From contig JAFLKR010000152.1 in NCBI GenBank assembly GCA_019163135.1, forward strand, positions 1-64,000: a DNA stretch of 64,000 bases, written 5' to 3'. Source of the DNA: Desulfobulbaceae bacterium (GTDB taxonomy: Bacteria; Desulfobacterota; Desulfobulbia; Desulfobulbales; Desulfobulbaceae). Shown piece after piece: positions 1-64,000 of this stretch; position 1 is the first letter of the stretch, and every line of letters starts with the position of its first letter. The notes under the pieces were generated by a model, which worked only from the letters and a program-made list of their open reading frames with translations, ran no database searches and was not told the origin of the DNA. A program made the position numbers and the translations under genes.

Positions 1-1
1 G

Positions 2-106
2 CTTTTCAATGAACATCTGGCCGATCAGGACCGGACGCCTGATCTGTGCATTAGCGGAATGGAAATGGCAACGAACCCAAATGTTATCGAGTGCCTGCAG
101 GTTTAA
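2..106 (+). CDS. C-terminal end of a CDS truncated by the window start (unknown product)
   Basis: Open frame from base 2 to TAA at 104-106 (LFNEHLADQDRTPDLCISGMEMATNPNVIECLQV*); no start in window. Confidence 0.35.
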   Translation, partial: LFNEHLADQDRTPDLCISGMEMATNPNVIECLQV

Positions 107-243
107 CGGCTGCGTCGGCTCTCTCCTGAAAACCACAGCTGCTTTCTCTCGAAAACAATAACGATTTGGGGTGCACTCATGCTATACTATCCAATCAATG
201 GCAAGCCGATACCCCCCAATCGTTTTTCAGGTGATGCGTTACT

Positions 244-3200
244 ATGGTCCGCAAAAAAAAAGTCATGCCGCAGCAAGAGGTGCCGCCGTTATCGACCTCG
301 CCGGTCGATACCCCCGGGAAATCTTTCCCCATCGTCGGCATCGGCGCCTCTGCCGGAGGTCTGGCTGCTTTCGAAGCCTTCTTTTCCGGCATGCCCGCCG
401 ACGTCGATCCCGGCATGGCTTTTGTCCTGGTGCAGCATCTGGCCCCGGACCACAGGAGCTTGCTCACCGAACTGGTCCAGCGCTATACCCGCATCCAGGT
501 TTTGGAGGTCGAGGACGGCATGATCGTCCGGCCCAACTGCGTCTATATCATCCCCCCCAACCGCGACATGGCGCTGCTGAATGGCACCCTCCAATTAATT
601 GAGCCCTCGGCGCCGCGCGGTCAACGGCTGCCTATCGACTTTTTCTTTCGCTCCCTGGCCCACGATCAGCGTGATCAGGCCATTGGCATCGTTCTCTCGG
701 GCACCGGCCACGACGGCACCCTGGGCGTACAGGCCATCAAGGGTGAGGGCGGCATGGTCATGGCTCAGAACCCCGAATCCGCCGAATACGATGGCATGCC
801 GCGCAGCGTTATCGCCACCGGCCTGGTGGACTACCAACTGCCGCCTGCGGCAATGGCCGCCCAACTTATCGCCTATGTGGCGCATGCCAGGAGCAGCGCC
901 TTCCTGCCTAAAACGGTCCTGACGCCCGAGGCGGAGAATGCGCTGAAGAAGATTTTTGTCCTGCTGCGCAATCAGTCCGGCCATGACTTTTCCCAGTACA
1001 AGCCAAATACCATTCGGCGCCGCACCGAACGGCGTATGGCGGTCAACCAGATCCCCACGATTGAAAGGTATCTGGCGTATCTGCAACAGACACCCGAGGA
1101 AGTGCAGGTGCTCTTTCACGAACTGTTGATTGGCGTGACCTGCTTTTTCCGCGATCCTGAGGCCTTCAAGGCACTCGAGGACCAGGCCATTCCCAAGCTC
1201 TTTGCCGGTAAAACAGCCGACGCGGTGATTCGCGTCTGGGTGCCGGGATGTTCCACCGGCGAGGAAGCCTATTCCATTGCCATTCTGCTCGCCGAACGGC
1301 AGGAGGCCATGAAGCAGAGTTTCAAGGTACAGGTCTTTGCCACCGATATTGACAATCGCGCCATTGCCACCGCCCGCACCGGGATGTATCCCGCCAGCAT
1401 CGCCAGCGATATCTCCCGGGAACGGCTGCAGCGTTTTTTCGTGGCCACGCCCAACGGCAGCGCCTATCGCATCCACAAAGGAATTCGCGAGATGCTGGTT
1501 TTTTCCGAGCATAATCTGCTCAAAGACCCGCCGTTTTCCAAACTTGACCTGATCAGCTGCCGTAACCTTCTGATCTATCTCGATGGCGATCTGCAGAAGC
1601 GGATCATTCCCATGTTCCATTATGCCTTGAACCCTCAGGGGATTCTGTTTCAGGGCACTTCAGAAACCGTGGCCGAGTTTCATTATCTTTTTACCGCGTT
1701 GGACCGAAATTTGAAGCTGTATCAGCGCAAAGACGATTACTACAGCGTGCAGCCCATCGGCCCGAGCCGGTTTCTCCCCCCCATGCCCGCAGTTAACGTG
1801 TCCCGCATCCCTAAGGACGCCGGCACGACCAGATTTCCCGTGATATTGCCCCTGCGCGAACTGACTGAACAGGCGCTCTTGCAGCGGGCTCCGGCGGCGG
1901 TCCTCGTCAATAACCAGGGGGACGCCTTCTACGTTCACGGCCGCACCGGGATGTACCTGGAACCGGCCTTGGGCGAGGTCGGGGTCAGCAACATCTTGAA
2001 AATGGCCCGCGAAGGACTGCGGCACGAATTGGTCACGGCGCTGCATAAAGCCGTGGTCGGGAAAGAGACCGTGCATTATCCCGGCCTGCGCGTCAAAACC
2101 AACGGCGATTTCAGCTCGGTCAACCTGACCGTCCAGCCGATAGCGACCGGCCCCGCCGCCTCACCGGAGACGTCTTTATACTTGATTGTCCTGGAGCAGG
2201 CGCCGCTGCAACCCGTCGGTGCGGGGAAGATATCCGAGGCCGAGCTTTCCGAAGGGGTCGATTCCGGCGCCCAGAAGCTGATCACCCAGCTCAGGCTGGA
2301 GCTGTCAGTCAAGGAGAAATACCTCCAGGCCATTCGCGAGCAGTTGGAGACTTCCAATGAAGAGCTCAAATCCTCGAACGAGGAGATGCAATCCGTCAAC
2401 GAGGAACTGCAATCCACCAATGAGGAGTTGGAGACCTCCAAGGAAGAGCTGCAGTCCGTCAACGAGGAAATAAGCTCGATCAACAACGAACTGCAAACCA
2501 ATATGGCCAATCTTTCACAGGCCAACGACGACATGACCAACATGCTGGGAGGAACCGGCATCGGTACGGTTTTTGTGGATCATAAACTGCGCATTCTCCG
2601 CTTCACCCCCACCGCCACCCGGATGATCAATCTGATTTCCAGCGACGTTGGCCGACCCGTGGGCCATACCGTGACCAACCTGGTGGGCTACGACAGCCTG
2701 GTCGCGGACACCCAGGCAGTGCTCAATACCCTGATTCCCAAGGAAGTAGAGGTGCAGACCACGGATGGCGCCTGGTACATCCTGCGCATCCAGCCGTACC
2801 GCACCAGCGCCAATGTTATCGAAGGGGCCGTGATCACCTTCATGGACATCACCAAGATACAGCAGGAACGGCAGGAACTGCGCAAAGCCAACGAGCATCT
2901 CCGGCTGGCTGTGGTCGTTCGCGATGCTCATGACGCGATCACCGTTCAAGACCTCGATGGCCGTATCCTCGCCTGGAACCAGGGCGCAGTGCGCATGTAT
3001 GGCTGGAGTGAAGCCGAGGCCCTGGCGATGAACGTTTCCGAACGCATACCGGAAGAACTGCGCGCGGAAGCCCTCGCCCGGCTCTATCAGTTAAGCCTTA
3101 ACCAAATGCTGGAGCCCTGTCATACCCAGCGGCTCGCCAAAGACGGCACGCCCGTGGAGATTTGGCTGACCGCCACCGCTTTGGTGAATGAGGCCGGGAA

Positions 3201-3273
3201 GATGTATGCAATCGCGACCACGGAGCGCGCCGAAGCGCTTAAGATAGATCCCTTGACCAGGACCGTGACATGA
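244..3273 (+). CDS. CheB-CheR fusion with coiled coil and PAS domains (chemotaxis-type methylesterase/methyltransferase signalling protein)
   Basis: CheB motifs [33 protein letters not shown]; CheR motifs [36 protein letters not shown]; heptad region [29 protein letters not shown]-terminal PAS. Confidence 0.93.
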
Positions 3274-6023
3274 CCAGTGAGCATGATCGACCAGACAATG
3301 ATGATCGGTTGCGCCGATTGGCCGAAGCCGTTGACCAGAGCAACACGGCCTCCTCGCCGGAAGACATCGAGGCGCTTTCTCCTGAAGAAATTCAGCGGCG
3401 GTTTCATGAATTGCGGGTGCACCAGATTGAGCTGGAGATGCAGAACGTCCAGCTGTGCGAGACCCAGGCAGCTCTGGATGCCGAGCGGAACCGTTATTAT
3501 AACCTCTATGAATTGGCCCCGGTGGGCTATTGCACCATCAGCGAACAAGGATTAATCCTGGAGGCCAACCTCAACGCCTCCACACTTTTGGGACTGGTTG
3601 GCAGTGCGCTGGTCGGGCAGAGGTTTTCCCGGTTCGTCATCACCGAGGACCAGGATATTTATTACCTGCTCCGCCGGCAGCTCTTGGAGACCTCTGAACC
3701 GCAGGCCTGCGAACTGCGGATGGTTAAAGGGGACGGGACGGCCTTCTGGGCGCATCTATCGACCAGCCTGGCGCAGGACGGAAACGGCGCACCGGTAAGC
3801 TGGATCGTGCTGACCGATATCACCGGGTGCAAGCAGGCTGATGAGGACCTTCTGGCTAACCGTCAGCAATTGTTGAATATCGTCAAATTTCTGCCCACTG
3901 CTACCTTGGCCATTGACAACCACGGACGAGTCATCATCTGGAATGAAGCCATTGAACAAATGACCGGCATTCCGGCTGCGGAGATACTTGGCAAAAGCGA
4001 CTACGCCCATGCCATCCCGTTTTATGGCGAGGCGCGGCCGATGTTGCTGAATCTCATTTTTGAGGGCAACAATGAAATTGCCGCCCGGTATCCTCCCCTC
4101 ACCCGCGAAGGAGAAAGCCTCGGCGTCGAAGTGTTTTGCCCCGCCCTTTACAACAACAAGGGGGCCTGGGTTTACGCTAAGGCCTCCCCCCTGCACGATC
4201 AGGATGGCAACGTTATTGGCGCCATCGAAAGCCTGCGAGACATCTCCGAGCACAAACAAGCTGAAATTTATGGAGATATAACCAGAGAGATCCTGCATCT
4301 TCTCAACGAACCAGGTGCGGTGCGGGAATCCATCCAACGCGTTCTCGCGGTATTAAAGACCCGGACCGGGTTCGATGCGGTTGGCATTCGTTTGCAAGAA
4401 GGGGCAGATTTTCCGTATTTCGTCCATGAGGGGTTTCCCTCGGACTTTCTGTTCGCAGAAAATTCCCTGATTGCGCGGTTCCCCGATGGCGACCTCTGCC
4501 GCGACCAGGACGGCAAGGTCCAACTGGAATGCACCTGCGGCTTGGTCCTGTCCGGACGGACCGACCCGACCAATCCCCTTTTTACCCCAGGAGGCAGCTG
4601 CTGGACCAACGATGCCACCCTGCTGCTGGATCGCCCCGCCGGCGAGGATTTTCGACTTAACCCTCGCAACCAATGCATTCACCACCATTATGCTTCGGTC
4701 GCCCTGGTGCCTATTCGAGATAAAGGACAGATTATTGGCCTGATCCAATTCAATGACCACCGCAAAGACGGTTTTACACTCAGTAAAATTGAGCTGCTGG
4801 AGGGCTTGGCCACCCACCTCGGAACGGCGCTGATACGCAAGCAGGCCGAGCAGGAAAACAAGGCGCTGCAAGCACAACTCTTCCAGGCCCAGAAGATGGA
4901 GGCCATCGGCACCTTGGCCGGCGGCATCGCGCATGATTTCAACAATATCCTCAGCGCGATTATTGGCTATACTGAAATCGCCAACGATTGCCTTCCTCCA
5001 GGATCCAAGGCCATTAAACATCTGGGCAAAGTCCTGCAAGCCAGCGAGCGGGCCGCGACCCTGGTCAGGCAGATCCTGGCCTTCAGCCGCCAGGCCAACA
5101 TCGAGCGGATCCCCCTGCACCCCAGCCTTATGGTCAAGGAAGCCATCAAACTCCTGCGTCCCTCCCTGCCGTCAACTATCACCATCAATCAGCAGATCGC
5201 GGCTGACACCCGATCCATCCTTGCCGATCCAACCCAGTTGCATCAAATTGTGATGAATCTCGGCACCAATGCCTTCCATGCCATGGAGCAGACCGGAGGC
5301 ACCCTCGAAATTACCCTTAAGGACTGCTTCCTCTCTCCGGAGGTTCTCCTCCACAAACCAGAGATTCGCCCCGGTGCCTTCGTGGTGCTGGGTATCAGCG
5401 ATACCGGCCCCGGCATTGATCCGGCGATACTGGATAAAATTTTCGATCCCTATTTTACCACCAAAGAGGCTGGCAAAGGTACCGGCATGGGGCTGGCCAT
5501 CACCCATGGCATTGTCACCAGTTATGGCGGTTTTATCACCTGCGAGAGTGAACCGGGCAAGGGCACCTCTTTCGAAGTGTTTTTACCGGCCATCGAGCAG
5601 GAAATTGTCGCTAAGATCAAACCGACCGAAGTTGCGCCTTCCGGCACAGAACGCATCCTTTTGGTGGACGACGAGGAGATGCTCGCTGATCTCGGCAAAA
5701 CCATGCTCGAAGGGTTGGGATATACGGTCACAAGGCAAACCCGCAGTGTGGCGGCCTTGGCGCTCTTCCAGAACCAGCCTGCACAATACGATGCGGTGAT
5801 TGTCGATCAGACCATGCCGGATATGACCGGGATCGATCTGGCCCGGCAGATGCTGCGGATTCGTCCGGACCTGCCGATCATTCTTTGCACCGGCTACAGC
5901 AACCTGATTAACGAGGAACAGGCGAAGGCATATGGAATTAAGGGCTTTGCAATGAAACCCTTAACCAAGTTGGAGATCGCCGCACTCCTCCGGAAGGTGT
6001 TGGATGAAAAATCGATCGCTTAG
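3270..6023 (+). CDS. PAS/GAF hybrid histidine kinase with C-terminal receiver domain
   Basis: GGIAHDFNNILSAIIGYTEIA H-box, DTGPGIDPAILDKIFDPYFTTK and GKGTGMGLA ATPase motifs, REC ILLVDDEEM...DAVIVDQTMPDMTG; ATG overlaps upstream stop by 4 bp. Confidence 0.93.
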   Translation: MTSEHDRPDNDDRLRRLAEAVDQSNTASSPEDIEALSPEEIQRRFHELRVHQIELEMQNVQLCETQAALDAERNRYYNLYELAPVGYCTISEQGLILEANLNASTLLGLVGSALVGQRFSRFVITEDQDIYYLLRRQLLETSEPQACELRMVKGDGTAFWAHLSTSLAQDGNGAPVSWIVLTDITGCKQADEDLLANRQQLLNIVKFLPTATLAIDNHGRVIIWNEAIEQMTGIPAAEILGKSDYAHAIPFYGEARPMLLNLIFEGNNEIAARYPPLTREGESLGVEVFCPALYNNKGAWVYAKASPLHDQDGNVIGAIESLRDISEHKQAEIYGDITREILHLLNEPGAVRESIQRVLAVLKTRTGFDAVGIRLQEGADFPYFVHEGFPSDFLFAENSLIARFPDGDLCRDQDGKVQLECTCGLVLSGRTDPTNPLFTPGGSCWTNDATLLLDRPAGEDFRLNPRNQCIHHHYASVALVPIRDKGQIIGLIQFNDHRKDGFTLSKIELLEGLATHLGTALIRKQAEQENKALQAQLFQAQKMEAIGTLAGGIAHDFNNILSAIIGYTEIANDCLPPGSKAIKHLGKVLQASERAATLVRQILAFSRQANIERIPLHPSLMVKEAIKLLRPSLPSTITINQQIAADTRSILADPTQLHQIVMNLGTNAFHAMEQTGGTLEITLKDCFLSPEVLLHKPEIRPGAFVVLGISDTGPGIDPAILDKIFDPYFTTKEAGKGTGMGLAITHGIVTSYGGFITCESEPGKGTSFEVFLPAIEQEIVAKIKPTEVAPSGTERILLVDDEEMLADLGKTMLEGLGYTVTRQTRSVAALALFQNQPAQYDAVIVDQTMPDMTGIDLARQMLRIRPDLPIILCTGYSNLINEEQAKAYGIKGFAMKPLTKLEIAALLRKVLDEKSIA

Positions 6024-6085
6024 AGTTATGCGCAGCGGTTTATGGTCAGCCCGGAACTCCTGCATCTACAACTGAGGGCTGCACC

Positions 6086-7282
6086 GTGCCTAAAGACCAT
6101 TTGTTAACTTTTGAATTTTTATCGCTTTGCTTCATCACCTTTGCTGCCGTTTGCAATGTTTCGGTTTTTTTCAACTTCCACCTGTACCTCCAGGGCATCG
6201 GGTTTTCAGGAAAAGAGGCGGGGTTTATCATTGGCCTCTATTCGCTTTCGGCAATGGCGCTGTATGTGACCGCCAGCCAATATATTCATCTGGGCAATGC
6301 CCTCAAATGCATGACAACAGGCATCTTGCTGGTGGTCGGTTGCGGGGTGGCGTACCTTTTCGCCAACCAATTCCGGGAACTGGTCCTCGTCCGAATCGTC
6401 AACGGCATCGGGATGTTTCTGGTTATGGCATCCTGCATGGTCATGCTGGTGGCGATCATCCCCCAGAAAAAATCAGGGTTGGCCTTCAGTCTCTATTCAG
6501 TGGCCTTGCTCTTGCCCTATTCCATTATGCCGGCAGTATCGGAAGTGGTGCTGCCCCTGATAGCGCGACCTACAACCATGTACCTGCTGACTGCCTGTCT
6601 GCTTTTGCCGGCGGTTTTTTTGGCGAGGAGCCTGCGTACTCGGGTGCGCAATCGATTGCTGGCGCAGGAAAAAAAACGTGAAGGCATATTCTGCAAAGAT
6701 TCGGAAAGAAAAAATCTCCTCCGCAAGCCCGTCATCGCCATCCTGCTCGTCAATGGAATTTACTTTATCATTTTCTCAGCACTTTTTTATTTGTTTGAAG
6801 GATTTGCGGTTGCCAAAGGGATGAAGAATCCAGGATATTTCTTCACCACCCAGATGGGGGTGATGATTGTCATTCGTCTGCTGGGTGGCCGCATTTTCGA
6901 TAAATTTTCGAAAGTTGCCTTGGTGGCCATAGCTTTGTCGATAACCGGGGCCGGGTTTGTCCTTTTACGGGTCATGCCGGATCAGACCTGGCTTTTGCCG
7001 ATTGCGGTCCTCTTCGGCTTGGGAATGGGGTTGTGTGTACCGCCCTTGAATTCGTTGATGTACCTGAATACAAGTCCACAGTTTCGGGGCTATAATGCAA
7101 ATATGATGATGCTTGTCCTTCACATCGGTTCCTTTACGGGCTCTTTTTTCGGGTCATGGATAATTGCGAGTGGTGGATACAATCAATTTCTAGTGGTCGC
7201 CGCCGTTCTCGCCGTGGGAGCGGCGGGATTTTTTTTAGCTGTCAATCCGGCTCCAGAAATTTCGATGGGTCTCAGGAAGTAA
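6086..7282 (+). CDS. MFS transporter
   Basis: About 12 hydrophobic segments, MFS-like organisation, GTG start. Confidence 0.85.
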   Translation: MPKDHLLTFEFLSLCFITFAAVCNVSVFFNFHLYLQGIGFSGKEAGFIIGLYSLSAMALYVTASQYIHLGNALKCMTTGILLVVGCGVAYLFANQFRELVLVRIVNGIGMFLVMASCMVMLVAIIPQKKSGLAFSLYSVALLLPYSIMPAVSEVVLPLIARPTTMYLLTACLLLPAVFLARSLRTRVRNRLLAQEKKREGIFCKDSERKNLLRKPVIAILLVNGIYFIIFSALFYLFEGFAVAKGMKNPGYFFTTQMGVMIVIRLLGGRIFDKFSKVALVAIALSITGAGFVLLRVMPDQTWLLPIAVLFGLGMGLCVPPLNSLMYLNTSPQFRGYNANMMMLVLHIGSFTGSFFGSWIIASGGYNQFLVVAAVLAVGAAGFFLAVNPAPEISMGLRK

Positions 7283-7658
7283 AACGCAACCAGGAAACAG
7301 GTGCCTGCGGGCAGAAATCTGGCGGAGTCCCAACCAAAAGCGCTGGAATGATTTTTTGTCTGGTTTCTTCTGAAGTGGAATAATAAAATGATTTAAGCGC
7401 ATCATTACGGGAAAGTTCGGCGCGACCGGTCCCTTGCCAAAGGAAAGGTCCCTTATGCTTCCTGTTCCCCTCGCCTTGCCAGTTGGTGTGGGCCTGCTTT
7501 TGGTGCGGGCAATGCCTGCCTCCCGTCCCCGATTTTTCCCCTTTCGGGATGCCGGATGAGGCGGGGACTTGCGGCCGATGTGCAGCGACTCCCGTCGGTT
7601 CGGCTGCAACTCGAAAATTCTCCACCCGATCAATTTTACAGGAAGGTACGAAGGGATA

Positions 7659-10600
7659 ATGGATCAGCACCTCCACGGCACCATCGAAATCATTGCCTCG
7701 CTTGAGGAAAAGCTAGTCGCGATGGAGGCTCGTAATGCCCGCCTCGCCACCGAAAATACCTTGCTGCGGCAACTTTACGAACGGGCACCGCTCAGTTATC
7801 AGTCCCTTGATGAAAACGGATGCTTTCTCTCGGTCAATCAGGCTTGGCTCGATGTCTTGGGATACCGCCGGGAGGAGGTCCTCGGCCAGAACTTCGGCAG
7901 CTTTATCCACCCCGACTGGCAGAACCATTTCAAGGAAAATTTCCCCCGATTCAAGGCGGTGGGCGAAATTCTCGGAGTGGAATTCGAGATGCGAAAAAAG
8001 GACGGCAGTTTCATGTCCGTGTCCTTCAGCGGCAAAATAGGGCGAGATTCCCAGGGGCAGTTCCAGCAGACCTACTGCATCTTTCAGGACATTACCCGGC
8101 AGAAAGAGGCGGAAGAGGCTCTGATCCGTTCTGAGGAAAAATGGCGGAATATTATCGTTTCGATCCCGCAGATCGGCATCAGTCTCGATCCGCGAGGACG
8201 AATTGTTTTCGCCAACGCTCATTTCTTGCAGTTGGTCGGATGGGAGGAGCCAGAAGTCCTGGGCCAGGACTGGTTCGACCTGTTCCTTCCCGAGCACATC
8301 AGGGCGTCTGTTCGCTCGCTATTTCTCAACGTCATGAATCAGAGGGATACCGCCGGCTTTTCAACCTACGAAAACGAGATCGTCACCCGGACCGGCGAAG
8401 TGCGCAATGTGGCCTGGTCCAATGTCCTCAGTAAGGACATCCATGGGGATAGCATTGAGGTTACCTGCCTGGGGGTTGATCTGACCGAGCGCAAACTGGG
8501 GATGGCAGCGCTGCAGGAGAGCGAAGAACGGCACCGCGCCTATATCGATAATACCCCCTACGGTGTTTTTGTTACCGATGAGCAGGGGAAGTGTCAGCAG
8601 GTCAACCCCTCCGCCTGTCGTCTTTCTGGATATACGGAGCAAGAGTTGTTGTCCATGAGTCTTATCGATCTGCGGTTTGAGGAAAATCGTCGTGAAGGCC
8701 TGCACAGTTTCGAAAAGTTGAAACGGGATGGGCGGTTGCAGGCCGACCTGCTCTATCGTCACAAAAGCGGCGCACGACGATGGTGGTCGCTGACTGCGGT
8801 GCAGTTATCCGCCACCCGTTTTCTCGGATTCTGCAACGACATCACCGATCGCAAGGATGCCGAGGTCGCTTTTCAGGCGATCACCGAAGACCTTAGGGCC
8901 TCGCAGCGGATTGCTCATGTCGGGAGTTGGCATTTAAACCTCGCGAGCAATCAGGTCGTCTGGTCGGAGGAACTCTACCGCATGTATGGTTTTGACCCGA
9001 CACTGCCTCCGCCGCCTTATACCGAACATCAGAAACTGTTTACCCCCGAGAGTTGGGAGCGGTTGTCCGCGGCGCTGCAGCAGACCCGAGATACTGGCAT
9101 TTCTTACGATCTTGAACTGGAAACCCTGCGGGTTGACGGAAGCTGTGGATGGATGTGGGTGCATGGCATGGCGGTGCTTGATGCCAAGGGGAGAACCGTT
9201 GGATTGCGGGGTATGGCGCAGGACATCACGGCGCGCAAGCAGGCCGATGAGGCGTTACGGGAAAGTGAAGCTCGTTTCAAGGCCCTGCATAACGCCTCTT
9301 TCGGCGGTATCTGCATTCACGATCAGGGCATAATTCTGGACTGCAATCAGGGCCTTGCTGAAATAAGCGGTTATTCCTCCGAGGAACTGATCGGCATGAA
9401 CGGTTTACTGCTCATCGCCGAAAAAACTCGCGACATGGTGATGAAACATATCCTTGCCGGCCACGAAAAGCCCTATGAGGCGGTAGGCGTGCGTAAAAAT
9501 AACGAAGAATATCCCCTCCGCTTGGAAGCGCGAAATATTCCCTACAAAGGCAAAAATGTAAGAACAGTCGAGTTTAGAGACATCACTGCGCTGAAGGATG
9601 ACGAAGCGGAACGGGAAAAGCTGCAGGGGCAGTTGGTTCAAGCGCAAAAGATGGAGTCAGTGGGGCGGCTCGCTGGAGGAATAGCCCATGATTTCAACAA
9701 TATGCTGGGTGTGATCCTGGGGCGCACCGAGATGGCCCAGGAGGACCTGGATCCATCCCAAACGCTCTATACTGACCTGGAGGATATTCGTAAGGCTGCC
9801 ATCCGTTCCGCCAATCTCACCCGGCAATTGCTTGCCTTTGCCCGCAAACAGACGATAGCACCCCAGATTCTTGATTTTAACGATGCCGTAGCGAGCATGC
9901 TCAAGATGGTGCAGCGACTCCTCGGTGAGGACATCGATCTTGTCTGGTTGCCCAAAGCCAACCTTTGGCCGGTCAAAATCGACCCCTCGCAGCTCGATCA
10001 GATTTTAGCCAATCTCTGCGTAAACGCTCGGGACGCCATCCCCGACGTTGGCAAAATTACTATAGAGACGGAAAATACCACCTTCGACCAGGCCTACTGT
10101 GCGAGTCATCAAGGCTTTATTCCCGGCGACTTTGTGCAACTGGCCCTGAGTGACAATGGTTGCGGCATGGACAAGGATTCCCTGCCTCATATTTTCGAAC
10201 CTTTCTTTACCACGAAGGAGACGGGCAAAGGGACCGGTCTCGGGCTGGCCACGGTCTATGGCATAGTCAAGCAGAACAACGGCTTTATTAACGTCTACTC
10301 TGAGCCCGGCCAGGGCACGACCTTCAAGATCTACCTGCCGCGCCACAGCGCCGAGGCTGCCTTGGCTTCAGAGAGCGATCCGGCGCCACTTGAAAAACGC
10401 GGTGATGAAACCATCCTGCTGGTGGAAGACGAATCGGGAATTCTAGCCATGACCACCATCATGCTGGAGCGTCTGGGGTATACCGTTCTTCCGGCCAACA
10501 GCCCCGGGGAAGCCCTTCGCCTGGCTGAATCGTTTGCTGGCGCAATCAGTTTGTTGCTGACTGATGTCGTCATGCCGGGGATGAACGGACGCGACCTGGC

Positions 10601-10778
10601 CAAGCAGATAATGGGGCTGCATCCGGATATTAAAACGCTGTTCATGTCGGGCTACACCGCCAACGTCATCGCGCACCATGGGGTGCTGGACAAAGGCGTG
10701 CAGTTTATTGAGAAGCCTTTCGCCAAGAAAGACTTAGCCGCTAAAATCAGGAATGTGCTGCGCCAGGATTTTTACTGA
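7659..10778 (+). CDS. Multi-PAS hybrid histidine kinase with C-terminal receiver domain
   Basis: Several PAS repeats, [56 protein letters not shown]...LLLTDVVMPGMNGRDL. ATG at 7659 preferred over the ORF-track start at 7569 because a purine-rich GGAAGG lies upstream. Confidence 0.92.
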   Translation: MDQHLHGTIEIIASLEEKLVAMEARNARLATENTLLRQLYERAPLSYQSLDENGCFLSVNQAWLDVLGYRREEVLGQNFGSFIHPDWQNHFKENFPRFKAVGEILGVEFEMRKKDGSFMSVSFSGKIGRDSQGQFQQTYCIFQDITRQKEAEEALIRSEEKWRNIIVSIPQIGISLDPRGRIVFANAHFLQLVGWEEPEVLGQDWFDLFLPEHIRASVRSLFLNVMNQRDTAGFSTYENEIVTRTGEVRNVAWSNVLSKDIHGDSIEVTCLGVDLTERKLGMAALQESEERHRAYIDNTPYGVFVTDEQGKCQQVNPSACRLSGYTEQELLSMSLIDLRFEENRREGLHSFEKLKRDGRLQADLLYRHKSGARRWWSLTAVQLSATRFLGFCNDITDRKDAEVAFQAITEDLRASQRIAHVGSWHLNLASNQVVWSEELYRMYGFDPTLPPPPYTEHQKLFTPESWERLSAALQQTRDTGISYDLELETLRVDGSCGWMWVHGMAVLDAKGRTVGLRGMAQDITARKQADEALRESEARFKALHNASFGGICIHDQGIILDCNQGLAEISGYSSEELIGMNGLLLIAEKTRDMVMKHILAGHEKPYEAVGVRKNNEEYPLRLEARNIPYKGKNVRTVEFRDITALKDDEAEREKLQGQLVQAQKMESVGRLAGGIAHDFNNMLGVILGRTEMAQEDLDPSQTLYTDLEDIRKAAIRSANLTRQLLAFARKQTIAPQILDFNDAVASMLKMVQRLLGEDIDLVWLPKANLWPVKIDPSQLDQILANLCVNARDAIPDVGKITIETENTTFDQAYCASHQGFIPGDFVQLALSDNGCGMDKDSLPHIFEPFFTTKETGKGTGLGLATVYGIVKQNNGFINVYSEPGQGTTFKIYLPRHSAEAALASESDPAPLEKRGDETILLVEDESGILAMTTIMLERLGYTVLPANSPGEALRLAESFAGAISLLLTDVVMPGMNGRDLAKQIMGLHPDIKTLFMSGYTANVIAHHGVLDKGVQFIEKPFAKKDLAAKIRNVLRQDFY

Positions 10779-11103
10779 GGAATAAAAAATTGGGGCTGGA
10801 CCAGTTTTGGGTTAGAGCCAGGCGACCCTCGTCAGCTTCCTGCCAGGGCCTCTGTGTTGCCGTCCGCTCCTGGAACCTATGTTGCCGTTCTTGCACCTGT
10901 TCGTTGTTACCTCGCAACGGTTGCAGCAGTCAATGGTAAGATTGAGATTAAGCGTTTTTTTGAACATAAAAACGAAGGCAGTGTTGACCCTGGCGGACAC
11001 GGTCGATACTGAGCAAGCGATGGATTCCAACATGACAGGTCGGCGCATCAGCCGCTTTCCATGAACGGTGCGTGCATTCATGCAAAAAAAGGAGACAATC
11101 TTT

Positions 11104-12383
11104 TGAAATACCTGAAGCTCTTATTTATTATGAGCCTCGTTCTGTTGCCGGCGCTCTGCCCGGCGGCGGGAGATGGTTACGGGTATCCGATCCTGGACTC
11201 GTACGCGGCCACGATCATGGGAACGCCGGATAAGCTCAAACTCAAGCATCCTGAAGGGATTCCGAGCAGGGAACTCGTGATCCACCCCATCCTGAACCTC
11301 AAGAAACCTGATGTCTTCTTCTACGACAACGGGCTGCGCTGCGCCCTGGCCTACCAGAAAAAGAAGGCGCCGCTGATCTTCCTGATTGCCGGCACCGGCT
11401 CGAGCTACAACGCCCCGAAACTGATGGCCATGATGAACGGCCTGTACAATGCCGGTTTTCACGTCATCACCCTGTCGTCGCCCACCCATCCCAATTTTGT
11501 CATCAATGCCTCCCGCAGCCATATTCCCGGCAACTTGACTGAGGATGCGGCGGATCTGTACCAGGTGATGGAGACGGCCTGGAACCACGTAAAAGGGGAT
11601 ATCGAGGTCTCCAATTTCTGTCTTTCCGGCTATAGCCTGGGCGCAACCCAGGCAGCTTTTGTGGCCAAACTCGACGACGAGCGCAAGGTCTTCAATTTTA
11701 ACAAGGTGCTCCTGATCAATCCGGCGGTGAGCCTTTACGACTCCGTGAAGCGGATCGAGGCGCTGCTGGATGGCATTCCAGGCGGACCGAAAAAAATCGG
11801 CGCTTTTTTCAACAGGATGCTCAACAGATTTGTCGAGTTCTATCGCGAGGGCGATTTCATCGAGGTTAACAATGAATTCCTCTACGAAGTGTACAAAGCT
11901 GATCTCGTGTCCCGAGACGAAGCCGGAGGACTGATCGGGCTATCCTTCCGGATCAATTCGGCGGGAATGCTCTTCGCCTCCGACGTCATGACCAACGGCG
12001 GCTACATCGTGCCTAAAAACCGGGTGCTGAAACCTTCCGATCCCCTTGAAGATTATTTTCGGGTAGGGGTCTATCTCAGTTTCATCCAATATTTCAATGA
12101 ATATTTTTACCCCTATTTCCGGGGCCAGCGGCCGGGACTCACCCGGGAGCAACTCATCCAGTCGCTGAGCCTGAAGAGCATTGAGGGCTACCTGAAGTCC
12201 AACCCCAAGTTTGGCGTTATGACCAACGAGAACGACTTCATCCTGTCGTCGGCTGATCGGGAGTATCTCCGCCAATTGTTTGGCGAGGCGACCAAGGTCT
12301 ACCCCCGAGGCGGCCATCTGGGGAATCTCGAGTACCGTGACAACATGGTCTACATGACCGACTTCGTCGGCTTTTTCAATTAA
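11104..12383 (+). CDS. Secreted alpha/beta-hydrolase-like protein
   Basis: Signal peptide LKLLFIMSLVLLPALCPAAG, nucleophile elbow FCLSGYSLGATQ (GxSxG); TTG start after AAAGGAGA; abuts the MlaA gene. Confidence 0.7.
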
Positions 12384-12398
12384 TTGGGGTGCAAGGCA

Positions 12399-13151
12399 AT
12401 GATCACTACGCTTCGCTGGGTCTGCCCAGTCCTTACCGCTCTCTTCCTGGCGCTGAATCTGAGCGGGTGCGCCTCGACCAACCCCGCCTATCCTCCCGAA
12501 GAGCCGGCAATGCATTCGGTGCGCGAAATAGACGATGAGTATATCGCCCACGTTAATGACCCTTGGGAGGGGTTCAACCGGAGCATGTACAAATTCAATT
12601 ATACCTTCGATAAATACGTTTTTCTTCCTGTGGTGAACACCTATGAATTCCTCGCCCCGACCTTCGTCCAGACCGGTGTTTCCAACTTTTTTAATAACAT
12701 TGGAGAAATTTGTACGCTCTACAACAGCCTTTTCCAATTGAAGGGAGGGAAGGCCCTGACGACGACCGGGCGCTTCCTGACCAACAGCACTCTCGGTATC
12801 GCGGGTCTTTTTGATCCGGCCACCCGTTTAGGCTTGGCCCGGCAGAATGAGGACTTCGGCCAGACCCTCGGCCGCTGGGGCGTTGGTACCGGGCCGTATG
12901 TGGTGATGCCGGTGCTGGGCCCCGCAACCGTCCGCGACGTCAGCGGGTATGCCGTCGATACCGGGGTGCATGCCGCCTTGGTCAATGAAGCGGACCTCGA
13001 CGAAGACCTCCAGAACGGGATCACCGCGTTGAACACTATCGACATTCGCCACCAGCAGCCATTCCGCTACTATGAGAGCGGCTACCCCTTCGAGTACTAC
13101 ATGGTTCGATTTCTCTACCGCGAAAAACAAGAACTGGAAGCCCTGCGATGA
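12399..13151 (+). CDS. mlaA: MlaA (VacJ) family phospholipid-transport lipoprotein
   Basis: Lipobox LNLSGCAS; DPWEGFNRSMYKFNYTFDKYVFLPVVNTYEFLAPTFVQTGVSNFFNNIGE; VMPVLGPATVRD. Confidence 0.92.
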   Translation: MITTLRWVCPVLTALFLALNLSGCASTNPAYPPEEPAMHSVREIDDEYIAHVNDPWEGFNRSMYKFNYTFDKYVFLPVVNTYEFLAPTFVQTGVSNFFNNIGEICTLYNSLFQLKGGKALTTTGRFLTNSTLGIAGLFDPATRLGLARQNEDFGQTLGRWGVGTGPYVVMPVLGPATVRDVSGYAVDTGVHAALVNEADLDEDLQNGITALNTIDIRHQQPFRYYESGYPFEYYMVRFLYREKQELEALR

Positions 13152-13281
13152 GCCAACCGCAGTTTCCCCTGGTGTAAGAATTTTGATATAAGAGGCGGAA
13201 CCTCACTGTACGACCAACCCCGATCGCAGGCCGACTGGAACGCCAACTTGTTTTGCATCGGATAAAGAGGATATCGATATT

Positions 13282-14217
13282 ATGAAAACCGTGTATTGGT
13301 TACAGGGAGGTGGCTGCGGCGGCGACACCTTCTCGTTTTTAAGCAGTGAATATCCCGATGTCATCGAGCTTTTTCGCACCCTGGATATGCAACTGCTTTG
13401 GCATCCCTCGCTTTCGCACCTTTCCCCTGTGAACCATCGAGCGCTTCTGGCAAAAATCCTGACCGGAGAACAACCTCTCGACATCCTTATGGTCGAAGGC
13501 TCGGTGATCTGCGGGCCGGCAGGCACCGGGATGTTCCATACCAAGGATGGCCATCCCCAAAAGGATCTGATCTACAGTCTCGCCTCACAGGCCCAAGTGA
13601 TTATGGCCGTCGGAACCTGCGCCTCTTTTGGCGGGTTCGGCTCCGGCGATGTCATCGAAGCCACCGGGCTGCAGTTCACCAAAAAAGAACGAGGCGGCTT
13701 TCTGGGCCAGGATTTCATTGCCAAATCAGGTCAGGCGGTGATCAATCTGGCCGGCTGTCCCTGCCATCACGATGTGATCGCCGGTGCCATCATTTCTGTG
13801 GCCAATGGAGTGGTGCTCGAACTCGATAAGTATCAGCGCCCGCTCGAATGGTATGGCACCACGGTCCATCAAGGCTGCACCCGCAACGAATATCATGAGT
13901 ACCGGGTCGAGGAATCAGACTTCGGCGAAATGGGGTGCCTCTTTTTTCATATGGGCTGTGCCGGGCCGCTGGTGCCGGGTCCCTGCAACAAGTTGCTCTG
14001 GAATCAGCAGTCTTCCAAACCTCGGGCCGGGGTACCCTGTTTTGGTTGCACCGATCCCGATTTTCCCAGGGCGACACCGTTTTTCCAAACCCCCAATATC
14101 GAAGGCATACCACTCTCGTTGCCCATGGGGGTCAGCCGCGCCCATTATATGGTCTACAAAGGCATGGCCGCGGCCGCAGCCCCCGAGCATCTCAAGAAGC
14201 GGAAATCAAAAGTTTAA
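13282..14217 (+). CDS. [NiFe]-hydrogenase small subunit, cytoplasmic, group 2 (sensory/HupS-like) type
   Basis: VYWLQGGGCGGDTFSFLS, LLWHPSLS, MVEGSVICGPAGTG, GTCASFGGFG, LAGCPCHHDVIAGAI, VHQGCTRNEYHEY, GPCNKLLWN; no Tat signal peptide. Confidence 0.92.
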   Translation: MKTVYWLQGGGCGGDTFSFLSSEYPDVIELFRTLDMQLLWHPSLSHLSPVNHRALLAKILTGEQPLDILMVEGSVICGPAGTGMFHTKDGHPQKDLIYSLASQAQVIMAVGTCASFGGFGSGDVIEATGLQFTKKERGGFLGQDFIAKSGQAVINLAGCPCHHDVIAGAIISVANGVVLELDKYQRPLEWYGTTVHQGCTRNEYHEYRVEESDFGEMGCLFFHMGCAGPLVPGPCNKLLWNQQSSKPRAGVPCFGCTDPDFPRATPFFQTPNIEGIPLSLPMGVSRAHYMVYKGMAAAAAPEHLKKRKSKV

Positions 14218-14238
14218 GCAGCAAAGGACGGAACCCGC

Positions 14239-15789
14239 ATGACGAACACCTTAAAGGGCCTCAATATTCCTCTCAATAGAGCTGAGGGCGACCTGGAAAT
14301 CAGGGTTGAAATTGACAACGGCATCATCACCGAGGCCTGGAGCGCCGGCACCATGTTTCGTGGTTTTGAAGGGATGATGCGCGGACGTGGCGCCTTGGAC
14401 GGCCTGGTGGTGACTCCGCGTATCTGCGGGATCTGCAGCCTGACCCACCTCACCGCCGCGGTTGAGGCCCTGGAAGCCATTGCGGGCATTGCGCCCCCCG
14501 ACAACGCCCGCCGTCTGCGCAATCTGGCTCTGATGGTCGAGACCATCCAGAGCGATGTCCGCCAGGCGGTGCTGATGTTTATGGTTGATTTCGCAAATAA
14601 GGAGGCCTATCACGATCATCCCCTCGGAGAGGAAGCCCAGAACCGCTACAACCCGCTGCAGGGAAGGGCTGCCATCGAGGTCATTCGGGAAAGCAAACGA
14701 CTGCTGCAAATGGTGGCCATTATTGGTGGACAATGGCCCCACACCTCCTTCATGGTCCCCGGGGGGGTAACCTCCATTCCTGAAATTTCAAAAATTCTGC
14801 AATGCCGCATAATTCTGGAACGATTTCGTTCCTGGTACGAACGAAGCATGCTGGGGTGTTCCATAGAACGATGGCAGGCTGTCCGCAGCCGTAACGACCT
14901 GGACATCTGGCTTGATGAAAAACCCTCGCATCGCGACAGTGAGGTCGGCTTTTTTATCCGCTTCGCCCGCCAGGCGGGCCTGCATGCTTTTGGCAAGGGC
15001 CCCGCTCGTTTTCTTTCCTACGGCAATTTCACCCTGCCGCGCGAGACCGCTGTGACAGGTGCGGACGGCAGATTGCTGCCCTCTGGCTTTGCCGCCGGCA
15101 TTGAAGTCGCCTCCTTTGCGGCCGCTAAAATTACTGAAGATGTTTCGCATGCCTGGTTTGAACAGGGGAGCAAACCCGTTCACCCCTTTGACGGCACGAC
15201 CAAGCCTTATGCCTCAGGACAAGGCGGCAAATTGTACTCCTGGATCAAGGCCCCCCGTTACGGAGGGGAGGTCGTTGAAACAGGGCCCCTGGCCGAGATG
15301 GTCATCGCCGGCAATCCCCTGTTCCGGGATCTTGTCGCCCAGGGGGGGCCCAATGTGCTGGTGCGGGAACTTGCCCGCCTGGTACGTTCGGCCTATGTCC
15401 TGAAGCCAATGGCGACCTGGATTAACGAGTTGCTGGACCGACGGCAGGACGATTTTTACCATGCCGTCAAGCACCTTCCCGATGGTGAAGGAGCCGGCAT
15501 GATCGAGGCCGCCCGGGGAGCGCTGGGGCATTGGGTCAAAATCAAGGATGAAAAGATTGCCCACTACCAGATCATCACCCCGACCGCATGGAACGGATCT
15601 CCGCGCGATGAACGCGGCGTTCGCGGGGCCTGGGAAGAGGCCTTGATCGGAACCCCGATTAACGACCTTGAAAATCCGGTGGAGGCAGGGCATGTGGTCC
15701 GGTCCTTTGACCCTTGTCTGGTCTGTGCGGTCCATTGTCTGCAAAAAGAAAAGAAAAAGGGGGCCCTGCTCCTGGGCTTGAAGCAGTGA
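14239..15789 (+). CDS. [NiFe]-hydrogenase large (NiFe-binding) subunit
   Basis: L1 motif RICGICSLTH and L2 motif SFDPCLVCAVH followed by a C-terminal extension. Confidence 0.93.
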   Translation: MTNTLKGLNIPLNRAEGDLEIRVEIDNGIITEAWSAGTMFRGFEGMMRGRGALDGLVVTPRICGICSLTHLTAAVEALEAIAGIAPPDNARRLRNLALMVETIQSDVRQAVLMFMVDFANKEAYHDHPLGEEAQNRYNPLQGRAAIEVIRESKRLLQMVAIIGGQWPHTSFMVPGGVTSIPEISKILQCRIILERFRSWYERSMLGCSIERWQAVRSRNDLDIWLDEKPSHRDSEVGFFIRFARQAGLHAFGKGPARFLSYGNFTLPRETAVTGADGRLLPSGFAAGIEVASFAAAKITEDVSHAWFEQGSKPVHPFDGTTKPYASGQGGKLYSWIKAPRYGGEVVETGPLAEMVIAGNPLFRDLVAQGGPNVLVRELARLVRSAYVLKPMATWINELLDRRQDDFYHAVKHLPDGEGAGMIEAARGALGHWVKIKDEKIAHYQIITPTAWNGSPRDERGVRGAWEEALIGTPINDLENPVEAGHVVRSFDPCLVCAVHCLQKEKKKGALLLGLKQ

Positions 15790-16232
15790 AAGGTGCCATC
15801 ATCTGCATCGGCAACCGCTTGGTCGCGGAAGATGCCGCCGGGATGGCGGTTTTTGACCAATTGCGGGCAAGGGATGGACTGCCTGCTGAAGTGACGGTCA
15901 TAGAAGGCGGGTTGGCCGGCCTCAACCTCCTGCCGTTGTTGGAACAGGGGGGCAGGGTGGTATTTGTTGATGCGGTCCAGGGATTTACCAGGCCGGGCGA
16001 AATGGTCCTGCTTGATCGCCAGCAGATAGTCAACACCCTCGGTGGCGGCTATTTTGATCATGGTTCGGGTTTGGCCTATGTTCTTTCCGTCCTGCCCCAG
16101 GTTTGCGATGGTGACCTGCCGGAGGAAATTGTGCTTGTCGGCCTTGAAGGGGAATGTACCCTGCCGACAATCAAACGAGCGGCCGAACTGAGCATTACCC
16201 TCGCAACTCATGGCTTGAAGGAGCGTACCTGA
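15786..16232 (+). CDS. Hydrogenase maturation protease (HyaD/HupD family)
   Basis: VKGAIICIGNRLVAEDAAGMAVFDQL and VFVDAVQGFTRPGE; GTG start at 15786 overlaps the large-subunit stop (GTGA). Confidence 0.88.
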   Translation: MKGAIICIGNRLVAEDAAGMAVFDQLRARDGLPAEVTVIEGGLAGLNLLPLLEQGGRVVFVDAVQGFTRPGEMVLLDRQQIVNTLGGGYFDHGSGLAYVLSVLPQVCDGDLPEEIVLVGLEGECTLPTIKRAAELSITLATHGLKERT

Positions 16233-19069
16233 TGGAAAAAAGCAGCGCTGAAATGCAGATGGAAATCGACATGCTGCGCCGCGAAATCAAAGTTGCCCGG
16301 GAGGCAGCGGAGATAACCTCTGACCTGGTGGTTAAGCAGTTCGAGCAAACCGAACGCATGCTCCATCGCTTTCAAACCGCAGATGCTGAACGGCAGGCAG
16401 TTTTAGATGCGGCCACCCAACTCTCGATCATCGCCACCGATCTTGACGGCACCATCCGACTCTTTAGCAAAGGGGCTTCTGCCCTGCTGGGGTATAGCTC
16501 CTCGGAAATGATCAACAAGGGCAATATTCTTGCCCTTCATTTAACTGCCGAACTCGATCATTACGGTAAAAAGGTAAGCGGAATTTCCGGGTCCAGCCTG
16601 CACGCCATGAAGGTTTTCGACCAATTTGTCAAACAGAAACACAGCCGTGCCCAAGAGTGGCTGTATGTGTGTAAAAATGGCGCACATCTGCCGGTCCGTC
16701 TCTCCATCACCAGCCTGTACAATCCCGATGGTCGGATGGTGGGTTATCTGTTCACGGCGATGGACCAGACGCTTCAGAAGCAGATGGAGCGCGAGTTGAT
16801 TCAAGCCAAGGAATCGGCGGAGGCGGCTAATGCCTCCCGGGGGGACTTTTTGGCCCGCATGAGCCATGAGATCCGCACCCCTATGAATGGCATTGTCGGC
16901 ATGGCCTCTTTGCTGCAAAAAACAGCGCTTGATGCTAAGCAGCACAATTATGCCGATAAGCTGCTCGGCTCTGCCAATATTCTGTTGAGGCTCATCAACG
17001 ATATCCTCGATTTTTCGAAAATTGACGCCGGCAAATTGCAGCTGGAAGAAATTGCTTTTAATCTCGAAGATATCCTCAGCAACATTGCCAATGTGGTCGG
17101 CATGCTGGCCGAAAAAAAAGGTCTGGAGTTTTTGTTTCGGATCGATCCCCGAATTCCGTATAATCTCATCGGGGACCCCTTGCGCCTGGGTCAAGTGCTG
17201 ATGAATTTGGCGAGCAATGCCGTAAAATTCACCAAGCAAGGTGAGGTGGTCATTTCGGTAGCGCTGGAAAAACAACTGAAAGACCAGGTTACCTTTCGAT
17301 TTTCCGTGCGCGACAGCGGCATCGGTTTGCAGCAGGAAGAGGCTAAACGGCTTTTTTCAGCATTCAGCCAGGCCGATGATTCCATCACCCGCAAATATGG
17401 CGGTACCGGGCTGGGACTTGCCATCAGCAAACAACTGACCGAACTGATGGGCGGCAGGATATGGATTGAAAGCGAACCGGGAAAAGGAGCGGAATTCATC
17501 TTTACGGCCAATCTGCGACTCGCAGAAGCGACACCAGAACGCAAGCCGCGATCTTCCAAACCTTTACGGGGCCTGCGAGCCCTGGTGGTTGACGATAACG
17601 AGGCGGCTCGTGAGGTCCTTTCCTCCATGCTGCAATCCTGGAAAATCGAGGTGGATACGGCGGTTGACGGCAAATCGGCGATCTGCCGCCTTGAGCAGGC
17701 CATCCAGCAGAAATGCCCCTATGATGTCGTCTTGCTGGACTGGATAATGCCCGGCATTGATGGCATTGAGACGGCCAGAAGGATTAAGGCCAATGCCGCC
17801 CTCTCGAAAGTTCCAGCCATGTTGATGGTAACCGCCAACGGACGCGAGGAAGCCTATCTCGAGGCGGGCGAGGTGGGCCTGCAGGGTTTCCTTTTGAAAC
17901 CGGTGTATGCCTCGGTGATGTACAACACCTTGCTGGATATTCTTGGTATTGAAACGGTTTCAGGGCCTCAGATTCTCAAGGAGCAGACCGGCACCGCAGA
18001 TTTGGCGACCATTCGCGGGGCTCATATTCTGCTGGTGGATGACAACAGTATCAATCAGGAAGTTGCCAGCGAATTTCTTCTCGAAGCCGGCATGGCAGTC
18101 ACCATTGCTTCGAGCGGGCGGGAATGCCTGAATGCGTTGCAACAGGGGACCTTTGACCTGGTCTTTATGGATATCCAGATGCCGGAGATGGATGGCCTGG
18201 AAGTAACCAGAAGAATCCGCCAGGACAGTCAGTACAAGGATTTGCCCATTATCGCGATGACGGCCCACGCCATGGCCGGAGACAAAGACAAGAGTCTGGC
18301 CGCAGGGATGAACGACCATATCACCAAACCTATCAATCAGGCCATCCTCAATCAGGCCTTAAAGATGTGGATAACAGAAAAACATCCCGCGACTCACCTG
18401 GATAAACTCGATAAAGCAGTTGGTCCTGCGCTTACCGCCAGGGTTTCATTGCCGGCTTTGCCTGGTATTGATCAAGGGGCGGCGCTCAAGGTTTTGAACC
18501 AGAACACCCGACTTTTTGTGAAAATGCTCTATGATTTCCAAAAGAACTACCATGGTCTGCCCAGCCTCTTGCGGGAATTATCAGTGGCGGGCAAGTGGCA
18601 GGAAATTCAGGAAAAGGCTCATACCATCAATGGTGTTGCCGGATATATCGGCTCCGCTGGCCTGATGCAAGCCGCCCAGAAATTGGAAGAGAGTCTCAAA
18701 AGCAATCGGCGGGAGGAGGCGGTACACCATCTCGTTGTCTTTATCAACGCCCTCGATGCCATTCTTTCCTCTCTCTCCGCCCTGCCGACCCAGGTAAAAG
18801 AACCTCGTGTTCAAGCTGTCCAAAACGATGCGAGAGACCTCGGGGACCAGGAGCTTGCAGAACAATTGCAGGTGCTTATCGGGCAATTGAAAAAGGGGGA
18901 ACTGGCTGCGGAGGAACAGTTTGCCGAGGTGGAACAACTCCTTGAAGCGACGGGGGTCGACGAACAATTGAAAACGATTGCGGCATTGATTGACGACATC
19001 GAATATGAAAAGGCTGCCGCAGTAGCAGGCAATCTGCTGACCATGATTCAGCATAACCGCGGGAACTGA
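16232..19069 (+). CDS. Hybrid histidine kinase: coiled coil/PAS-HisKA-HATPase-REC-REC-HPt
   Basis: MSHEIRTPMNGIVGMASLL, GGTGLGLAISKQLTELMGG, REC1 LVVDDNEAAREV...LLDWIMPGIDG, REC2 LLVDDNSINQEV...MDIQMPEMDG, HPt AHTINGVAGYIGS; ATG overlaps upstream TGA. Confidence 0.94.
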   Translation: MEKSSAEMQMEIDMLRREIKVAREAAEITSDLVVKQFEQTERMLHRFQTADAERQAVLDAATQLSIIATDLDGTIRLFSKGASALLGYSSSEMINKGNILALHLTAELDHYGKKVSGISGSSLHAMKVFDQFVKQKHSRAQEWLYVCKNGAHLPVRLSITSLYNPDGRMVGYLFTAMDQTLQKQMERELIQAKESAEAANASRGDFLARMSHEIRTPMNGIVGMASLLQKTALDAKQHNYADKLLGSANILLRLINDILDFSKIDAGKLQLEEIAFNLEDILSNIANVVGMLAEKKGLEFLFRIDPRIPYNLIGDPLRLGQVLMNLASNAVKFTKQGEVVISVALEKQLKDQVTFRFSVRDSGIGLQQEEAKRLFSAFSQADDSITRKYGGTGLGLAISKQLTELMGGRIWIESEPGKGAEFIFTANLRLAEATPERKPRSSKPLRGLRALVVDDNEAAREVLSSMLQSWKIEVDTAVDGKSAICRLEQAIQQKCPYDVVLLDWIMPGIDGIETARRIKANAALSKVPAMLMVTANGREEAYLEAGEVGLQGFLLKPVYASVMYNTLLDILGIETVSGPQILKEQTGTADLATIRGAHILLVDDNSINQEVASEFLLEAGMAVTIASSGRECLNALQQGTFDLVFMDIQMPEMDGLEVTRRIRQDSQYKDLPIIAMTAHAMAGDKDKSLAAGMNDHITKPINQAILNQALKMWITEKHPATHLDKLDKAVGPALTARVSLPALPGIDQGAALKVLNQNTRLFVKMLYDFQKNYHGLPSLLRELSVAGKWQEIQEKAHTINGVAGYIGSAGLMQAAQKLEESLKSNRREEAVHHLVVFINALDAILSSLSALPTQVKEPRVQAVQNDARDLGDQELAEQLQVLIGQLKKGELAAEEQFAEVEQLLEATGVDEQLKTIAALIDDIEYEKAAAVAGNLLTMIQHNRGN

Positions 19070-19071
19070 TT

Positions 19072-20016
19072 ATGGAACCCCTGGAAAAAGCACGCATTCT
19101 GATTGTTGACGATGAAAAAATGAATCTGAAGGTGCTGGCGGACCTGCTCAAGGAGGAGTATGCGCCGGTACTTGCCCGCAGCGGCGAAGAGGCCCTGCAG
19201 CACGCTTTTGGCGACTCCCCTCCGGATCTCATCCTGCTTGATGTGGTTATGCCGCAGTTGGGAGGCTACGAGGTCATCAAACAATTAAAAAACGATGACA
19301 GGACCAAAAACATTCCGGTGATTTTTGTTACCGCACTCAGTTCCGTTGAAGATGAAGAACATGGGCTCAAACTGGGAGCCGTCGATTATATTACCAAACC
19401 TTATTCCCCGCCTATCGTGAAAATACGAATTCGCAATCACCTTCGGCTTGTCCATCATTATAAACTGCTGGATCAATTAGCCTACCTGGATGGTCTTACG
19501 GTTATTCCCAACCGTCGACGTTTCGAGGAGGTCTTTCAGAAGGAGTGGGCGCGATCGGCCCGCAACGGCACCTCTTTCTCGCTGGCCATGGTCGATGTGG
19601 ATTTTTTCAAACAGTATAACGATCATTTCGGTCACGCCATGGGCGATGACGCCCTGCAGAAAATAGCCAAGGCTTTGGAAGGCGGACTGAAGCGGCCAGG
19701 AGATCTCGTCGCCCGTTACGGCGGCGAAGAATTTGTGATGGTGTTGCCGGAAACGGATGCCGCCGCCGCCAAGGTCGTCGCCGAACGCGCCCTCCGGAAC
19801 GTGGCTGAGCTCAATCTGGCCCACCCGTACTCGCAGGTTGCCAGTCATCTTTCCGTGAGTATCGGCTTGGTCACCACCATCTACATGGACAAGAAAACGC
19901 TGCCGCAAACCTTTTTAAAGACAGCCGATCAAAACCTGTATCTCGCCAAACATAATGGCCGCAATCAAATCGTGAGCAGTATGATTTATGATTGGTCTAT
20001 GATGTCGATAGGATAA
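19072..20016 (+). CDS. Response regulator with GGDEF domain (diguanylate cyclase)
   Basis: REC ILIVDDEKMN...LILLDVVMPQLGGYEV; GGEEF in VARYGGEEFVMVLPE; RPGD I-site five residues upstream. Confidence 0.95.
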   Translation: MEPLEKARILIVDDEKMNLKVLADLLKEEYAPVLARSGEEALQHAFGDSPPDLILLDVVMPQLGGYEVIKQLKNDDRTKNIPVIFVTALSSVEDEEHGLKLGAVDYITKPYSPPIVKIRIRNHLRLVHHYKLLDQLAYLDGLTVIPNRRRFEEVFQKEWARSARNGTSFSLAMVDVDFFKQYNDHFGHAMGDDALQKIAKALEGGLKRPGDLVARYGGEEFVMVLPETDAAAAKVVAERALRNVAELNLAHPYSQVASHLSVSIGLVTTIYMDKKTLPQTFLKTADQNLYLAKHNGRNQIVSSMIYDWSMMSIG

Positions 20017-20159
20017 CAATTCCGGGCAGGATACACCCTCTTGCGCGCAAGTGGAGCAAGCGTCTGCGCTACATAACTGCCTCCGGTTCTGACAGTTTAT
20101 GATGTGCAGTCTGCAAGCCCTGTTCCCCTTGCGCGAAGAGGCCTTTAACCAGGGGGCGT

Positions 20160-21887
20160 TCAGTTCAGCATCCAGTCGACATTCAGACGACTGATCACAT
20201 TCAATCCACCGGGGAGTATCAGGCTGGCGGATTTCCCGAGATGATCAAGCAAAACCTGCACTTCGTAAGATCGGGTCCCGGCATTGCAAATGATAATGAA
20301 GGTCTTGCCTGCCGGCAGTTCGCCATGTCGCGCCCTGATCTGCTCATACTGCAGCGCTACCCACCGGTTCGCCCCATATTTTTCGACATAAGGTGCGGCT
20401 TCAAGCGGATGACGAATGTCCAGGACCGCCCAATCCGGCTCGCTACTCATATCCTCCATCCAGCCCAGGAAACGGTCGAGGTCAACCCGGCGCAGGCGAT
20501 TATCGCATATATTCTCAGCGACATAGGCTGCGGCGTTGATCGAATCTATGGCCGAGGAAAAAGGCGGCGCATAGGCCATCTCCAGGAGACCGAAATCCTC
20601 GATAGTCCCGCCTTGGGCAATCAAGCCGGCCGCTGCATCCACTCGGGCGGAGATCGAGTCGTTCATCATGCCGAAGGCCTGGAGACCAAGGACACGCCGC
20701 GTTCTGCGGTCAAACACCAGCTGAAGGATCACCACCGCCTGATCAGGAAAGAAATGGGCACGGTCCGGCGGCGAGGTCAAGGCATAATCGGCGTCAAAGC
20801 CTTCGGCCAAGGCGGCCTCGTGGGTAATGCCGGTTGAAGCGATGCAGCGTTCAAAGGCCTTCATGATAAACGAGCCGCAGACGCCTTTAAATGCCGAGGG
20901 TTGCCCGGCCATGTTGTCGGCCACGATCCTTCCTTCGCGGTTGGCGAGCGATCCCAGGGGCATATAGATTTCCCGGCCGGTAATCAGGCTGGTCACGGCA
21001 ATGCAGTCGCCGGCGGCATAGATGGCTGGGTCCGAGGTCTGCAGCCGCTGATTGACTTTGATTCCTCCCCAGGGGGCGACCTCGAGCCCGGCGGCTTGGG
21101 CCAGTTCGCTGCGCGGTCGGACGCCGACGGCCATGATCACCAGATCGGCCTCCAGGGTGCGTTGGGCGGTTTTGACGCCGCAAACCTTGCCTTGGCCGTC
21201 ATCGATCAGTTCGGTGGCCGATTCCCTGGTAAAGACAGCTACCCCCTTTTCCTGGAGATGTTTCTGCAGCATGGCGGCAAAGTGCCAGTCGACCAAGCGG
21301 GGCAGAAGTTGCGGCGCCAACTCCAGCAAAGTGGTCTCGATTCCCCAAAGGTCGGTGAACGCCTCGGCCATTTCAATCCCGATGGCCCCACCGCCGATAA
21401 CCACCGCCCGGCTGACCTTGCCCTGGGAAATCCTGCTTCGAATTTCGATAGCCTTGTGCAGATTGGCGATGGTGAAGACACCGTCCAGACCGGCGCCGGG
21501 AATAGGCAGTTCGAACGGCTTGGCACCGGTGGCCAGCATCAACTGGTCATAAGGCAGGTGCTGTTCAACGCCGCTGTCGACGTTGCGCACCAGGACTTTC
21601 TTCTCCTTGCGGTCGATGGCCATGGCCCTGGTTCTGGTCATTACGTGCACGCCCTTGGCGTTTTCAAAAAAACTGGCATCACGTACGACATGGAAGCTGG
21701 TGGCCCGCAATTCGCTCTCGTCGGAGACATCGCCGCTGACATAGTAGGGAATGCCGCAGCCGCCGTAGGAAATCAGGCTGTCCTGATCCACCATGGTAAT
21801 CTCCCATTCGGGTTGCAGGCGCCGCAATCGACACGCTGTTTTCGGGCCTGCGGCAACCGCTCCGATAATCACTATTTTCTTGCTCAT
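20160..21887 (-). CDS. FAD-dependent pyridine nucleotide-disulfide oxidoreductase (CoA-disulfide reductase-like) with C-terminal rhodanese domain
   Basis: IVIIGAVAAGPKTACRLRR, SYGGCGIPYYVSGDV, VIGGGAIGIEMAEAF, IYAAGDCIAV; rhodanese IICNAGTRSYEV. Confidence 0.9.
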   Translation of the reverse strand: MSKKIVIIGAVAAGPKTACRLRRLQPEWEITMVDQDSLISYGGCGIPYYVSGDVSDESELRATSFHVVRDASFFENAKGVHVMTRTRAMAIDRKEKKVLVRNVDSGVEQHLPYDQLMLATGAKPFELPIPGAGLDGVFTIANLHKAIEIRSRISQGKVSRAVVIGGGAIGIEMAEAFTDLWGIETTLLELAPQLLPRLVDWHFAAMLQKHLQEKGVAVFTRESATELIDDGQGKVCGVKTAQRTLEADLVIMAVGVRPRSELAQAAGLEVAPWGGIKVNQRLQTSDPAIYAAGDCIAVTSLITGREIYMPLGSLANREGRIVADNMAGQPSAFKGVCGSFIMKAFERCIASTGITHEAALAEGFDADYALTSPPDRAHFFPDQAVVILQLVFDRRTRRVLGLQAFGMMNDSISARVDAAAGLIAQGGTIEDFGLLEMAYAPPFSSAIDSINAAAYVAENICDNRLRRVDLDRFLGWMEDMSSEPDWAVLDIRHPLEAAPYVEKYGANRWVALQYEQIRARHGELPAGKTFIIICNAGTRSYEVQVLLDHLGKSASLILPGGLNVISRLNVDWMLN

Positions 21888-22020
21888 AACACACGTACTC
21901 TCCTGTTAATATTCAACGATCCGAAAAGATAGAATCCGCGTGATCTTGCTCCCCCTCGATCGTCAGGGCGCTTTGGGGGGCGGGCGGTGTACTCCAACCG
22001 CAGACGAAAACCCTTCGAGA

Positions 22021-23058
22021 TCAGTGCGTTCCGTGGGGATCCTTCTCTCCGGTTGCGCCGATTGGCGCTGGGTCCAGGGGCTGTTTTTGGTCTAACGGTC
22101 GGTCTTGGCTGTATTTTCGCAGGTAGAAGAGATGCCCGTTATGCCTAACCTGCGCGATATCGCCCTGGGCCACCATTCTCGCAACGATCTCCGGTGAGGA
22201 ACCGGTGCGGGCGAGAAGCGCGTTGACAGCCTCTTGCCGGAGCGGATGGACGGCGGTTATGCTCAAAAGATCCTGTTCGATATCGCCGGTCGAGGCAAAA
22301 TCGTTTCCTTCGTAACCGATCAGGTACTCCACCGCCTTTACATGGTCGGCCATGATCTGATACATCCGGTTGAGGGTGGTTTCGTCCGGGCTGCTTACCC
22401 CGGCCACCGCCGGTGGTCGGGTGGGTATGCTCAGATAGGCGCGGTGCGGCTGCACTTTCTGCAGAAGTCCGACGACCCCGGCCATGGATGCCTCCTGGTC
22501 GTTCACGCCCCTGACCAGCATGGTTTCGGTTACCAGCGTGCCGGTAAAGGTCCGGGCGAAGGCCCGAATACCTTCTATAATTTGGGGCAGGTTGATTGCC
22601 TGATGAGGCCGGTTGATTCGGCGCCAGATGTCTTCGGTAACCGTATCGATCTTCAGCGATACCCAATCGGCCCGGCCGAGTTCTTCCCGCACCTCCTCCC
22701 GCCACAGCAGCGAACTGTTAGTGATCACTGCCACGGGAATCGACAGCGATTGCAACAGGTCGATGGTCCGCCCCAGATTGATATCCAGAGTGGGCTCTCC
22801 ATCCGGCACAAAGGTCAGGTAGTCGATCGGCTGGCCGGCCTCCCCGGCTTGATCCAGCCGGTCGCGCACTTCCTGTAAAATGTCTGCGGGCGAAAAAAAA
22901 GCGCGACGCTCAATCCGGGAGCGGGCAACCTGTCCCACCTGGCAGTAGACACAGGAATAAGGACAGTTTTTAGCCGGGATGTTATTGATCCCGAGGCTCT
23001 TTCCCAGACGCCGCGAGGGCACCGGGCCAAACACGCAGGTTGATCCGACCGTGCTCAC
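22021..23058 (-). CDS. Radical SAM protein
   Basis: CxxxCxxC motif in AKNCPYSCVYCQVG, FGPVPSRRLGKSLGI, DGEPTLD. Confidence 0.9.
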   Translation of the reverse strand: MSTVGSTCVFGPVPSRRLGKSLGINNIPAKNCPYSCVYCQVGQVARSRIERRAFFSPADILQEVRDRLDQAGEAGQPIDYLTFVPDGEPTLDINLGRTIDLLQSLSIPVAVITNSSLLWREEVREELGRADWVSLKIDTVTEDIWRRINRPHQAINLPQIIEGIRAFARTFTGTLVTETMLVRGVNDQEASMAGVVGLLQKVQPHRAYLSIPTRPPAVAGVSSPDETTLNRMYQIMADHVKAVEYLIGYEGNDFASTGDIEQDLLSITAVHPLRQEAVNALLARTGSSPEIVARMVAQGDIAQVRHNGHLFYLRKYSQDRPLDQKQPLDPAPIGATGEKDPHGTH

Positions 23059-23228
23059 AATGGCTCGCTCCCTGAGGTTTGCAGAGTTGCTGCCGCCACC
23101 TCAAGAAAAAGTTCCGTTCGTTCCTGGCAGCCCTTGATCTGGGCCGGTTGAATCGGCGTCTGCGGAGCAAGGCTGCGTTGGATGAGGATCACCCCGATCG
23201 GAGCGCAAGTGCTACCAGGTTCGTTCAT
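23055..23228 (-). CDS. Short TrmO/TsaA N-terminal-like ORF, probably truncated or degenerate
   Basis: MNEPGSTCAPIGVILIQRSLAPQTPIQPAQIKGCQERTELFLEV resembles the PIGVI(H/R)SP...TPIQPA..KG..GTVELFPEY start of TrmO/TsaA; stop overlaps GTG of radical SAM gene. Confidence 0.5.
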   Translation of the reverse strand: MNEPGSTCAPIGVILIQRSLAPQTPIQPAQIKGCQERTELFLEVAAATLQTSGSEPL

Positions 23229-23238
23229 GGTCAGCACT

Positions 23239-23607
23239 TCACTTGTTTGCGGCCTGCGCCGGTTCCAGTCGGCCCTCGCGATACTGAGCAAGAGCCTCGG
23301 CGACGGTCGCGGCCGCGGTGTAGAAAATGGATATGCCCGCCGCTTGCAGCACCCGGAACGCCTTTGGGCCGCAATGCCCAGTCACCAAGGCTTTGGCTCC
23401 CAACCGCACCACGGTTTGCGCCGTCTGGATTCCGGCCCCCTGCGCGGCGTTTATATTCGTATTTTCAACCGCCTCGAAGGTCCCGTTGTCCAGATCGTAA
23501 ACCAGGAACCCGGGAGACCGACCGAACCGCGGTTCCAACGGCGAGTTGAGCACTTTTCCGGATGTGGTGAAGAGTATCTTCATATTTGCTCCTTGTTGAT
23601 TGTTCAA
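23239..23607 (-). CDS. NifX/NifB-type dinitrogenase iron-molybdenum cofactor-binding family protein
   Basis: MKILFTTSGKVLNSPLEPRFGRSPGFLVYDLDNGTFEAVEN...LVTGHCGPKAFRVLQAAGI. Confidence 0.87.
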   Translation of the reverse strand: MNNQQGANMKILFTTSGKVLNSPLEPRFGRSPGFLVYDLDNGTFEAVENTNINAAQGAGIQTAQTVVRLGAKALVTGHCGPKAFRVLQAAGISIFYTAAATVAEALAQYREGRLEPAQAANK

Positions 23608-23760
23608 CTTTACAGTCAGGGGTGCGGATTTTTTTTTCCGGGATTAAGCCGTAAATTGCAAAAGTGCCGACAGCCTCGGTTGGTATACCGATGCCGTCGG
23701 CAAATAATGAATACATTCCCCGCACCACGGATACACCGCAACACGGGGCAGGTTCGCTGA

Positions 23761-24135
23761 TCAGGTCCCGCTTGCCGTTTCCATCTCGCCAAGGCGTTTT
23801 TTTATGAGATCCAACTCGGACTGGAGGGCCTTGGCTTGCTGCTCCAGAAGTTGCTTTTCCTTGGAGGGATCGGTGAACGGCGACGAGGGCGCATTACCAG
23901 AAAAACGCGTCCCCGCCGTCTGGCCGGTAACGTAATACCTGTTGCGCCATCCGCGTCTGCCAGCCCCCCCTCGGCCCAGTGCCGGGCGGTTTCCACCGAA
24001 TCCGAGCCCTGCGTTGCGTCCGGGAACTGCATTGTCGTATCCCGGCATTCCCGTTCCGGCACAGTATCCAGCGCCTCGTCCGGTCATCGCACCCATACCC
24101 ATGGGTCCAGTTCCATCTCCTCTTGGCATGATCAA
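23761..24135 (-). CDS. DUF5320-type Gly/Met-rich small protein with C-terminal coiled coil
   Basis: MPRGDGTGPMGMGAMTGRGAGYCAGTGMPGY...; C-term LLEQQAKALQSELDLIKKRLGEME. Confidence 0.85.
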   Translation of the reverse strand: MIMPRGDGTGPMGMGAMTGRGAGYCAGTGMPGYDNAVPGRNAGLGFGGNRPALGRGGAGRRGWRNRYYVTGQTAGTRFSGNAPSSPFTDPSKEKQLLEQQAKALQSELDLIKKRLGEMETASGT

Positions 24136-24832
24136 ATCCTCCCTAAAGGATTGTGCTGATGTTGTCGCATCATGACAGCATCACGCGGTTAGTTGAGCCG
24201 CGCTGATTGCTAGGCGTGCTTTTCGGGGTGTTGCTCCGGCCTGACGCGCGGTATCTCGTTTTCTCCAGCGGTGTTCAGTGCTGCCCGCAGCATCGATGGC
24301 CGGCGACACTCGCTGCCCCAGGCGATCCCTGCAATTTTTCAGGCCGCACCTTTTCGTCTCATGTCTTCATTTTGCATGGGCTGTGCCAGAATGGAAATGG
24401 TACGGAGTGATAATTAAATCATGCTGGAATGTTTGAACTATATTTTAGAAGGCAAGGCTATGGGCAGGGGGTGCGCTGTTGCATGGCGGCTAAATTGCTA
24501 CCCTGTGCAACGTTTCATCATTGCAACAATGCGACCCTGTCAGACTTCGGTCCGGCGTGACTGCGGCGAAAGGTTCCCTGTTCTTCCAGGGTTTAAACCT
24601 CAAGCATCCTGCGACAAAGGCACTACATGAAAATCAACGTTCCCGACCTCTACGGTTTATGGATAAAGGTTTACTGTATGCATCGGGGGAGGTTTTGAAA
24701 CCAGGATCTCACCAAAATCAACCTCTGCTGCACAACCAAAAAAGAAAAAATACGACCTCCCCGAGGCGATCAGGCAAAGACGATGCGGTCTAAAATTCGG
24801 AGGGCACCACAAAACCGCCAACAAGGCTGAGC

Positions 24833-25396
24833 TCAGATGCTCTGCCCACCCATCGACATCCGCAGCAGAAAAAGCACAAGGCTCCCGATCAGAAACGATC
24901 CGGCCAGGACGATACCGACGACATGGAGCAGAATTCGTTTGAAGCGAGGGCGCATGAAAACCATCCGGTGCTCTCCATCGAACGGCTTGGCTTCTCCCAG
25001 CCCCTTGAGCTGGAAAATATGACTGCCGGGCTGCGTGATTGCATAGACCTTGATTGGTATGTTGATCTTGGTGAAACCTCTTGCCCCTGTCCGAAACAGA
25101 ACTCTGCGGCTCTTTACCGGCAAGCCGTCGGGGCCTGTCAATTCATACTCCAGATGCGCAAAGCGTCTGCTCAACAACGGCCCCTCCAGACAAAGATCGA
25201 CCTTGCCGGTTTCCGCAAATTCGATTTCCTGGCGATCCAGCAGCGGCACACTGAAAAGCCGCGACCGCCTGATAGTCTGCAGTAAGCTTTTAATGCACAT
25301 CCCGAGCAACAGCGCAAAAAGAAAAAATCCCGGCGGGGCTATCCACAAACCATTTTGATAGATGAACGCGAGCAGATCCATATTCACCCTCTGCAA
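24833..25396 (-). CDS. Hypothetical membrane protein with N- and C-terminal hydrophobic segments
   Basis: LWIAPPGFFLFALLLGMCI and ILLHVVGIVLAGSFLIGSLVLFLL; abuts the upstream ORF. Confidence 0.65.
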   Translation of the reverse strand: MQRVNMDLLAFIYQNGLWIAPPGFFLFALLLGMCIKSLLQTIRRSRLFSVPLLDRQEIEFAETGKVDLCLEGPLLSRRFAHLEYELTGPDGLPVKSRRVLFRTGARGFTKINIPIKVYAITQPGSHIFQLKGLGEAKPFDGEHRMVFMRPRFKRILLHVVGIVLAGSFLIGSLVLFLLRMSMGGQSI

Positions 25397-26038
25397 TCAA
25401 TGGCTCTCCTGGTGACCGTTATGGCCAAACCCGGAGGCTTTCTTTTCAAGAATAAGCCAGACCATGGCATCGAAGGGCACTTTCCCGGGCAATAGTGTTC
25501 CGGTGTAAAAAGGTATAGCACTAATATGGCTGACACCTACCTTTTCAACGGTCACCGCTGCAATCCGATAGCCGCTGTCACCAAAGGTCTCTTCAAACTG
25601 CAGGGTTATTTCCTTCTTTGAGAGGATGGTGCGGACGTATTGATAGAGGTCCATGGCCACGGGCTTCCCCTTTTTCCGATTCCACAGCACATCATGGTAG
25701 GCCGACATTGCCAGATACGCCGACAGCCAGGGATATTCCACCAGCCTTCCGAGAAACAACGAGGTGTAGGGGCCTTCCAGTTTTGGCGGGTCCGTTTTCG
25801 AAAAAGCGGCTTTGAGAATGGTCTGCATGGAGGTTTTGGTAATCTGACAAGCGGAGCCCTCGGGTAAAAGGCGAAGCCGCAAGGTGTGCGATTGGTCATC
25901 GGCTTCTACTCGCAGCACGCAGGTTCCCTCGGTCATGGCCAGGATCAAGCGTTCTTGATATGCCGGGGCGATGGCAGGAAACCCGAGGATAATCATCACG
26001 ATGATGAAACTGTGAAGGAAGTACCGGGAGATTGTCAT
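25397..26038 (-). CDS. Hypothetical exported protein
   Basis: N-terminal signal-like segment FLHSFIIVMIILGFPAIAPAYQ; ends where the next gene starts. Confidence 0.65.
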   Translation of the reverse strand: MTISRYFLHSFIIVMIILGFPAIAPAYQERLILAMTEGTCVLRVEADDQSHTLRLRLLPEGSACQITKTSMQTILKAAFSKTDPPKLEGPYTSLFLGRLVEYPWLSAYLAMSAYHDVLWNRKKGKPVAMDLYQYVRTILSKKEITLQFEETFGDSGYRIAAVTVEKVGVSHISAIPFYTGTLLPGKVPFDAMVWLILEKKASGFGHNGHQESH

Positions 26039-26052
26039 GGTGAGAGGGAGTG

Positions 26053-26168
26053 ATCCAGCACCTCTCTGATTTTGGCAGCCAGGGCCTGCATAATCATCAT
26101 CATCTTGTTGTTTGTTTGTTTGGTTGGTTGGGGACTTAATCCAGCACCTCTCTGACTTTGGCCGCCAG
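26053..26168. repeat. Imperfect direct repeat of ~30 bp (26053-26082 and 26139-26168) duplicating the 3' end of the kinase gene
   Basis: atccagcacctctctgattttggcagccag versus atccagcacctctctgactttggccgccag (2 mismatches); encodes LAAK(I/V)REVLD on the minus strand. Confidence 0.85.
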
Positions 26169-27902
26169 ATCTTTGACCGTGAACGGTTTCTGGATAAAAT
26201 GGACGCCTTGGTCGAGCACGCCGTGATGGGCGATGACGTTGGCCGTGTACCCGGACATGAACAGGCACTTGAGGTCGGGGTCGAAGGCTAACAGATGCTT
26301 GGCCAGGGTGCGGCCGTTCATCTCAGGCATCACGACGTCGGTCATCAATAGACTGATTGTACCGGTATGTTCCCGGGCCAGCTGCATCGCTTCCCCCGGC
26401 GTGGCTGCGGTCAGAACGGCGTATCCCTGTTGTTTGAGAATGAGTGCGGTCATCTCCAGAATCATGGGTTCATCTTCCACCAGGAGAATAGTTTCGTAAC
26501 CGCGAGCATCCGGTTTGGCGACGCCAGCCCAGGGAACCTGGTCACTCTCGGCCGCATGCCGAGGCAGGTAGACCTTGAAGGTCGCCCCTTGGCCCGGCTC
26601 GCTGTAAACATTAATAACGCCATTATTCTGTTTAACAATGCCGTAGACGGTCGCCAGGCCCAGTCCGGTCCCCTTGCCCGTCGCCTTGGTGGTGAAAAAA
26701 GGCTCAAACAGGTGCGAACGTGTCTCGGCATCCATGCCGCAACCGTTGTCACTGACCGCCAGCAGCACATACTCGCCGGGAAGGAAATCAGTGTGCGTCA
26801 TTCCATAAACCGTGTCTAACCTAACGGTATCGGTCTCGATGGTGACCTTGCCGGTGTCGCCAATCGCATCCCGGGCATTGACGCACAGGTTCGCCAGGAT
26901 CTGATCGACCTGGGAGGGGTCCATCTTGACCAAGCCTAAATTCTTGCCAGGCAGCCAGGCCAGGTCGATGTCTTCGCCAATGAGCGGGCGCAGCATTTTC
27001 AGCATCCCCTCGACGACCTGGTTAAGGTCGAGCACCTTGGGGGCCACCGTCTGTTTGCGGGCAAAGGCCAGGAGTTGCTGGGTCAGATCGGCGGATCGCT
27101 CGGCAGCTTTGCGGATATCCTGCAGGTTGGCAAACAGCGGCTGGGTATGATCCACCCGATCCAGGGCCATCTCTGTGTAGCCAAGAATTACGGTGAGCAT
27201 GTTGTTGAAATCATGCGCCATGCCTCCTGCCAAACGCCCCACCGACTCCATCTTTTGGGACTGGGTTAACTGGGTTTGCAGTTTGTCTTTTTCCTCTTCC
27301 GCCTTCTTGCGCTCGGTGATGTCCCGCACGCTGGCGATGACCCCGTTGATCGCGGGTTCATGCAGAAAACTCTGGGCGATGGCCTCGGAAAAAACCCACT
27401 CCCGCGTTTTATGGATATGTCGATATTGGACGGTGACTGTTTTTTCAGGATGTTCGATGGCTTCGTTCCAGGCGGCCGTGATGGCTTGCATGTCGTCTGG
27501 ATGAATGAGGGTATCGAGGGCTCTGCCTTCCAATTCGGCGACCGGATATCCGGTGATTTGCTCTGCTGCGGGGCTGACGTACCTTTGGCTGCCGTCGGCG
27601 TTGAGGATGACCAGGCTATCCGAGGAATTCTTAACGAGAAAATGCAGCCGTTCCTCACTCTCACGCAGGGCGTTGATCGACTGGTTGATCTTGGTGCTCA
27701 GGCGTGCAATCAGGAAATACAGGAGAACAGAGGTGGTAATAATAAAAAGTAGCCCTTTAAAAATGGCTAGCTTGGTCATGATTTCCGGATCGCGGACAAA
27801 CCAGCCGAGCGCCGTATCGGAAAAATAAATCCAGGCGCAGCCAAACAGGACATAGATGATAACGATCTTACAGATTTCCTGGTGTTTATTCATCTGCGGC
27901 AA
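26136..27902 (-). CDS. Membrane PAS hybrid histidine kinase with C-terminal receiver domain
   Basis: [55 protein letters not shown]...[14 protein letters not shown]-terminal TM segments. Confidence 0.92.
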
Positions 27903-28136
27903 CAGTTCCTCAAACGCTTAATGATTGACCAACATCGAGGGAGCGGCGTAGCACAAAATGATACAACGACCTGTTAAACTAAGGAACAATGGCGGATGAA
28001 TGCAAGCTAAAAATTATTGACCGGGGATATGTTGCTTGCGGGCGCCTAAAAATCACCTGCTTTGCCGCAGTCCTGCCAAGGTGGTGCCACCTTGAACGGG
28101 CCTTCAAGGTCGGGCAACAAGACGATGGTGGTCAAA

Positions 28137-28170
28137 TAAAAAAAACGGCTGCCGGTTTCCCGGTAGCCGT
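28137..28170 (-). terminator. Intrinsic terminator downstream of the 28263-28625 gene
   Basis: Minus-strand ACGGCTACCGG-GAAA-CCGGCAGCCGT hairpin (one G-T pair) followed by TTTTTTTT. Confidence 0.8.
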
Positions 28171-28262
28171 CCTGAAAATAATTACAATTACAGCAGATTG
28201 ACCTAGAAATGCCGCCCCCAAAGCCTCTTGATTGAATCTAACGCATCCAGGTCACGCAACTT

Positions 28263-28625
28263 CTAGTGCTGACACAGATGTCCGGAATCGTGAGAATGAC
28301 AAATATCGCCACTGTCCACAAGTTTGCCCTGTAAAAACAGCTCAACAGCCTGTTGAGCTGCTCCCGATGCGCCCTTTATGGTTTTGATGCCGTTGCTTGC
28401 CAGGACATTCACAGCGCCGTCCCCTATGCCTCCGGCGATTAAAAGCTCCACACCATTTTCAGCGAGTTTGCTCGCCATATTAGACTTACAACCGCAGCCG
28501 TGGGGAGACTCCATGAACTTCTCCGCTTTGATTGTTTTTTCCTCGATGGTGAAGATTGAATACTTCTCACAATGACCGAAATGCTGGTCGACCTGATCTC
28601 CAACTGTGGGGACTGCGATTTTCAT
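28263..28625 (-). CDS. NifX/NifB-type dinitrogenase iron-molybdenum cofactor-binding family protein
   Basis: MKIAVPTVGDQVDQHFGHCEKYSIFTIEEKTIKAEKF...GCGCKSNMASKLAENGVELLIAGGIGDGAVNVLASNGI. Confidence 0.9.
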   Translation of the reverse strand: MKIAVPTVGDQVDQHFGHCEKYSIFTIEEKTIKAEKFMESPHGCGCKSNMASKLAENGVELLIAGGIGDGAVNVLASNGIKTIKGASGAAQQAVELFLQGKLVDSGDICHSHDSGHLCQH

Positions 28626-28743
28626 GGATGGTTCTCCTTCATTCTTAATAACGCCCGATGTCGCCGATTCTCACCATGCTTTTCCGGTAAAAATAGCATC
28701 GGCTATTGTGCTGTAAAAATTTCTAACCATGTTTGGTCTCTTC

Positions 28744-29148
28744 TTACCTTTTCTCAAAGTTCTGCTCACACGATCTTGGCAGCACTTCAGGTTCAGTAGT
28801 ATTTCGGGGCGAACCGCAAGTATTACCCAGTAATCTCTCACTGTTGGCATTACAGACATCTTGCTGTGAGGGTTCGGAGGGGAAATTCTTACAAATCAAT
28901 GGCCTTGCGGCATACACCTCACAAAAAAAGCTGCCATTCTCTTCATTTAAAAAGAAACAATACCCATTGTCTTGAAATTTTAAGAAATATTCTTCAACAT
29001 TTTCGCCTTTCTGGTTTACAAACACTTCAGAGCAAAGTCCTGTTACTTTTTCGATAGAAAGTATTTCCTTTGAGGACAGTTCGACAAAAGGGTATCTTTT
29101 ACAACAGGCTGCACATATCTTACAAAAATTAATCAATATAATATCCAT
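28744..29148 (-). CDS. YkgJ-like cysteine-cluster protein
   Basis: CKICAACCKRYPFVELSSKE...GYCFFLNEENGSFFCEVYAARPLICKNFPSEP; start taken at internal Met MDIILINFCK. Confidence 0.72.
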   Translation of the reverse strand: MDIILINFCKICAACCKRYPFVELSSKEILSIEKVTGLCSEVFVNQKGENVEEYFLKFQDNGYCFFLNEENGSFFCEVYAARPLICKNFPSEPSQQDVCNANSERLLGNTCGSPRNTTEPEVLPRSCEQNFEKR

Positions 29149-29365
29149 ATCACTTGATAAATCTGACCTACACAACTTCTACTTCTTTGAAAATTTTATT
29201 CCCTGCTACGAACATGGCGAATCTACGGAGCCTGCCTGCCTGTTAAGGGTAATTATCAGGCTAAGTATACCTTGTTTGACTCCAACCGCCTCCTGTTTCC
29301 CGCTTAAAACTCCGCTGAAAAATAAACCCGCCTCTGGTGCCAGGCATTTTTTTACAGATTGAAAC

Positions 29366-29406
29366 AAAAAAAACCCGCTGATACTACAGAAGTAATATCA
29401 GCGGGT
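29366..29406 (-). terminator. Intrinsic terminator downstream of tRNA-Gln
   Basis: Minus-strand ACCCGCTGATA...TATCAGCGGGT hairpin followed by TTTTTTTTG. Confidence 0.8.
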
Positions 29407-29429
29407 AGATACCGTAAATGGCAGTCCTA

Positions 29430-29503
29430 TGGCTGGGGGACAGGGATTCGAACCCCGATAAGCGGAGTCAGAGTCCGCTGTCTTGCCGTTAGACCATCCC
29501 CCA
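29430..29503 (-). tRNA. tRNA-Gln (anticodon CTG)
   Basis: Minus strand TGGGGGATGGTCTAACGGCAAGACAGCGGACTCTGACTCCGCTTATCGGGGTTCGAATCCCTGTCCCCCAGCCA; acceptor TGGGGGA/TCCCCCA, anticodon loop CTCTGAC, T-loop TTCGAAT, encoded CCA. Confidence 0.97.
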
Positions 29504-29620
29504 GCAGGTGGAAAGTTGCGGTGAAAATAGATGGATTTGTCCTAGTTGTCAAGGAGAAATCAATACAGCATAAGGGATTGAGCTTCCAGGTTCGCCTAGC
29601 CCCGGGACTTGGCAAAACTC

Positions 29621-30427
29621 TCAGGAGATGATCAGCCCCGCGTAACCGACCACCTGGCTAGTATCACCGCTGGCCTCGCCGGAATCGGTATAGCGTACCA
29701 GTTCGACCTTGGTTGCTCCCAATTCCAGAGCTGCCAGCAGGGCAATGGTAGTCGGAATGACGCCGCACATCGTGATCCGCTGGCCGATTACCGTGGCATA
29801 CAGCCCTTGGGGATCTAAGGCAAGGATATGCTCGATCGCCATTTTATCTTTCTGCGCTGCCTGCTGTCGTGATTCGTAATGGCTCATATCGGTTGAGGCT
29901 ACCATTAACACCGGCTGTTCATAATTGCTGATAGCAACGGCCAATTCCTGGGCCACTTTACGGCACTGGGAAAAAGAAATCTGAGAGACCACCAAGGGGA
30001 CAATCCGCAGTTTCGGCTGCACCTGCTGGAGGAAAGGAACCTGCACCTCAAGCGAGTGCTCCAGGAGATGGGCCTCCTCATCTTCGACAATAGAAGTAGA
30101 AACACGAAGGATGTCCGCAGCCAGTTGCCGATCGACCGGCACAGTGCCCATCGGCATGCGCCAGTCCTCAGTCCCCAGGGCAAGGGCTGCCCCCCGGCCA
30201 TGATGGTTGGGCCCCATAATCAGCACGGTTTCCGGTACCCGAACGCGGCTGATAGTGTTACCCGCAGTGGCGCCGGAATAGACATAGCCGGCATGGGGCA
30301 TGACCACAGCCAGGGCTGGAATTTTGTCAGTTTCAGCCACCGTAGGGACAAGCATCTCCATGGCAGACCGTAAGTGTTCAGGATCTCCGGGATAAAAACG
30401 ACCAGCAACCGACGGCATTCGTGTCAT
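29621..30427 (-). CDS. MEMO1 family protein (AmmeMemoRadiSam system protein B)
   Basis: RMPSVAGRFYPGDPEHL, VMPHAGYVYSGATAG, ILMGPNHHGRG, LEHSLEVQVPFLQ, ASTDMSHYE. Confidence 0.93.
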   Translation of the reverse strand: MTRMPSVAGRFYPGDPEHLRSAMEMLVPTVAETDKIPALAVVMPHAGYVYSGATAGNTISRVRVPETVLIMGPNHHGRGAALALGTEDWRMPMGTVPVDRQLAADILRVSTSIVEDEEAHLLEHSLEVQVPFLQQVQPKLRIVPLVVSQISFSQCRKVAQELAVAISNYEQPVLMVASTDMSHYESRQQAAQKDKMAIEHILALDPQGLYATVIGQRITMCGVIPTTIALLAALELGATKVELVRYTDSGEASGDTSQVVGYAGLIIS

Positions 30428-30486
30428 AATGTCCTCCCTTTTTCGCGCCTGTTCATTCTCGCCAGTTCATCCCCGGCGCCAAACCG

Positions 30487-31950
30487 TTATTTTTTCACTT
30501 CCCAGGTGGTGCCCTCCGGGCTGTCTTTGAGCACAATGCGATGCCCGAGCAGATAATCGCGGACCTCGTCGGAAACCGCCCAATCCTTGGACGTCCTGGC
30601 CCGATCGCGCTTGACGATCAATTGCTGGATTTCTTCCTCGCTCAGATCAATCCCTGCCAGAATCTTGGCTTTCTGGCCGGCGACCGTGGCGACCGGATCC
30701 TGCTGCAGAATCCCAAGAACCCCGGCCAGGGTGCGGAAGGTAGTGGCAACAGACCGTACCAGCGCAAGATCGTCGATAACCGGTTGCTCCGGCAGACCGC
30801 GCAGAATCTTATTAAAAATTTTGATGGTATCATAGAGGTGGCCCAAGGCCTGAGCCGTATTAAAGTCGTTATCCATGGCCTCGTGGAATCGAGCGGCCAA
30901 GGACTCCAGCCCCTTGCGGTCCTGGTGGCTGATACTGGAGGCCCCGGCCGGTCCCTCAGCGGGCAGGCCAGCAATCTGGGCCAGACACGCATACATCCGC
31001 TCCAGCCCGGACTGGGCATCGTGGAGCGCGGTCTCGGTAAAATCCAGCGGGTTGCGGTATTGAGTGGAGAAAATGAACAACCGCAAAACCTCGGGGGCGT
31101 ATTGCTTGAGCACGTCGCGGATAGTAAGAAAATTGCCCAGCGATTTCGACATCTTTTCATCTTTGATCGTGACAAAGCCGTGATGCATCCACAAATTGGC
31201 AAAGGGCTTGCCTGTGGCCCCGCAGCTCTGGGCGATCTCGTTTTCATGGTGAGGAAAGACTAAGTCCTTGCCGCCGCCATGGATATCAAAGGTCTCACCC
31301 AAGTATTTTCGACTCATGGCTGAGCATTCAATGTGCCACCCCGGACGACCTTCGCCCCAGGGACTTGCCCATTTCGGTTCGCCCGGTTTCGCCCCCTTCC
31401 AGAGAACGAAATCCATAGGGTGCTCTTTTTTATCGTTCACCTCAACCCGGGCACCTGCCTGCATATCCTCCAAGCCCCGACCGGAGAGCTGTCCGTAACC
31501 GACGAACCGTTCTACCCGAAAATAAACGTCGCCATTGGACGGATAGGCCATGTTCTTGGCCACCAATTCTTCAATCAAAGCGATCATTTCACCGACATGC
31601 TCGGTGGCCTTAGGTTCAATATCAGGCCGCAGGGTGCCGAGCGCGTCCATGTCGAAATAAAATTCGTTAATAAACCGCAGCGCCAAACTAGCGGCGTCAA
31701 TCCCCTGCTCATTGGCCCGATTAATGATCTTGTCGTCGATATCGGTAAAATTTCGAACAAAGGTGACCTTGAAACCGCAGTGGCGCAGATAGCGGACCAC
31801 CATGTCAAACACCAGGGCAGAGCGGGCGTGGCCAATATGGCAGTAATCGTAGGAGGTGATCCCGCAGACATAGAGTTTGACATGCCCCGCTTCAATGGGA
31901 TGCAGCGGTTCCTTCCTGCGGCTCAGGGTATTGTATATTTTAATCGACAT
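30487..31950 (-). CDS. cysS: Cysteine--tRNA ligase
   Basis: LYVCGITSYDYCHIGHARSALVFD, GRPGWHIECSAMS, FPHHENEIAQS, KMSKSLGNF. Confidence 0.97.
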   Translation of the reverse strand: MSIKIYNTLSRRKEPLHPIEAGHVKLYVCGITSYDYCHIGHARSALVFDMVVRYLRHCGFKVTFVRNFTDIDDKIINRANEQGIDAASLALRFINEFYFDMDALGTLRPDIEPKATEHVGEMIALIEELVAKNMAYPSNGDVYFRVERFVGYGQLSGRGLEDMQAGARVEVNDKKEHPMDFVLWKGAKPGEPKWASPWGEGRPGWHIECSAMSRKYLGETFDIHGGGKDLVFPHHENEIAQSCGATGKPFANLWMHHGFVTIKDEKMSKSLGNFLTIRDVLKQYAPEVLRLFIFSTQYRNPLDFTETALHDAQSGLERMYACLAQIAGLPAEGPAGASSISHQDRKGLESLAARFHEAMDNDFNTAQALGHLYDTIKIFNKILRGLPEQPVIDDLALVRSVATTFRTLAGVLGILQQDPVATVAGQKAKILAGIDLSEEEIQQLIVKRDRARTSKDWAVSDEVRDYLLGHRIVLKDSPEGTTWEVKK

Positions 31951-32036
31951 CTGCTATTCCGAATTATTTGAGCAAGGTGAATGAATTTATAAATTGTTTG
32001 CATACTGTAAATACTACCGCGTCAGAACTCAACACG

Positions 32037-33266
32037 TTATTGCGAATCCTGGTGGTATTGTGCACCTACCATGGGCAGGAGTAGCAGACCGGGAAGGGCG
32101 ACCACCGTGCAGACGAGAAAAAAGATGGCCCAGCCCATGGACTCGGCCATCCAGCCGGTGGGAGCGGCGGCCAGCACCCGGGGGATGCCCATGCAACTGG
32201 AGAGCAGGGCATATTGGGTGGCGGTGAATTTTTTGTTGGTGAGCGAAGCCATATAAGCCACATACGCCGCCGTCCCCATACCGCCGCACAAATTTTCAAA
32301 GGCGATCACTGCGGCCAGACCGGGGAGCGAAGGGCCCAGCAGGGCGAGCAGGCTAAAGCCGAGGGTGGAGACCGCCTGCAGGATGCCGAAGCACCAGAGG
32401 CTGCGGATAATGCCGATGCGCAACAGAATGATTCCCCCCAGCAAACCGCCGGCCAGGGTTGCCCAAAACCCAAACATCTTTGCCACCGCCCCAATCTGGG
32501 TCTTACTGAACCCCAGAGATAAGTAAAAGGGAGTGGTCATGGTCGAGGCCATCTGGTCACCGATTTTATAGAGAAGGATGAACAGCAAAAGCAGCAGGGC
32601 CCGGTCCCGGGTAAAATAGTCGACAAAGGGATGCAGGACCGCTTCCTGAAAATTTTTCGGCGTTCCCTTGGTCAGGGCGGGTTCGCGGCAGATCAGGGTG
32701 GTGACCACGCCGACCAGAAGCGAGGCAGCCATCAACAGATAGACCCAGGCAAAAGTGTAATGATCAGCCAGAATGAGGCCCCCGCTACCGGCCAGCAACA
32801 TCCCCACCCGGTAGCCATTGACATAAAGGGAACTGCCCAGCCCTAATTGATTATCGTGCAAATCCTCCCGCCGATAGGCGTCTACCACAATATCCTGGGA
32901 AGCGGAGAAAAAGGTGACGAAGAAGGCGGCAAAGGCTACCAGCCACGGGGTATGCCCCGGATCGGTCAGCCCCAGGCAGACCAGGGCCACGATCAGCACC
33001 AGTTGCATCACCAGCAGCCAGCCCCGCCGCCGCCCGAAAAACGGCAAGGTGAACCGATCAAAGACCGGAGCCCAAAGAAACTTGAGGGTATAAGGCAGGC
33101 CCACCAGCGAAAACAAGCCAATGGTCGAGAGATCAACCCCCTGTTCGGTCATCCAAGCCTGAAGCAGAGAGGAGGTCAGGAGCAGCGGCACCCCGCAGGC
33201 AAAACCCATGAGAAAGGCCACCAGCATTCGGGGCGAGAAAAGTAGACGGTGAAAACGAGCATCCAT
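32037..33266 (-). CDS. AmpG-like MFS transporter (muropeptide permease family)
   Basis: GFACGVPLLLTSSLLQAWM, FLWAPVFDRF, FFSASQDIVVDAYR, GTAAYVAYMASLTNKKFTATQYALLSS. Confidence 0.9.
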   Translation of the reverse strand: MDARFHRLLFSPRMLVAFLMGFACGVPLLLTSSLLQAWMTEQGVDLSTIGLFSLVGLPYTLKFLWAPVFDRFTLPFFGRRRGWLLVMQLVLIVALVCLGLTDPGHTPWLVAFAAFFVTFFSASQDIVVDAYRREDLHDNQLGLGSSLYVNGYRVGMLLAGSGGLILADHYTFAWVYLLMAASLLVGVVTTLICREPALTKGTPKNFQEAVLHPFVDYFTRDRALLLLLFILLYKIGDQMASTMTTPFYLSLGFSKTQIGAVAKMFGFWATLAGGLLGGIILLRIGIIRSLWCFGILQAVSTLGFSLLALLGPSLPGLAAVIAFENLCGGMGTAAYVAYMASLTNKKFTATQYALLSSCMGIPRVLAAAPTGWMAESMGWAIFFLVCTVVALPGLLLLPMVGAQYHQDSQ

Positions 33267-33410
33267 GTTTGGTCCGGCGCGGAAAAAAAGAAGAAAAACA
33301 GAAGATCTCTTCTACCATAATCGCCTTATTTGCAAAGCAAAATACACATTGAGCGTGTTCCGGTTAATAGCAAAGGGCGGATGGTCCCTGCTGAAAAAAA
33401 CCGGTAGGGT

Positions 33411-34652
33411 TTAGTTGGGGGCAAATGGCTTGTAGAGAGGGTCGCCGATCAGCACCATCTGCCAGGAAAGATAAGGCAGGCTGATCAGATAACTTTCGGC
33501 GAGGCTGAGATAGCCCTCGGCCAGGGCGTGGAAAAACATATCCGGCATGGGGAAAGCCTGGACATAGGGCTCATACACCGGTCCGATGGTGGCAGCGACG
33601 CCTTCTTCCAACATGCGTTTGCACCAGACCTGCGAATCCGGCTTTTTCAAGGTGGCGCATTCGGCACTGGCGATGTGATACCCGATCGCTCCCCGGACCC
33701 AGGAAAACGCATCGATATAATGCCCCAGGCTGTACCAGCCGCAATAGAGCGCCGCCTGAGGAGCTTCTCCCGGCTGGAAAAGCGCTTCATTGGCATCGAG
33801 CCGCACCTCATCCATCCGACCGCTTTTGCGCACCTTTTCGGCCGCCGTATGCAGGGCCGCATCGTAGAGCGCGTAGCCGCCGAGTTGCTGTTTGTCGGGC
33901 ATGGGCCAGCGGGCATCAAAATAGGCGCGGCCCCGCAGTCCTGTTTTTTCGACCAAAAGGGCGTCATCGATCAGCCGCCGTACGGTTGCCGGATTGGGTC
34001 CATCCAAACGGCTGACCATGAGTACTGTATCCCGCGTCAGCAGGGTCTTCTGCTCATGAAACCCAAGAAAATAGGGATTGGGCAACCAGCCCTCCAACGG
34101 ATAGTCACCAGCCAGGGCCAAGGCCAGCTCGCTGTCGACCGCCGCCCGGGAATCCATCTTTTCTCCCTGGGCAAGGTACTGTTCGATTTGCTGTTTTTCT
34201 GCCAAAATCGCGGCAAGACGCGGCTCCGTAGCCCCTTCCTGTTCCGCCTTTAGCGCCTGCAATCTTTTTTGGTGCTGGGCGAGCAGTTTGTTATCGCCTG
34301 GTTCAGGCGGCCGGATCGCCAGGGGCACGCCATACATGACCACCAGGCAGCGGATCTGGCTGTTTTTACCGATTCGGACGAGACCCTCCCGAACCGGGTT
34401 ACGGATCTCCTTGTTGTAGGTATCCCTGGAACAATGCTCGTTCCAGGTAGTGCCGATCCGCACCAGATTACCCAAGGGGATATGCCGCTTGCGCAGGTAG
34501 TACTCAGCCAGCTCAAGACTGTCGGCAGCCCGGGAATTTGCGATCACCACCACTTCCTCCGGTTCCAGCGCCCTGACCGTAGTCGGTTGCCCCAGCAGCC
34601 AGAAAAAGACAACCAACAGACCGATCTGTTTTTGACAGGTGCAAAATGCCAT
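33411..34652 (-). CDS. TIGR03790-type conserved secreted protein of unknown function
   Basis: VVVIANSRAADSLELAEYYLRKRHIPLGNLVRIGTTWNE...CLVVMYGVPLAI...ALYCGWYSLGHYIDAFSWVRGAIGYHIASAE. Confidence 0.8.
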   Translation of the reverse strand: MAFCTCQKQIGLLVVFFWLLGQPTTVRALEPEEVVVIANSRAADSLELAEYYLRKRHIPLGNLVRIGTTWNEHCSRDTYNKEIRNPVREGLVRIGKNSQIRCLVVMYGVPLAIRPPEPGDNKLLAQHQKRLQALKAEQEGATEPRLAAILAEKQQIEQYLAQGEKMDSRAAVDSELALALAGDYPLEGWLPNPYFLGFHEQKTLLTRDTVLMVSRLDGPNPATVRRLIDDALLVEKTGLRGRAYFDARWPMPDKQQLGGYALYDAALHTAAEKVRKSGRMDEVRLDANEALFQPGEAPQAALYCGWYSLGHYIDAFSWVRGAIGYHIASAECATLKKPDSQVWCKRMLEEGVAATIGPVYEPYVQAFPMPDMFFHALAEGYLSLAESYLISLPYLSWQMVLIGDPLYKPFAPN

Positions 34653-34708
34653 GATACCGTGCCGGGAAAAAGAAATAAGAAAGAGACGCCAACGTCAAAC
34701 TATAGGAG

Positions 34709-35809
34709 ATGCGCGGGGTGATTGACAAGGAGAATGAAACGGTGATCGCCGACTTCCAACAACGACTGCTCGACTGGTTCGCCGCCAACCAGCGACCCCT
34801 GCCCTGGCGCCGGACCTATACCCCGTACCATGTCTGGATTTCGGAGATCATGGGACAACAGACCCAAATAGAACGGGTCGCCGTCTATTTTGAACGATGG
34901 ATTGCACTCTTTCCCGATATAGCGACTGTGGCCGCCGCCCCGGAACAGGAAATCCTCAAGGCCTGGGAAGGGCTGGGTTATTACAGCCGCGCCCGCAACA
35001 TCCAGCGTGCAGCCAGACAGCTTCTCGCAACCGGGCAGGGTGCCATTCCCGCCAACCAGCAGCAACTGCTCGCCCTCCCCGGTGTCGGCCCCTACACCGC
35101 CGCCGCCATTCTGTCGATTGCCTTCAACCTGCCCTATCCCCTGCTCGACGCCAACGTGGAGCGACTGTTTGCCCGACTAGGAGACATCGACAGCCCACTC
35201 AAACAGGGCTCAACCAAAAAACGATTGGCGTCCATGGCAGAGGCCTTGCTCTACCGGGACGATCCGCGCAGCTTCAATCAGGCCCTCATGGAACTGGGAG
35301 CCCTGGTCTGCACCCCCAAAAAACCGAACTGCGGGCTTTGTCCGGTGCAGGCCTATTGCCAGGCCTTTCGCGCGGACACCGTGGATATTCGCCCCTTACC
35401 CGCCGCCCGGCAGCAGCGGGTCGATATCATCATGGCCTGCGGCATCATCCGCCACGAATCCTTGTTTTTTATCCAGCAGCGTCTCCCCGATGACATCTGG
35501 GGCGGTTTGTGGGAATTCCCCGGTGGCCGACTCAAGGAGGAGGAACTGCCGATTCAGGCCGCAGCCAGAGAGATCGAAGAGGAAACTGGCTGGCAGGTGA
35601 GCGATCTCACCCCGTTTACGACGGTGGTCCATCACTACACCCGCTACCGGGTTACCCTCCATGGTTTTTTCTGCACTCTTCCCGCCCCGCTGACTGAACC
35701 TGAATTGACGGCCGCCACCCGCTACGCATGGGTCTCCCTATCGCACCTATCTGATTTTCCTTTCCCATCCGGTCATCGTCAGCTGGTGGCCGCCCTTCAA
35801 GGCCATTAA
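34709..35809 (+). CDS. mutY: A/G-specific adenine glycosylase
   Basis: PLPWRRTYTPYHVWISEIMGQQTQ, LPGVGPYTAAAILSIAF, Fe-S cysteines in CTPKKPNCGLCPVQAYC, NUDIX-like C-terminus. Confidence 0.95.
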   Translation: MRGVIDKENETVIADFQQRLLDWFAANQRPLPWRRTYTPYHVWISEIMGQQTQIERVAVYFERWIALFPDIATVAAAPEQEILKAWEGLGYYSRARNIQRAARQLLATGQGAIPANQQQLLALPGVGPYTAAAILSIAFNLPYPLLDANVERLFARLGDIDSPLKQGSTKKRLASMAEALLYRDDPRSFNQALMELGALVCTPKKPNCGLCPVQAYCQAFRADTVDIRPLPAARQQRVDIIMACGIIRHESLFFIQQRLPDDIWGGLWEFPGGRLKEEELPIQAAAREIEEETGWQVSDLTPFTTVVHHYTRYRVTLHGFFCTLPAPLTEPELTAATRYAWVSLSHLSDFPFPSGHRQLVAALQGH

Positions 35810-35877
35810 TTTTCCGGAAATTAGTAAAACAGCACCACACTTTTAGTATTATAAAATTAATAAAATCAAAGGAGTTA

Positions 35878-35951
35878 TAGATCAAAAATTACGAATTATC
35901 GGAAAAAAATTTGTTTTTCAACGGCCGGGGTGTTATTCTATTTTTGATCTA
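35878..35951. promoter_or_regulatory. 12-bp perfect inverted repeat upstream of the sigma-54 activator gene (putative operator)
   Basis: TAGATCAAAAAT (35878-35889) and ATTTTTGATCTA (35940-35951), in a 150-bp AT-rich intergenic region. Confidence 0.55.
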
Positions 35952-35960
35952 ATACCATCT

Positions 35961-37499
35961 ATGCCACTTCAACCGGACCAACGCCACGACGTGCCTCAAA
36001 ACGATCTGACATTATCGACCATCAAGGATGAAGTTCACCGCCTGAGCACCAACTGGCAGACCTTGCTTGATGCCATGCCGGAGTTAGTCTTTCTGATCAG
36101 GGATGACTTCGCGGTCGAATATATGAATCGCAGTGCCAAAACCTGTTTTGGGTTTCCCTGTCCGCCAGACGTGGCCGACTGTATGAAGGCAATCGGTCGC
36201 AACTGTCAAGAGAATCTCGCGCAGTCGAAGTTTTCAACCGGCAACGGCAAAGTGATGGAAGCCCAGATCGGCATTACGGCCGTGGAATATTCATCGGTGC
36301 CCTTTGTCGGCTATACCGGCGAAAAATTAATTATGCTGGTGATGCGCGACATCACCCAGCGCAAAACCTTCGAGCGGGAACTGCTCGAGTTCAACACCAG
36401 CATCGAGACCATTCTCCAGCAGAAAATCAGCGAATTACAGGCCAGCGAGGAGATGCGGCAACGACTCTCCCGCCAGGTCAACAGCTTAAAAAGCCAATTG
36501 GGGCACCATCACCAGGCCGACAAGATGGTGGGTAAAAGCCGTAAGATGCGGGAACTGCGGGAAATGATTCATCAGGTGTCGGGGTCCGACGCCACCATCC
36601 TGATCACCGGCGAATCCGGAACCGGCAAAGAACTGGTGGCCAACCTGGTCAAGGCTACCAGTGCCAGAGATGACAAACCCTTTCTCAAAATCAACTGCAA
36701 CGCCATCAACGATTCCATCCTTGAAGCCGACCTCTTCGGCTACGAAAAAGGAGCCTTTACCGGCGCGACTGCCCGCAAGGTCGGCAAATTTGAAGTGGTT
36801 GACAGCGGCACCATCTTCCTCGACGAAATCGGCGATATCAGCCCGAGAATGCAGGTAAACCTGCTTCGAGTCCTGCAAAACGGCGAAATTCTTCGGGTCG
36901 GCGGCACCGAACCGGTCAAAATCGATGTCCGAGTCATCGCTGCCACTAATGTCGACCTGGCTCAAGCGGTCAAAGAAAAAAAATTCCGCCTTGATCTCTA
37001 CTACCGCCTCAACATCATCAATATCGAAATGCCCCCACTGCGAGACCGCAAGGAAGACATCGTCGAACTGGTCTCCTACTTTGTCAATCACTACCGGGAG
37101 GCCTTCAAAAAAGAGATCGACTTTGTGCCCAAATCGATCATCAACCGCTTGCTGACCCACGACTGGCCTGGCAACGTACGCGAACTTGAGAATCTCATTC
37201 AGCGAGCGGTGCTCATGGCCAAGGGCAAGATGATCACCGATAGCGATCTGATGTTCGACCAGGATCCGCGGGTGGAACAACAGAAAACCGACAGTTATAA
37301 CATCGACGAAAAGCTGGGCCTGCTGCCGCTCAAGTCGATAGTGGCAGAGTTCGAAGCTGCTATCATTAACCGGGCCTTGCACAAATACAGCGGCAACGTT
37401 TCGACCGCCGCCAATCAACTCAAAATTGGCAAGACCGCTCTCTACGACAAACTGAAGCAGCACGACATTTCAGCCAAGCACATTAAAAAAGGCCATTGA
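35961..37499 (+). CDS. PAS-containing sigma-54-dependent transcriptional activator
   Basis: Walker A GESGTGKE, GAFTGA motif, GTIFLDEIGDISPRMQ, C-terminal Fis-type HTH. Confidence 0.95.
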   Translation: MPLQPDQRHDVPQNDLTLSTIKDEVHRLSTNWQTLLDAMPELVFLIRDDFAVEYMNRSAKTCFGFPCPPDVADCMKAIGRNCQENLAQSKFSTGNGKVMEAQIGITAVEYSSVPFVGYTGEKLIMLVMRDITQRKTFERELLEFNTSIETILQQKISELQASEEMRQRLSRQVNSLKSQLGHHHQADKMVGKSRKMRELREMIHQVSGSDATILITGESGTGKELVANLVKATSARDDKPFLKINCNAINDSILEADLFGYEKGAFTGATARKVGKFEVVDSGTIFLDEIGDISPRMQVNLLRVLQNGEILRVGGTEPVKIDVRVIAATNVDLAQAVKEKKFRLDLYYRLNIINIEMPPLRDRKEDIVELVSYFVNHYREAFKKEIDFVPKSIINRLLTHDWPGNVRELENLIQRAVLMAKGKMITDSDLMFDQDPRVEQQKTDSYNIDEKLGLLPLKSIVAEFEAAIINRALHKYSGNVSTAANQLKIGKTALYDKLKQHDISAKHIKKGH

Positions 37500-37804
37500 A
37501 ACCGCAGGTGCTTTTCCACGGCCGCCCCCTGCTTCCCTCCCTTCTGCCATCCGACCCAAGCCAGACGCTACTACAGCTACACATATTTTGACGCAAAGTG
37601 TATTATTACCTCTGCGATCGGTCTTTTCCCGCTTGATCCCGCCCACGCACCTTTCTCGGCAAGAGCATAGCCAGAGGGATTAATAAAAGTTTGGGCGCTG
37701 CCATGAGCGCTGAAGACAGTTCGTTGCGATAACCGACGAGATACTTTTTGTAGAAATCCAGAGCCGAAATGCTCCGGGGAAGACAGGCGAAGGAGGACAG
37801 GCAG

Positions 37805-39019
37805 TCAGAACAGTAGAAATTCTTTAAACTGACCGCGCATGCAGTGATTGGAGGCCATGGCCGATGAGTAGGCGCCGGCATTGATCAGGGCCAGATGGCG
37901 ATGTTCGGCCAAATCAGGTAGCCAAGCCTGTTCATACCACACATCCAGGGCCTCGTTGATGTTGCCAACGACACTCACCGCCGTACACGGCGCGTCGCTG
38001 CAGCGAAGCGGCACCGGTTGGAAGGGCAGGTCGTAATAGGCGGGTTCGGGTCCGATGTTGAAGCCAGCATCCACGCCGACAAAGACCGTGTTTCTTTTCT
38101 GCTCGACAAAGGTCTTTCCCAGCAGGAGGAGTCCGGCATCCTTAACGATATAGTCGCCCGGTTCGATCTCGACCTGGATGCTGCGGGCACCGAATTGGCG
38201 CTGCAGGACCGCTGCCCATTGATCGAGAGACAGGGGCTGATCTGTGGCGACATGCGGCACACCGAGGCCGCCGCCGATATTGACCCGCTCGACCTGGCCA
38301 ACCCTGTCCACGAACCAGAAACAATGGGCGATGAGCCGTTCGAGTTGTTCCAACTGCGGCGTCAGGTAGCCGCAACCAGTGTGAAAATGGATCTTACTGA
38401 CTGTAAGGCCATAGGATTTGGCAATCTCCAGTGCTTCATCGAACTGCTCCTGATAAATGCCAAATTTTGTCGTCACCTCACCGGCATACTGGAGTTTGTC
38501 ATTGGCGGCCCGGCCGATCCCCATGGCCGGATTGACCCGAATGCCAATTTTGGTCTGCGGTTTGAGCTGGCCCCAGCAATGGATGGCATGGAGGCTGTCG
38601 CAATCCATAAAAATGCCGTCATAACGCGCCAGCAATGCCAGATCCTGGGTGGAAAGGCTGGAGGCGGTAAAGGAGATTTCGGCTGGATTAAAACCGCAAC
38701 TGACCGCATGCTCGACCTCACCCGGTGAACAGGCATCGATACCGCACAGGCCGGTCTGCTTGAGAAAAGTCAAAAGCGGCGCAAACCGATTAGCTTTCAT
38801 GGCGTAATGGAACGAATACCTGCCCGCCAGATGGGTGGCGTTCAGGGCCGCGTGCAACCGGTTGAGGTTTTCTTTAATTCGGGCTGCAGAATAAACAAAG
38901 GATGGTGTGCCGAATTGATCCGCCAGGCCTTGCACCGGATGCCCGGCAAAAAACAGGTGCTCCCGCTGGTAGTAGAGATCGGCTCTCTGCCACCAGCGAT
39001 AGTACGATTGCTGATTCAA
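37805..39019 (-). CDS. Fold-III PLP-dependent decarboxylase (diaminopimelate/ornithine decarboxylase-like)
   Basis: HYAMKANRFAPLL, GIDACSPGEVEHAVSCG, HFHTGCGYL, VNIGGGLGVP, EPGDYIV, INAGAYSSAMASNHCMRG; TTG start overlaps upstream stop (TTGA). Confidence 0.88.
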   Translation of the reverse strand: MNQQSYYRWWQRADLYYQREHLFFAGHPVQGLADQFGTPSFVYSAARIKENLNRLHAALNATHLAGRYSFHYAMKANRFAPLLTFLKQTGLCGIDACSPGEVEHAVSCGFNPAEISFTASSLSTQDLALLARYDGIFMDCDSLHAIHCWGQLKPQTKIGIRVNPAMGIGRAANDKLQYAGEVTTKFGIYQEQFDEALEIAKSYGLTVSKIHFHTGCGYLTPQLEQLERLIAHCFWFVDRVGQVERVNIGGGLGVPHVATDQPLSLDQWAAVLQRQFGARSIQVEIEPGDYIVKDAGLLLLGKTFVEQKRNTVFVGVDAGFNIGPEPAYYDLPFQPVPLRCSDAPCTAVSVVGNINEALDVWYEQAWLPDLAEHRHLALINAGAYSSAMASNHCMRGQFKEFLLF

Positions 39020-39498
39020 CGGAGGCCCTGATTGATATTCAACAGTCCCGACGCAATAACTTCAGCGTTTAACATTTCCTTTCTGCCGGTGACCCATCCG
39101 CGGCAACTGGATGCCCCGCAAGAACAGGGGAACTGCCGGAAGAGCACATCCTCGGTTTCGGCGTAATCCATATAGAGAAAACTGTCCGCTGGAATATCCT
39201 CCAAGGCGGTGACTGTCAAATCCGCCATGTTCAATGAAATGTTGGGCGCACAGGAATGGAGAAAATACCCCGAGAAATAGGGGTCAAAGAGATGGGTTTC
39301 CGGGGTCAGTTGCAGGGTATGCTGACGAATTTCGTCAACAACATGCCCTGCCATTCTGGCGACAACTTCGCCTTTTTTGAAGGCTCGGTAGGTAATCACG
39401 CCTCTACCAGCCAATTCATCCTTAAAAACTACGGCAAAATCAGAATCTTTTGGAAAAAGAGGATCTTTTCCAAACTGGTCCGGATAAAGCATGTGCAT
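39016..39498 (-). CDS. SET-domain protein (putative protein-lysine methyltransferase)
   Basis: AGRGVITYRAFKKGE, FLHSCAPNISLNM, FLYMDYAETED, post-SET-like CSCGASSCRGWV. Confidence 0.85.
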   Translation of the reverse strand: MHMLYPDQFGKDPLFPKDSDFAVVFKDELAGRGVITYRAFKKGEVVARMAGHVVDEIRQHTLQLTPETHLFDPYFSGYFLHSCAPNISLNMADLTVTALEDIPADSFLYMDYAETEDVLFRQFPCSCGASSCRGWVTGRKEMLNAEVIASGLLNINQGLR

Positions 39499-40205
39499 GT
39501 TCTCCTCGAACGGTTAAAAAGCATTCCCTGCCCACTTTGCATGGCAGGCAGGAAGGATACGTAACATAAATTAAGGAGCGCTCTATACAGTTAATCTTAA
39601 TGACTGACAAGCATTATTAACAACGATTGTTTAAAAAAACTATAACCTGGGCAACTCATTGATTCTACGTGCCACTTTAGCAAGGATCAACAACGCTCCA
39701 AGAGCATAAGGAGGCATCGCTGCCCGCGACTGGGGGCATTTGCAGAATTACCGGGATAACGGTGATTTCTTCAGTTCTTTAATCGTTGGTCTTCAGATGG
39801 GCCTCGCTCTCTGTTCTGTACTTATCCTCTCTTGCACTGCCCCTCCGATTCTTGAAAAAATCTTTTCCTTTTTCCCAAGTCGATTTCAGCCGGGCCTGGA
39901 TCGTTAAAGATTCAACCGACCAAAAAGCCCGCTGCGAACGGATCGTTAAGCAAGGAACATGGAAATATTTTTGCGATTTTATAAATCTTATTTTCATGAT
40001 TGCAATCTTATTCAGGCCATGCGTAAAAATATCTCCACCTTGATGATTTGTAGTTATCCGTAACGAGAGGATTTCTCACAATATGGATTGTAGAAAAAGT
40101 ATAAATATTCCTTTCCTTATCCAGAACAATCCGTTTACCATACCGAAACAGAACGGTTTCTTTTCTTTTTTCCCTTCTTTTTCTTTAACAAAATTGAGGT
40201 GTTTC

Positions 40206-41201
40206 ATGTCGAACTGGTTTATTGCCCTGGACGGCAAATCCCTTGGCCCTTTCACCACCCAGCAAGTTCTCAGCGGTCTGGCTTCAGGGTTATACAACGA
40301 GGCTACCATGGTATGGCGGGACGGTTTTGCCGACTGGCAACCCGCCGGCAGAGTGCAGGAATTACAAGCAGGAGCAGCAGCACAGGCTCCGCCCCCCTTT
40401 TCAGGCAAACAGGCCCATGAAATCGACTACACCATCTTCGGCAATGAAATGCAGTTTGTCGAGGTTGAACTTGATCCGCAAGAAAGCGTCATTTCCGAGG
40501 CCGGAGCGATGATGTACATGCACGATCAGATAGCGATGGAAACGGTTTTCGGTGACGGCTCCGTTGCCTCCCAGTCTGGCACCTTCTTCGACAAGATGCT
40601 GGGTGCCGGCAAACGGTTGATAACCGGCGAAGGGCTGTTCACCACCATTTTCACCTACACCGGGACTGGCAAGGGCAAGGTTGCGTTCGCCGCCCCTTAT
40701 CCTGGCAAGATCATCCCGCTGGACCTGACCAAATACAACGGCCGGATCATCTGTCAAAAAGACGCTTTTCTCTGCGCGGCCAAAGGTGTTTCGGTGGGGA
40801 TTGCTTTTCAGAAAAAAATTGGGGTGGCCCTCTTTGGCGGCGAGGGTTTCATCATGCAACAGTTGGATGGCGACGGCCAGATTTTTGTCCATGCTGGCGG
40901 CACCATTGTTGAAAAGGAACTGGCCGCAGGGGAGTTACTCAGGGTCGACACCGGTTGCCTGGTGGCCTTGACCGGTACGGTTACCTATGACATTGAGTTT
41001 GTCGGCAACGTCAAATCAGCGATCTTTGGCGGTGAAGGATTCTTCTTCGCCAATCTGCGCGGCCCAGGCCATGTCTGGCTGCAATCGCTGCCCTTTTCCC
41101 GCCTGGCCGGACGTATCTGGGAAGCAGCCCCGCAAACGGGAGGCGGCGGTCAGGGAGAAGGCTCGGCCCTCGGCGGACTTGCCAATATTTTTGAGCGATA
41201 A
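40206..41201 (+). CDS. GYF_2-like domain plus AIM24/TIGR00266 family protein
   Basis: [97 protein letters not shown]; internal ATG 40206 preferred. Confidence 0.88.
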
Positions 41202-41218
41202 CCCGTTTCCATACGGTC

Positions 41219-41252
41219 AATAAGCGGCTTCCATTGCCGGAGGCCGCTTATT
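41219..41252. terminator. Bidirectional terminator between convergent genes
   Basis: AATAAGCGGC...GCCGCTTATT perfect 10-bp arms between the 41201 and 41270 stops. Confidence 0.65.
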
Positions 41253-41269
41253 ATTTAACCGATAGCAAG

Positions 41270-41986
41270 TCAGCGCTGCTCTTCGATGAACGCTTGTATC
41301 TGTTTACTTAAGCCAAGTTGCCGAGCCAACTGGTCCAGCCAGGCACGTTCCGCCTCGGTATCCGTCTCGATGGCGGCCACCGCCAGCATGTACATGGTCT
41401 TCGCCACCGAGGGATTATTGATCCCGGCGGTCAACGCCTCGATGCTTTTGGGCTGGTGAAGTTCATCGAGCAGGAACATTTTCTCTTCCTGGCTCAGCTC
41501 GACCCCCCGCAGTTTATCTAGCACCGCCCGTTCTTCCGCCTGATCCATGACGCCGTCGGCATGGGCCGCAGCCACCATCACCTGGATCAAGCGGACCGCC
41601 AGATCCGCCCCTGTGGGAGCAGTCAGGGTAACGTCGCTCACCGGTGGCGCTGCCGCCGGAGCAGCATCAGGCATTGGCGGCGGAGGGGGGGGGTGAAATC
41701 CACCAGGGGGAGGTTGCGGAGAGGGTGTGCCGGTCGCGAACGGATTAGCTCCCGGGGGCGGAGGAGGAGTTTGAGCCATCCCTTGAGGTTGAGCCTGTTG
41801 CCCTTGCTGCTGCTTAAGGATTTCAAAAGCACCGACTCCGAGGCCAATCATAGTCATCAGGCCGGAACCGGAGGTGAGGCTGCCCAGCATCGATTTGCTG
41901 CCCCCATGCGACCCGCTCCCCTTGCCCATAACCTCGCCAACGATCTTGCCTAATAATTTTTCAGCATTAAACATAGTTTTGCCCAA
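41270..41986 (-). CDS. DUF533/TerB-like protein with Pro-rich linker
   Basis: MFNAEKLLGKIVGEVMG...; C-term VMVAAAHADGVMDQAEERAVLDKL...QIQAFIEEQ. Confidence 0.82.
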   Translation of the reverse strand: MGKTMFNAEKLLGKIVGEVMGKGSGSHGGSKSMLGSLTSGSGLMTMIGLGVGAFEILKQQQGQQAQPQGMAQTPPPPPGANPFATGTPSPQPPPGGFHPPPPPPMPDAAPAAAPPVSDVTLTAPTGADLAVRLIQVMVAAAHADGVMDQAEERAVLDKLRGVELSQEEKMFLLDELHQPKSIEALTAGINNPSVAKTMYMLAVAAIETDTEAERAWLDQLARQLGLSKQIQAFIEEQR

Positions 41987-42188
41987 ATTTTTGAATTATC
42001 TGTCGGCTTTTCTCCTCGACTTATCAGGAGAATACCCCTCGTTTACGATTTACAAGGATGTTGCCGTCGGTAAGATTGCGGCAGAAATAATGTGAAGGCA
42101 ATGCGGTAAAAACAGCATTCTCCCTTGTCGCACCCCAGTTCAGTACCGTATACTATAAGCATCCATACCCATTACCCGGCTTAACCCC

Positions 42189-42947
42189 ATGCTTTCCACC
42201 GCGACCACCGCAACCGCACCTTTTGTATCCACCTACGACCGCAGCGGCAGGACTTCATCGCTGTTCCGCTCCGAGCCGGTTCAACGGATCGCTTCCATTA
42301 CGGAACAAAGTAGCACAACTCCGGAAAATTACAAAGATCAAGTTACGCTCTCTGAAAGCGCTGTCGAAAAATCACGCCAAAATAACAAGCCCGACAACGA
42401 AGCCAAAGCCCCGGTCGATGCAAACAGTGCCGACCAGCAAACGGAGGCTGCCGGGAAAACGCAAACCGGCACCCTGGCCTTGACCCCTGAAGAGCAAAAA
42501 GTGGTGGTAGAACTGCAACAACGTGATCGGGAGGTCAAAGCCCATGAACAGGCCCACCTGGCCAATGCCGGTCAGTATGCCCGGGGTGGTGCAACCTATT
42601 CCTACCAGCAGGGTCCGGACGGACGACGGTATGCCATCGGCGGTGAAGTGCCGATCGATATCAGCCCTGAAAAAACCCCGGAACAGACCATCATGAAAAT
42701 GCAGACCGTCAAACGTGCCGCGATGGCGCCGGCGGAACCCTCAGCTGCGGACCGCAGTATCGCCGCTGCCGCAGCAGCCCTTGAGGCCCAAGCCCGTCAG
42801 GAAGCACAGGCAGCGCAAATGAAACCCGCCGTAGAACCATCCGGCCCCGGTGAACAACCTCCGGAAAGCGACGCTCCGTCCCAGCAAAACGAACCGGCTA
42901 CCAGCAATTCGGCTCGCCGCACCCAACCCCTGAATACGGTTGCCTGA
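42189..42947 (+). CDS. Putative metalloprotease, SprA-related (CJM1_0395) family
   Basis: REVKAHEQAHLANAGQYARGGATYSYQQGPDGRRYAIGGEVPIDISPEKTPEQTIMKMQTVKRAA. Confidence 0.88.
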   Translation: MLSTATTATAPFVSTYDRSGRTSSLFRSEPVQRIASITEQSSTTPENYKDQVTLSESAVEKSRQNNKPDNEAKAPVDANSADQQTEAAGKTQTGTLALTPEEQKVVVELQQRDREVKAHEQAHLANAGQYARGGATYSYQQGPDGRRYAIGGEVPIDISPEKTPEQTIMKMQTVKRAAMAPAEPSAADRSIAAAAAALEAQARQEAQAAQMKPAVEPSGPGEQPPESDAPSQQNEPATSNSARRTQPLNTVA

Positions 42948-42995
42948 CCATCTCTTTCTTTCTCTCCCCTTCCTTACAAACACTGAGAGCTGACG

Positions 42996-44315
42996 ATGCT
43001 GCAGAATGATTATCTCGAAGATCTCTTTTCCTATATTAATCAATCGCCCACCCCTTTCCATGTGGTGGCAAATAGCGCAACTATGCTTAAGGCCCAGGGA
43101 TTCCAGCGCCTGCACGAATCCGGATCCTGGCAGCAGATCGCTCCGGGCTCCTATTTTGTGATCCGCAACGATTCCAGCCTGATTGCCTTTACCCTGACCG
43201 ACCGACCGCATGCCGGGCTGCACCTGCGTATGGCTGGAGCTCACACCGACAGCCCCGGTCTGAAGGTCAAGCCCAACCCGCTCCAATTTCGCCATACCTG
43301 CCTGCAGTTGGGGGTCGAAATCTACGGCGGTGCCCTCCTGGCCCCCTGGTTTGATCGGGATCTGTCCATCGCCGGAAGGGTCAGTTGGAGCAGGGAGGGC
43401 GGCCCTCTGCAGTGCAACCTGATCGACTTCCAACGGCCGGTGGCCACGATCCCAAGCTTAGCGATCCATCTGGACCGCGAGGTTAACACCAAGCGAACCA
43501 TTGATAAACAGACCGACCTCGTGCCTCTGGTGATGCAGAGCTTTGAGGCCGGTGCCCCTGATTTTAAAACCCTGCTTAACGCCCAACTGCTTAAACAGCA
43601 TCCTACCGCCGCCGGTGCCGAGATCATGGACTACGACCTTTTTCTCTACGATACCCAGCCGCTCTCCCAGGTAGGGTTCAATAATGAGTTCATCACCGGC
43701 TCCCGGCTGGATAATCTTCTTTCCTGCCACGCTCTCCTCACAGCCCTCACTCAAACCGCCCCCCGCCGGGACAGCCTCATTGTGCTCAACGACCATGAAG
43801 AAGTAGGCAGCGTCTCCACCTCCGGGGCGCAGGGACCTTTTCTCAAAAATGTCCTGGAACGACTCCTGCCCAATCCCGAACACCGTCAACAGGTCATCGC
43901 TCATTCGCTCTTTGTCTCAGTGGACAACGCCCATGCGGTTCATCCTAATTTTGCCGTCAAACACGATCCCGACCACCTTCCCCTGCTTAATCGGGGGCCG
44001 GTTATTAAAATGAACGCCAATCAGCGTTATGCCACCACCGGCCTTACCGCCGGCCTGTTTCGACTGGTCTGCCGCAAGGCCGGTGTTCCCTGTCAGCAAT
44101 TCGTGATGCGCAACGACCTGGCCTGTGGTTCCACCATCGGCCCTCTGACCGCGGCCGAACTCGGAGTGGCCACGGTGGATATCGGCATTCCGCAGTTGGG
44201 CATGCACTCGATCCGGGAAACCGCCGGTCACCTCGACCCCTGGTACCTGCAACTGGCCATGACCGCCTTTTTCTCCGAACCGGATACCGCCATCTGTTGC
44301 CCGGAAATCGCCTAG
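42996..44315 (+). CDS. M18 family aminopeptidase
   Basis: SPTPFHVVANSATML, GAHTDSPGLKVKPNP, NDHEEVGS, DNAHAVHPNF, MRNDLACGSTIGPLTAA. Confidence 0.95.
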   Translation: MLQNDYLEDLFSYINQSPTPFHVVANSATMLKAQGFQRLHESGSWQQIAPGSYFVIRNDSSLIAFTLTDRPHAGLHLRMAGAHTDSPGLKVKPNPLQFRHTCLQLGVEIYGGALLAPWFDRDLSIAGRVSWSREGGPLQCNLIDFQRPVATIPSLAIHLDREVNTKRTIDKQTDLVPLVMQSFEAGAPDFKTLLNAQLLKQHPTAAGAEIMDYDLFLYDTQPLSQVGFNNEFITGSRLDNLLSCHALLTALTQTAPRRDSLIVLNDHEEVGSVSTSGAQGPFLKNVLERLLPNPEHRQQVIAHSLFVSVDNAHAVHPNFAVKHDPDHLPLLNRGPVIKMNANQRYATTGLTAGLFRLVCRKAGVPCQQFVMRNDLACGSTIGPLTAAELGVATVDIGIPQLGMHSIRETAGHLDPWYLQLAMTAFFSEPDTAICCPEIA

Positions 44316-44846
44316 CAGCCGCTGGCTTCCACCGCTCGCCTTCGAGCCCGTATAGCACCGGGCTCACCTTTTTGATTCCGATATATCTGACGTTTACTAG
44401 ACTCCCGGCCTTTTTCCATTTCCGCTGCTAATGTTCCCCGCCTTTGTTTTTCAATCAGCACCAGAGGGTTCTGACCTTGCCAGCATGAAACCCATGCTGG
44501 AAATTCATTAAAAATAAATTATATGTTAAAAAATTTATTTAAAATTGATTTTTCATTGCCTGTTATCGCACTCTGCGGTATTTATTTACTAATGTGGATG
44601 CAACATGATCAGGCAAAATGAAGGCGCGGATGTGCCACAAGGCGACCTCCTCTGGTCGTCCAATCTGTCTGTTGCTCCCAGGTAACCGAACCACAAGGAC
44701 AAAACTCCTAAATGCCCTCTGTTATCTTTCGTCATGCATCAACGATACAGAGGACAAAAAGCAACCGCACGCCGAACTAATCCATCGAAAAACCGAGGTT
44801 ATTTTCTCCCACAAAACTAGCGTTCCACTCTATACAAGAGGTTCCC

Positions 44847-45089
44847 ATGTCCATCGGCACAGAAAAAATCAAGGTCCTGCACATTCTCTCTGAAAATCTC
44901 AAAAATCCCCAGCCCCAATTGGTCCGTTCCACCGACATCGCCAACCAATTGAATATGAGCATCCCGGAAACACATCTCCTGCTCAAGGTGATGAACGACA
45001 TGGGGGTTATCGAAAGCAATGTCGATGGGCAACTCTCGCTCATCACCCAGAAGGGATTGCATTATCTGCATCATCAAGTGGCCCTATGA
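44847..45089 (+). CDS. Small winged-helix/HTH-like protein
   Basis: RSTDIANQLNMSIPETHLLLKVMNDMGVIESNVDGQLSLITQKGLHYL; immediately upstream of GAF-ANTAR gene. Confidence 0.7.
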   Translation: MSIGTEKIKVLHILSENLKNPQPQLVRSTDIANQLNMSIPETHLLLKVMNDMGVIESNVDGQLSLITQKGLHYLHHQVAL

Positions 45090-45108
45090 ACACCTCCAGG
45101 TTCTGCCT

Positions 45109-45822
45109 ATGAACGAGTCGCAGCAGCACAGCTATGATAATTATATTAAGGCGTTGATGGACATAAGCCAGGCCATCACCTCGGACCTGTTCCTCGAAGA
45201 TTTTTTTAAACTGATCGTCATGGTGGTGGCCAAGGTAACCGGGGTGGATATCTGCTCCCTGTGGCTGGTAGACGAAAATAGCAATCCTCCCAAAATCCGG
45301 CTCAAAGCCACCCAGGCCATTGAACCGGAATATGTAATCGACCGATCGCTCGATCTGCATGAGGGGGTGGTAGGGTATGTTATTTCGACCCGAAAACCTC
45401 TGGTGATCAAAGACGTGCTTCAATGTGAGATTTTCAAAGAAAAGGAAATGGCAAAGAAACTGGGACTTGTCTCCATGGTGGGCGTACCGCTGCAGGGAAA
45501 AAAAGACAAGATCATCGGCGTGCTTAACTGTTTCACCTCAACCCCCCATCAATTCTCCGAAACCGATATCAACCTGCTAACCACAGTAGCTAATCAGGCA
45601 GCTGTGGCCATCCTCAACACCGAACTTATAATCAAAACCAAGATTATTCAGGAAGAGTTGCGGTCACGGAAGAAGATTGAACGGTCCAAGGAAATCATCA
45701 TGGATCGACATGGCATCAACGGCGATGAGGCTTATAAATGGATTCAAAAACGGAGCATGGATTCTCGCAAAACCATGCTGGAGGTGGCAGAAGCTATCCT
45801 GTTATCCAACGAACTGTATTAA
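45109..45822 (+). CDS. GAF-ANTAR transcription antiterminator
   Basis: N-terminal GAF (LEDFFKLIVMVVAKVTGVDICSLWL...); C-terminal ANTAR RSRKKIERSKEIIMDRHGINGDEAYKWIQKRSMDSRKTMLEVAEAILLSN; ATG 45109 preferred. Confidence 0.92.
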   Translation: MNESQQHSYDNYIKALMDISQAITSDLFLEDFFKLIVMVVAKVTGVDICSLWLVDENSNPPKIRLKATQAIEPEYVIDRSLDLHEGVVGYVISTRKPLVIKDVLQCEIFKEKEMAKKLGLVSMVGVPLQGKKDKIIGVLNCFTSTPHQFSETDINLLTTVANQAAVAILNTELIIKTKIIQEELRSRKKIERSKEIIMDRHGINGDEAYKWIQKRSMDSRKTMLEVAEAILLSNELY

Positions 45823-45890
45823 CCGACTCCCCCTCTTCATCGGGCGGCCAAAACTATGAGCGGAAAGCAAAAGCGGAGATAACTTATTTC

Positions 45891-45919
45891 TTGACATAAA
45901 TATTAAGTTTGAATAAATT
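45891..45919 (+). promoter_or_regulatory. Putative sigma-70 promoter for the glutamate synthase leader
   Basis: TTGACA (45891-45896), 17-bp spacer, TAAATT (45914-45919). Confidence 0.6.
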
Positions 45920-45935
45920 ATATAAAGATAAAAAC

Positions 45936-45999
45936 TGACCGTACAACGGCGTGCGATCAAGTTGTTTAAGTTATACACGACAAGACAAAGGCGTCTGTC
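45936..45999 (+). promoter_or_regulatory. Dual-hexaloop ANTAR-responsive RNA element (P1 45936-45959, P2 45979-45999)
   Basis: P1: TGA-C-CGTAC[AACGGC]GTGCG-A-TCA; P2: GAC-(A)-AGAC[AAAGGC]GTCT-GTC; both loops have A at position 1 and G at position 4; P2 overlaps the terminator arm. Confidence 0.85.
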
Positions 46000-46026
46000 T
46001 CTCCCCCGAGACAGACGCCTTTTTTT
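45987..46026 (+). terminator. Leader intrinsic terminator upstream of glutamate synthase gene
   Basis: AAAGGCGTCTGTCTC-TCCCCC-GAGACAGACGCCTTT perfect 15-bp stem followed by T-run. Confidence 0.95.
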
Positions 46027-46090
46027 GTCGATTTCCCCCGACTTGCACCTTTAAAAGTGCAAAATAAAAAATAAAAACAAGAGGTTCACT

Positions 46091-47728
46091 ATGCGTTTTT
46101 CCAAATCCAACGATGTTTTGGGAACCACCAACCGAGGAAACCCAGCTGAATCCAGCCTGTGCACCCTGTGTCGTGCCGATTGCACTGGCCAGTGCGAAAC
46201 CTGGAAATCGAGCCTGGTCGGTCGGAAACTGCTTTATCCCCGTGACTTTGGCGTGGTCACTGCCGGCGCCAACAATACCACCCATATAGGCGTTTCCTAC
46301 AACTCACTGCGGATTCAGGGATATGCCTACGGCGCCCACGGCATGGCCCAAGGCCTTTCCAACGATGCCGACAATTGCATTTTCCCCAATGTCGACCTGA
46401 CCACGGAATTTGGCTATGAGGTCAAGACCAAGAGCAAAATCCCGCTAATGACCGGCGCACTGGGCTCCACCTTCATCGCTGCTAAGTATTGGGATTCGTT
46501 TGCCATCGGCGGTGCCTTGGTCGGCATTCCAATCGTGGTCGGCGAGAATGTCGTCGGTGTTGACAAGGCTTCTGAGATCAACAACGGCAAAATCACCAAA
46601 GCGCCTGAGTTGGACCGCCGCATTGACACCTACCTGCGGTATCAGGAAGATTTTGGGGCGATCATCGTCCAATTGAACGTCGAAGACACCAGAAATGGCG
46701 TGGCTGAATATGTGGTCGGCAAATACGGCGACCGCTGTATCGTTGAGCTGAAATGGGGTCAGGGCGCCAAGGATATCGGCGGCGAGATTCAGGTGTCCAG
46801 TATCAAATACGCACAGTTCCTAAAAAATCGCGGTTATATCGTCGATCCCGACCCGACGTCTCCTGAAGTGCAGATGGCCTACGAGAAGGGCGCAATCAAA
46901 TCCTTCGCCCGCCACAGCCGCCTGGGTGGCACCAACCTGACTTCGGTTGAGTTGGTCCAGGAGGATTTCATGAAGTCGGTCGAGTACCTGCGCAAGATCG
47001 GCTTCAAACGCATCTCGCTGAAGACTGGTTCTTATGGCATGGAAGAATTGGCCATGGCCATTAAATTTGCCACCGAGGCCAAACTGGATCTGCTCACTAT
47101 CGACGGTTCCGGTGGCGGCACCGGCATGAGCCCCTGGAACATGATGCAGAGCTGGGGTGTTCCCTCGATCAATCTGCATTCCAAGGCCTATGAGTACGCC
47201 AGCATCCTGGCCGCTCAAGGCAAACGGGTGGTTGACCTCTCCTTTGCCGGCGGATTTGCCCTGGAAGACAGCATCTTCAAAGGACTTGCCTTGGGCGCGC
47301 CCTTTACCAAGTTGATCTGCATGGGACGCGGCATCATGATCCCCGGATTTCTGGGTGCCAACATCGAGGGTGCGATCCATCCGGAGCGTAAAGAAAAAGT
47401 CAACGGCAACTGGGATAAACTGCCGGCCAGCATCCTCGCCATGGGCAGCACCCCAGAAGAGATCTTTGCCTCCTACTACGATGTTCAGAAGAAAGTGGGT
47501 AAGGATGAGATGAAGAATATTCCGTACGGGGCGATCGCTATGTGGACCATGGCGGATAAACTGGCTTGCGGCCTACAGCAATTGATGGCCGGGGCAAGAA
47601 AATTCCAACTCAACAAGGTTACCCGCAACGATCTGTTTGCCGGCAACCGGGAGACGGCGAAAGAAACCGGCATCACCTATATCACCGATGCCAAGGACGA
47701 AATCGCCAAAAAAATTCTAGCAATGTAA
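46091..47728 (+). CDS. FMN-binding glutamate synthase family protein (GltB central/FMN domain type) with N-terminal Cys motif
   Basis: CTLCRADCTGQCETW; VELKWGQGAKDIGGEIQVSSIKYA; GSGGGTGMSPWNMMQSWGVPS; LALGAPFTKLICMGRGIMIPGFLGANIEGAIHP. Confidence 0.93.
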   Translation: MRFSKSNDVLGTTNRGNPAESSLCTLCRADCTGQCETWKSSLVGRKLLYPRDFGVVTAGANNTTHIGVSYNSLRIQGYAYGAHGMAQGLSNDADNCIFPNVDLTTEFGYEVKTKSKIPLMTGALGSTFIAAKYWDSFAIGGALVGIPIVVGENVVGVDKASEINNGKITKAPELDRRIDTYLRYQEDFGAIIVQLNVEDTRNGVAEYVVGKYGDRCIVELKWGQGAKDIGGEIQVSSIKYAQFLKNRGYIVDPDPTSPEVQMAYEKGAIKSFARHSRLGGTNLTSVELVQEDFMKSVEYLRKIGFKRISLKTGSYGMEELAMAIKFATEAKLDLLTIDGSGGGTGMSPWNMMQSWGVPSINLHSKAYEYASILAAQGKRVVDLSFAGGFALEDSIFKGLALGAPFTKLICMGRGIMIPGFLGANIEGAIHPERKEKVNGNWDKLPASILAMGSTPEEIFASYYDVQKKVGKDEMKNIPYGAIAMWTMADKLACGLQQLMAGARKFQLNKVTRNDLFAGNRETAKETGITYITDAKDEIAKKILAM

Positions 47729-47805
47729 GCAAAATTTCGTTTTCCGGGCAGGCGCAACCTGCCCGGAGGGCGATGCCATCGCTGTCTGGCCCGTCGTCGG
47801 ATGCG

Positions 47806-49113
47806 CTACTTAATCTTTATCCACAGGAGTTCCGCCGGGGTGTCACCGGTATTCTCCCATTGTTCCGGGGTATCCTTCTTCAGGTAAATAATATCCCCCA
47901 CCCCTACCTCTTGACTTTGCTCATTGATCTGCACGGTCAGTTTGCCGGCCAGCAGGTAGCCCATCTCTTCACCCTTGTGACTGAAAAAATGATTTGCCAG
48001 TTTCCGGCCCGGTTCGATCCTGACTAAATAGGGCTCCACCCCGGCATCCTTCATGTCCGGCGGTAGAAGCTGCACCCCTTCGACCAGTCCCTTGGGCACC
48101 TTGTCAAAGGTGGCGCTCACCCCCGCACCGCCGCGATAGACACAGCCATTATGCGCAGTGGCAAAGCCGTCGAAAAACGAACCAACCTCGACTGAAAGGC
48201 TTTCCGCCATACGAAACAGCGCCGGTATCGAAGGGTAAATGAGATTTTTCTCCACCTGGGATATACTGCTAGGGGTCACACCGGTTTTTTCCGCCAGTTC
48301 TTTTTGCGAGAGTCCCTGTTTTTTCCGAACCGCCTTAATCCTGGCACCGAGATCGAATCGTTCTGGCAGGGGCTTGGCCAGATCGAAGGCGACCTCTGCA
48401 TCTTCACAGCTAAAGGTCTGGGCCTCGTTGAGAAACTTTGAGTTGCGCTTCTCCGCTTTCAGTATCTTGAGCGCCGGCTTACCGTTTTTCACCGACAAAT
48501 CGATTGCCACCTGGGCTATCTTATTGATATTAGCTTTCAAACGGTTTGAGTGGGCGCTTTTTTCAATGACCCAGTATGCAATAGTCTCCAGTTCATAGAG
48601 CCGGGGACAGGTCCGGGCATAGAATTTCAAGACCTGCTCCTCGCCGCCCCAAAGATCTTGCATGCCGGTCAAACTATCCATGATAAACCGAATATCGCCG
48701 GACAGATTACTGTGCAGACCGTAGATGGCCTCGCCGACCAAGGCGGGGTTGGTGGGATCATTGACTTTGATCACCTGATGCGGCCACTGAGCCCCGTCCT
48801 TTTCGTAAAATTTGTTAAAAACCTCGGAGCTATCCCCTTTTCCGTTAGTGAAACAGTCCAGGATGGTGAAATGCTGACTCTCAGCCAATGGCCCGAGAAA
48901 GGCCACCACATTTTTGGGACTGCGATCAAAGCTGACATAGATCGTCGGTTTTTTATGAGCGAGCGACTCACGGATAAAATTTACGCAAAAGGCTGCGGAA
49001 AAACTGCCGGCATCTTCATACCACAGGACGTTATCGCCGATATATAAATCGCCCAACAGACTGTCGAGTTGCGTGATTCCGGAGGAAACCCGTTTCTTTT
49101 TAATGGTATCCAT
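47806..49113 (-). CDS. KaiC/RecA-like domain lacking a Walker A motif, fused to XRE-type HTH and C-terminal cupin
   Basis: SSGITQLDSLLGDLYIGDNVLWYEDAGSFSAAFCVNFIRESL; IRFIMDSLTGMQDLW; HTH IKAVRKKQGLSQKELAEKTGVTPSSISQVEKN; cupin EEMGYLLAGKLTVQINEQSQEVGVGDIIYLKKDTPEQWEN. Confidence 0.85.
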   Translation of the reverse strand: MDTIKKKRVSSGITQLDSLLGDLYIGDNVLWYEDAGSFSAAFCVNFIRESLAHKKPTIYVSFDRSPKNVVAFLGPLAESQHFTILDCFTNGKGDSSEVFNKFYEKDGAQWPHQVIKVNDPTNPALVGEAIYGLHSNLSGDIRFIMDSLTGMQDLWGGEEQVLKFYARTCPRLYELETIAYWVIEKSAHSNRLKANINKIAQVAIDLSVKNGKPALKILKAEKRNSKFLNEAQTFSCEDAEVAFDLAKPLPERFDLGARIKAVRKKQGLSQKELAEKTGVTPSSISQVEKNLIYPSIPALFRMAESLSVEVGSFFDGFATAHNGCVYRGGAGVSATFDKVPKGLVEGVQLLPPDMKDAGVEPYLVRIEPGRKLANHFFSHKGEEMGYLLAGKLTVQINEQSQEVGVGDIIYLKKDTPEQWENTGDTPAELLWIKIK

Positions 49114-49130
49114 GGTCGTTTCTAGCAGAA

Positions 49131-50981
49131 TTACTCGGTGGCGTGGGCCATCACCCGCATATATTCATCATGCCGATCCATCCGGTCGTCGATTAACTTG
49201 TTTTCCGCAAAAGCACAGGAGCGCTCCTTGCAATATGCCCCCTTGGAGATATAGTTGAGAACCATGGCCGGCACATCATAATGGTGGATTGTGGCGTATT
49301 TTTTGGCCTTGCCGTCCTCGACAATTAAAATGCGGTTCATATGAATACTCCCATCTTTATTGTTGAGATATCGCAATTTATCAAAACTCATCTTACCATA
49401 TTGCCCTGGGGGAACGTGGTCGCTGACTAAAATGATCAAACTTTTTTCATCGATCTCAAGCAGACGGTTGACATAGTCGGCCACTGCCTCGGAACGGTAA
49501 AAAATCTGGTTGGCGGCCATCTCCAAATGATGATCCTTAAACGAGGACAGCATTTTCAGCACCAAGGGCCGTTTTTTCTCATTAAGGATATGCGGAAAAT
49601 GACCGTAGACCGTCATCAGATAGTTGAACAGCGGCGGGCCATCGTTGTCTTTGATAAAAGGAGCAATAAACTCAAGGTTTTGATTAAAAAAAGTACTGTC
49701 GAACATATAGCCCATCTCGCCGACTGTATCCCCGAGTGCCAGATAGCTGTCACTGCCAGTCAAATAATCCTTGGGGAAATATATCTTGCCGAACCCCATG
49801 CCCTTATAGGCAATGGGTTCGTTAAAAAAACTTGGATTATAGGCATTTGAGGCAATGGTCTGGTAACCGGCAAGTTGCAAGGTACCCGGCAGACAGTAGG
49901 CCTGGGCACCGGTAAAGCCATTGAACTCCACCCCTGCCAGTTCTTCAAAAGCGGGCACACCGCACAGTATCTCGAATTCGGCCTGCGCCGTTTTCCCACC
50001 GACAACCGGGGAAATCGAAAAACCCATTTTATTACCGAACATTTTTTTGAAACTCGGGTGGAAGGGATCCTTGGTGTAGGTCGCGCCCTTGAACAGGGTA
50101 GGATCGATGAAGCTCTCCATCACAATCAAATGGACATTGCGATTGTTGCCGTTGGTTCGGACCCAGTCGGCCAATTTCTGGGCTTGCTGCTCATATCCCT
50201 CGCGGTTGCGAAACGTCTCCGTTTTAGCCTGCGAGTTTTTACGCTCAGCCTCCCGGTAGAGCAGCATCATGAAACGGCCGTTATTCTCCATGCTCACCGC
50301 GTCAGACCAGTAAATAATCTCGCGGCCCACCTTGTTGTACCCGGCAACGTATTGCTGCGGGTAGTATTCAGCCGCACCGATCAACCCCAACACCGGCAGC
50401 AAGCCAGCGATAATGACGATATACTTGCGCAGATGAATCGACCAGATAAAATATCCCAAGGGGATAACAACGGCGACAATAAGCAAGGCAATATGCTTGA
50501 GCGTCAGCACCTTGAGTAACTCTGGGACCTCGGCCAACTCGGAAATACGGAAGACATTGCTGTACATCAGGTAATAAATATCCTGCCCGACATACATGAG
50601 CAAAAGCGGAACCGCCGCCAACAGCGCCTGCCATCGCGATGGTCGCAGGATCATATTAAAGTAGCAATACAGATAAAAAACCAGCACCGATTCGAGGTAC
50701 TGCTGATTAAGCGCAAAGGATCCATCGACCCTGAAAAACGCTATTCCTCCCGGACAGCCCAAATACTTGACCACCAGAGAGTACGCGAATGAACCCAAAA
50801 GAAAGGCTGTATATCGGTTGATAAACAGATAAACTATCCCGCTCAGGACATAACGCGCCTTAAACGCAATAGCTGCAGAAAAACCACTCGTTGTCATGAA
50901 TGTGCCTAGTATAATTCCGGTGTTTTGTTCAGGAACAAGAAATGAGGTGAAGTACCATCGACAGAGGATTTCCAAGACCAA
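49131..50981 (-). CDS. LTA synthase family membrane sulfatase-type protein
   Basis: N-terminal TM helices; VHLIVMESFIDPTLF; GGKTAQAEFEILCGVPAFE; LVSDHVPPGQYG. Confidence 0.87.
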   Translation of the reverse strand: MVLEILCRWYFTSFLVPEQNTGIILGTFMTTSGFSAAIAFKARYVLSGIVYLFINRYTAFLLGSFAYSLVVKYLGCPGGIAFFRVDGSFALNQQYLESVLVFYLYCYFNMILRPSRWQALLAAVPLLLMYVGQDIYYLMYSNVFRISELAEVPELLKVLTLKHIALLIVAVVIPLGYFIWSIHLRKYIVIIAGLLPVLGLIGAAEYYPQQYVAGYNKVGREIIYWSDAVSMENNGRFMMLLYREAERKNSQAKTETFRNREGYEQQAQKLADWVRTNGNNRNVHLIVMESFIDPTLFKGATYTKDPFHPSFKKMFGNKMGFSISPVVGGKTAQAEFEILCGVPAFEELAGVEFNGFTGAQAYCLPGTLQLAGYQTIASNAYNPSFFNEPIAYKGMGFGKIYFPKDYLTGSDSYLALGDTVGEMGYMFDSTFFNQNLEFIAPFIKDNDGPPLFNYLMTVYGHFPHILNEKKRPLVLKMLSSFKDHHLEMAANQIFYRSEAVADYVNRLLEIDEKSLIILVSDHVPPGQYGKMSFDKLRYLNNKDGSIHMNRILIVEDGKAKKYATIHHYDVPAMVLNYISKGAYCKERSCAFAENKLIDDRMDRHDEYMRVMAHATE

Positions 50982-51281
50982 TAAAACCTTGGAAGTTACA
51001 ATGATATACTATTTTAATGCAAGGCTAATCCGTCAATAATATTTTTCAATTAAGCATATCGATTCCGCTTTCCGGACGACAATCAGGCCCCAATTCGGTG
51101 GCAGCAAGAAGTCGACCATAGAACAGGCTTTTTTCCGGCGAAGAAACCAACCTCCATAATACTATTCTCTTTTTCCAACGCCCCGCCAAAACCTGTTTGA
51201 CAAGGCCACTATTGCTCAGTAATGGTTGGCATCTGTTTTGTTGATTGTCATTTCACCTTTTTTTAACCAAAGGAACTGATC

Positions 51282-52922
51282 ATGACCGCCACCCTCATCC
51301 AGCACACCGCCTCGGCCTACGCCTATCCCTTGCTGATTAAAAACCTGTTCAGCGCCCCGGTGGTTGACAATCCTGACCAGGAGATCGTATACCGCGACCA
51401 ACTCCGCTACACCTACCGCGACCTGCACCAGCGCGTCAATCGGCTGGCCAATACCCTGGTAGCCCTGGGGGTTAAACCGGGGGATACGGTGGCGGTGATG
51501 GATTGGGACTCGCACCGCTACCTTGAATGCTTTTTTGCCGTACCGATGCTTGGAGCCGTCCTTCATACCATCAATGTCCGGCTTTCGGCGGAACAGATAC
51601 TCTACACCATCGATCATGCCGAGGATGATTTTCTTTTGGTTAACGATGAATTTCTTCCCATCATCGAGCAGATCAAAGGCCGCATCGATACGATCAAGTG
51701 CTATGTCCTGCTGACGGACCTCGATACCCCACCCCAAACCACCATTCCCCTGGCTGGCGAATACGAGGCTCTGCTCGCCGAGGCGGGCACGGCCTTTGAC
51801 TTTGAGGACTTCGACGAGAACACCCGAGCCACTACCTTTTACACCACCGGCACCACCGGCATGCCCAAGGGCGTCTACTTCAGCCACCGCCAACTGGTGC
51901 TCCATACCCTGGGTGTCCTGGCTTCCCTCGGCACCCCGACCGTCCAAGGCCGTTTCCATCAACAGGATGTCTACATGCCGCTGACCCCAATGTTTCATGT
52001 CCACGCCTGGGGCCTGCCCTATGTCGCCACCGCGCTGGGGGTCAAACAGGTCTATCCCGGCAAATACGCTCCCGGAGCGGTATTGCAGTTGATCGTCCGG
52101 GAGGGGGTCACTTTTTCCCACTGTGTTCCCACCATCATGCACATGCTGATCAACCACCCGAGTTTCGACGAACTCGACCTCTCCCATTGGAAGGTAATGA
52201 TCGGCGGCTCCGCCCTGACCAAGGTCATGTGCCAGAAGGTTCTGGATCATGGCATCGATATCTTCACCGGCTACGGCATGTCGGAAACCTGCCCGATCCT
52301 CACTATGGCCCACGTCAGCAGGGAGGACCTTGACGCCACCGAGGAAGTGAACATCCGCTGTAAAACCGGACGGCCGATCCCACTGGTGCAAATGCGGTTG
52401 GTTGACGAACAGATGAATGATATCGAAAAAGACGGCGAGCAGGTCGGCGAAATTGTGGTTCGTGCACCCTGGCTGACCCAAGGGTACCTCAAAGATCAGC
52501 GCAATTCGGAAAACCTCTGGCGCGGCGGCTATCTGCACACCGGCGATGTGGCCAACATCAACCACCAGAATTACGTCGGTATCACCGACCGAATCAAGGA
52601 CGTAATCAAGACTGGGGGTGAATGGCTGAGCTCGCTTGAACTCGAGGATGTCATCGGTCTCCACCCGGCAATCGCCGAGGTGGCGGTCATCGGCATGATC
52701 GATAAAAAATGGGGGGAACGCCCCTTGGCCCTGGTGGTACCGAAAAAGGATGCGACCCTCCCCACGCCCCGCCAGTTAATCAGTCATATCTGTCAGTTCA
52801 TCGACAAAGGCTTGCTTTCCAAACAAGCCATGCTGATTAAAATCAAGGTGGTCGATGCCATCGACAAAACCACTGTCGGCAAAACCGACAAAAGGACGCT
52901 GCGGGTCAAGCACCTGAGCTGA
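51282..52922 (+). CDS. Fatty acid--CoA ligase (AMP-binding enzyme)
   Basis: [80 protein letters not shown]. Confidence 0.95.
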
Positions 52923-55053
52923 CAAACTCTGCCTCACGGTAGAGGGCAGAACACAGGGCATCCCCCTTGGCATCTTCACCCAACCGTCGGCAGATAGCAG
53001 TCAGTGCCTGGTCTTCGGTGGCAAAAATATTGGCTTCCCCGACGAACCCGAACAGCCCGGTAGCCCGCATCACGTCCAGGATCTGTTTCTTCAGGCCGGA
53101 AAAAATCAGTTCCACACCGGTTTCCTGCAATCGGGCCACCAGGGTAAGGAGCATCTCCTCGCCCGAAGAGTCGATATAGTTGATCGCATCACCGACCACC
53201 AGCAGATAGCGGGCTTCCCGGTTCTCCGCCAAAGCGCCCAGCACGGCCTCTTCAAAGTGGGCCACATTGGCAAAGTAGAGCGAACCGTCGAAACGAATGG
53301 CCACCACCCGCGTCGAGGTGATCAGGTTGGGGTGGACCTTGATATCCCGCAGGGTACCGTCGTCATGACGGCCAAGGATGGCAACCCGCGGCGCCATGGT
53401 GCGATAAAGGTAGAGCCCGATGGCCAAGGCGGTGCCGATCACAATCCCCTTATCGAGATGTGGTGCGGCCAGCAGGGTTATCACGAAGGTGACCAAGGCC
53501 ACAACGCCATCGGGACGACTGGCCTTCCAGGTATGCGTCAAGGCTCGGGGAGTGATCAGTCCGGCTACCGCCAACAGAATGATTACCGCCAGCACCGCCT
53601 TAGGCAAGTGGTAGATGCAGGGCGTGAGAAACAAGAGGGTGACAGCGACAAAGATGCCGTTAAAAACCATGGCGAAACCGGTCGTTGCCCCGGCCTGCAG
53701 GTTGATGGCTGAACCGGTGAACGAACCGCTGGCTGGATAGGCCTGGAACAAAGAACCGCCGATGTTGGCCAACCCCTGGCCGATCAATTCCTGGTTGGGA
53801 TCAACGCGCTGCTTTGACTTGCCGGCCATGGCCTTGGCCATGGAAATGGACTCCATAAAGGCCACCAGGGCAATGATCAAGGCAGCGGTCAGCAATTGGA
53901 GCATGCCATCGAGGCTAAAAGTAGGCAGACGAAACGAAGGCAGGCCGGCAGGAATCTTGCCGACCACGTCACCGCCACCTACCAGCTTCAATTCCCCCTT
54001 CTCGATCTTCTTGATGTGCCACCGACGCCCGTCGGTCTCCACTCCGGTTGGCACCTTGCCCGTTTCATAAAGAAACGCGGGCCGCCCCTCTCCGGCCTTG
54101 GTCCGAACGAAATAGAGCAGACGGGTATCACGCGACCGTTTGTTATTTTCAACCTCAATCGCCAAAATGTCGAGCTTCAATAAATCGAGTTGATACCGCA
54201 AATCAGCGGCGGACCTCGTATCCTTGGCTTTTTCAGCCTGACGCAACTGTGCGGAAAGACTGGTGACACTGGCATTCAACTCCCCAATCCGCTGGAGAGA
54301 TCCGTTGTAGCTGCTCACCAGTTCCCTGGCCCCCGGGGTGACGATCTCGCTGATTTTACCGCTGGAATTGTATTCGTAGCCTATTAGTCCACTCACCAGG
54401 GTGGTGACCGCCACGGCTATAAGGACGCTGGATTTGGCCAAAATCGACACTTTTTTCATCACCAGCATCAGAACGAGACTCCCCGCCGACATGACCAGCG
54501 TGGGCCAATGGGTCTGGGGAAGGAACTTAAGCATCTCCCAGATATCTTTGAGGAAAAAATCGGTTCGTCCCTTGGGGATCCCGAGCAGCATATCCAACTG
54601 GGAAAGGCCGATGATAATGGCCGCCGCGTTCATGAAACCGAGCACCACCGGGTGGGAGACAAAGTTGACTACGCTGCCGAGTTTGACCACCCCAAGGGTG
54701 AGTTGGATACAGCCGACCAGCAGGGTGAGCAGCAGGGCCAGACTGATATACTCCTCGGTGTAGGGCAAGGCCAAGGGGGTGACGGCGGCGGCAGTCATGA
54801 GCGAGACTATCGCGACCGGACCGGTAGCCAACTGCCGTGACGAGCCCCATAAGGCCCCCAGGATGGCGGGCACAAAGGCTGCGTAAAGGCCGAATTGGAG
54901 CGGCAGACCGGAAAGCTGGGCATAGGCCATCGCCTTGGGTACCAGCACCAGCGCACCGGTTATCCCGGCGACCAGATCGCCTCGCAGGATGAGCGTGGAC
55001 ACTGGAAACCACGCGAGAAAAGGAAAAAAGCGCAATGCCAACTTATTTGCCAT
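52906..55053 (-). CDS. SulP family anion transporter with STAS domain and a large internal insert
   Basis: LVLVPKAMAYAQLSGLPLQFGLYAAFVPAILGALWGSSRQLATGPVAIVSL; ANIGGSLFQAYPASGSFTGSAIN; C-terminal STAS. Confidence 0.93.
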   Translation of the reverse strand: MANKLALRFFPFLAWFPVSTLILRGDLVAGITGALVLVPKAMAYAQLSGLPLQFGLYAAFVPAILGALWGSSRQLATGPVAIVSLMTAAAVTPLALPYTEEYISLALLLTLLVGCIQLTLGVVKLGSVVNFVSHPVVLGFMNAAAIIIGLSQLDMLLGIPKGRTDFFLKDIWEMLKFLPQTHWPTLVMSAGSLVLMLVMKKVSILAKSSVLIAVAVTTLVSGLIGYEYNSSGKISEIVTPGARELVSSYNGSLQRIGELNASVTSLSAQLRQAEKAKDTRSAADLRYQLDLLKLDILAIEVENNKRSRDTRLLYFVRTKAGEGRPAFLYETGKVPTGVETDGRRWHIKKIEKGELKLVGGGDVVGKIPAGLPSFRLPTFSLDGMLQLLTAALIIALVAFMESISMAKAMAGKSKQRVDPNQELIGQGLANIGGSLFQAYPASGSFTGSAINLQAGATTGFAMVFNGIFVAVTLLFLTPCIYHLPKAVLAVIILLAVAGLITPRALTHTWKASRPDGVVALVTFVITLLAAPHLDKGIVIGTALAIGLYLYRTMAPRVAILGRHDDGTLRDIKVHPNLITSTRVVAIRFDGSLYFANVAHFEEAVLGALAENREARYLLVVGDAINYIDSSGEEMLLTLVARLQETGVELIFSGLKKQILDVMRATGLFGFVGEANIFATEDQALTAICRRLGEDAKGDALCSALYREAEFVSSGA

Positions 55054-55113
55054 TATCCAACCTTTCGAAGGATGCTGTTAAACGGTTATTGCGGAGCCCG
55101 CGGTATGCAGCCC

Positions 55114-56001
55114 TCAGGCGGTAACCACCAGCACGGCGCAGTGGGCCCGGCCAATCACGTTTTCGGTCACGTTTCCCTTGAACATCTTGATCACCCCGCC
55201 CCTCCCCGGCGCCCCAAGCAGGATCATATCCACCTCCTGCTCGCGCGCCGCGGCCACGATTGCTTTTGCCGGATCCCCCCCCACCTGCACCAGGGGGAAA
55301 CAAGGGGTCGACAGTCCTTCCAAGCGGACCTGGGCACAGACAGCATCGACCATCTCCTGGGCCGGCAATCGATCCTCCTCCCGTTTAACCACCGCCGTGA
55401 CGGTCAATTGCTCGAGGGTGGCGCAACTGCGTCCCAAGCTCAAGGCTTCCTCCACCGCCCGCTGGCTGTTGGGCGAACTGTTGACCGCCAACAGGACCCG
55501 ACTACCGGTAATGATAAAATCTTTGGGCGCTACCAGCACTCGCGGAAACCCCTGGTCGATGACCTTGGCGGTCATCTTGCCCACCAGGAGCGACAAGCGG
55601 CCGCTCTTACCATGCCGCCCCATGAGAATGATGTCGGCCTTTCGCAATCGGGCCTGTTCGACAATGGTCTTCTCCGGCTTACTGGAGCCGACCACCACGA
55701 TTTCAATTTCCACCCCGCTGTCTCGAGCCAGATTGCGGATATGATCCAGATGGGGCACCAATTCCTGCTGTCCCTGCCTGACGGCAAAATTGGCGGCACT
55801 GATCGATTCGACCTGGGTGCTGATCACATGAAGTACAACCACCCGTCCCCGATAAGTCTGCCCGAAAAAAATAGCCTCCTGCACGGCGCCCTCGCTGAAG
55901 TGAGAACCATCGGTGGCAAGCAGTAAGGTTTTGGTCTCACCGAGTAGACAGGTGGAAAATCGCTCCATGGAGACTCCGTAGATAAGAATTTTAAATTCCA
56001 A
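55114..56001 (-). CDS. Tandem universal stress protein (UspA) domains
   Basis: LLLATDGSHFSEGAVQEAIF; DIILMGRHGKSG; second domain VLLAVNSSPNSQRAVEEAL, DMILLGAPGRGGVIKMFKGNVTENVIGRAHCAVLVV. Confidence 0.92.
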   Translation of the reverse strand: MEFKILIYGVSMERFSTCLLGETKTLLLATDGSHFSEGAVQEAIFFGQTYRGRVVVLHVISTQVESISAANFAVRQGQQELVPHLDHIRNLARDSGVEIEIVVVGSSKPEKTIVEQARLRKADIILMGRHGKSGRLSLLVGKMTAKVIDQGFPRVLVAPKDFIITGSRVLLAVNSSPNSQRAVEEALSLGRSCATLEQLTVTAVVKREEDRLPAQEMVDAVCAQVRLEGLSTPCFPLVQVGGDPAKAIVAAAREQEVDMILLGAPGRGGVIKMFKGNVTENVIGRAHCAVLVVTA

Positions 56002-56136
56002 GGCAAAATACCACTGTTACGACGCCTAAACAAGCGCCCCGTGCACTAGGGAATCCAACACCAGCGGAGACTTTGCCTGGGGATTCCGCCGCTCTTTAAA
56101 AATCGAGCAACGCTTCTCTCTTGCCAAAAAATAAAA

Positions 56137-56168
56137 AAAACCGGCCATGCCTTACTTCGCATAACCGG
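56137..56168 (-). terminator. Probable intrinsic terminator downstream of the CreA-family gene
   Basis: Minus-strand CCGGTTATGC...GCATGGCCGG (two mismatches) followed by TTTTTTTT. Confidence 0.6.
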
Positions 56169-56257
56169 ATTTCCTTTGTCCTGATGTCACCATCTTCCCT
56201 TGGGCAAGAAACGTCCCTTCAAACCTACCCACCCCGTCAGCAACTCAAAACATGACT

Positions 56258-56764
56258 TCAGTTCCCCTGAAAGGCCGGAGCCCCCCCCTGGGTAACCGGC
56301 GGCACCACGATGGTGGAGATGGAATTCTTGGGTGAACCCTCGATCAGTTTATCGCTATAGGTGAGGTAGACCAAGGTTGAACGCTTGCGATCATAAAAGC
56401 GGACAACCTGCACCTTCTTAAACAGCATCGAGGTCGATTTTTTAAAGACTTCCTTGCCGTCATCCTTGCCGGAGACGATTCGTTCCGGCAGAGTGATCGG
56501 ACCGGTCTGACGGCAGGAAATCGCGGCATCGGAGGTATCTTCCGCCACCCCGATCGCGCCCGAGACGCCGCCGGTTTTCGCCCGACTGACGTAACAGGTC
56601 GCGCCATTGATGTCGGGATCATCAAAGGCCTCAATCACAATTTTATCGTTAGCGCCCAGAAATTTAAAAGTGGTGCTGACCCTGCCTATTTCCTCGGCAG
56701 TGACTGGGGCAGCGGCCCAGAACAGCAACGCACCCAACATGAATACAACCTGTTTTTTCAGCAT
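56258..56764 (-). CDS. CreA family protein
   Basis: [42 protein letters not shown]...[41 protein letters not shown]. Confidence 0.92.
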
Positions 56765-56767
56765 ATT

Positions 56768-58477
56768 TTACCCCCTCTTTGGTTTTGCGGCTGATCGGTT
56801 CAAGGCACTGAGCAATGATTTGATCGAGGCAACGATAATATCGGTGTCCACCCCGGCGCCCCACCAGCTTTCCTGGTCCTGATCGAGGATTTCTATATAA
56901 CTCACTGCTTTGGAGGAACTACCGCGGGCCAGGGCGTGTTCATGATAGGAATGGAGCACGAACTGCAGTCCCAGGCACTCGCGCAGTGCTGTGCAGAAGG
57001 CGTCCAACGGCCCATTGCCTCCTGCCTTGATGGTTTCTTCCTGGCCCTTGACCGCCACCACCGCCTCGATTTCCGCGTTCGACAAATCCTCTTCCCGATC
57101 GACGTGGCGCTTGCTCACATTGAACGATTTCAGGTGGTAGCCGTTATTATTGAGCAGATACTCCTTCTCAAAGGTGTGAAAGATCATCTCCGGCGTAAGT
57201 TCCTCGCCGCAGGCATCCGAAACCTCCTGGATGACCCGGCCAAACCCCGGATGCATGTCCTTGGGCAGTTTGAATCCATACTCGCGATCCATGATATAGG
57301 CTACCCCGCCCTTGCCGGACTGGCTGTTAATTCGAATAATCGACTCGTAGGTTCGGCCGACATCCTGGGGATCAATAGGCAGATAGGGCACTTCCCAGAG
57401 ACCGCTCTCGGTCAATTCAACAGCGCTCATGCCCTTGTTGATCGCATCCTGGTGCGACCCGGAAAAGGCTGTGTAGACCAGTTCACCGGCATAGGGTTGC
57501 CGGGGATGGACGCTCATCTTCGTGCAGCGTTCATAGGTATTGATCACTCGGTTGATCCGCGAGAAATCAAGCACCGGGTCGATCCCCTGGGTGAACATGT
57601 TGAGCGCCAGGGTGACAATATCGACATTGCCGGTGCGTTCGCCGTTGCCGAACAGGGTACCTTCCACCCGATCCGCTCCAGCCATAAGAGCCAATTCGGT
57701 GGCCGCCACTGCTTCTCCACGATCATTGTGGGCATGCAGGCTGATCAGCGCCGAGTCCCGGTTTTTCATATTGCGGCAGAACCATTCAATCTGGTCGGCG
57801 TAGATATTGGGGGTCGACATCTCGACAGTGGCTGGCAGATTGATCACCACCGGGTTCTCCGGGGTCGGTTCCCAGACGTCCATAATCGCCTCACAGATTT
57901 CAAGGGCAAAATCGAGTTCGGTGCCAGTGAAACTTTCCGGTGAATATTCATACCGGATTTTGGTCTCGGTATGTCCGGCCTGTTCGCGGATCAGGCGAGC
58001 GCCGGACACTCCGAGTTCAATGATCTCCTTGCGTCCTTTCTTGAACACAATATCGCGCTGCAGGGTTGAGGTGGAGTTGTAGAGATGAACGATCCCCTCA
58101 CGCGCGCCCTTAAGGGCGGCATAGGTTTTTTTGATGAGCTGTTCCCGTGCCTGGGTCAGCACTTGAGGAACAACGCCATCCGGGATGTGTTTGCCATCGA
58201 TCAGTAGCCGGAGGAAATCGTGCTCGATCTGCGAAGCCGAAGGAAAACCGACCTCGATCTCCTTGAAACCGATCTCCACCAGCAGTTGAAACATCTCCAG
58301 CTTCTCTTCCAGATTCATTGGCTGGATGAGCGCCTGATTGCCGTCGCGCAGATCGACGCTGCACCAGATCGGCGCACTGGTGATCACCTTGTTGGGCCAT
58401 GTTCGGTCCGGGAGATGGACTCGCGGGTATGGGCGGTATTTCTTGAGTTTATCCTGGTTCATTATCCTCTCCGTCAA
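56768..58477 (-). CDS. leuA: 2-isopropylmalate synthase
   Basis: WCSVDLRDGNQALIQPMNLEEKLEMFQLLVEIGFKEIEVGFPSAS; SLHAHNDRGEAVAATELALMAGADRVEGTLFGNGERTGN. Confidence 0.96.
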   Translation of the reverse strand: MTERIMNQDKLKKYRPYPRVHLPDRTWPNKVITSAPIWCSVDLRDGNQALIQPMNLEEKLEMFQLLVEIGFKEIEVGFPSASQIEHDFLRLLIDGKHIPDGVVPQVLTQAREQLIKKTYAALKGAREGIVHLYNSTSTLQRDIVFKKGRKEIIELGVSGARLIREQAGHTETKIRYEYSPESFTGTELDFALEICEAIMDVWEPTPENPVVINLPATVEMSTPNIYADQIEWFCRNMKNRDSALISLHAHNDRGEAVAATELALMAGADRVEGTLFGNGERTGNVDIVTLALNMFTQGIDPVLDFSRINRVINTYERCTKMSVHPRQPYAGELVYTAFSGSHQDAINKGMSAVELTESGLWEVPYLPIDPQDVGRTYESIIRINSQSGKGGVAYIMDREYGFKLPKDMHPGFGRVIQEVSDACGEELTPEMIFHTFEKEYLLNNNGYHLKSFNVSKRHVDREEDLSNAEIEAVVAVKGQEETIKAGGNGPLDAFCTALRECLGLQFVLHSYHEHALARGSSSKAVSYIEILDQDQESWWGAGVDTDIIVASIKSLLSALNRSAAKPKRG

Positions 58478-58483
58478 ACAGTC

Positions 58484-58516
58484 AAAAAAAAAGCCACGGT
58501 TTTGAAACCGTGGCTT
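58484..58516 (-). terminator. Attenuator terminator in the leuA leader
   Basis: Minus-strand AAGCCACGGTTTCAAAACCGTGGCTT hairpin followed by TTTTTTT. Confidence 0.9.
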
Positions 58517-58542
58517 GGTGGGTTTAGATGCGATGCTGTCCG

Positions 58543-58635
58543 TCAGGACACACTTCCCTTCCCTGCCACAGTTTCCCTGTGCAGTCGGCTAAGCAGAAGA
58601 AGTAGAGCGAGTGCGTGTATCATGATTCGATTCAT
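58543..58635 (-). CDS. Leucine-rich leader peptide of leuA attenuator (30 aa)
   Basis: MNRIMIHALALLLLLSRLHRETVAGKGSVS*; 7 Leu codons including CTA CTT CTT CTG CTT in a row, located just upstream of an intrinsic terminator and leuA. Confidence 0.8.
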   Translation of the reverse strand: MNRIMIHALALLLLLSRLHRETVAGKGSVS

Positions 58636-58647
58636 CGTTAAATTTTT

Positions 58648-58678
58648 CTTATACTAAAGCGCCTATGGTATTTGTCAA
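58648..58678 (-). promoter_or_regulatory. Putative promoter of leuA leader
   Basis: Minus strand TTGACA (58678-58673), 19-bp spacer, TATAAG (58653-58648). Confidence 0.5.
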
Positions 58679-58746
58679 GCAAGAAAGCTACATGGCGGCA
58701 CCCGGCGATCATCTCCAATAACTGGCTGTCCGACTGTTTTTCCCTC

Positions 58747-59769
58747 TCACATTTCCCCACGGAGGAATTTTTCTGCCAGATCGACATCCCGCTTCGAACC
58801 AATGATCAGCGGAACCCGTTGATGGAGATTTTGCGGTTCAATATCGAGGATACGGCGACCATCGTCGGTGATCGCCCGTCCCCCGGCCTGTTCGATGATC
58901 AGCGCGAGGGGTGCAGCCTCGTAGAGCAACCGCAGTTTGCCCTCGGACTTCTCTCCACTCTTTTTATCGCGGGTATAGAGAAAGATACCGCCCTTGATCA
59001 GGTTACGATGGAAATCCGCCACCAGTGAGCCGATATAGCGCAGGCTGTAAGGTCCCTTACCACCGTCTATTGTTTTAATATGGTTGATGAAGTTGCGGGT
59101 GCTGTCGAACCAGTGGTTGGCGTAGGCCTCGTTTACGCTATAATAAAGCGAAGTTTCGGGGATGCGGATATCCGGATGCGACAAGAAAAACTCACCGACG
59201 CTCGGATCCAGAGTGAAGCCATGGACACCGGAACCGGTGGTGTAGACCATCACCGTGGAAGAACCGTAGATGATATAACCGGCAGCCACCTGCTTGCTGC
59301 CGGTTTGCAGCAGATCTTGCACTGTACCCTGACCTGAGGCACTGATCCGTTTGTGGATGGAGAAAATCGTGCCGATGCTGACATTGACATCGATGTTGGT
59401 CGAACCGTCAAGGGGATCGAAGGCGATGGTGTAGTTGCCCTCATAGCCTTCAAGGACCGGGATGATGTCATCATCCTCTTCCGAGGCCATCACACAGACA
59501 TGGCCGCACTGTTCCATACGCCGCTTGATGGTCTGATTGGCAAAGACGTCGAGCTTCTGCACGCTCTCGCCTTGAATATTGGTTCGGCCGGACTGCCCCA
59601 GGATATCAGCCAGCCCTGCCATGTTGACCTCGGCGCTGATGATCTTGCCGGCAACCACCAGATCGTTAAGCAGGCCGGTGAGTTCTCCGGTCGCTTCCGG
59701 GTGCAGCAACTGGTCATCCATGATCTGACGACTGACGGTAATCCCTTTTCTTTTAGCTAGCATATTCAT
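58747..59769 (-). CDS. fbp: Class 1 fructose-1,6-bisphosphatase
   Basis: YTIAFDPLDGSTNIDVNVSIGTIFSI; NIQGESVQKLDVFAN; LRYIGSLVADFHRNLIKGGIFLYT. Confidence 0.96.
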   Translation of the reverse strand: MNMLAKRKGITVSRQIMDDQLLHPEATGELTGLLNDLVVAGKIISAEVNMAGLADILGQSGRTNIQGESVQKLDVFANQTIKRRMEQCGHVCVMASEEDDDIIPVLEGYEGNYTIAFDPLDGSTNIDVNVSIGTIFSIHKRISASGQGTVQDLLQTGSKQVAAGYIIYGSSTVMVYTTGSGVHGFTLDPSVGEFFLSHPDIRIPETSLYYSVNEAYANHWFDSTRNFINHIKTIDGGKGPYSLRYIGSLVADFHRNLIKGGIFLYTRDKKSGEKSEGKLRLLYEAAPLALIIEQAGGRAITDDGRRILDIEPQNLHQRVPLIIGSKRDVDLAEKFLRGEM

Positions 59770-59814
59770 CTCCCTTTTATCGTTCTCGGTCTGCGCAGCA
59801 TATCGACAGGTGAC

Positions 59815-61380
59815 TTATAGTTTCTTGTCGGTTGTTTTCAAAGACTTCCATTGACTCAAACAGGCGACCAAGGTGCGTACGCCCGTTCCGGAAGGCCCCT
59901 TGGGGATGTAGGACTTTTCGGTAAAATCCCAGGCTGTCCCGGCGATGTCCAAGTGAGCCCAAGGGGTTTCGCCGACAAATTCCTGCAAATAACAGGCTGC
60001 GGTGATGGTCCCCGCACTCCGGTCGCTGCCGGCATTCTTGATGTCAGCCACCCGTGAGTCGATCTGTTTGCGGTACTCGGGCCCCAGCGGCAACCGCCAC
60101 ATCGGTTCCCCTACTTGAGCCCCGGCTTCGGTCAATCGGGTCGCTAATAGATCGTTATTGGCGAGCAATCCGGTATAGTGGTGGCCTAGACCGATAATCA
60201 CCGCTCCGGTGAGGGTAGCCAGATCAACGACCGCCTCTGGCGCATAAGTGGCGATTCCGTAGGCCAAGGCATCGGCGAGAATAAGCCTCCCTTCGGCATC
60301 GGTGTTAATGATCTCCGAGGTTTTTCCACCGAAATGACGGATGACGTCGCCGGGTTTCAAAGCCGCCGACCCAGACAAATTCTCGGTGGCCGGAATCAGG
60401 GCAACCACGTTGACACCACTGACCTCGGTCTCGGAAAGGACCTGCATGGCGGTGAGCACCGCTGCGCCACCGCACATGTCATATTTCATATCCTCCATGC
60501 CAGCCGGTGGCTTGAGGCTGATACCGCCGGAATCGAAGGTCAACCCCTTGCCCACCAGCAGGATTGTGGGGTTCTTTTTTTCGGTCTGGTATTCAAGAAT
60601 CACCAGTTGCGGCGGCAGGGCCGAGCCCTGATTGACACCGAGGATCCCACCCATGCCGAGTTTCTGCATGGCGCTTTTGTCCAGAACTTTGCACTTCAGC
60701 TGGCTCTTTTTACATATTTTTTTTGCGTATTCAGCAAATGCGGCCGGCGTCCAGTGGTTACCCGGCTGGTTGGCCATATCCCGGGCAGCACAGGCCGCCT
60801 CGGCCAACACCCTGCCCCGTTGCAGGCCCTTGCGGACCGCACCGCTGGCCAGACCACCGTCGTGGAAAAAAAACCGTTCCACCCTGCTCGGTTTATCCGA
60901 TTCTTCCTTGAGAGTTTTGTGGATTTCAAACCGATAGTTGCCGAGCAACAGCCCTTCGGTAAGGCATTGGGCAATCTCGGCTGCGTCAAGCAGGAAATCC
61001 TTGGGCAGGACGACCAGCACTTCCTTGGCCTTCACTATCCCCGCCTGTTTGGCTATCGTCCCTCCGGTCAAACGGAGTTGCTCCCTGCGGATGTTGATGG
61101 CATCATCCTGTTTGCCCAAGCCGGCCAGCAGCACACGTTTGGCCTGCACCGGTCCCTCGTTATCCTGCGCCATTAGTCCGGGATAAAAAAGCAAGGTTTG
61201 CTCCTTGCTTCCCTTGAAATCACCGGTGGTCCACACCTGCTGCAGCACCCGATGAATCACCCCTGCAACATCAGAGGCCAGGTGAGGAATATCTTCTTCC
61301 ACCAGATAAACCAACAGGTCGCCGGAAAACTCGCGGGGATCCTTATCACTCAGTTTTATTGTGACTGCCTCATCATGCAC
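59815..61380 (-). CDS. pepA: Leucyl aminopeptidase (M17)
   Basis: LVGKGLTFDSGGISLKPPAGMEDMKYDMCGGAAV; NTDAEGRLILADAL. Confidence 0.96.
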   Translation of the reverse strand: MHDEAVTIKLSDKDPREFSGDLLVYLVEEDIPHLASDVAGVIHRVLQQVWTTGDFKGSKEQTLLFYPGLMAQDNEGPVQAKRVLLAGLGKQDDAINIRREQLRLTGGTIAKQAGIVKAKEVLVVLPKDFLLDAAEIAQCLTEGLLLGNYRFEIHKTLKEESDKPSRVERFFFHDGGLASGAVRKGLQRGRVLAEAACAARDMANQPGNHWTPAAFAEYAKKICKKSQLKCKVLDKSAMQKLGMGGILGVNQGSALPPQLVILEYQTEKKNPTILLVGKGLTFDSGGISLKPPAGMEDMKYDMCGGAAVLTAMQVLSETEVSGVNVVALIPATENLSGSAALKPGDVIRHFGGKTSEIINTDAEGRLILADALAYGIATYAPEAVVDLATLTGAVIIGLGHHYTGLLANNDLLATRLTEAGAQVGEPMWRLPLGPEYRKQIDSRVADIKNAGSDRSAGTITAACYLQEFVGETPWAHLDIAGTAWDFTEKSYIPKGPSGTGVRTLVACLSQWKSLKTTDKKL

Positions 61381-61544
61381 CGGATGTATTCCTCCCTCTC
61401 AAATCTTTGTATAACACTTTTCAAAACCTGTAGAATCAGTTTATTGTAAGTTTTTCATACACTAAAGTTGGGTGAACCTCAATTGGCAATACTCCTGATC
61501 ATCGCTTCCATTCAAAAAAACCCTAATACAACGCGGAGGCAGCC

Positions 61545-62567
61545 TTGCTAACCGTATTCATTCTGACCATCACTTGTGGGTTCCTGGTCTCAACGACCAA
61601 CTCGCTCTTTGAAGCTATACTCCTCTCCATTTCAGCGTCCCTGGTCGAACTGATGTCGGAGAAACATCCTCGTCAGGCCCATGGCATAAAAAAATTCAAA
61701 AAGAACATCGAAGAACCGATCACGGTAGTTCTTACCCTCAACACCGTGGTGCACACAATCGGCGCCTCGGTGTCGGGGGCCTATGCCGTCGTCCTGTTCA
61801 GCGCAAATGGATTGGTCTTGATTTCGCTCACTTTTACCTTGACGATTCTCTTGTTCACTAAAATCCCGCCAAAACCATCGGCGAGAGCTTTTCCCGCCAC
61901 CTTGCTCCGTATATCATTTCACCGTTACAAGTAACAATTCTGGTACTGAACCCGTTGATCTGGCGGGCACAACCCTGAACCGAAAGATGCCCAATCGTTA
62001 CAAAATACCGCAGATATCAGCAGCGGAACTCACTGCCATCGCCAGCCACAGCATAATATCATTGTAACTCGAGGCAGATAAAGAAAAAGTGATTGCCAAT
62101 ATCCTGCAACTTGGAAAAAAAACTGTCCCCCAGGTGATGACACCGAGAACCGTCACCTTTTCTGCGTCCCAATCCCTAACCATCAAGGAAGCAGCACGCA
62201 TGAAAGGCAAATGGCCGATGCATAGCCGAGTGCCGGTTTATTATGGTGAGTTGAATAATGTGGTGGGGATCGTCTTGAGCCAGGATAGCGGCAACGACCG
62301 ATCAGGACAACCTGACACTGTCACAGATTGCGGCCGGTGCACTTTGTTCCTGAAACCGATCATTGGGACCGAATTTTTCTCTATTTCTTCGAGCGTTACC
62401 AGCACCTTTTCGTCGTGGTTGATAAGTACGGCAGCGTCACCGGCGTAATTAGCCTGGAGGAGATTTTCGATGAGATTTTCGGCAGGGAGATTGTCGATGA
62501 ATCCAACAAGGCCCGCGACCTGCGGGAATTGGCCTGGATCAGAAAAAACAAACTCCACACCCTCTGA
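61545..62567 (+). pseudogene. CNNM/CorC (HlyC/CorC) family CBS-domain membrane protein, disrupted
   Basis: DUF21 fragment (61545 on), frame-shifted PAKTIGESFSRHLAPYI...LNPLIW, in-frame stop, then VIANILQLGKKTVPQVMTPRTVTFS (62089 on), second frameshift, then HLFVVVDKYGSVTGVISLEEIFDEIFGREIVDE (62328-62567). Confidence 0.85.
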
Positions 62568-62808
62568 TCGCTTCTTGAAAAAAAATCAGACTTCCCGCTC
62601 AGTGGAATCTGGCGATTCAAACCGATTCGTGTTAGCTTGCCGCTCAAATTAAACGAAACATTCTGCAGAATAATTGGGCAGCGACTCTCCGCCCCGGCAT
62701 AAGTCCTGCCATAATGTCATAAGGTTTTTTGCCTACAGTTAAAGAGGCAACCCAGTTTCATTGTCAGGACTTATCTTTTTCACCCTCTGTCCATCAGGAA
62801 TTTTCTCC

Positions 62809-63483
62809 ATGAATATGCTGCTGCCTCGTTACCGCCCCACGTTCACCATCGTTTCCCTGCTCCTGCTCGGCTGCCTGTCCGCCGCGCCACTGCTGGCCGA
62901 AACCAGATATATCAAGCCGAACCTTGAAGTCGGCATCCGCCAGGCACAAAGCAATACCGCCAAAGTGGTGACCAACGTACCGATGGGTGCGGCAGTCGAA
63001 CTGGTTCAGGGGGAAAAAGAGTGGTCGCTCGTCCGGTTGCAGAACGCCACCGAAGGGTGGGTGCGCAACCGTTTCCTCAGCAGTTCCCCACTTTTGCCGG
63101 CCAGCAACTTGAAGGGAGGTCTGGGGACTGAAGGTGCACCCATTGATGTTCCGGCACGATTTAAGGAATTGGCCGACGAAAACGGTCGCCTGCGCAAAGA
63201 ACTCGCCACCTGCTCCGCCGATCGCAGCACTCTGGCTGACAAATACCAGACGCTGGCCGGTGACCCCAACAGTGTGCTGCACGCTAAAACCTCTCTGGGC
63301 GAGGCCCAACGGCAGATCGAGGATTTGCAGACCAAACTGGCTACCGCTCAGCTCGAAAACACCGTTCTTGAAAAAAACGAGTCGATCAAATGGTTTTTGG
63401 CTGGTAGCCTTGTCCTCCTGTTCGGTTGGCTTGTCGGGCGTTTTACCGCGAACGGTCGGAAGAAAAAGCCCTCACTGCTGTAA
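62809..63483 (+). CDS. SH3-domain (TIGR04211-like) exported/membrane protein with coiled coil and C-terminal TM
   Basis: ETRYIKPNLEVGIRQAQSNTAKVVTNVPMGAAVELVQGEKEWSLVRLQNATEGWVRNRFL; C-term WFLAGSLVLLFGWLVGRFTANGRKKK. Confidence 0.87.
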   Translation: MNMLLPRYRPTFTIVSLLLLGCLSAAPLLAETRYIKPNLEVGIRQAQSNTAKVVTNVPMGAAVELVQGEKEWSLVRLQNATEGWVRNRFLSSSPLLPASNLKGGLGTEGAPIDVPARFKELADENGRLRKELATCSADRSTLADKYQTLAGDPNSVLHAKTSLGEAQRQIEDLQTKLATAQLENTVLEKNESIKWFLAGSLVLLFGWLVGRFTANGRKKKPSLL

Positions 63484-63506
63484 GGACTCGGTCGGACCCA
63501 TAAGGT

Positions 63507-64000
63507 TCAATTCATCGCCTCCAAAGGGACTTCCACCTCAACAGTGACGGCGTCGCGCAGCAGGGATAAAATTACGGTTTCGCCGACTTCGTGACGTTCA
63601 AGTTCGTCGCGCAGCATATCGTAATCCAACACTTTTTTGCCGTTGACCGCTAAAATGACATCGCCGACTACCAAACCATCGCGGACTTGGGTCGTTCCCC
63701 GCAGCCCGGCCTTTTCGGCGGTCGATCCTGGCAAAACCTTGAGCACCAGCACCCCCTCCAGGCCTAGATCCTCGGTGAGGTAGCGATTGGCAAGGGTGAT
63801 TCCCAAACCCGGCCTGATTAATTTTCCCTGGCTAATAATCTGCGGCACTACTCGGTTGACCTCACCGACCGGGACTGCAAATCCGATTCCCGAACTGGCT
63901 CCCGAAGGACTGTATATAGCGGTGTTGACACCGATCAACCTGCCGGCGCTGTCGAGAAGCGGACCGCCTGAATTACCGGGATTGATGGCCGCATCGGTCT
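63507..64000 (-). CDS. Trypsin-like S1C serine protease with PDZ domain (HtrA/DegP-like), truncated by window end
   Basis: TDAAINPGNSGGPLLDSAGRLIGVNTAIYSPSGASSGIGFAVPV (catalytic GNSGG) followed by PDZ domain. Confidence 0.93.
   Translation of the reverse strand, partial: TDAAINPGNSGGPLLDSAGRLIGVNTAIYSPSGASSGIGFAVPVGEVNRVVPQIISQGKLIRPGLGITLANRYLTEDLGLEGVLVLKVLPGSTAEKAGLRGTTQVRDGLVVGDVILAVNGKKVLDYDMLRDELERHEVGETVILSLLRDAVTVEVEVPLEAMN

Follow-up and report, generated by a model that had tools for sequence, protein, structure and literature searches.

The window, the whole stretch of 64,000 nucleotides that was analysed, holds a putative regulatory locus in the order GAF-ANTAR gene, promoter, hairpins P1 and P2, terminator, and glutamate-synthase-like gene. 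Its features are given below with their positions in the window.

44847..45089, plus strand: 80-aa open reading frame, winged-helix-like by eye, directly 5' of the ANTAR gene
45109..45822, plus strand: GAF-ANTAR protein of 237 aa, putative antiterminator (Pfam GAF and ANTAR)
45891..45919, plus strand: sigma-70-type promoter TTGACA-N17-TAAATT, 10/12 matches
45936..45959, plus strand: P1 hairpin with hexaloop AACGGC (A1, G4)
45979..45999, plus strand: P2 hairpin (putative antiterminator) with hexaloop AAAGGC (A1, G4) and a bulged A
45987..46026, plus strand: intrinsic terminator, 15-bp stem and T-run
46080..46084, plus strand: ribosome-binding-like AGAGG of the target gene, from sequence reading
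46091..47728, plus strand: glutamate-synthase-like (FMN TIM-barrel type) protein of 545 aa, the candidate target (Pfam Glu_synthase)
47806-49113, minus strand: HTH and cupin protein that weakly matches a KaiC-like ATPase, encoded convergently to the target gene

On direct inspection, the letters, loops and 19-nt linker of both hairpins agreed base for base with those given by the sequence-only reading from which this analysis started. The arms of P1, CGTAC (45940-45944) and GTGCG (45951-45955), enclose the loop at 45945-45950, and the hairpin is extended by pairing of TGA (45936-45938) with TCA (45957-45959). The linker occupies 45960-45978 and is followed by P2, in which GAC(A)AGAC (45979-45986) and GTCTGTC (45993-45999) flank the loop at 45987-45992. 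A perfect 15-bp terminator overlapping the loop and 3' arm of P2 had also been claimed, and it is seen here: 45987-46001 pairs with 46008-46022 in 15 perfect pairs, the T-run ends at 46026, and the 5' arm consists of the P2 loop, the P2 3' arm and two further bases. P2 and the terminator are mutually exclusive. The promoter that had been placed ahead of the hairpins is present as well, with TTGACA at 45891-45896 and, after 17 nt, TAAATT at 45914-45919; TTGACA and a -10-like hexamer stand 5' of P1 in most of 39 related leaders.

The 105-nt leader folds at -45.9 kcal/mol (z = -8.4 against shuffles), and the separate elements at -26.4 (terminator), -7.0 (P1 with its extension) and -5.7 kcal/mol (P2). 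Forcing P2 costs the leader about 17 kcal/mol of stability compared with the terminator fold, so termination should be the default state and P2 should need help to form. A dual A1/G4 hexaloop pair arose in 95 of 20,000 dinucleotide shuffles of 45823-46090, and such a pair together with an overlapping terminator in none of the 20,000. Both strands of the window contain no other dual A1/G4 pair with an overlapping terminator.

The gene directly upstream encodes an ANTAR protein whose sensor had been described as a GAF domain and not a receiver, and the Pfam scores bear this out (GAF 77.2 bits; ANTAR, PF03861, 64.8 bits against a curated cut-off of 27.3). The single match in a genome-wide search makes it the sole ANTAR protein of the genome. 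Its AlphaFold model (mean pLDDT 81) comprises a GAF fold, a long helix and the ANTAR helices. Solved relatives of the ANTAR part are Rv1626 (1s8n), NasR (4akk), AmiR (1qo0) and 6wsh, a response regulator that we take to be EutV. The RNA contacts of EutV include R142, K143, K149, Y164, M172 and R175, of which Y164 stacks on loop G4 (PMC8934654). Transferred via the alignment, after allowing for a shift of two between the chain and paper numberings that was deduced from the residue letters, these contacts correspond to R187, K188, K194, Y209, M217 and R220. Among 40 family proteins, R187, K188, K194, M217 and R220 are invariant, and the position of Y209 is Y or F, always aromatic. At the EutV contact positions E160, R168, N173 and R177 the GAF-ANTAR protein has differing residues. 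The 80-aa open reading frame at 44847-45089 is kept at the same place in relatives with 41-95% amino acid identity, and a profile search gave neither a Pfam nor a PDB match for it; it is possibly a third part of the cassette.

A1 and G4 occur in both hairpins of all 39 aligned leaders, and loop position 2 is A in all but one of the 39. Five of the seven P1 pairs have changed on both sides; in P2 the core GAC/GTC is invariant, and some outer pairs have changed on both sides. Twenty leaders that the covariance model R1 found in another family of the same order all precede the same enzyme gene. In their alignment, which is fitted to R1 and in which a few rows may be near copies of training rows, seven pairs show two-sided changes, and the covariation score exceeds those of all 500 shuffles and all slid controls.

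R1 itself was built from 19 leaders. The covariance-model search of leader and genome, which had been suggested as a check, gave a single significant site (71 bits, E 1e-14) for the whole genome of 3.64 Mb; the second-best match had E 5.5. Family orthologues with enough flanking sequence have the same promoter, hairpin and terminator arrangement downstream. Among the 75 genomes of the family, 16 encode an ANTAR domain and 15 of these have an R1 site, as opposed to none of the 59 without ANTAR; in the sixteenth, the contig stops 166 nt past the gene. At the level of the class (263 genomes; GAF-ANTAR at E <= 1e-50, R1 at E <= 1e-3), the protein was found in 37 genomes, the site in 35 and both in 34, with R1 matches that partly are its own training leaders. 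GAF-ANTAR is absent from 226 class genomes, one of which has an R1 site. The GAF-ANTAR genomes missed by R1 are G047, with a weaker match (E 0.019), and G031 and G051, which are cut at contig ends. Because the genomes are related by descent, their co-occurrence counts do not represent independent cases. Apart from the eut-type sites described below, the R1 sites examined precede the same enzyme gene. G094, a 99% complete genome, carries an orphan R1 leader (L136, G094:C68:37500-43500) with the enzyme gene (88% identity), and a search of it for an ANTAR domain found none.

Weaker second R1 matches were obtained in G020, G037 and G038, ahead of a permease gene. Reading through the G038 locus gave genes for an APC-type permease and then for a REC-ANTAR protein, a histidine kinase, and EutA-like and EutB-like proteins, the last two identified by eye from translations. 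The second dual-hexaloop leader is found in L111 (G038:C1:4554500-4568500), and also in L087 and L088. Although R1 was trained on glutamate-synthase-like leaders, it recognises a eut-type ANTAR leader, which serves as a natural positive control. The eut-type leader and the glutamate-synthase-like leader have almost identical P1 hairpins, and therefore cross-talk between the REC-ANTAR and GAF-ANTAR proteins is possible.

Taken together, the invariant A1 and G4, the covariation, the overlapping terminator, the conserved contact residues, the presence of just one site and one ANTAR protein in the genome, the co-occurrence and the recognition of the eut-type leader uphold the proposal that the region is an antitermination leader of the ANTAR type, which controls the glutamate-synthase-like gene and is acted on by the GAF-ANTAR protein encoded beside it, and we consider this very probable. 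Against it count the loop-to-loop spacing, which varies from 28 to 43 nt across the 39 leaders whereas lengthening the linker by 20 nt is not tolerated by EutV, the G that replaces A at position 1 of the P2 loop in a leader outside the alignment (L015), the differing residues at the EutV contact positions named above, and the G094 leader and gene for which no ANTAR protein was found.

The stem follows the ANTAR gene, in the same orientation, and could be its ordinary terminator, with the hexaloop hairpins coincidental. We consider this very improbable, since a conserved promoter stands between the ANTAR gene and the stem, and since the loops are invariant and the stems covary. Moreover, where the element and the ANTAR gene are parted by several hundred bases of intervening DNA, as in L036, the whole element remains with the enzyme gene, and R1 finds no leader in G028 and G048, which have kept the enzyme gene (77% and 72% identity) and lack ANTAR. 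Regulated terminators ahead of amino-acid genes are often riboswitches, T-boxes or leader-peptide attenuators, but there is little chance that the leader belongs to one of these kinds. At the leader, no Rfam match attained the gathering score of its family, and the conservation is concentrated in the hexaloops and tracks the gene of an RNA-binding protein. For a leader peptide, there is no ATG start in the leader, only TTG and GTG frames with no evident ribosome site. The direction of control is not readable from sequence, and ANTAR-target RNAs can act at other levels too (PMC3369931, PMC8164766). The ANTAR protein might thus bind the RNA and favour termination, or control might run opposite to the proposed direction; we regard this as very unlikely, because P2 can form only in place of the terminator, which is the far more stable fold without protein. 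A terminator-favoured default accords with a protein that stabilises P2, the mode of action of the EutV, NasR and AmiR systems. That a factor other than the neighbouring protein is the cognate one, as the G094 leader might suggest, is extremely improbable, given that GAF-ANTAR is the only ANTAR protein of the genome and is present in 34 of the 35 genomes with a site.

We hypothesize that antitermination by the GAF-ANTAR protein proceeds as follows. A leader of roughly 100 nt would be transcribed from 45891-45919. In the default state, its terminator (45987-46026) would fold and halt RNA polymerase ahead of the glutamate-synthase-like gene. Once the neighbouring protein has perceived its signal through the GAF domain, an ANTAR dimer would bind the P1 and P2 hexaloops via A1 and G4. 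The bound P2 would be held closed, and its loop and 3' arm would be kept out of the terminator. Without the terminator, the polymerase would read through and the target gene would be expressed. From the computed features we infer the RNA binding and the dimerisation of the GAF-ANTAR protein as well as the direction towards antitermination.

The gene downstream had been taken for a glutamate synthase gene. A related gene does lie there, but not the canonical enzyme: the Glu_synthase Pfam match of the 545-aa protein is partial (51.6 bits, profile positions 188-301 of 369), and the amidotransferase domain (GATase_2) is absent, so that Pfam does not yield the canonical GltB set of GATase_2, central and Glu_synthase domains. 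In canonical GltB, a 3Fe-4S cysteine motif follows the FMN domain. This motif was not found in the 545-aa protein, in which only C410 is conserved in that region; the N-terminal cysteines C24, C27, C31 and C35 are invariant in the alignment of relatives, made without L054, which has an in-frame stop in its enzyme gene. Three proteins of the genome have a Glu_synthase domain, and the two encoded elsewhere match better than the target; a full-length match lies in a 1495-aa open frame elsewhere in the genome. The AlphaFold model of the enzyme has a mean pLDDT of 62, with residues 1-113 below 50, and its top fold match, the Azospirillum glutamate synthase 6s6s, is only supportive because the model is of such low confidence. 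Canonical GltB was rejected as the identity of the target, in view of the partial match and of the GltB encoded elsewhere in the genome. Thus, with a partial domain match, a low-confidence model and better Glu_synthase proteins elsewhere, the product of 46091-47728 is by its sequence a divergent protein, for which 'glutamate-synthase-like' is a safe name. The gene after the target lies on the opposite strand, and therefore the transcription unit is apparently monocistronic.

The nearest relatives of the GAF domain by sequence are those of NifA (NCBIfam, E 6.6e-15) and of PtsP, or enzyme I-Ntr (PDB 3ci6, E 4e-13), and the close compact fold matches of the GAF-ANTAR model are PtsP GAF domains as well. 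These closest sensor relatives are joined to other output domains, AAA+/HTH in NifA and a PTS enzyme in PtsP, in contrast to ANTAR in the window protein. The GAF domains of NifA and enzyme I-Ntr have been tied to 2-oxoglutarate and to the glutamine/2-oxoglutarate ratio (PMC9866876, PMC5024086). It is on account of this relationship that nitrogen status would be the signal of the GAF-ANTAR protein, with 2-oxoglutarate or glutamine as the likeliest candidates. The identity to the solved PtsP GAF domains is about 24-30%, so the ligand is not transferable from them and is put forward as a hypothesis.

When named genomes were scanned, the protein turned up in Desulfobulbus alkaliphilus, whose strain DSM 24258 carries the orthologue L033, and in further Desulfobacterota, as well as in Omnitrophota, Atribacterota, one bacterium of the Elusimicrobia, and Clostridia. 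By Pfam or reading of open frames, its neighbours were assigned as glutamate dehydrogenase (L045, L046, L048, L049, L052, L055, L056, L061), glutamine synthetase (L053, L057, L063, L064), ammonium transporter (L047, L057), P-II (L057), GltB (L065) and the glutamate-synthase-like protein (Desulfobacterota, L046). This gene-neighbourhood argument points to a common role in glutamate and ammonium metabolism in the distant phyla. R1 gave no convincing site in the Omnitrophota, Atribacterota and Elusimicrobia loci, so these were judged by a hairpin scan only. The scan found a dual pair in L045, L046, L048, L049, L052 and L065, the score of L046 being inflated by a terminator hairpin; under the strict hairpin rule no dual pair was found in L047, L055, L056, L057 and L061. 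The pairs of L045, L048, L049, L052 and L065 lie between the ANTAR gene and the target, and for each at most 1 of 2000 shuffles was as good. The Atribacterota-type GAF-ANTAR genes stand before glutamate dehydrogenase genes (L045, L048, L049, L052, L055, L056), and four of these six loci (L045, L048, L049, L052) have a clear dual hexaloop pair 5' of a terminator. At L065 4679-4810 (Elusimicrobia, before GltB), the layout departs from the usual overlap, in that the terminator stem appears to be formed by the second A1/G4 hexaloop hairpin itself. Tentatively, and with rather more doubt than conviction, we propose that a cross-phylum family of GAF-ANTAR proteins (Desulfobacterota, Omnitrophota, Atribacterota, Elusimicrobiota) acts as one-component antiterminators. 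Through GAF they would sense an internal nitrogen-status metabolite (2-oxoglutarate or glutamine), and by keeping dual hexaloop leaders open they would govern the formation of glutamate and the assimilation of ammonium.

The kind of mechanism is already known. NasR and the nasF leader of Klebsiella oxytoca share with the present locus a one-component ANTAR protein with a sensor, a dual-hairpin leader, an overlapping terminator and a nitrogen gene; the sensor of NasR is a NIT domain for nitrate, whereas the window protein has a GAF domain and a glutamate-synthase-like target gene. EutV and the eutP-type leaders of Enterococcus faecalis share the dual A1/G4 hexaloops, a P2 that excludes the terminator, and most RNA-contact residues. 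EutV, however, is a response regulator phosphorylated by EutW, while the window protein has a GAF domain and no adjacent kinase. Ramesh et al. (2012; PMC3369931) predicted ANTAR substrates at glutamate synthase and other nitrogen genes, among them those for glutamate synthase in Desulfotomaculum reducens and for nitrogenase in Pelobacter carbinolicus, and the sites in these other organisms have the same RNA motif and the same or a neighbouring metabolic role. In its passages on these predicted sites the paper does not pair them with a GAF-ANTAR protein, although its supplementary tables may list the present site or a related one, and by its account no PAS- or GAF-ANTAR protein had been characterised in 2012 (PMC3369931). 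By 2020, NasR and the light sensor PAL were named as the one-component ANTAR proteins studied (PMC7496416), and the searchable literature, including that after 2020, yielded no RNA target firmly assigned to a GAF-ANTAR protein. What is new is the pairing of a GAF-ANTAR protein with its putative RNA target, and the breadth of this pairing. With one protein, one RNA site and one gene adjacent to each other, and no other ANTAR protein in the genome, sensing and control by a GAF-ANTAR protein become directly testable. A bacterium of the sulfate-reducer type appears to switch on a glutamate-synthase-like gene by means of a sensor protein, encoded adjacent to it, that grips two RNA hairpins and thereby prevents the terminator from folding.
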